Translations under genes and position numbers: made by a program
In this document: in pieces, positions 1 to 26,089 of the stretch
Position numbering within the stretch: the first letter of the stretch is position 1
Layout: every line of letters begins with the position of its first letter
The notes under the pieces: generated by a model
What the model saw: only the letters and a program-made list of their open reading frames with translations
Told to the model about the DNA's origin: nothing
Databases searched by the model: none
From: a virus
Reading direction: 5' to 3' (one strand)
Length of the DNA stretch: 26,089 bases
IMG/VR virus record: IMGVR_UViG_3300025543_000177
Location: 1 to 26,089 of that record

Positions 1-2
1 TT

Positions 3-512
3 ATAAGTAGTGTCCCGGGTGGATCAGGAATATCAACTCAAGGAAAAAATGGTGGTTCTTGGGGTTCAGGCGGTACGTCATCTTCGTCTGGTGGTGGTGG
101 TGCTGGTGCTAATGGAGGTAATTCCGGCGGAATTTATGCTGGCGCTGGCGGAAATGGATTACAATCATTAATTGACGGAACTTTGACTTATCGATCTGGT
201 GGCGGTGGAGGATCCGGTGGGGATCAATACAACAGAAATACTGTTCCGGGAGGTTTAGGCGGCGGTGGAAAAGCGTCTTCATTTGTTTCAAATCTTTCAA
301 CTGCCGGTGAACCAAACACAGGAGGTGGTGGTGGTGGTGCTGGGGTTTGGCCCGAGGGAGGAGCAGAAGGAAAACCGGGGGGTTCGGGAGTGGTTATTTT
401 AAGAATGCCAACTTCAGTTTATTCCGGAACAACAAGTGGAAGTCCAACCGTAACAACTGACGGAAGTGATACAATTTTAACATTTACCGGAAGCGGTTCT
501 TATACTCATTAA
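3..512 (+). CDS. Glycine-rich tail fibre/adhesin protein, C-terminal part (5' truncated)
   Basis: The reading frame is open from the window edge (first complete codon at base 3) to TAA at 510-512, so the true start lies upstream; the TTG at 183 is only an internal codon. The visible 169 residues are dominated by runs of Gly with Ser, Ala and Asn, and end with a short beta-rich segment containing the motif SGVVILRM followed by Thr/Ser/Gly-rich strands. Gly-rich sheets followed by a GxVIxR strand are common at the distal, receptor-contacting end of marine phage tail fibres, so I infer a virion surface role in host binding. It is the first of five genes of a tail module and is separated from the next by one base. 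The exact family cannot be settled without the N-terminal half. Confidence 0.7.
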   Translation: MSSVPGGSGISTQGKNGGSWGSGGTSSSSGGGGAGANGGNSGGIYAGAGGNGLQSLIDGTLTYRSGGGGGSGGDQYNRNTVPGGLGGGGKASSFVSNLSTAGEPNTGGGGGGAGVWPEGGAEGKPGGSGVVILRMPTSVYSGTTSGSPTVTTDGSDTILTFTGSGSYTH

Positions 513-513
513 T

Positions 514-1002
514 ATGGCACATTTTGCAAAACTTGATGAAAATAATATTGTGACGGAAGTGCTTGTTGTAAATAATGACGTGCTTATTAAAACAGACGGC
601 ACAGAATCCGAATACAAAGGAAAGATATTTTTAAACGGATTATTTGGAAATGCAACTTGGGTGCAAACTTCATTTAATGGAAAATTTAGAAAACAGTATG
701 CGGGAATCGGTTTTAAATATGACAGTGAAAATGATGTTTTTATTGTTCCACAACCTTTTAATTCTTGGATATTAGATTCGAATTTTGATTGGGTTGCTCC
801 AATTGAATATCCAAGCGATGGTAAAACTTATTCTTGGAATGAAGAAACAATTTCTTGGGATTTATATAAGCAAAAACAATTTTATTCAAGTTGGGTTTGG
901 AATGAAGATGAATGGAAATGGCAATCGCCAATACCATATCCGGATGACGGACAACCTTACCAATGGAATGAAGAAACAACTTCTTGGGATTTAACAAAAT
1001 AA
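514..1002 (+). CDS. Trp-rich tandem-repeat protein of the tail module
   Basis: 162 residues. The N-terminal part (residues 1-80, starting MAHFAKLDENNIV) resembles a family I know from cyanophage and other marine phage tail-fibre neighbourhoods; its function is not established. Residues about 84-117 and 126-160 are two copies of a unit ending in YxWNEETxSWDL, preceded by P-I-x-Y-P-x-D-G. At the DNA level the cores of the two units match at 29 of 30 bases (835-864 and 964-993), so the duplication is recent or homogenised. No signal peptide, membrane segment or enzyme motif is visible. The ATG lies one base after the previous stop, without a Shine-Dalgarno. I infer a fibre-associated structural or assembly protein; the repeat number probably varies between relatives. 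Confidence 0.7.
   Translation: MAHFAKLDENNIVTEVLVVNNDVLIKTDGTESEYKGKIFLNGLFGNATWVQTSFNGKFRKQYAGIGFKYDSENDVFIVPQPFNSWILDSNFDWVAPIEYPSDGKTYSWNEETISWDLYKQKQFYSSWVWNEDEWKWQSPIPYPDDGQPYQWNEETTSWDLTK
835..993 (+). repeat. Two near-identical 30-base direct repeats coding WNEETxSWDL
   Basis: Copies at 835-864 and 964-993 (129-base period) differ at one base (CAATTT against CAACTT). Both are in the same frame and code for the end of each Trp-rich protein repeat, which allows unit gain or loss by recombination. Confidence 0.85.
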
Positions 1003-1016
1003 TTAACAAATAAAAC

Positions 1017-1364
1017 ATGGCATTAACTAAAATAAAATACGGTGTATTAGGTGACCAATTTACAACATCTACAGCATTAACTCCTGCTGCTGATGTAGAT
1101 ATGGATTTCACAGCTGCTCAGGTGTTTACAATGACATCTAGTATTGCTGTGGATATAAACTTCACAAATGCGCAAATTGGTGATACTAAAGATTTAATTG
1201 TTACTGATTCCGGGGGTACTTCATCTCTTACATTTGATATAACAACTAACACTATAACCACAATAGCAGGTACATATAGTAACACTGCAGGAGCTACAAA
1301 CTTTATACAAATTGTTTGTATTGCACCAAATACATTTTTCTTATCAATATCACAAAGTATATAA
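1017..1364 (+). CDS. Small beta-rich tail-module protein
   Basis: 115 residues, starting MALTKIKYGVLGDQF. The sequence is rich in Thr, Ser, Ile and Asp with alternating hydrophobic residues, as in a beta-sandwich, and carries no Cys-pair, charged cluster or enzyme motif. Proteins with the same N-terminus (an Ala/Thr-Lys-Ile lead-in) and the same Thr-rich body are common between fibre genes of marine phages, where they are usually annotated only as structural or hypothetical. Placed 14 bases after the Trp-rich protein and 3 bases before the next gene, it belongs to the same transcription unit. Probable role, inferred from position only: part of the fibre or baseplate. Confidence 0.65.
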   Translation: MALTKIKYGVLGDQFTTSTALTPAADVDMDFTAAQVFTMTSSIAVDINFTNAQIGDTKDLIVTDSGGTSSLTFDITTNTITTIAGTYSNTAGATNFIQIVCIAPNTFFLSISQSI

Positions 1365-1367
1365 AAT

Positions 1368-1919
1368 ATGAAAGCAAAAGATTTTAATGGGAGTATTAGT
1401 ACTTGGAGGAGGTTGCCTAAAACCTATAAAAGTGCAACAAAGTATTATACAGCTTTCGATAAGGCAAGTAAAGATATTATAGAAGCCGAAGGTTTTTATG
1501 ACGTTGTTAAACCAAGCTACGATAGTATAAGTCAAAAATTAGGTTCTATTGAGTTTGATAGCGAAAAAAAAGTATTTACTTATCCTGTAATTGATATTGA
1601 CTTTGATGCGACTTATGAGGTAATGGGAGAGGATATGGAGCCAACAGGCGAAACACTTCCTGTTTACAATATTGATAAACTAAAGTCAGATAAGAAAATA
1701 GCGGTAAATACTAAAGCAGGGGAGTTACTAAAACCAACTGATTGGTATGTTATAAGATTCACAGAAAGACAAATTGCAGTACCTGATAGTGTTGCAACAG
1801 AGCGTGAAGATATTGTAACTAAAGCAAATGGATTTACGGATGCAATAGATGCCTTAGAAACGGTAGAAAGCGTTTTAAGATATTCCTTTGAGTTTTACCC
1901 AAGTGAAGATTTAGTATAA
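1368..1919 (+). CDS. Tail fibre assembly chaperone-like protein
   Basis: 183 residues. The C-terminal third contains L-L-K-P-T-D-W-Y-V-I-R (residues 120-130), then E-x-x-x-A-V-P (133-139) and a run with R146. This follows the pattern 'LxxTDWxxxRxxE...xxP......R' found at the end of phage tail assembly chaperones (the DUF4376/tail-fibre-assembly type), which bind and fold the fibre encoded next to them. The first 80 residues (STWRRLPKTY, then FTYPVIDIDFD) form an alpha/beta region without a recognised function. It lies directly upstream of the 974-residue fibre, which fits the usual arrangement of fibre and dedicated chaperone. The assignment rests on one short motif, so it is moderate. Confidence 0.55.
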   Translation: MKAKDFNGSISTWRRLPKTYKSATKYYTAFDKASKDIIEAEGFYDVVKPSYDSISQKLGSIEFDSEKKVFTYPVIDIDFDATYEVMGEDMEPTGETLPVYNIDKLKSDKKIAVNTKAGELLKPTDWYVIRFTERQIAVPDSVATEREDIVTKANGFTDAIDALETVESVLRYSFEFYPSEDLV

Positions 1920-1932
1920 TTTAATTTAAGAT

Positions 1933-4857
1933 ATGTTAGGCAAAAGAATTATAAATACTGCAACAGGTGCAGCAGCAGCTTGTACAACAGATACAGTTCA
2001 AATATTAGACGGAACACCTTTTGAGTCTATTGCAACATATCAATTAGATGGTAATGCTACTTCTATACCGAACAATACATATCCAGGTACATTTACAAAC
2101 CCTGCTTATGCTGCTGGTCAATTTGGTCAAGCTGCGGTTTTTGATGGGAGTAGTAGTTATATTGCTTTACCAGATAACGCTTTTAACTTTACAACATTAA
2201 CTGTAAGTGTTTGGATAAATGTAACAACTTTTAATGGAGAAAAATGGATTTTTGATGGTTATGATGAGATACCAAACCTTGGGAAAGGCTTTGGAATTAC
2301 AACACACACAGGTGACAAGGTAAAATTTAGAGCTTGGGGAACTGGTTTTGCGGAAGTAATAAGTAACACCGTACTTTCAACAAATACTTGGTATAACGTA
2401 ACTTGCGTTGCTACACAATCCGAAGCTAAAGTTTATATAAATGGTTCTTTAGATAATACCGGTTCGTTAGCTGGTATTGAATATTTATCAACACAAAATT
2501 ATGGTTTAGGAGCAGTTAATATAACTGGTACTCCTGTGAATCATTTTACAGGTAAAATAGACCAAGTAAGAATATTCAATACAGCACTTTCAGCAGGAGC
2601 TGTAACAAACCTTTACAACGAAACAGTTGCAACTGCATCTAACAGTTATATAAATGTACCTTCTTGTATTGCTTATTATAAAATGTCAGATGCTACAGAC
2701 GAAACAGGTAGTTATGACGGTACAGCTTCAAACGTTAATTTTAACGTAGCAGGTAAGTTTGGTAATGCAGGGGAATTTAATGGGACTACTTCAATTTTTA
2801 ATTTTCCTAATGCTGCTTATGGAGCCTCAACAACTGTTTTTACAGTTTCAGGGTGGTTTAAACATACATCAACTGCGAATAATAGAGAGGATATTTATTT
2901 TGGTAACGGAGCAACAGTTGGAGCTAAGACAGGTTATGCTCTTTTTACAGATTATAGTTCAGGTAATATAGCTTTGTCTTTTAGAGATGCAGACCAATCT
3001 CAAGTATTTTACATTTCTTCTTCAAACATAAAAGATGGTAGTTGGTATCATTTATGTTTAACTTATAATAATGGTGCTTATGTTGTTTATTTAAACGGAG
3101 CATCTATATTAAATGGCACTTCGCCTGATTTTATAAATAATCAAACCCCAAGTTATAATACATATGTTGGGAATAGATATGGTTCTACAGGTTCAGGTGC
3201 AAGTATAATAGGAGCAGTAGACCAAATACGCATATTCAACAGAGCAATAACATCAGAAGAAGTAGAGACACTTTACAATGAAGTACAATGTGTACCGACT
3301 ATTGTACCTACAGATTATTTTAATCCTGTTTTATATACAGGGGATAATAATTCAAGCAAATTTATAGATGTTGGATTTACACCAGATTTAGTTTGGTTAA
3401 AGTCAAGAGACGTTGCAGCATCTAATGCTTTATATGATACTGTAAGAGGAGACAATTTAAGACTTGTTTCTAATAATACAGCAGCAGAAGATAGCGTACC
3501 TAATGAACTTGTGACTGGTGGCTTTAATATAATTGGAGGTACAGGATATAACGATCCAACTTTAGGTAATCAAGTTGCTTGGTGTTGGAAAGCAGGAGGT
3601 CCAGCAGTAACAAACACAGACGGTACAATTACTTCGCAAGTGTCAGCAAATCAAGCTGCAGGTTTTAGTATTGTTACTTGGACAGGTAGTTTTACTACAG
3701 GTCCAACAATTGGTCACGGTTTAGGACAACCGCCTAAAATAATAATGGTAAGGACTTTAGATAGACCTTCAAATTTGTGGTATGTATCACACCCAGAAGA
3801 TAATACAAAGTCATTAATACTTTCAAGTACTGCTGGTCAAAATTCCGATTTAACTTGGGTTAAAGAGGCTGATACGTTTGGAGCAGATTATACTCCAACG
3901 TCTTTTAGGTGGTTAGCCTACTGTTTTGCAGAAGTAGATGGAATGTCTAAAATAGGTTCTTACATTGGAACAGGAGCAATAGGTAATACTATTGTTACAG
4001 GGTTTAGACCAAGATTTTTAATGACTAAAAGAGCAGATATCGGGGGTACTGATTGGCATATATGGGATAGTGCAAGAAATCCATCTAATCCAGTAGATGA
4101 CGTTTTGTTTCCAAACGAACCATACGCAGAAACTGATTATTCAGCTTTTCCTAATAATTTTTTATCTAACGGTTTTTCAGTAGACACAACTAATGGAGCA
4201 TTTAACGCAGACGGTGGAACATACATCTTTTTAGCAATAGCTGAAGAAGTATTTGTACCATTAACAAGAAACGCAACTGACCCATTTGGAGACGGTAGTG
4301 AATTAGCTTTATATAAATTTGAAGATAACGCAAACGATGCAGAGGGTAATTATGATGGTGTTGATACCAACGTAACTTATTCCGCAGGGTATATAGATAA
4401 AGCAGCGGTGTTTAATGGGAGTAACAATGGAATTAAGGTAGATTCATTTTCTATAAATGCAGGTTCTTTTACAATTTCATTATGGGTTAAAGCAAATTCA
4501 GGAGGAAATCCTGTTTTAAGAGTAAAAACTAATTATAATATACCGCTATCTATACAAGCTGATGGCATTTATTTGCCAAGTGCAGATAGTACAAGTTATA
4601 CAAGACCTGATATAGCTTATGATAACGGAAGTTGGAATCATTTAGTTGTAACAAATAGTAATGTTTATTTAAACGGAAGCAATGTCCATACTTTTAGTGG
4701 TTCAGTGCCTACTGTGTTCGGTAGTGATATAACAGGGCTTCTTTTAGGAAATTCTGCTTGGAATTTGTCAGTTCCTTTTACAGGCTCAATAGACCAAGTA
4801 AGAATATTTAATAGAGCGTTAGATTCAGGAGAGGTTGAACAACTTTACAACGAATAA
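1933..4857 (+). CDS. Large tail fibre with three LamG/concanavalin-like domains
   Basis: 974 residues. LamG-type (laminin G/concanavalin A-like jelly-roll) domains lie at about residues 28-230, 243-450 and 790-974. Each contains the FDG/FNG-S/T strand near its start, a W/GSW-(Y/N)H-type strand in the middle, and ends with the signature I-D-Q-(V/I)-R-I-F-N followed by a short helix and LYNE. Between the second and third lies a roughly 330-residue block (about 455-785) with FTPDLVWLKSRD and VRGDNLRLVSNN, a type often found in marine phage fibres next to LamG domains. LamG folds bind glycans or other surface ligands, so this is the best candidate for the receptor-binding protein. The three copies could recombine with one another to change specificity. 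No intramolecular chaperone or cleavage motif is evident. Confidence 0.8.
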   Translation: MLGKRIINTATGAAAACTTDTVQILDGTPFESIATYQLDGNATSIPNNTYPGTFTNPAYAAGQFGQAAVFDGSSSYIALPDNAFNFTTLTVSVWINVTTFNGEKWIFDGYDEIPNLGKGFGITTHTGDKVKFRAWGTGFAEVISNTVLSTNTWYNVTCVATQSEAKVYINGSLDNTGSLAGIEYLSTQNYGLGAVNITGTPVNHFTGKIDQVRIFNTALSAGAVTNLYNETVATASNSYINVPSCIAYYKMSDATDETGSYDGTASNVNFNVAGKFGNAGEFNGTTSIFNFPNAAYGASTTVFTVSGWFKHTSTANNREDIYFGNGATVGAKTGYALFTDYSSGNIALSFRDADQSQVFYISSSNIKDGSWYHLCLTYNNGAYVVYLNGASILNGTSPDFINNQTPSYNTYVGNRYGSTGSGASIIGAVDQIRIFNRAITSEEVETLYNEVQCVPTIVPTDYFNPVLYTGDNNSSKFIDVGFTPDLVWLKSRDVAASNALYDTVRGDNLRLVSNNTAAEDSVPNELVTGGFNIIGGTGYNDPTLGNQVAWCWKAGGPAVTNTDGTITSQVSANQAAGFSIVTWTGSFTTGPTIGHGLGQPPKIIMVRTLDRPSNLWYVSHPEDNTKSLILSSTAGQNSDLTWVKEADTFGADYTPTSFRWLAYCFAEVDGMSKIGSYIGTGAIGNTIVTGFRPRFLMTKRADIGGTDWHIWDSARNPSNPVDDVLFPNEPYAETDYSAFPNNFLSNGFSVDTTNGAFNADGGTYIFLAIAEEVFVPLTRNATDPFGDGSELALYKFEDNANDAEGNYDGVDTNVTYSAGYIDKAAVFNGSNNGIKVDSFSINAGSFTISLWVKANSGGNPVLRVKTNYNIPLSIQADGIYLPSADSTSYTRPDIAYDNGSWNHLVVTNSNVYLNGSNVHTFSGSVPTVFGSDITGLLLGNSAWNLSVPFTGSIDQVRIFNRALDSGEVEQLYNE
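2551..4854 (+). repeat. Three repeated LamG-end segments in the fibre gene
   Basis: The end of each LamG domain is coded by similar DNA at about 2560-2620, 3214-3280 and 4787-4850, all containing (A/G)TAGACCAA followed by AGAATATT or CGCATATT and ending in TTTACAA(C/T)GAA. The protein signature is IDQVRIFN...LYNE. The copies are divergent enough to be old, but could still support recombination. Confidence 0.7.
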
Positions 4858-4923
4858 TGCAAGACTTGAAGATAGCCTTTACTAATTTATTAAAAAATAA
4901 AAAAAACAAGTAATAATATACTA

Positions 4924-4980
4924 TAAACCAAACGCTAAGGATGGTTTACCTTTAGCGTAATTAAATTAGTGTAAACCAAA
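4924..4980 (+). promoter_or_regulatory. Candidate H-type RNA pseudoknot with an alternative hairpin
   Basis: Seen directly: stem 1 pairs 4932-4940 with 4950-4958 (9 bp, one G-U), leaving a 9-base loop. Seven bases of that loop (4943-4949, GGTTTAC) are exactly complementary to 4971-4977 (GTAAACC), giving stem 2. Connecting loops are 2, 0 and 12 bases, and the 12-base one is A/T-rich: the textbook geometry of an H-type pseudoknot. The 9-base sequence TAAACCAAA occurs twice, at 4924-4932 and 4972-4980, so 4942-4948 can instead pair with 4924-4930 (7 bp), which is incompatible with both pseudoknot stems. No T-run follows, so it is not a typical intrinsic terminator. It sits 19 bases before the next start codon, in the leader of the unit that includes groEL. 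A regulatory role is inferred. Confidence 0.5.
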
Positions 4981-4996
4981 ATAAAACCAAAACCAA

Positions 4997-5287
4997 ATGA
5001 CTTTTTATTATCGCACTCATTCGTGGAGTAGTGAACCACAAATTACCGAACAAACCACAGCTTTATGGAAACATATGGCTACAAAAGCAAACTGGAGAAT
5101 AGTCCAATTGCCTAATGGTTTTTACCAAACTGAATACCAAGACCTTAAACAAGAAAACACTTGGCATGATGTAACCAGGAGAGAAACAATCAAAGGAGCT
5201 GAAATGGCAATTGATTCAACAGTTGAGCATTATGCTAAAAAGATTGAGTTCTTAAATGGTCCTAAAGTTGTAAAGACTTTCAAATAA
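4997..5287 (+). CDS. Conserved marine-phage protein of unknown function
   Basis: 96 residues, soluble, with a core NWRIVQLPNGFYQTEYQ (residues 32-48) then W-x-D-V-T-R-R-E-T (56-64) and a C-terminal helix ending GPKVVKTFK. I recognise the pattern from other marine phage contigs but know no function for it. It is the first gene after the pseudoknot element and 31 bases before groEL, so it is probably co-transcribed with the chaperonin pair. The leader AAAACCAAAACCAA has no Shine-Dalgarno. The aromatic and basic content would suit a small protein- or nucleic acid-binding fold, but nothing in the sequence decides this. Confidence 0.65.
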   Translation: MTFYYRTHSWSSEPQITEQTTALWKHMATKANWRIVQLPNGFYQTEYQDLKQENTWHDVTRRETIKGAEMAIDSTVEHYAKKIEFLNGPKVVKTFK

Positions 5288-5318
5288 AAATTACAATCAA
5301 ATTAAATTCAATTAAATT

Positions 5319-6881
5319 ATGTCAGACTTAATAGTCAAAAATCTTAGCTTTGGAAAAGAAGCTAAAGATAAAGTATTTGAAGGTATCACAAAACTCACAA
5401 AAGCCGTTAGCTCCACATTAGGGGCTAGCGGTAAATGTGTGATGCTAGAAGATGGTAATGGTAGACCATTAATTACCAAAGATGGTGTAACAGTAGCAGA
5501 TAGTATTATACTATTAGACCCTGTAGAAAATATGGGTTCTACGCTCTTAAAAGAAGCCGCACGCAAAACTGTAAAGGAAGCCGGAGACGGTACGACCACA
5601 GCCACCGTATTAGCCCATGCGATACTATCAGAAGCTTATAATGAATTAGATCTTGAAGATCCAATAAGTACAAGAGCTTTAAAAGACGGTATTGAAAAAG
5701 CAACAGAGTTAGTTGTAAAATATTTAGAAGAAAAAGCTTTACCTGTTAAAGGTAATATGATAGACAACATTGCAACAATCTCAACTAATAATGATCCTGA
5801 GCTCGGTAAAATTATTGCTGATGCATTTAGATCAGTAGGAGAAACGGGTGTTGTAATGATGGAAACATCAGAAGATTCTGAAACAAAATTTGAAGTTGTT
5901 AATGGCGTTCAATACAATAAAGGATTAACAAATTCTCATTTTATAACTAGTCAGCAACAAAGAGCTGCTGAATTAGATAACCCTTTAGTATTATTAATAG
6001 AATCACCAGTTGATAATGTTAGACAAATACAAAGTGTTTTAGAATATGTTATTAAAAATAATAAGCCTTTATTAATAATTGCAGATGTTGAGCCGGTTGT
6101 GATTTCAACATTAGCAATGAATAAAGTTAAAGGTAATATAAAAATAAATATAATCAATGCACCCACTTACGGAGTAAGCAAGAAAGAAATATTAGATGAC
6201 CTTTCAATGCTTACAGGAGCAACAATAATTAATGAAGATTTAGGTGATGATCTTGATCTTATACAACCAGAGCATTTAGGTGCATGTATAAAAAGTATTA
6301 CCACTGATGAGGAAACTATTCTTCAGGTTAATGAAATGACAGAACAAGTTAAGGAGGTTATTGATAATATTAAAAAAGATTTATTAAAAACAAAACGTCC
6401 TAACGAAATTGTTAAACTTGAAAAAAGACTAGCTAGGCTATCAGCCAAAATTGCTGTAGTAAAAGTTGGGGCAAACTCTGAAGTTGAATTAAAAGAAAAG
6501 AAAGATCGTGTCGAAGATGCAATATGTGCTACAAAAGCTGCTATCAAAGAAGGGGTTGTTTCCGGTGCTGGTATTGCTTTGCATAATGCATCTGATAACA
6601 TTAATAGTAGTTGTAAAGGGGAAGAGGTTTTGCTTAGAGCTATTAAAGCCCCTTATAAAACAATACTCGCAAATGCGGGAATATTATATGGGCCGTACTT
6701 TAAAGAAGGATGGGGCATTAATGTAATTACAGGCGAGGGTTGCAATTTAATTAAAGAAGGTATTATTGATCCATTATTGGTGACAAAAAGTGCATTAAGA
6801 AATGCTGCCTCTGTTGCAACCACAATATTATCTACTGATTGTGTAATTAATAATTTAAGAGTTAATGAAAGCAATAGGTAG
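5319..6881 (+). CDS. groEL: Phage-encoded chaperonin GroEL (Hsp60)
   Basis: 520 residues, collinear with bacterial GroEL. ATP-site residues are kept: D55 in TKDGVTVA (E. coli D52), D90 in GDGTTTATVLA (D87) and D400 in RVEDAICATKAA (D398). Departures: the near-invariant TLGPKG phosphate loop reads TLGASG (A36, S37); the GGG after the catalytic helix reads GAG; the hinge between ATPase and apical domains is otherwise recognisable. In the apical groove that binds substrate and GroES, L203, H207, Q238 and A266 replace E. coli Y199, Y203, L234 and V263, while F208 and L241 are kept. The GGM-rich C-terminal tail is absent; the protein ends NLRVNESNR. It probably forms a folding chamber for virion proteins, either alone with phage GroES or mixed with host subunits. 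The order groEL then groES is the reverse of bacterial operons. Confidence 0.96.
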   Translation: MSDLIVKNLSFGKEAKDKVFEGITKLTKAVSSTLGASGKCVMLEDGNGRPLITKDGVTVADSIILLDPVENMGSTLLKEAARKTVKEAGDGTTTATVLAHAILSEAYNELDLEDPISTRALKDGIEKATELVVKYLEEKALPVKGNMIDNIATISTNNDPELGKIIADAFRSVGETGVVMMETSEDSETKFEVVNGVQYNKGLTNSHFITSQQQRAAELDNPLVLLIESPVDNVRQIQSVLEYVIKNNKPLLIIADVEPVVISTLAMNKVKGNIKINIINAPTYGVSKKEILDDLSMLTGATIINEDLGDDLDLIQPEHLGACIKSITTDEETILQVNEMTEQVKEVIDNIKKDLLKTKRPNEIVKLEKRLARLSAKIAVVKVGANSEVELKEKKDRVEDAICATKAAIKEGVVSGAGIALHNASDNINSSCKGEEVLLRAIKAPYKTILANAGILYGPYFKEGWGINVITGEGCNLIKEGIIDPLLVTKSALRNAASVATTILSTDCVINNLRVNESNR

Positions 6882-7125
6882 AAACTTAATAATAAAAAAA
6901 ATAAAAGAAGGAACTACTAAAACAAAAGGTGGTCTATTACTTTCTGAAAACCAAAGAGACGATATTAGGTACATAGAAGCTGAAGTATTATCAATCGGTA
7001 CGGAAGTCGAAGGTGTTAAAGAAGGAGATTCTATATTTTACGATCGGCATGCTGGTCATAAAATAGAAATTAGTAAAGAAACGTATCATGTTATTAAATT
7101 GCAGGATATAGTTGTTGTTCTATGA
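6865..7125 (+). CDS. groES: Phage-encoded co-chaperonin GroES (Cpn10)
   Basis: 86 residues; caps the GroEL cylinder. Recognised by the N-terminal strand (IGRNLIIKKIKE), the mobile loop with GGLLL at 22-26 (bacterial GGIVL), the barrel strands EAEVLSIG and VKEGDSIFYD, and the end HVIKLQDIVVVL. It is about ten residues shorter than bacterial GroES: the roof hairpin between VLSIG (41-45) and VKEGD (51-55) is nearly gone, as in T4 gp31. The usual Tyr of the (K/R)YAG or DGYG turn is His62 (RHAG). Its ATG lies inside groEL (17-base overlap in another frame) and its TGA overlaps the next ATG (ATGA), which suggests translational coupling. A shortened roof would enlarge the folding cavity, as proposed for gp31; that functional point is inference. 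Confidence 0.93.
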   Translation: MKAIGRNLIIKKIKEGTTKTKGGLLLSENQRDDIRYIEAEVLSIGTEVEGVKEGDSIFYDRHAGHKIEISKETYHVIKLQDIVVVL

Positions 7126-7568
7126 AAAGGCTAGAGGCAAGCGACGTTAGAGAATTAAACTTGCTAAAACACTATCGGATAATAAGGAAGTGGGCTTGTA
7201 AGAACAACAACCTTACAGATGCAGATCTTGAATTATTAATATATTTGGACTGTATGGATTTGTTTACTAAAAACGATTATCAAATGGGTACTTATGCATA
7301 TAGCTGGGATAACAAGCGTTGGAATAAATTATTAAAGAACGATTGGATTGTAGTCTGGCGTAAAAGAAATCACACTACTCAAAAATACCATATATATAAA
7401 GTTTCTTTTAAGGGTAAACAAATGATAAGCAGGATATATCGTATTATGCTTGGACTTGATGATATACCCACAAACGAAAGAAGAAATCCAATAATGAAAG
7501 GTAAAACATATACTGATACTGTTTTAATAACAGCAATACATAACGTAAACAAAGATAAAAATAGATAA
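7122..7568 (+). CDS. Winged-helix-like protein linked to the chaperonin pair
   Basis: 148 residues, starting inside the groES stop codon (ATGA). Residues about 31-110 follow a winged-helix layout of the MarR type: helix LTDADLELLIYLDCM (31-45), a second helix WDNKRWNKLLKNDWI (62-76), then a two-stranded basic wing VVWRKRN...YHIYKVSFKGK (77-99) running into helix QMISRIYRIML. The last 35 residues are basic (ERRNPIMKGK). This would fit DNA binding, for example a late-gene regulator, but other phage proteins use the same fold structurally. It is followed within two bases by the next gene. I have seen similar proteins near head and packaging genes of marine phages; the function is unknown. Confidence 0.6.
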   Translation: MKRLEASDVRELNLLKHYRIIRKWACKNNNLTDADLELLIYLDCMDLFTKNDYQMGTYAYSWDNKRWNKLLKNDWIVVWRKRNHTTQKYHIYKVSFKGKQMISRIYRIMLGLDDIPTNERRNPIMKGKTYTDTVLITAIHNVNKDKNR

Positions 7569-7570
7569 CT

Positions 7571-7888
7571 ATGCCTGCATACAAACAAGACATGAAAGCT
7601 ACGGCTGGAAATGCACCGACTAAAATGATAGACCCTATGACTGGGATGCCAGCTCAAACTTCAATGGCCCCTCCCGCGCCACCGGCTCCTAGCAATACAT
7701 TAGGTATGGCTGCTCCGGTATTTAATGATAGTGTTTCTCAAACAGCACAAAATATTTATGGTACTCCTGAACAACGCCAAATGAGCGTTGGTGATAGAGC
7801 ACCTCTTTATTTTAAAGATCAGAATGATGATGGTAAGATTACCAGAGCTGATGTTATAAAAGCAAGAATAGAAGGTTATAAAGATTAA
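7571..7888 (+). CDS. Small protein with a single EF-hand/dockerin-like calcium loop
   Basis: 105 residues. The N-terminal 50 are low-complexity (Met, Pro, Ala, Thr; MAPPAPPAP at 32-40) and probably disordered. Near the C-terminus D83-Q-N-D-D-G-K-I-T-R-A-D94 is a good 12-residue EF-hand loop: acidic or amide ligands at positions 1, 3, 5 and 12, Gly at 6, Ile at 8. It is followed by a helix VIKARIEGYKD. A single loop with a following helix is also the form of half a dockerin. This suggests Ca2+-dependent folding or docking to another virion protein, sensible for a marine phage, but the partner is unknown. It is the first of a run of tightly packed small genes. Confidence 0.65.
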   Translation: MPAYKQDMKATAGNAPTKMIDPMTGMPAQTSMAPPAPPAPSNTLGMAAPVFNDSVSQTAQNIYGTPEQRQMSVGDRAPLYFKDQNDDGKITRADVIKARIEGYKD

Positions 7889-7900
7889 TAAATATAAACT

Positions 7901-8107
7901 ATGAAAATTACAAAAACTCCAGCAGTTCAAAAAATAGAGAATCACGGTATGACCGGGGCTAATGCTTTGTGGGATGGGCCTTTAGATACAACAGGTTTCC
8001 CAATGGGTAAAGGCTCTAGCAGCGGTAAAGATGGTATGATTTTAAGTATGGATAGACCTACTTATACTGATGGCCCTATTACTAAAAAAGCTCAAAAAGG
8101 GTCTTAA
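7901..8107 (+). CDS. Small hypothetical protein
   Basis: 68 residues, Gly/Ser/Thr/Lys-rich, with ENHGMTGANALWDGPLDTT in the middle and a basic C-terminus (KKAQKGS). No domain, membrane segment or catalytic motif is visible, and it is probably largely disordered. It is believable as a gene because it fills the space between its neighbours on the same strand (12 bases after one, 2 before the next) and starts with an ATG behind the AT-rich leader common in this phage. Function unknown. Confidence 0.55.
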   Translation: MKITKTPAVQKIENHGMTGANALWDGPLDTTGFPMGKGSSSGKDGMILSMDRPTYTDGPITKKAQKGS

Positions 8108-8109
8108 AA

Positions 8110-8265
8110 ATGCCCGACGTTAAACTTTATGTAATTAACGGGACGTCTCTTGTTTTAAGCATGACTAATATTGATAATACATTAAAAATAGTATTATTAT
8201 TAGTTACTATTGGATATACTATTCATAAATGGTACGAGCTGGTAAAAAGAAATAAAACTAAGTGA
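8110..8265 (+). CDS. 51-residue single-membrane-span protein (possible lysis accessory)
   Basis: A short ORF (ATG 8110, TGA 8263-8265) filling the exact gap between two genes. Residues about 24-39 (TLKIVLLLVTIGYTIH) form one hydrophobic helix, followed by a basic tail WYELVKRNKTK and preceded by a mainly polar N-terminus, so the C-terminus probably faces the cytoplasm. It stands 2 bases after the previous gene and 1 base before the M15 peptidase. Small one-span proteins next to an endolysin often act as holins, antiholins or pinholins. Since a clearer holin lies at 10642-11022, this may be a second lysis-timing component. No cleavable signal or lipobox is seen. Confidence 0.6.
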   Translation: MPDVKLYVINGTSLVLSMTNIDNTLKIVLLLVTIGYTIHKWYELVKRNKTK

Positions 8266-8266
8266 T

Positions 8267-8722
8267 ATGATAAGTAAGCATATATCTTATAATGAAGCAA
8301 TTAGATCTTCAACTGGAACACGGTTAGGTATTGAAAATAAACCTAACGAATATCAGTTGGGAAATATGATTTTAGTTGCTAATAAGATATTTGAACCACT
8401 TAGGGAATGGGTTAATGGAAAAATTAGAGTTAATAGTTTTTTTAGGTGTACTGAATTAAATGAAGCTATAGGCGGGAGTTCTAGGTCGCAGCATTGTGAT
8501 GGTAGAGCAATTGATTTAGATGATACATTTGGGTATAAAACTAATGCTGAAATGTTCCATTATATAAAGGATAATTTAAGCTTTGATAATTTAATTTGGG
8601 AATTTGGAGATGATAGCAATCCGGCGTGGGTCCATATTAGCTACGTGTCTGATGACCAAAATAGACAAAAAGTATTAAAGGCAGTAAAAGAAAGCGGAAA
8701 AACAATATATAAGATATTTTAA
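8267..8722 (+). CDS. M15-family zinc peptidase, probable endolysin
   Basis: 151 residues, single catalytic domain of the peptidase M15 (D-Ala-D-Ala carboxypeptidase/L-alanyl-D-glutamate endopeptidase) type. The zinc-binding pattern is complete: S-x-H-C-D-G-R-A-I-D with H76 and D83 as ligands, and W-V-H-I-S with H123 as the third. The run RVNSFFRCTELNEAIGG (54-70) is the usual strand and helix before the first ligand. Family members cut the peptide stems of peptidoglycan. No signal peptide is present, so export would need a holin. It follows the one-span membrane protein by one base and shares the region with the three-span holin, forming a loose lysis module. Start ATG at 8267 is preceded by AAGTGAT, with no Shine-Dalgarno. 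Confidence 0.88.
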   Translation: MISKHISYNEAIRSSTGTRLGIENKPNEYQLGNMILVANKIFEPLREWVNGKIRVNSFFRCTELNEAIGGSSRSQHCDGRAIDLDDTFGYKTNAEMFHYIKDNLSFDNLIWEFGDDSNPAWVHISYVSDDQNRQKVLKAVKESGKTIYKIF

Positions 8723-8723
8723 A

Positions 8724-8999
8724 ATGTACGAATCTCCATTAGCTAAGCTTAGAAAAACAACAAAAGGAAAAGGTAGACACTTTTTAACCGCAAAAGAAGG
8801 AGCCGGAATGACAGCTGCCGGAAGAGCGGCATATAATAAAGAAACAGGAGGGGACTTAAAAGCTCCACAGCCTGGTGGTGGTAAACGTAGAACGTCTTAC
8901 TGCGCCAGATCTAAAGGACAAATGAATATGCATAATATTGATTGCTCTAAAACTCCTGATAAAAGAATCTGTGCTGCAAGACGCAGGTGGAAATGCTAA
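8724..8999 (+). CDS. Small basic Cys-containing marine-phage protein
   Basis: 91 residues, very basic. The core GKGRHFLTAKEGAGMTAAG (16-34) and the C-terminal block with Cys at 60, 74, 83 and 91 plus His70 are features I recognise from a conserved family of small proteins in cyanophages, pelagiphages and other marine phages, function unknown. The four Cys and the His could bind zinc. The Arg-rich stretch ICAARRRWKC at the end would suit nucleic acid binding. It also begins with an SPL tripeptide (MYESPLAKL), shared in similar form by two other small proteins nearby. It follows the peptidase by one base. Confidence 0.7.
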   Translation: MYESPLAKLRKTTKGKGRHFLTAKEGAGMTAAGRAAYNKETGGDLKAPQPGGGKRRTSYCARSKGQMNMHNIDCSKTPDKRICAARRRWKC

Positions 9000-9021
9000 T
9001 TAAAATAAACCATAAAATATT

Positions 9022-9666
9022 ATGAAAAACAAATCACCGATGTTTAATTTAAATAAAGGATATAATACTCCTTTAAACGTAGAAGATGGACTTATTGTTA
9101 AAGCTTTTAGAAGCTTAGGCTCAGATTATTCTAAATTTAAAGTACAGCAACAAAGAATTAAAAGTGGTTCAGCTAAAGATCCAAAGCTAGAAGGAGTACC
9201 TACTAAAACTCCTGAGTTTTCAATGGGGAATTATGATAAAGCAGCGGCTGATGCTCAATTAAAAAAAGGTCTTGCAGAAACAAAAATGGGTACTGATGTT
9301 TCAACTCCAACAGCCTCAAAAGCTATAGAAAAGCCTGCCACTCCTAAGCCAAGAGTAAAAGTAAGTGCCCAGCAAGTAAAATCAAGTGGTACAAAAGATT
9401 TAAAAGTATCTGAGGCTAAAGTTGATTCAAAAATAAAGCCAATAGCTAAAGAGGTGGTTAGTTCAAGAAAAAGTAGAAGATTAGAAAAAACAGTTGGAAA
9501 AGCTGTTGAGGCTAAAGCTAAAGCTATTGAAGCTATTGAAGGAGTAAAGTCTGCTGTAGGTAAAGACCCGGCTGCTGTTGCAAAAAATCAAGCAAAAGCT
9601 TTACAACAGAAAAGAAAGTATGATAGATTAGAAAAAAGAGCTGTACGTATTTCTAATAGAAAATAA
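9022..9666 (+). CDS. Lys/Ala-rich small protein, possibly virion-internal
   Basis: 214 residues. The N-terminus (KSPMFNLNKGYNTPLN) is followed by a long Lys-, Ala-, Ser- and Thr-rich, low-complexity body; residues about 150-205 form a probable continuous helix rich in Lys, Ala and Glu, ending in a basic cluster RLEKRAVRISNRK. The composition resembles histone H1-like or internal head proteins that bind DNA, but no specific domain is recognised. It is followed by 16 bases and then a 56-residue gene. The N-terminal motif S-P-M/T-P-L-N resembles that of the 158-residue protein further on, which hints that both go to the same place. Confidence 0.55.
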   Translation: MKNKSPMFNLNKGYNTPLNVEDGLIVKAFRSLGSDYSKFKVQQQRIKSGSAKDPKLEGVPTKTPEFSMGNYDKAAADAQLKKGLAETKMGTDVSTPTASKAIEKPATPKPRVKVSAQQVKSSGTKDLKVSEAKVDSKIKPIAKEVVSSRKSRRLEKTVGKAVEAKAKAIEAIEGVKSAVGKDPAAVAKNQAKALQQKRKYDRLEKRAVRISNRK

Positions 9667-9682
9667 TTTTAAAATTAATAAA

Positions 9683-9853
9683 ATGGAATCAAAAGGATTA
9701 GGTGATACGATTGAAAAAATCACAACTGCTACTGGAATTAAAACAGTTGTAGACAAAGTATCAGAAGGTTTAAATATACCTTGTGGTTGTAGCAAAAGAA
9801 AAGAAGCTTTAAATCAAATGTTTCCTTATAATAATGCCGTTCAAACTAAGTAA
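9683..9853 (+). CDS. 56-residue conserved phage protein with CGC motif
   Basis: A short ORF: ATG 9683, TAA 9851-9853. The sequence GLGDTIEKITTATGIKTVV, then C34-G-C36-S-K-R-K-E-A-L-N and FPY, is a pattern I know from small proteins of many phages and prophages (GLGDTIEKIT...CGCxxRKExLNxxFPY). Its role is not known to me. The two close Cys suggest a metal site or a redox pair. Its end overlaps the next gene by 20 bases in a different frame, which suggests coupled translation. The match to a recurring pattern makes it a secure gene despite its size. Confidence 0.8.
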   Translation: MESKGLGDTIEKITTATGIKTVVDKVSEGLNIPCGCSKRKEALNQMFPYNNAVQTK

Positions 9854-10151
9854 TAAGCCTTATGTTATTGATAACACTCCTATCTACAACGTAGATTTAG
9901 AAGATGGTGTATTAGGCAAAGCGGATAGAAACGGCTCTATACTTGTAAATAAAAATGTAGATAATCCTAAACAAATACAAGAAGTTATAGATCACGAAAA
10001 AGTTCATATAGACCAAATGAAAAGAGGTGATTTAGATTATAATGATTCTGCTGTATTTTGGAAAGGTAAAAGATACCCAAGATCTAAAATGAAAGAAGGT
10101 GATAAAAACCTTCCTTGGGAAAAAGAAGCGTATAACAAAACTAAAAAATAA
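9834..10151 (+). CDS. Mini zinc-peptidase-like protein with HEXXH motif
   Basis: 105 residues. H54-E-K-V-H58 is an exact HEXXH zinc motif on a predicted helix (QIQEVIDHEKVHIDQMKRGD), the active-site helix of zincin metallopeptidases. A second conserved-looking stretch, PWEKEAY (94-100), supplies a candidate third ligand, E98. Compact proteins with HExxHxxQ followed by WExEA occur in bacteria and phages and are usually annotated as putative peptidases (DUF4157-like). Upstream residues 18-44 look like two beta strands. Possible roles, all inferred: prohead maturation, internal virion peptidase or cell-wall penetration. The N-terminus MPFKL resembles MAFKL of the following gene. Its ATG lies inside the previous gene. 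Confidence 0.6.
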   Translation: MPFKLSNKPYVIDNTPIYNVDLEDGVLGKADRNGSILVNKNVDNPKQIQEVIDHEKVHIDQMKRGDLDYNDSAVFWKGKRYPRSKMKEGDKNLPWEKEAYNKTKK

Positions 10152-10155
10152 ACAA

Positions 10156-10632
10156 ATGGCATTTAAATTACCAAAATCATCCTGTAAATCTCCTTTAAAT
10201 TTAGATGATCCTAAGGATAAAAAAATAAAACCTTTTGTAGACCCGGGTGCTCCCGAAGGTTTTGAAAAAGGTCTTTGGAGTGGATCATCAGAAGTTATAG
10301 GCACTCCTTATGAAGGTAGAGCCTTTGTAGGAAAAACAGGCACTGATCAAAGACAACCAGTTGGTAAATCAGTAGTAGGTTTTTCAACTCAAAGAGCGGG
10401 GCTTTTTAACGAAGAAAATGCATATGTTGCTGGAGAGGTACAACCTAAATCAGTAGTAGGTAGTTCTCAAGACGCTGTAATTAAAGGTTCAGCTACTATA
10501 GTAAAACCTTATGGAAGCAAAAGAGTAGGTGCTAAAAAATCTACCAGCTCTCCTGCAAATATGGTCCCTAATTATAAATTTACAGGACTTAAAGATAAAG
10601 TAAAGCAAAACGCGGCTCGAAATCGTTCTTAA
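10156..10632 (+). CDS. Small hypothetical protein with a KSPLN N-terminal motif
   Basis: 158 residues from the ATG at 10156, chosen because it lies 4 bases after the preceding stop with the usual AT-rich leader (AAATAAACAA); the frame is open back to an ATG at 10099, but that would overlap the peptidase-like gene by over 50 bases. The protein starts MAFKLPKSSCKSPLNLDDP and continues with Gly-, Ser-, Lys- and Val-rich segments. Two SVVG units are spaced about 26 residues apart (KSVVGFS and KSVVGSS). It ends in a basic tail (KDKVKQNAARNRS). No enzyme motif or membrane segment is seen. Likely a virion or assembly accessory protein; function unknown. Confidence 0.6.
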   Translation: MAFKLPKSSCKSPLNLDDPKDKKIKPFVDPGAPEGFEKGLWSGSSEVIGTPYEGRAFVGKTGTDQRQPVGKSVVGFSTQRAGLFNEENAYVAGEVQPKSVVGSSQDAVIKGSATIVKPYGSKRVGAKKSTSSPANMVPNYKFTGLKDKVKQNAARNRS

Positions 10633-10641
10633 TAATAATAT

Positions 10642-11022
10642 ATGTGGAATTTATTACTAGGTTTATTAAAAGGCGGTGGCGGAAGAAAATCTGTTGCTGG
10701 TAATTTAGCTTGGGAAATAAGAGAAGCTATAAAAGGTAAAGAGTTAGACCCAAACCAATTACTTGAAATCCAAACTAAAATAAATGAAATTGAGGCTGGT
10801 CATAGAACAGTATTCGTTGCTGGCTGGCGTCCATTTATAGGATGGGTATGTGGATTTGCTTTAGCTTATAATTTCGTTGTACGCGATTTATTTATATGGG
10901 CTTTAAAACCCGAAAGTATTCCGCCTGCATTACAAATGGAACATTTAATGACTGTACTATTAGGAATGCTCGGATTAGGTGGCCTTAGGACCTATGAAAA
11001 AATTAAGGACAAGGTAAAATAA
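10642..11022 (+). CDS. Three-span holin of the GTA type
   Basis: 126 residues. The central block EAGHRTVFVAGWRPFIGWVCG (51-71), then ALAYNFVVRDLFIWAL, then LLGMLGLGGLRTYEK (106-120) matches the 'holin of 3TMs' family first described in gene transfer agents and found in many phages. Hydrophobic spans are at roughly 57-80, 81-89 and 102-115, with a basic C-terminus KIKDKVK. The N-terminal 50 residues form an amphipathic helix region (LLEIQTKINEIEAG). Holins make the inner-membrane hole that lets the endolysin reach the wall, so this pairs with the M15 peptidase at 8267-8722, although five genes lie between them. This is the best-supported holin in the window. Confidence 0.82.
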   Translation: MWNLLLGLLKGGGGRKSVAGNLAWEIREAIKGKELDPNQLLEIQTKINEIEAGHRTVFVAGWRPFIGWVCGFALAYNFVVRDLFIWALKPESIPPALQMEHLMTVLLGMLGLGGLRTYEKIKDKVK

Positions 11023-11046
11023 TAATAATCAATTAAATTAAATTAA

Positions 11047-11307
11047 ATGAAAAAAGTAGAAGATCAAGCAGAAATGGTAATTACTGAAGAGCAATTATCT
11101 AAAATTCAAGAACAACAAAAAAAATTAAATACTCTCTTAAGAGATATTGGTTTTGTAGAATCACAAAAGCATATATTGCTGCATCAACAAGCAGATCTTA
11201 ATAAAGAAATTGAAGAGTATAAATTAGAGCTTGAAAAAGAATATGGTGCAATTACCATTGACATTGAAACAGGTTCTTATACTGAAGTACCTAAAGATAC
11301 CAAATAA
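11047..11307 (+). CDS. Coiled-coil protein, prefoldin-like in outline
   Basis: 86 residues. Residues about 12-68 form a helical hairpin candidate: Gln/Glu/Lys-rich heptads (ITEEQLSKIQEQQKKLNTLL, a short break at GFVES, then HQQADLNKEIEEYKLELEKE), followed by a beta-like end GAITIDIETGSYTEV. Proteins with this ending (G-x-I-x-I-D-x-x-x-G-x-Y) recur in marine phages without a known role. A two-helix coil with a short tail resembles prefoldin, and the gene stands near the chaperonin genes and a GroES-like protein, so a chaperone-related role is worth considering, but this is speculation. Leader ATTAAATTAAATTAA lacks a Shine-Dalgarno; the stop overlaps the next start (TAATG). Confidence 0.65.
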   Translation: MKKVEDQAEMVITEEQLSKIQEQQKKLNTLLRDIGFVESQKHILLHQQADLNKEIEEYKLELEKEYGAITIDIETGSYTEVPKDTK

Positions 11308-11534
11308 TGAGTTCTGTTATAAGAAAAATAAGTATTGGTTCTGACTACAAAAATGAAGCAATGCATTATTCAGTTGGTCAGCAAGTATATGGAGGCCACG
11401 AAATAGCTTATATACTTTTAGACGAACAAGATAATTCTTATAACATTTATATAAAGAAAAACAACGAGGTAATGCCATGGAAGAAATTTAATTCAAACAT
11501 GGCAATATCCGTTGAATATGATCTTGAATATTAA
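11307..11534 (+). CDS. Small conserved marine-phage protein
   Basis: 75 residues. The run IRKISIGSDYKNEAMHYSVG (5-24), later MPWKKFN and ISVEYDLEY, matches a small protein family I recognise from many marine phages, always near packaging genes, function unknown. It is beta-rich and soluble. It is joined to both neighbours by TAATG stop-start overlaps, so the genes at 11047, 11307 and 11534 are most likely translated as a coupled set and may give products in a fixed ratio. No catalytic motif is visible. Confidence 0.75.
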   Translation: MSSVIRKISIGSDYKNEAMHYSVGQQVYGGHEIAYILLDEQDNSYNIYIKKNNEVMPWKKFNSNMAISVEYDLEY

Positions 11535-12139
11535 TGAATAGTATATACGATTTTATTGTAGAACCTTTAGGGGAAAGATACGATAATAATATTAAGATTG
11601 GTAAAAAAAACTTAATAGTAAATACAAAAATTGAAAGTTGGAAATTTGTAAATAATATGGCTAAGGTTGTTAAAACTCCATTAGCATATGATACAGGTAT
11701 AAAAGTTGGTGATACTATTGTAATACATCATAATGTCTTTAGAAGATTTTATGATATGAAAGGTAAACAAAAAGATAGTAGATCATTCTTTAAAGACAAT
11801 TTATATTTTTGTGCTTTAGATCAAATTTATTTATATAAAAGTAATAAAGATTGGAAAAGTTTTGGAGACAGATGCTTTGTTTCTCCTTTAAAAAATAAAG
11901 ATCAATTTTCACTTGAAAAAGAGCAAAAGCTTATTGGTATACTAAAGTATGGCAATAGCTCCTTAAACAAGCTTAAAATCAATCCTGGGGACCTTGTCGG
12001 GTATACACCAAATAGCGAATATGATTTTGTTATAGATAACGAAAGATTGTATTGCATGAAATCAAATGATATTGTAATTAAATATGAATATAAAGGAGAC
12101 GAAATTAAATATAATCCTAGCTGGACAGAAAGCAGTTGA
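11534..12139 (+). CDS. Tandem GroES-like (double Cpn10-like) barrel protein
   Basis: 201 residues. Two halves each show the outline of a GroES barrel. Half 1 (6-102): F-I-V-E-P-L (7-12), AKVVKTPL, IKVGDTIVIHHN (56-67), LYFCALDQIYLY (90-101). Half 2 (113-186): R-C-F-V-S-P-L (113-119), KLIGILKYG (132-140), LKINPGDLVGY (147-157), RLYCMKSNDIVIKYE (171-185). These follow GroES landmarks: the IRPL strand, EVLAVG, VKVGDIVIF and the EVLIMSESDILAIV end. No GGIVL mobile-loop motif is obvious; KKNLIVN (24-30) is the closest candidate in half 1, and half 2 seems to lack the loop. Fused double Cpn10 is known in chloroplast Cpn20. It may partner the phage GroEL or be a barrel used for another purpose. Recognition is by motif only. 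Confidence 0.55.
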   Translation: MNSIYDFIVEPLGERYDNNIKIGKKNLIVNTKIESWKFVNNMAKVVKTPLAYDTGIKVGDTIVIHHNVFRRFYDMKGKQKDSRSFFKDNLYFCALDQIYLYKSNKDWKSFGDRCFVSPLKNKDQFSLEKEQKLIGILKYGNSSLNKLKINPGDLVGYTPNSEYDFVIDNERLYCMKSNDIVIKYEYKGDEIKYNPSWTESS

Positions 12140-12356
12140 GGAATTAATTAAAGTAGCTGAAGAAAAAATTGTTACTGGTACGGAAGACGATGTTTCTGCT
12201 GATAGATTAAAAAACGCAGCAGCAACTAAAAAACTAGCAATATTTGATGCTTTTGAAATTTTAAACCGTATTGAAGCTGAAAGAAACTTAATTGAGGATA
12301 AACCAATAAAACAAAAAGAAAGTTTTAGTGGGTTTGCTGAAAAGAGATCAAAATAA
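12084..12356 (+). CDS. Small helical protein before terL (possible small terminase subunit)
   Basis: 90 residues, almost entirely helical: GQKAVEELIKVAEEKIV (14-30), then DRLKNAAATKKLAIFDAF (40-57) and EILNRIEAERNLIE. This protein, with the ADRLKNAAATKKLAIFDAF signature, sits directly upstream of the terminase in related marine phages I recognise. Small size, helix-rich composition and the position immediately before terL are what one expects of a small terminase subunit, but the DNA-binding HTH is not evident, so the assignment is by position. It starts inside the previous gene (56-base overlap) and ends in a TAATG overlap with terL. Confidence 0.6.
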   Translation: MNIKETKLNIILAGQKAVEELIKVAEEKIVTGTEDDVSADRLKNAAATKKLAIFDAFEILNRIEAERNLIEDKPIKQKESFSGFAEKRSK

Positions 12357-14563
12357 TGTATACACAGTCTCTTACAAAAACAATAACACCAATTAAACCC
12401 AAAATTATAAAACGAATGAATCGTTATAATAAATGGGAATATGGCTATAATAAAGAATACGATATTATAGTTATAAGTAAAACTGGTAAGATTGGCGAAA
12501 TAATTGAAATACAAAACTTAGTAATAGCATTACCAGAAAAGCCTAAGGAAGTTGTTAATACTGAAAACAGATGGGTAGCAAGTGAATACCCAAAAGAATT
12601 AAGTAATATTAAAACTGTTTTTGACTGGGAAACATATCCTGATAATTTTAAAAATAAATGGTATGGGTATATTGATGAAGAGTTTACAAAACGCGACGAG
12701 GGGGCTTGGTTCTACAACAATAAAGTTCCAACTTATATTACTGGTACTCATTACATGTACTTGCAGTGGACCAAGATTGATGTTGGGAGACCAGATTATA
12801 GAGAAGCAAATAGAATTTTCTTCATATTTTGGGAAGCCTGTAAAGCTGATAGTAGATCCTACGGAATGTGTTATCTTAAAAATAGACGATCAGGATTTAG
12901 CTTTATGGCTTCAGGGGAGGCCGTTAACCAAGCTACAAGTACTTCAGATGCACGGTTTGGGATATTATCAAAATCTGGAGCGGATGCAAAAAAGATGTTT
13001 ACGGATAAAGTGGTTCCAATATCAGTTAACTACCCATTCTTTTTTAAACCAATACAAGACGGGATGGACCGCCCCAAGACAGAATTGGCATATAGAGTAC
13101 CGGCGTCAAAGCTTACCCGTAAATCAATCACGTCAAAGGAGACCAGAGAGGAACTCGAGGGGCTCGATACAACAATCGACTGGAAGAACACCGGGGACAA
13201 CTCGTACGACGGAGAGAAGCTCCGGCTCCTCGTCCACGATGAATCAGGGAAATGGGAAAGACCGGACAATATCCTTAATAACTGGAGGGTCACGAAAACA
13301 ACGTTAAGATTAGGTAGTAAGATTATTGGCAAGTGCATGATGGGATCAACATCAAACGCTTTAGATAAAGGAGGTAATAATTTTAAGAAACTTTATGACG
13401 AATCAAACGTTGCCAAAAGAAACCGCAATGGACAGACTAGCTCAGGATTATATAGTTTGTTCATACCTATGGAATGGAACTTCGAAGGATTCATTGATAC
13501 TTATGGACTACCTGTATTCGAAACGCCAGCAGAACCAATTAAAGGAGTTGATGGCCAATGGATTGACGTTGGGGTTATAGAGCACTGGGAGAATGAGGTT
13601 GATGGTTTAAAAAGTGACCAAGATGGTTTAAACGAATTTTATCGTCAGTTTCCAAGAACAGAGCAGCATGCGTTTAGAGATGAAACAAAACAATCTTTAT
13701 TTAATTTAACAAAAATCTATGAGCAAATAGATTATAATGAAGATTTAAGAAACTCATCAGTAGTTACTACTGGAAGTTTTAGCTGGGAGAATGGAATAAA
13801 AGATACTAGAGTAATATTTATGCCAAATAAAGATGGAAGGTTTAAAGTTTCTTGGGTTCCTAATAAAAATCTCCAAAACCGAGTGATAATAAAGAATGGC
13901 ATTAAATATCCTGGTAATGAAGACTTAGGGGCATTTGGCTGTGATAGTTATGATATTTCAGGAACAGTTGATTCAAGAGCGTCTAACGGATCGCTACATG
14001 GACTAACTAAATTTTCAATGGAAGACGTGCCACCAAATAGTTTTTTCTTAGAATATATTGCAAGACCTCAAACTGCAGAAATATTTTTTGAAGACGTATT
14101 GATGGCTTTAGTATTTTATGGTATGCCAATACTAGCAGAAAACAATAAACCAAGATTATTATATTATTTAAGAAGAAGGGGTTATAGAGGCTTTTCAATG
14201 AACCGACCAGATAAGCTTTGGAATAAATTATCGGTAACTGAAAAAGAAATAGGAGGAATACCTAACTCAAGTGAAGATATAAAGCAAGCTCACGCGGCGG
14301 CTATTGAATCTTACATTGAAACTTATGTGGGATTTTTAGGTGAAGGCTATGGAGATATGTATTTTCAAAGAACGCTAAATGACTGGGCAAAATTTAATAT
14401 TAATAAAAGAACTTCTCACGATGCTTCTATTAGTTCAGGACTTGCTATAATGGCTTGTAATAAAAATAGATATGCCCCAATAAATAAAGTGGATAGACCT
14501 ACAGTTACCTTAGGATTTAAAAAATACAATAATGATGGTAGTACCTCAAAAATTATACTTTAA
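12356..14563 (+). CDS. terL: Terminase large subunit (DNA-packaging ATPase/nuclease)
   Basis: 735 residues. Packages genome DNA into the prohead and cuts it. ATPase domain: a Walker A-like K-N-R-R-S-G-F-S (175-182), where the usual GKS/T is degenerate as in several phage groups, and Walker B LRLLVHDE (289-296) with catalytic E296; the following MGSTSNAL resembles the coupling motif. Nuclease domain (RNase H fold): GCDSYD with D530/D533, an ILAENN acid near residue 590 and SHDASISSGLA with D689. The start overlaps the preceding stop (TAATG) and the stop abuts the portal start. Codons and base composition change sharply at about 13051-13290 (residues about 232-312), although the reading frame and protein remain continuous. 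Confidence 0.92.
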   Translation: MYTQSLTKTITPIKPKIIKRMNRYNKWEYGYNKEYDIIVISKTGKIGEIIEIQNLVIALPEKPKEVVNTENRWVASEYPKELSNIKTVFDWETYPDNFKNKWYGYIDEEFTKRDEGAWFYNNKVPTYITGTHYMYLQWTKIDVGRPDYREANRIFFIFWEACKADSRSYGMCYLKNRRSGFSFMASGEAVNQATSTSDARFGILSKSGADAKKMFTDKVVPISVNYPFFFKPIQDGMDRPKTELAYRVPASKLTRKSITSKETREELEGLDTTIDWKNTGDNSYDGEKLRLLVHDESGKWERPDNILNNWRVTKTTLRLGSKIIGKCMMGSTSNALDKGGNNFKKLYDESNVAKRNRNGQTSSGLYSLFIPMEWNFEGFIDTYGLPVFETPAEPIKGVDGQWIDVGVIEHWENEVDGLKSDQDGLNEFYRQFPRTEQHAFRDETKQSLFNLTKIYEQIDYNEDLRNSSVVTTGSFSWENGIKDTRVIFMPNKDGRFKVSWVPNKNLQNRVIIKNGIKYPGNEDLGAFGCDSYDISGTVDSRASNGSLHGLTKFSMEDVPPNSFFLEYIARPQTAEIFFEDVLMALVFYGMPILAENNKPRLLYYLRRRGYRGFSMNRPDKLWNKLSVTEKEIGGIPNSSEDIKQAHAAAIESYIETYVGFLGEGYGDMYFQRTLNDWAKFNINKRTSHDASISSGLAIMACNKNRYAPINKVDRPTVTLGFKKYNNDGSTSKIIL
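13051..13290 (+). other. GC-rich patch inside terL
   Basis: Hand counts per 60 bases give 33 and 34 G+C at 13141-13200 and 13201-13260 (55-57%) and 26 at each of the two preceding lines, against about 15-22 in other sampled lines of the gene. Codons switch to CTC, CGG, GTC, TAC, AAG, GAG, ACC in a gene that otherwise prefers TTA, AGA, GTT, AAA, GAA. The encoded segment (DNSYDGEKLRLLVHDESGK) is the conserved Walker B region, so the patch is functional coding DNA with an unusual synonymous composition. Confidence 0.8.
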
Positions 14564-16975
14564 ATGAATATACAAACAAATACCAATAGTTCTTTTCCTA
14601 GCCAAGTCGTTAGCGATGCCGAAAAAGCTAGCTTAGAATATGGTACACAAGTAGCTCATGCTATTGAACAAGAGTGGTTTGACCAAGGTAGAACTAACGG
14701 TAATAGGTATTTAACTAATTGGAATAATTTTCATTCGCTCAGGCTATATGCAAGAGGTGAACAATCAATACAAAAATATAAAGATGAATTCGCTGTAAAT
14801 GGTGATATATCGTATCTTAATTTAGATTGGAAGCCAGTACCTATTATTCCTAAATTTGTAGACATTTTAGTTAATGGTATATCAGAAAAAGAAGTTGAGA
14901 TTAAAGCGTATGCCCAAGATCCTGAATCTTTAAAAAGAAGAACGGATTATGCAACCGCTATTATGCGGGACATGTATGCCAAAGACCTTATTGAGAAAGC
15001 AAATGCCATGACTGGCCAAAACTTTTTTAATTCTCCGGTACCACCAAGTGAATTACCTGAAACACCTGAGGAGCTAGAGGTTAAGCTTCAAACAAGTTAC
15101 AAAGAAGGTATTGAAATAGCACAAGAAGAGGCTATTAACAATACACTTGATTTTAATAAATATGAATTAACCAAGCGTAGAATAGTTTATGACCTGACTG
15201 TAATTGGTATAGGTGCTGCAAAAACTAACTTTAATAAAAGTAATGGTATTACTGCAGAATACATAGACCCTGCTTATTTAGTTTATTCATATACAGAAGA
15301 CCCTAATTTTGATGACATTTATTATGTTGGTGAAATTAAGTCTATTACTATTCCTGAATTAAAAAAACAATTCCCACATATTTCTGAAGAGGAATTAAAA
15401 AATATTCAGAATATGCCTGGTAACAAACAATATATAACAGGCTGGGGTAATTACGACGAAAATACGGTACAAGTTCTTTATTTTGAATACAAAACTTATA
15501 ACAACCAAGTATTTAAAATTAAACAAACCGAAAATGGTCTTGAAAAAGTTATACAAAAAGATGATAGTTTTGATCCTCCTGAAAATGATAACTTTAAAAA
15601 AGTATCTAGAACAATTGAAGTGTTATATACTGGAGCAAAGGTTTTAGGTAACAACACAATGCTTGACTGGAGATTAGCGCAGCATATGTCAAGGCCTTAT
15701 GCAGATACTACAAAAGTAAAAATGAATTATACAATTGCTGCTCCAAGAATGTATAAAGGTAAAATTGAATCTATAGTTAGCAGAATAACAAGCTTTGCTG
15801 ATATGATTCAACTAACGCATTTAAAACTGCAACAAGTTATGTCTAGAATAGTTCCTGATGGAATATTTTTAGATATGGACGGTTTAGCGGAAGTGGATTT
15901 AGGCAATGGAACGAATTATAATCCTGCGGAAGCTTTAAATATGTACTTTCAAACAGGTAGCATTGTTGGTAGATCTTTAACCCAAGATGGTGATCTGAAC
16001 AGAGGTAAAATTCCTGTACAAGAGTTAGCAACCTCATCTGGCCAAGGTAAAATAAATTCTTTGATAAATACTTATCAGTATTATTTGCAGATGATACGAG
16101 ATGTTACAGGGCTTAATGAGGCTGTAGATGGAAGTAGTCCAGATAAAAATGCTTTAGTAGGATTACAAAAAATGGCAGCTAACGCATCTAATGTAGCCAC
16201 AAGACATATATTGCAAAGTAGTATGTACATCTACTTAAGAGTATGCGAAAATATATCTTTAAGGATAGCGGATGTTTTAGATTTCCCATTAACTGCAAAT
16301 GCTTTAAAAAATAGTATTTCAACATTTAATGTTAAAACATTACAAGAAATATCAAACCTTAATCTCCATGACTTTGGTATATATTTAGAATTAGAACCAG
16401 AGGAAGAAGAGAAAGCACAGCTTGAGCAAAATATACAAGTTGCTTTACAATCAGGAGGTATTGATCTTGAAGATGCAATTGATATTAGACAAATTAAAAA
16501 CTTAAAGCTTGCTAATCAGTTGCTTAAGTTTAAAAGAAAGAAAAAACAAGAAAGAGCAGAGGCTCAACAGATTGCTAATATACAAGCTCAAGCACAAGCA
16601 AACGCTCAAGCGTCCGAAGCTGCAGCACTCGCTGAAGTACAAAAGCAACAAGCATTAACTCAAGAAAAAGTTAGTATTGAACAAGCTAAATCTCAATTTG
16701 AAATTCAAAGGTTACAAACTGAAGCTCAAATAAAGAGAGAGTTAATGGCTGAAGAGTTTAATTATCAAATGCAGTTAGCTCAGATTAGAGCACGTGCTGA
16801 TATGCAAAAAGAAAAAGAGATTGAGGATAGAAAAGATAAAAGAGTTAAAATACAAGGAACTCAACAATCTGAATTAATAGATCAGAGACAAAATGATTTA
16901 TTACCTAAAAACTTCGAATCTGCGGGAAATGACAGTCTTAGTGGATTTGGCCTAGAACAATTTATGCCTAGGTAA
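14564..16975 (+). CDS. Portal protein
   Basis: 803 residues, starting immediately after terL. The portal forms the 12-fold ring at the capsid vertex through which DNA passes. Evidence: the position between terL and scaffold/capsid; length in the range of large portals; an alpha/beta body with wing-like segments (for example LDWKPVPIIPKFVDILVNG at about 85-105 and a long helical stretch around MTGLNE-type residues, here VTGLNEAVDGSSPDKNALVG, near 515-540). The last 150 residues form a Gln/Ala/Glu/Lys-rich coiled coil (barrel or crown helices; IANIQAQAQANAQ, then EKVSIEQAKSQFEIQRLQTE) and a disordered end SLSGFGLEQFMPR. Large portals with such C-terminal helices are typical of short-tailed and some crAss-like or marine phages. 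Confidence 0.85.
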   Translation: MNIQTNTNSSFPSQVVSDAEKASLEYGTQVAHAIEQEWFDQGRTNGNRYLTNWNNFHSLRLYARGEQSIQKYKDEFAVNGDISYLNLDWKPVPIIPKFVDILVNGISEKEVEIKAYAQDPESLKRRTDYATAIMRDMYAKDLIEKANAMTGQNFFNSPVPPSELPETPEELEVKLQTSYKEGIEIAQEEAINNTLDFNKYELTKRRIVYDLTVIGIGAAKTNFNKSNGITAEYIDPAYLVYSYTEDPNFDDIYYVGEIKSITIPELKKQFPHISEEELKNIQNMPGNKQYITGWGNYDENTVQVLYFEYKTYNNQVFKIKQTENGLEKVIQKDDSFDPPENDNFKKVSRTIEVLYTGAKVLGNNTMLDWRLAQHMSRPYADTTKVKMNYTIAAPRMYKGKIESIVSRITSFADMIQLTHLKLQQVMSRIVPDGIFLDMDGLAEVDLGNGTNYNPAEALNMYFQTGSIVGRSLTQDGDLNRGKIPVQELATSSGQGKINSLINTYQYYLQMIRDVTGLNEAVDGSSPDKNALVGLQKMAANASNVATRHILQSSMYIYLRVCENISLRIADVLDFPLTANALKNSISTFNVKTLQEISNLNLHDFGIYLELEPEEEEKAQLEQNIQVALQSGGIDLEDAIDIRQIKNLKLANQLLKFKRKKKQERAEAQQIANIQAQAQANAQASEAAALAEVQKQQALTQEKVSIEQAKSQFEIQRLQTEAQIKRELMAEEFNYQMQLAQIRARADMQKEKEIEDRKDKRVKIQGTQQSELIDQRQNDLLPKNFESAGNDSLSGFGLEQFMPR

Positions 16976-17006
16976 CATTTATTAACCAATTTTATATTAT
17001 TATATT

Positions 17007-18182
17007 ATGTCAGAACAAGTAAAACAAGAAGGGGATTTTAAATTAAAAACAAAAAAACCTTCTGTAAAAAAATTAGCTAAGCCTAATGATATTATTAAAG
17101 TAGATTTAACACCTAAAAAAGAAGAGGATGCCATTCAAAAGCAAAGCACAGATGCAAGCGTGTTACGCGCAGAACAGCCCGAAGTGGGATTGCCAGAAGT
17201 GGTCGAAAGAAACGAAGAACAAAAAGTCGTTACCCAAGAGGTTGTTGAAGAAAACCCAATAGTAATACAGGAAATAACAGAAGAAGAGGTCGAAGCAGAG
17301 GCTGTACAGCTAGTAGAAGAGGCTAATGCCGCAATTGAAAACAAAGAAACTACAGGTAAGCAGTTACCAGAAAACATAGAGAAACTTGTTTCATTTATGG
17401 AGGAAACTGGTGGAAGTGTAGAAGATTATGTTCGTCTTAATGCTGACTATTCAAATGTAGACAACACTACTTTATTAAAGGAATATTATAAAAACACCCG
17501 TCCGCATTTAGATGCTGAAGAAGTCTCTTTTTTAATAGAAGACGCTTTTAGCTGGGATGAAGATATTGATGATGAGCGAGACATCAAAAAGAAAAAACTC
17601 GCTTTTAAAGAGGAAGTTGCAAAAGCTAAAACGCATTTGGATGGTCTTAAAAGTAAATATTACGAGGAAATCAAGTTGAGACCTGGTATTACACAAGAGC
17701 AAAAAAATGCAATGGACTTTTTCAATCGATACAACGAGGAGCAGAATATAGCTAAACAACAACACGAAAGTTTTAAAAACAATACTAAAGAGCTTTTCAA
17801 TAATGATTTCAAAGGTTTTGATTTCGCAATTGGAGAAAAGAAATTTAGATATAGTGTACAAAACGCTAGTCAAGTTGCTGAAAACCAATCAAATATCAAT
17901 AATCTAATCAAGAAGTTCTTGAATGACAAAGGAGATGTTGTTGATACAAAAGGTTATCACAAGGCTATGTATGCCGCTGAAAACGTAGATAAAATTGCAA
18001 ATCATTTTTATGAGCAAGGAAAAGCAGATGCTGTTAAGGAAGTAATTAGTAGTTCCAAAAACATTGATGCAACGCCTAGACAATCACCTAGTGATATTTA
18101 TATAAATGGTTTAAAAGTTAGAGCTATTAGTGGTGCTGATTCTTCAAAACTAAAAGTACAAACAAGAAAATTTAACAATTAA
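17007..18182 (+). CDS. Probable capsid scaffold protein
   Basis: 391 residues between portal and major capsid gene. Composition is that of a scaffold: residues 1-125 are Glu/Val/Lys-rich and low-complexity (EEVEAEAVQLVEEANAAIEN), the middle is strongly helical and charged (DIDDERDIKKKKLAFKEEVAKAKTHLDGL), and the C-terminus is short and basic (LKVRAISGADSSKLKVQTRK), as expected for binding the capsid shell. Scaffolds guide capsid assembly and then leave or are digested; no separate prohead protease is obvious except perhaps the HEXXH mini-protein at 9834. Leader TTATTATATTATG is shared with the gene at 19719. Identification is by position and composition, not by motif. Confidence 0.7.
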   Translation: MSEQVKQEGDFKLKTKKPSVKKLAKPNDIIKVDLTPKKEEDAIQKQSTDASVLRAEQPEVGLPEVVERNEEQKVVTQEVVEENPIVIQEITEEEVEAEAVQLVEEANAAIENKETTGKQLPENIEKLVSFMEETGGSVEDYVRLNADYSNVDNTTLLKEYYKNTRPHLDAEEVSFLIEDAFSWDEDIDDERDIKKKKLAFKEEVAKAKTHLDGLKSKYYEEIKLRPGITQEQKNAMDFFNRYNEEQNIAKQQHESFKNNTKELFNNDFKGFDFAIGEKKFRYSVQNASQVAENQSNINNLIKKFLNDKGDVVDTKGYHKAMYAAENVDKIANHFYEQGKADAVKEVISSSKNIDATPRQSPSDIYINGLKVRAISGADSSKLKVQTRKFNN

Positions 18183-18193
18183 AATTTACAATT

Positions 18194-19639
18194 ATGGCAG
18201 TAGTACCTGTAGCACCCGAATATGGGTCAATTAAACCTTCTCAGAAGCAACAACTTCTTGAGAGCAACTATTTGGATTTTACAAATGGAACCAATGATTT
18301 TGCACAACAGTATCTTCCTGAAATTTACGAAGCTGAAGTAGAGCGTTACGGAAACCGTACACTTTCTGGATTCTTACGTATGGTTGGTGCTGAAATGCCA
18401 ATGACATCTGATCAGGTCGTTTGGTCAGAACAAAATAGATTGCATATTGCATATAATGATGTAACTAAAGCAACTGAAACTACTTTAACTTTTGCACTAA
18501 ACGCAACAGCTGGACCTAGTTATGTAGCTAACGTTATTTCTAAAAACCAAACATTAGTAGTAGTTGATCCTGCAACTGGGCAAGATCTTAAAGTTTTTGT
18601 AACAGATAGTGTAAACACTTCTCCTACTCTAGCTACTATTACAGTTAAGCCTTATACAGCAGCTGATATGACTGCTCTTTCTGCAGTAGCAGGAGCACTT
18701 AAAATCTTTGTATATGGTTCTGAATACAAAAAAGGAACAACTGATTCTGATATTAAATCTGTAACTCCTTCTTTTACTCAGTATAGTAATTCACCTATTA
18801 TCATCAAAGAAAAGTATTCTATCTCTGGATCTGATACTGCTCAAATTGGATGGGTTGAAGTTGCTACCGAAGCTGGAGCATCTGGATATTTATGGTATCT
18901 AAAAGCTGAATCTGAAACTCGTTTACGTTTTGAAGATTATCTTGAAATGTCTGTAGTTGAAGGTGAATTAGTTTCTGGAACATCTACATTAGGAGCTGAT
19001 GGTTACAAAGGAACTGAAGGTCTTTTTGCTGCTATCCAATCAAGAGGTAACGTTATTAATAACTTTACTGCTGTTGGTGGTCTTGGATCATTTGATAATA
19101 TCCTTAAAAATTTAGATACTCAAGGAGCTATTGAAGAAAACATGCTTTTCTTAAATCGCCAAACGTCTCTTGATTTTGATGATATGCTAGCTGGTCTTTC
19201 TGCTGGAGCAAATGGAGGTACTGCTTATGGATTGTTTGAAAACTCTGAAGAGATGGCATTGAATCTTGGATTCACTGGTTTCCGTAGAGGATCATATGAT
19301 TTCTATAAGACTGACTGGAAATACTTAAATGATGCTTCTACTCGTGGTGCTACTAATGGTGCTGGAGAAGTTGGATCTGGTATTGATGGTGTACTTGTAC
19401 CTGCTGGTACTTCAACTGTATACGATCAAATTCTTGGAACTAATATCCGTAGACCATTCTTACACGTTCGTTATAGAGCTTCACAAGCTGACGACAGAAG
19501 AATGAAGTCTTGGCTAACTGGTTCTGTTGGAGGAGCTTATACTTCTGACCTTGATGCAATGGAAGTTCACTTCCTTTCTGAAAGATGTCTAGTTGTACAA
19601 GCAGCCAACAATTTTGTATTGTTTACTGCATCTGCATAA
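18194..19639 (+). CDS. Major capsid protein
   Basis: 481 residues, presumed HK97-like fold. The N-terminal block FAQQYLPEIYEAEVERYGNR (36-55), then SGFLRMVGAEMPMTSDQV and WSEQNRLHI, is a pattern I recognise from major capsid proteins of marine phages, and the gene sits in the standard terL-portal-scaffold-capsid order. No cleavable N-terminal delta domain is obvious; the separate scaffold gene fits that. Codon use differs from its neighbours: by hand count Leu is CTT about 19 times and TTA about 11, whereas the flanking genes favour TTA strongly, and CGT is used for Arg. This suggests selection for very high expression. A strong intrinsic terminator follows 16 bases after the stop. Confidence 0.87.
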   Translation: MAVVPVAPEYGSIKPSQKQQLLESNYLDFTNGTNDFAQQYLPEIYEAEVERYGNRTLSGFLRMVGAEMPMTSDQVVWSEQNRLHIAYNDVTKATETTLTFALNATAGPSYVANVISKNQTLVVVDPATGQDLKVFVTDSVNTSPTLATITVKPYTAADMTALSAVAGALKIFVYGSEYKKGTTDSDIKSVTPSFTQYSNSPIIIKEKYSISGSDTAQIGWVEVATEAGASGYLWYLKAESETRLRFEDYLEMSVVEGELVSGTSTLGADGYKGTEGLFAAIQSRGNVINNFTAVGGLGSFDNILKNLDTQGAIEENMLFLNRQTSLDFDDMLAGLSAGANGGTAYGLFENSEEMALNLGFTGFRRGSYDFYKTDWKYLNDASTRGATNGAGEVGSGIDGVLVPAGTSTVYDQILGTNIRRPFLHVRYRASQADDRRMKSWLTGSVGGAYTSDLDAMEVHFLSERCLVVQAANNFVLFTASA

Positions 19640-19654
19640 CAACAATTTGTAATT

Positions 19655-19695
19655 ATTACCCTCGATGTAATTTCGGGGGTAATTTTTACTTTTAT
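19655..19695 (+). terminator. Intrinsic terminator after the major capsid gene
   Basis: Eleven-base-pair stem: ATTACCCTCGA (19655-19665) pairs with TCGGGGGTAAT (19673-19683), one G-U, with a 7-base loop TGTAATT, followed by TTTTACTTTTAT. It lies between the capsid stop and the next gene and would end much of the transcript while allowing some read-through to downstream genes. Confidence 0.85.
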
Positions 19696-19718
19696 AAATT
19701 ATTTAATCTTATTATATT

Positions 19719-20552
19719 ATGGCTAAAAAAGCTACCACTTCTACAGAAGAAGTATTTGAAGAAACAATGGTTATTGAACAACCTAAAAAAGAAACCCCAA
19801 AAGTATCTGCTAAACCAGAATGGGAAATTAAAGACAGAAGTTATTATTTAACTGGGGCTCATAGCCCGTTAACATACACATTAGCTTCTAAACATACCAG
19901 TAGATTTCCATTGCTATGGTTTGATGCTGTTGCTGGTGAGCAAAAAGAAATAAGATATGCAACAAATCAAAATTCTGTGTTTGTTAGCGATCAAAAGGGC
20001 GAGGCTACATTAGGCCACATTATTTTTCAAAATGGTACATTAACTGTGCCTAAAGAAAAACAAAATTTACAAAAACTACTATCAATATTCCATCCTAAGA
20101 AGGGTAGAGTATATGAAGAATTTGATGCTGTTTTAGAAGCTGCAGATGAATTAAATGATTTAGAATTGCAACTTGACGCATTAATGGCCGCTAGAAATAT
20201 GGACATTGACCAAGGAGAAGCAATCTTAAGAGTTGAAATTGGTTCTACAGTATCTACAATGAGCTCTAAAGAAATTAAAAGAGATTTATTATTGTTTGCA
20301 AAACGGAATCCAGTTTTGTTTATGGACTTAGCAAATGATGATAATGTTCAACTCCGTAATTTAGCTATTAAAGCTACTGAAGAAGGTATTATAAAAATAT
20401 CTCCTGACCAGCGAACCTTTATGTGGGGTGCTAATGATCGTAAATTAATGACAGTTCCTTTTGATGAAAACCCATACTCAGCGATGGCAGCTTTCTTTAA
20501 AACAGATGAGGGCACTGAAGTTTTTAGATCAATAGAGAAAAAACTAAAATAA
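19719..20552 (+). CDS. Capsid-adjacent protein of unknown function
   Basis: 277 residues. The first 30 are low-complexity (ATTSTEEVFEETMVIEQPKK) and probably disordered; residues about 36-120 are beta-rich (SYYLTGAHSPLTYTL, then HTSRFPLLWFD and IRYATNQNSVF); the rest is helical with an acidic run (DELNDLELQLDALMAARN) and a compact C-terminus. I recognise the block SKHTSRFPLLWFD from genes directly after the capsid gene in other marine phages, without a known role. Position between capsid and connector genes suggests a head decoration or neck protein. Bounded by the terminator hairpin upstream and another long hairpin downstream, its expression is probably set separately from the capsid gene. 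Confidence 0.65.
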   Translation: MAKKATTSTEEVFEETMVIEQPKKETPKVSAKPEWEIKDRSYYLTGAHSPLTYTLASKHTSRFPLLWFDAVAGEQKEIRYATNQNSVFVSDQKGEATLGHIIFQNGTLTVPKEKQNLQKLLSIFHPKKGRVYEEFDAVLEAADELNDLELQLDALMAARNMDIDQGEAILRVEIGSTVSTMSSKEIKRDLLLFAKRNPVLFMDLANDDNVQLRNLAIKATEEGIIKISPDQRTFMWGANDRKLMTVPFDENPYSAMAAFFKTDEGTEVFRSIEKKLK

Positions 20553-20566
20553 CATGTAATATATTT

Positions 20567-20607
20567 TATAGTAGGTAAGCCGTTTTAAATGCGGCTTATT
20601 TGCTATA
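20567..20607 (+). promoter_or_regulatory. Long intergenic RNA hairpin
   Basis: Sixteen-base-pair stem: TATAGTAGGTAAGCCG (20567-20582) pairs with CGGCTTATTTGCTATA (20592-20607), with three G-U pairs and a 9-base loop TTTTAAATG. It is followed by AATAATAAAAAATAT and not by a T-run, so it is not a typical terminator on this strand. It lies 18 bases before the next start codon. Possible roles are transcript processing, 3'-end protection or attenuation. Confidence 0.65.
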
Positions 20608-20625
20608 AATAATAAAAAATATAAA

Positions 20626-21381
20626 ATGGCAATAAACGTAAATACTGTATATCAAACAGTATTATTAATACTTAATAAAGAACAGCGTGGGTATATGACG
20701 CCTTTAGAGTTTAATAATATTGGCACACAAGTTCAGCTTGAAATATTTGAAAAGTATTTTGAGGATTTGAACCAACAAATACGTGTTCAGCAAACAGATA
20801 CAGATTATGCGGATAGGGTTGCTAACTTAGATGAGAAATTATCTATATTTAAAACATTTGGTGATGCGGTATATAATAACACTACACCTACTAATACTTA
20901 TTTTACATTACCAACAACCGACGGTTATGGATCAACTGTATCTTTTTACAGACTTGGCACTGTAACTTATAATAATGAAGTTGAACTTCAAAGACTTCAA
21001 AGAGGTGAATTTACATACATTGATAAATCTCCTATAACAAAACCCACTTTAGACTGGCCCGTATATTTATACGAGAACCAAAAACTATTTGTTAAACCAA
21101 CAACAATAGTAAATAATATTCAGGTTGATTATATAAGAAAACCTAATAATGTTATTTGGGGTTTTACAACAGGTAATTTAGGGCAGTATATATATAACAA
21201 AAATGAATATGATGCTACAACTCAACCAAATGGTTCAATTCAATTTGAGCTTCATGAGTCTGAACAGACTGAGTTAATATTAAAAATATTAGTATATGCT
21301 GGTATCATTATAAGAGATCCACAAATTGTACAAGCGGCTGCACAACAAGTGCAAGCTGAAGAAATAAATAAAAAAAGCTAA
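20626..21381 (+). CDS. Head-tail connector/adaptor-like protein
   Basis: 251 residues. The N-terminus NVNTVYQTVLLILNKEQRG (4-22), then TPLEFNNIGTQVQLEIFEKYF, and the end with LHESEQTELILKILVYAG plus a Gln/Ala-rich helix match a family I recognise from marine and Bacteroidota phages, placed between capsid and tail hub genes. The general form (helical N-terminus, beta middle, helical end) is that of the first ring below the portal in short-tailed phages. Six bases separate it from the next gene. Function is inferred from gene order and pattern, not from a catalytic or binding motif. Confidence 0.7.
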   Translation: MAINVNTVYQTVLLILNKEQRGYMTPLEFNNIGTQVQLEIFEKYFEDLNQQIRVQQTDTDYADRVANLDEKLSIFKTFGDAVYNNTTPTNTYFTLPTTDGYGSTVSFYRLGTVTYNNEVELQRLQRGEFTYIDKSPITKPTLDWPVYLYENQKLFVKPTTIVNNIQVDYIRKPNNVIWGFTTGNLGQYIYNKNEYDATTQPNGSIQFELHESEQTELILKILVYAGIIIRDPQIVQAAAQQVQAEEINKKS

Positions 21382-21387
21382 TAAGTT

Positions 21388-22617
21388 ATGGCAAAACCTG
21401 ATGGTGGTTTAATAACCGAAACAAACAGACAATATTATAGCGGGGCTCAAGGTTTTTTAGTAACTGAAGGGCAAACTAATTTTGTATGTACATTTAATAC
21501 TGATTTAAAATTTGGTAGCTATAGCCCAACAGTTAACGCTTATGCTTTAAATAATTTTGTGCTTTATGCTAGCCAAACAGGTTTACCAGGTAGTTTTTAC
21601 GAATATATTGCAGAATATACAGTAACTAAAAACACTATAACATTAGCTGCAGCCCCACTTACTAATAGTTTTGTTGTAGTACAATTAAAATCAGAAACAG
21701 GTAGTAACTACGGAAACGAAGATGCTTTTGGTACTACTGTACAAGAAAATTATAACAACTACGCTTACTTAAGTGTTAATGATGTTATAAATAACTTTAT
21801 GGTTGCTTATGTTGGTGCTGGTAAATTAATACCTAGTGTTAAAAGAACTGACGTTATATTTCATGTAAAGCGTGGATTACAAGAGCTTAGCTATGATACT
21901 TTAAAAAGCATTAAATCTCAAGAATTACAAATACCAGCTAGTTTATCTGTACCTATTCCTCAAGATTATGTTAATTATGTTAAATGTTCTTGGGTAGATA
22001 GCTTAGGTGTAAAACATATTATATATCCTACAACATTAACTTCAAATCCATACTCAAAATTACCACAAGATGATGATGGTTTGCCTTTGCAGGATAATTA
22101 TGATGATAATATATCCGCAAGTCAATATGCAACTGAAGAAAGATGGGGCACGGCAAATAAAAAATTAATTAGCGGAGGATTTAATGTTAATGATATTAAT
22201 AATGGTCTTAACCCTGATTGGTGGAATAGTTGGGGTGCTGGTGGATTTTACGGACAACGGTTTGGTAATTCTCCAGAAACATCACAGATTAATGGTTGGT
22301 TTACAATAAACGAAAGAGAAGGGAAATTTTCTTTTTCTAGCGACCTGGTTGGAGCAATTATTATATTAGAATACATTTCTGATGGATTAGCTTATACGGC
22401 TGATATGCGCATCCCTAAGCTTGCTGAGGACGCTATATATGCATATGTTCTCCATGGAATTATGCATGGGCGTATGAATGTACCTGAATATATTGTAAAC
22501 CGTTTAAAAAGAGACAAAAGCACAAAGATTAGAAATACTAAAATAAGATTATCCAATATAAAACTTGAAGAAATAACTCAAGTTATGAGAGGTAAATCTA
22601 AATGGATTAAACACTAA
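21388..22617 (+). CDS. Neck/tail-stabilisation-like structural protein
   Basis: 409 residues. Residues 1-120 are beta-rich and read like a small fibre or binding domain. The block VNDVINNFMVAYVGAGKLIPSVKRTDV (about 131-157), then GLQELSYDTLKS and PQDYVNYVKCSWVD...VKHIIYPT, is a distinctive pattern I associate with the neck protein of marine short-tailed and crAss-like phages, comparable in gene order to P22 gp4-type tail stabilisation proteins. The C-terminal part (LAEDAIYAYVLHGIMHGRMN, then an Arg/Lys-rich helix ending KWIKH) is helical and basic. It follows the adaptor by six bases and precedes the giant structural gene by six. It is probably a virion neck component; the exact match needs a structural comparison. 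Confidence 0.7.
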   Translation: MAKPDGGLITETNRQYYSGAQGFLVTEGQTNFVCTFNTDLKFGSYSPTVNAYALNNFVLYASQTGLPGSFYEYIAEYTVTKNTITLAAAPLTNSFVVVQLKSETGSNYGNEDAFGTTVQENYNNYAYLSVNDVINNFMVAYVGAGKLIPSVKRTDVIFHVKRGLQELSYDTLKSIKSQELQIPASLSVPIPQDYVNYVKCSWVDSLGVKHIIYPTTLTSNPYSKLPQDDDGLPLQDNYDDNISASQYATEERWGTANKKLISGGFNVNDINNGLNPDWWNSWGAGGFYGQRFGNSPETSQINGWFTINEREGKFSFSSDLVGAIIILEYISDGLAYTADMRIPKLAEDAIYAYVLHGIMHGRMNVPEYIVNRLKRDKSTKIRNTKIRLSNIKLEEITQVMRGKSKWIKH

Positions 22618-22623
22618 AATTAA

Positions 22624-25600
22624 ATGGCTGAAGTTAAAAATGCTTTTATTAAATCCAAAATGAATCAAGATCTAGATGATAGATTACTACCATCTGGAGA
22701 ATATCGTGAAGGAATTAATATACAAGTAAGTAAATCGGAAGGTGCTGATGTAGGTGCGTTACAGAATATTTTAGGTAATAAAAAAGTTGTAGATTTTAGG
22801 TCTATAACTGGAGTAAATGATTTAGTTACAATTGGAGAATTTACGGATGCTACCAATGATACTATCTATGTTTTTTTAACTAATAACACCGATACTAACT
22901 ATAACTTTAATCCTACTTATAATAGTGCAGCCAAAAATTTTATATACTCCTATAATGTGTTAAATGGTAATACCGTTAAACTTGTAGAGGGTAATTTTTT
23001 AAACTTTTCTACAACTAATCCAATATATGGGGTTAATGTTTTAGAGAGTTTATTATTTTGGACTGATAACAGAAATCAACCAAGAAAAATAAATATTATA
23101 TCTGCAACTCAATCCGCAGATTATTATACTACAGAAGACCAAATATCAGTAGCGAAATTAAACCCATTTAAACCTATTGAGTTATATAGAAATACAGGGT
23201 CTGATGCTTCTCCTATATGGGAAACTACACTGCTAGATGTTACTAGTCAATTTTTACCAGATGGTATTACAGCAAATCCAAATTACAATCCAACTTACGC
23301 AGGAGATCCAGATTATTTAGAAGATAAATTTGTAAGGTTTAGCTATAGATATAAATTTGATGATGGAGAGTACTCTGTGATGGCTCCATTTACTCAAGCC
23401 ACATTTATACCTAAGCAAGATGGTTATTTTTTAGAAGGCACTACACCTACCGGTAATTCAGAAGATGAAAATGCTGCATATAGAAGTACTATTGTAGATT
23501 TTATGGAAAACAAAGTAGATAATATTTTGTTACAAATTCCTTTACCAACTAATGGAAACTCTACATTTAGTAGTTTTAAAATAACGGACATAGAGATTCT
23601 ATATAAAGAATCCGATCAAATTGCTGTTCAGGTTGTTGATGTTATTACTAGCGATGAAATTAACAAAGTATTAACTGATACTTTCCAATATGATTATCAA
23701 GCTAGAAAACCTTTTAGAACATTACCAGATTCTGAAGTAATTAGAGTATATGATAAGATTCCAGTTAGAGCTTTTGGGCAGGAAATTATAAGCAATAGAA
23801 TAGTTTATAGTAACTTTCAAGATAAACATACGCCACCTAGCTATTTGGACTATAATGTTGGTGCATTTAATAAAGCAAGCTTTAGCGTAAAAAGCAATAC
23901 AAATAAAAACTATCCTACAGATACGACTAGTGTAGTTGAATATCCTATGCATACACTAAAGCAAAACAGAAATTACCAAGTTGGTATTATTTTGTCTGAT
24001 AAATATGCAAGATCTTCGTCTACTATATTATCTATAGTTAATGATGGAGACGTTAGTGGTGCTTTAGGTTCTTTTGCAGGGTCAACTTATTATCATCCTT
24101 ATGAAACAGAAATAGGTAATAGTCCAAATACTTGGCCTGGGGATGCTTTAAAGGTATTATTTAATACTATAATTCCAAATAATCCACCTGATTTTCAAAC
24201 TGGTTGGCCTGGCTTATACAATGGCGATGCAAATTCCTCTAAGTATAATCCATTAGGGTGGTACTCTTATAAAATAGTTGTTAAACAAACAGAACAGGAC
24301 TATTATAATGTATATCTACCCGGCATAGTTAATGGCTATCCTAATGCAGCTGACCTAGCCTCTAGTTTAGAGGTTAATAAAACAGCTCATATAACTTTAT
24401 TAAATGATAACATAAATAAAGTACCAAGAGATTTAAGTGAAGTTGGACCTAACCAAAAACAATATAGAAGTAGTGTACAATTATTTGGTAGAGTAACCCC
24501 AGATGGTTCTACAGCTAATCCTTTGTTTAATAAACAGTATTATCCAGGTAGAGCTTCTCATACTGTTTCAACAATAGCAGAGCAGGATGATTTATTTTCT
24601 ACAGTTGCTGAATATGCGGATATTTACCAAACAGAATCAAATCCTTTATTAGGTAGAATAACACAAGATGGCGAACCTATTGGCTCTCAACCACTTGCAA
24701 CAGGAACTTATAATATATTATTAGGTGTTTATGAAACAACTCCTGAAATATCAAGATTAGATATATTTTGGGAGACTTCAACGGCTGGTTTAATATCAGA
24801 ATTAAATCAAGCTATTGCAGAAGGAACTGACCAAGCAACGGGATTTGATGGATGGAGTTTTTCACAATCTGAATCTGATGCTATTGGTACAACTGTTACA
24901 GGGGAATTTGTTCCTTTAGATATTGCTAATCAACCCATAAATAATTCTATAGTAACATTGACAAGTGTAGTTGATGGCACAGGGACCATTAGGTCTGGCT
25001 GGGAATTAGTTGAAGTACCGGGGACCCCTAATAAATGGTATTTAAAAACAACAGCAAATTTTTATTACGGTGTAAATGCTTCCGTTAAAGAATCATATAC
25101 ATTTACATTTAGTGTAATTGATGCTGGAGGTACTAGGACTACATTAACCTCAACAGGTTCATTATCTAACGCTGCACCATTAATAACAAATTGTAATGCA
25201 GCTGTAACTGTACAACAAGGAAGCACTAATGTAACAACTTTTACTGGTACTAATGGTTCAAATGTAGCTGGTGGCAAACAAACGGAAAACTTAACGTGGG
25301 CTTTAGTTTCTTCTACTCCCGCATTAAGTACTTTATCTATGAACCCTAGCACAGGTACATTAACTGAATCTACTGGCCAGGCCGCTGGAAGTTATAGTGT
25401 AACGGTAAGCTTAACAGACGCGGGAGGTTTACAAAATACTTGTACCACTTCAGTTATATTTGGTGAAGAACCTGCTAACTGTGGATTTAATAATAATATT
25501 TTTCCTTATATTCCATCAGTAATAGCTATTCAAAACCAAGCTTACGGTATTTATTGGGTTTCTAATAAAACAAATGCTTCGGCCAATGAACCAATAAGTA

Positions 25601-26089
25601 GAGCACAAGGAGAACTTGCTTTAGAATTGGATAATAATTTAGTTGAAAGTTATAAGCAAACAAAATTCACCGGACCATCAAACTGTACAAACATTGGTGG
25701 CTTTAGTCAAGGTGAAATGAAAAATTCTAACTACAATGCTAAAGATAGAACTAATTGTTCTCAAGAAGATACTAATCTATCCGCTGGAACTGGTTTTATA
25801 AGTGTTGATTTTCTTTTATATCAATATTCATTCAACTCTTCTAATGCAAATGACACTTTAAATTTAAAATGGCCAGCATATTTACAGTATAGATCTGTTG
25901 CAGATAGCATTGCGGGTAATGATAATTGGGTACAAGCAGTAGATGTTGAGGGAATACCTATAACGTTTGGAGGTCAACAAAAAAGTGATTATCCTGCAAT
26001 TTTACCTGGTGATACTAATTCAATTAGTAATAAAGGTGTTTTATTAAATCCTACAACAACAAGTTCATTATCATTACAAGGAACGCCAA
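22624..26089 (+). CDS. Giant tail/neck structural protein (3' truncated by window end)
   Basis: Open from ATG 22624 to the window end, at least 1155 residues, with no stop in frame in my translation. The N-terminus (KSKMNQDLDDRLLPSGEYRE, then LFWTDNRNQPRKINI and EDQISVAKLNPF) and the block YPMHTLKQNRNYQVG are patterns I recognise from large structural proteins of marine phages; a similar position is held by the tail hub or muzzle-type protein of short-tailed phages. Residues about 775-950 look like two cadherin/immunoglobulin-like beta-sandwich repeats, each ending in (S/T)-(F/V)-(S/T)-V/L-x-D-A-G-G, possibly an insertion that contacts the cell surface. N-terminal residues 1-50 have a helical arm. 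The remainder lies beyond the window, so total length and C-terminal domains are unknown. Confidence 0.8.
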   Translation, partial: MAEVKNAFIKSKMNQDLDDRLLPSGEYREGINIQVSKSEGADVGALQNILGNKKVVDFRSITGVNDLVTIGEFTDATNDTIYVFLTNNTDTNYNFNPTYNSAAKNFIYSYNVLNGNTVKLVEGNFLNFSTTNPIYGVNVLESLLFWTDNRNQPRKINIISATQSADYYTTEDQISVAKLNPFKPIELYRNTGSDASPIWETTLLDVTSQFLPDGITANPNYNPTYAGDPDYLEDKFVRFSYRYKFDDGEYSVMAPFTQATFIPKQDGYFLEGTTPTGNSEDENAAYRSTIVDFMENKVDNILLQIPLPTNGNSTFSSFKITDIEILYKESDQIAVQVVDVITSDEINKVLTDTFQYDYQARKPFRTLPDSEVIRVYDKIPVRAFGQEIISNRIVYSNFQDKHTPPSYLDYNVGAFNKASFSVKSNTNKNYPTDTTSVVEYPMHTLKQNRNYQVGIILSDKYARSSSTILSIVNDGDVSGALGSFAGSTYYHPYETEIGNSPNTWPGDALKVLFNTIIPNNPPDFQTGWPGLYNGDANSSKYNPLGWYSYKIVVKQTEQDYYNVYLPGIVNGYPNAADLASSLEVNKTAHITLLNDNINKVPRDLSEVGPNQKQYRSSVQLFGRVTPDGSTANPLFNKQYYPGRASHTVSTIAEQDDLFSTVAEYADIYQTESNPLLGRITQDGEPIGSQPLATGTYNILLGVYETTPEISRLDIFWETSTAGLISELNQAIAEGTDQATGFDGWSFSQSESDAIGTTVTGEFVPLDIANQPINNSIVTLTSVVDGTGTIRSGWELVEVPGTPNKWYLKTTANFYYGVNASVKESYTFTFSVIDAGGTRTTLTSTGSLSNAAPLITNCNAAVTVQQGSTNVTTFTGTNGSNVAGGKQTENLTWALVSSTPALSTLSMNPSTGTLTESTGQAAGSYSVTVSLTDAGGLQNTCTTSVIFGEEPANCGFNNNIFPYIPSVIAIQNQAYGIYWVSNKTNASANEPISRAQGELALELDNNLVESYKQTKFTGPSNCTNIGGFSQGEMKNSNYNAKDRTNCSQEDTNLSAGTGFISVDFLLYQYSFNSSNANDTLNLKWPAYLQYRSVADSIAGNDNWVQAVDVEGIPITFGGQQKSDYPAILPGDTNSISNKGVLLNPTTTSSLSLQGTP

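Follow-up and report, generated by a model that had tools for sequence, protein, structure and literature searches.

The 5′ leader of a phage chaperonin unit carries an H-type RNA pseudoknot, which we regard with near certainty as a genuine RNA structure, because relatives keep a pseudoknot or a hairpin at the same place while its letters change in matched pairs. The window analysed here (the whole stretch of 26,089 nt) is one 26-kb virus record, and the element lies between a candidate promoter box and the gene for a 96-amino-acid (96-aa) protein:

4905-4918, plus strand: AACAAGTAATAATA box, a candidate phage (late) promoter element
4924-4932 and 4972-4980, plus strand: the two copies of a direct repeat, TAAACCAAA, read from the sequence
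4932-4940 paired with 4950-4958, plus strand: stem 1 (S1), 9 bp with one G-U pair at 4939/4951; its arms read ACGCTAAGG (4932-4940) and CTTTAGCGT (4950-4958)
4943-4949 paired with 4971-4977, plus strand: stem 2 (S2), GGTTTAC against GTAAACC, seven Watson-Crick pairs, with a possible extra pair T4942-A4978
4941-4942, and 4959-4970: loops L1 (2 nt) and L3 (12 nt), with L2 of 0 nt
4972-4996, plus strand: A-rich tract with UAAACC/AAAACC repeats, running to the start codon
4997-5287, plus strand: gene for the 96-aa protein, first gene of the unit
5319-6881, plus strand: GroEL chaperonin (PHROG 5725, E 3.9e-131; Pfam Cpn60_TCP1)
6865-7125, plus strand: GroES co-chaperonin (PHROG 3188; Pfam Cpn10)

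Re-reading the sequence confirmed the coordinates of the original prediction, with both stems and loops of 2, 0 and 12 nt. The prediction had also placed the end of the element 19 bases before a start codon; the distance from the end of S2 is indeed 19 nt, and the ATG at 4997 belongs to the 96-aa gene and GroEL begins only at 5319. The 3′ arm of S2 (4971-4977) overlaps a conserved UAAACC unit of the leader. In a search for H-type folds with nearest-neighbour stacks, the summed stack energy of the window pseudoknot was -27.2 kcal/mol, the top rank among 1040 overlapping 100-nt tiles that covered both strands. Out of 1000 dinucleotide-shuffled leaders, not one reached this value (best shuffle -18.7), and the nested fold of the window leader alone gave a z of -3.1.

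The 96-aa protein matches no Pfam or PHROG family and nothing in the annotated phage collection, and its relatives occur on 439 stretches in IMG/VR (>400 viral contigs). Three scans for these relatives yielded 123 distinct leaders, at all of which (123/123) GroEL is the next gene after the 96-aa gene, and the protein is 70-80% identical across lineages. Its predicted fold is alpha-beta-beta-beta-alpha (pLDDT 80); a structural search returned no confident relative and none confident for nucleic-acid binding, and Foldseek gave no viral match with E < 0.001. The order of elements in this fold had suggested a dsRNA-binding domain, a candidate that we rejected given that the best Foldseek match was of YegP type (E 0.095) and a dsRBD appeared at rank 29. 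TerL shares about 46% identity with those of the Flavobacterium elemo-group, Cellulophaga and related phages and 65% with one uncultured 60.9-kb Caudoviricetes record, and the portal, terminase and head proteins of the window match PHROGs. Judged by its proteins, the window is a marine relative of the Flavobacterium "elemo" and Cellulophaga phages, with a protein set that we take to be of the crAss-like kind. Contigs of this phage group are also found binned in Woesearchaeota, Chloroflexi, Gammaproteobacteria, Aliivibrio and other assemblies (L226-L235), and are probably mis-binned phage DNA.

In 85 of the 123 leaders, by label, a compact H-type pseudoknot occupies the same slot as in the window (for example ATACCCTGCTCGGGTAGAGCAATAAACCAAATATAAACTTAAAACCAAAAACT-ATG). 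Its S1 has 3-4 pairs (ACC/GGT or CCC/GGG), L1 is one G or U, S2 has 4 pairs, L2 is 0 (sometimes 1) and L3 1-3 nt, giving a total of about 18-20 nt, and its end lies 30-35 nt from the ATG independently of the upstream content. Across the 71 distinct leaders that were aligned, 98.2% of cells pair compared with 88.6 in shuffles, 60 cells carry double changes compared with 23.6, and the covariation score is 0.258 compared with 0.108, with none of 500 shuffles matching the set on pairing, double changes or covariation score. Sliding the partners reduced pairing to at most 47%, and the cells include four G-U and zero A-C combinations. The S2 arms read GCUC/GAGC, GCCC/GGGC, GCAC/GUGC or GUCC/GGAC, and GCCA/UGGC in L030 and L232. 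To account for these S2 types, a quick tree from the 96-aa protein and part of GroEL requires 7 changes or more; L130, L156, L054, L138 and L106 form long branches in it. On supported branches the outer S1 pair gave 5 independent contrasts (5:0), its two positions changing together in nearly all of them and in opposition in none; the third S2 pair gave 4:0, so few contrasts that sign tests alone are unable to reach 0.05. Shuffles, topology and contrasts together argue strongly that both compact stems are real. Nested folding of the compact leader favours the S2 hairpin alone, and with loops this short the H-type comes close to its lower geometric limit. The prediction of an H-type pseudoknot ahead of the chaperonin unit, under selection at the RNA level, is borne out by compensatory changes and by shuffles.

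The compact motif is largely confined to this position. Run on 28 long records, a covariance model built from the compact leader gave a single strong match per genome in most of them; extra matches at E about 0.05, considered as second copies, were dismissed as chance. Among 2.9 million viral contigs the compact pattern was found on 14, and of six matches inspected five lie before a 96-aa gene, while the rest of the contigs were already in the 96-aa set; the match in L245 was rejected as GC-rich chance. A simple descriptor run on both strands of 0.93 Mb of loci gave 125 matches in the leader (near-copies counted) and 20 elsewhere. Against the window, the compact covariance model scored 15.4 bits (E 0.27), by way of the repeat tract, and on account of this weak match we set the long pseudoknot of the window apart from the compact motif, with which it shares only the slot.

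The long pseudoknot is unchanged in form throughout the clade of the window (L001-L006 and two more contigs), from which six distinct rows were compared. The original prediction was to be abandoned if relatives lacked compensatory changes; within the clade there is one double change per stem, and both stems covary in the compact set. In S1, positions 4934/4956 show the double compensatory change, G-C versus A-U, and 4939/4951 changes from G-U to A-U, whereas the outermost S1 pair is broken in some rows, with A-C there. The double change in S2 concerns the outer pair 4942/4978, U-A versus C-G in L002; as the inner seven pairs are invariant, support for S2 within the clade consists of one varying pair and the length of the stem. 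When the partner was slid by 1-3 columns, no more than 43% of cells still paired, down from 91%, and every double change disappeared. In the 2.9 million viral contigs the long-pseudoknot pattern matched the window's clade and L225 alone, the latter a chance match inside a coding region.

The original prediction further read the direct repeat as a two-state layout, in which 4924-4930 would pair with 4942-4948. The repeat and the alternative pairing are present, but the competing hairpin (-4.4 kcal/mol) is far weaker than S1 (-10.6 kcal/mol) and is favoured only in nascent RNA ending before 4958, after which S1 displaces it; closure of S2 becomes possible once the transcript passes 4977. Moreover, conservation of the flanking repeats in homologues failed, the 5′ TAAACCA copy being confined to the window's clade. 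We therefore see in the alternative hairpin a folding intermediate at best, which is not evidence of a two-state switch. Since L064 resembles the window minus the insert, the repeat can be explained as the first unit of the tract, and the TAAACCAAA copies would represent this unit on either side of an inserted structure. Should the 4905-4918 box be a promoter, transcripts would carry the 5′ copy at their very start.

Occupancy of the slot varies across the tree. The compact pseudoknot is probably the older state, since it is present to either side of the midpoint root. One clade (L033, L048, L073, L106, L138) carries plain hairpins with GAAA or UUCG loops instead, and the structure is absent in several others (L016, L017, L064, L057 and others). 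A divergent set of 43 distinct leaders mostly shows nothing more than a small hairpin around the box; L321, L327 and L329 carry compact pseudoknots. The long form of the window and those of L156 and L042 have separate origins on the tree, and in all three the loop finds its pairing partner in the leader tract (GGUUUAC/GUAAACC in the window), although the long pseudoknots of L042 and L156 are tentative, being single sequences, and the second stem of L042 has only 4 pairs. The nearest neighbours of the window's clade, L009 and L064, have no pseudoknot. The long pseudoknot of the window is a local replacement.

The leader tract follows the 96-aa gene closely. At least two WAACC units (of the UAAACC/AAAACC type) lie within 45 nt of the ATG in 120/123 and 37/43 leaders of this gene. 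Seven genomes contributed 341 ORFs of 80 aa or more, of which 7 have at least two units within 40 nt, and 6 of these 7 are the 96-aa gene; given this near-exclusivity, the tract is not a general start-site trait. GroEL operons of the elemo type that are without the 96-aa gene (L331-L344, L250) have neither repeat units nor a pseudoknot, and their groEL is directly preceded by a Bacteroidota host-type TAnnTTTG promoter in 10 of 10 distinct leaders. The leader therefore accompanies the 96-aa gene and not GroEL. Start codon and tract lie outside the structure in every form, which makes simple occlusion of the start unlikely, and weak pairing near the start falls outside the pseudoknot.

Two transcriptional settings can be distinguished upstream. 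The AACAAGTRATWATA box occurs in 2-6 copies per genome at no more than one mismatch in six genomes (G022, G006, G011, G002, G015, G007; shuffles 0-2), mostly just before a few structural genes and the chaperonin operon, and is a candidate late promoter of this phage group; intergenic copies ahead of structural operons number 2-4 per genome. It stands 5′ of the structure in 29 compact leaders, 19 nt ahead of the CC in 26 of them. In 44 of the 85 compact pseudoknots there is no box and the upstream frame stops 0-7 nt before the structure, so that the structure is not always brought to the 5′ end by the box and serves the downstream unit in both settings. In a divergent clade (L271, L280, L324, L278, L041 and relatives), an inverted repeat, ACTATC-AAGT-GATAGT or ATCACTT-N4-AAGTGAT, has the box as its 3′ half. 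A similar arrangement of box-like sequence, strong hairpin, A-rich leader and ATG is found at a second operon, in the window (gene at 20626) and with its homologues in six relatives; there, the leader at 20556-20625 places a strong hairpin before a 251-aa virion gene, with UUCG/GAAA loops in several relatives. Directly after the major head protein gene (18194-19639), a long GC-rich stem followed by a T-rich stretch (19651-19700) is a probable intrinsic terminator.

We propose, with a probability of roughly 0.45, that the element acts as a constitutive 5′ structural cap or insulator in the leader of the 96-aa/GroEL/GroES operon. The structure, its conservation, its position and the way it is replaced are demonstrated, and from these we infer for the model a transcription start and a stabilising and insulating action. 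Transcription would begin at the structure or close to it, as suggested by the AACAAGTRATWATA box 19 nt upstream, and the pseudoknot, or a GAAA/UUCG hairpin in some lineages, would form co-transcriptionally at the 5′ end or just after the upstream stop. It would shield the 5′ side of the mRNA against 5′-end-dependent decay and keep the A-rich UAAACC/AAAACC tract and the AUG from pairing with upstream RNA. The free tract and AUG could then support good Bacteroidota-type initiation independent of a Shine-Dalgarno sequence, with the structure being constitutive and not a switch. In Flavobacterium, A-rich, unpaired start regions favour initiation (PMC6847099).

The exchange between pseudoknot and tetraloop hairpin points to a generic structural job of this kind, unlike that of an aptamer, and the fixed distance to the ATG whatever lies upstream ties the structure to the downstream unit and not to the upstream gene. 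The parallel order of elements at the second operon and the AUG region left unpaired by the structure also agree with a cap. The element resembles the 5′-terminal stabilisers of the ompA, papA and aprE type in that a stable structure may lie at or near the putative 5′ end, a plain hairpin suffices and the sequence is free while the structure alone is kept; 5′-terminal stem-loops stabilise bacterial mRNAs according to references in PMC3997798. It differs from them in that most members here are pseudoknots, often abutting an upstream stop codon and not a promoter. Two observations speak against the cap: translating ribosomes would melt the structure where an upstream frame abuts it, and the UAAACC/AAAACC tract surpasses a generic A-rich start in specificity, a hint that it is specifically recognised.

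The main rival, which we consider less likely, is a translational operator resembling that of T4 gene 32, at which the pseudoknot would nucleate a protein (the 96-aa protein itself or the phage SSB) that covers the repeats and the start and represses translation. The gene 32 operator consists of a pseudoknot followed by a repeat tract (PMC535899), and the layout found here is that of T4, T2 and RB69, with a phage 5′ leader, an H-type pseudoknot and then unstructured short A/U-rich repeats to the start codon. The repeats outlast the pseudoknot and are near-exclusive to the 96-aa gene, and the elemo-type operons without this gene lack both (10 distinct leaders). A comparable loss is on record for the T4-like RB49, a relative reported to be without the pseudoknot, in which the repeats are reported to persist (PMC535899), although a review disagrees on the RB49 tract (PMC3014915). 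However, the 96-aa protein remains 70-80% identical between lineages with a pseudoknot, a hairpin or no structure and shows no sign of co-change, and among structural relatives of its predicted fold none that binds nucleic acids was confident. The unit here is 96-aa/GroEL and not SSB, there is no Shine-Dalgarno sequence, the compact form measures about 18-20 nt compared with about 28, and the repeats are UAAACC/AAAACC instead of UUAAA. Neither the leader nor the genes proved homologous to gene 32 or its leader, the downstream genes being the 96-aa family (no PHROG or Pfam match) and GroEL. Since the genes are unrelated, we do not file the element as a gene 32-type operator; the likeness is one of layout, and binding is putative.

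A more specific version, which we consider unlikely, is that near-minimal pseudoknot and tract form an operator of the chaperonin operon under autogenous control by the 96-aa protein, as a second, independent instance of gene 32-type control in which the pseudoknot was repeatedly lost, replaced or rebuilt. The larger rebuilt pseudoknots (window, L042, L156) would then recruit the tract itself. A 2010 review described the T4 gene 32 pseudoknot as possibly the sole viral pseudoknot in translational autoregulation (PMC3014915).

It is improbable that the element acts at the DNA level, with its overlapping inverted repeats belonging to a promoter or serving as a protein operator, so that the RNA fold would be a by-product. 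The candidate promoter box close by, the overlapping dyads (CC..GG and GCYC..GRGC) and the position of the box within an inverted repeat in the divergent clade are consistent with this reading. However, the arms vary freely with pairing kept, which a sequence-reading protein would not tolerate, and the GAAA/UUCG tetraloops of the replacing hairpins are RNA features. The presence of G-U and lack of A-C cells in the compact set likewise favours RNA, whereas the window's clade, with A-C at the outer S1 pair, is equivocal.

A role for the upstream gene, as a 3′ stabiliser of the fibre mRNA, a ribosome pause or a terminator, is slightly less probable again. It would agree with the 44 relatives in which the structure follows the stop of an upstream frame by 0-7 nt, but the abutting upstream genes are mutually unrelated and the fibre gene of the window lies upstream at only 10 of the 123 loci. 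In 29 relatives and the window the upstream stop is 33-80 nt away, and no U-tract follows the stem. The proposed stabilisation of the fibre mRNA accordingly loses its footing, as the structure travels with the 96-aa and GroEL genes while the upstream gene is exchanged. Cassettes have seemingly been exchanged at the 5′ edge of the pseudoknot in L142, L146, L151, L165, L172, L049, L040, L059, L039 and others.

Control by a ligand, an ion or temperature, through a switch like preQ1 or SAM-II or a thermosensor, is the most doubtful of these readings. The element resembles preQ1-I and SAM-II in being a small H-type leader pseudoknot with an A-rich 3′ part, and the window adds a possible alternative pairing. 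Unlike these riboswitches, it has no match in Rfam, at the gathering score or at E<=1, in a search whose models leave pseudoknot pairs not jointly scored and are weaker for very short motifs. No conserved ligand-binding core was found across the relatives, which have only few conserved unpaired positions, and close relatives with the same genes carry tetraloop hairpins, long pseudoknots or nothing instead. The ligand switch of the original prediction is therefore poorly supported, and so is its temperature control, since the pseudoknot does not sequester the start region, which is free in either state. With the CIRCE/HrcA system of groE operons the window shares an inverted repeat with 9-nt arms and a 9-nt spacer before a groE unit, but its sequence differs and its arms vary by compensatory change; CIRCE (TTAGCACTC-N9-GAGTGCTAA) gave 0 matches when up to 3 mismatches were allowed. 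Because the stop spacing is not constant (0-7 nt versus at least 33 nt), we rejected a programmed frameshift or readthrough in the upstream gene.

These leaders constitute a well-supported structured RNA family, absent from Rfam, that precedes phage GroEL in abundant uncultured marine Bacteroidota phages. One slot swaps a pseudoknot, a tetraloop hairpin, a bigger pseudoknot or nothing, with the genes and the repeats around it retained, and this turnover is a natural experiment on what a leader pseudoknot is needed for.
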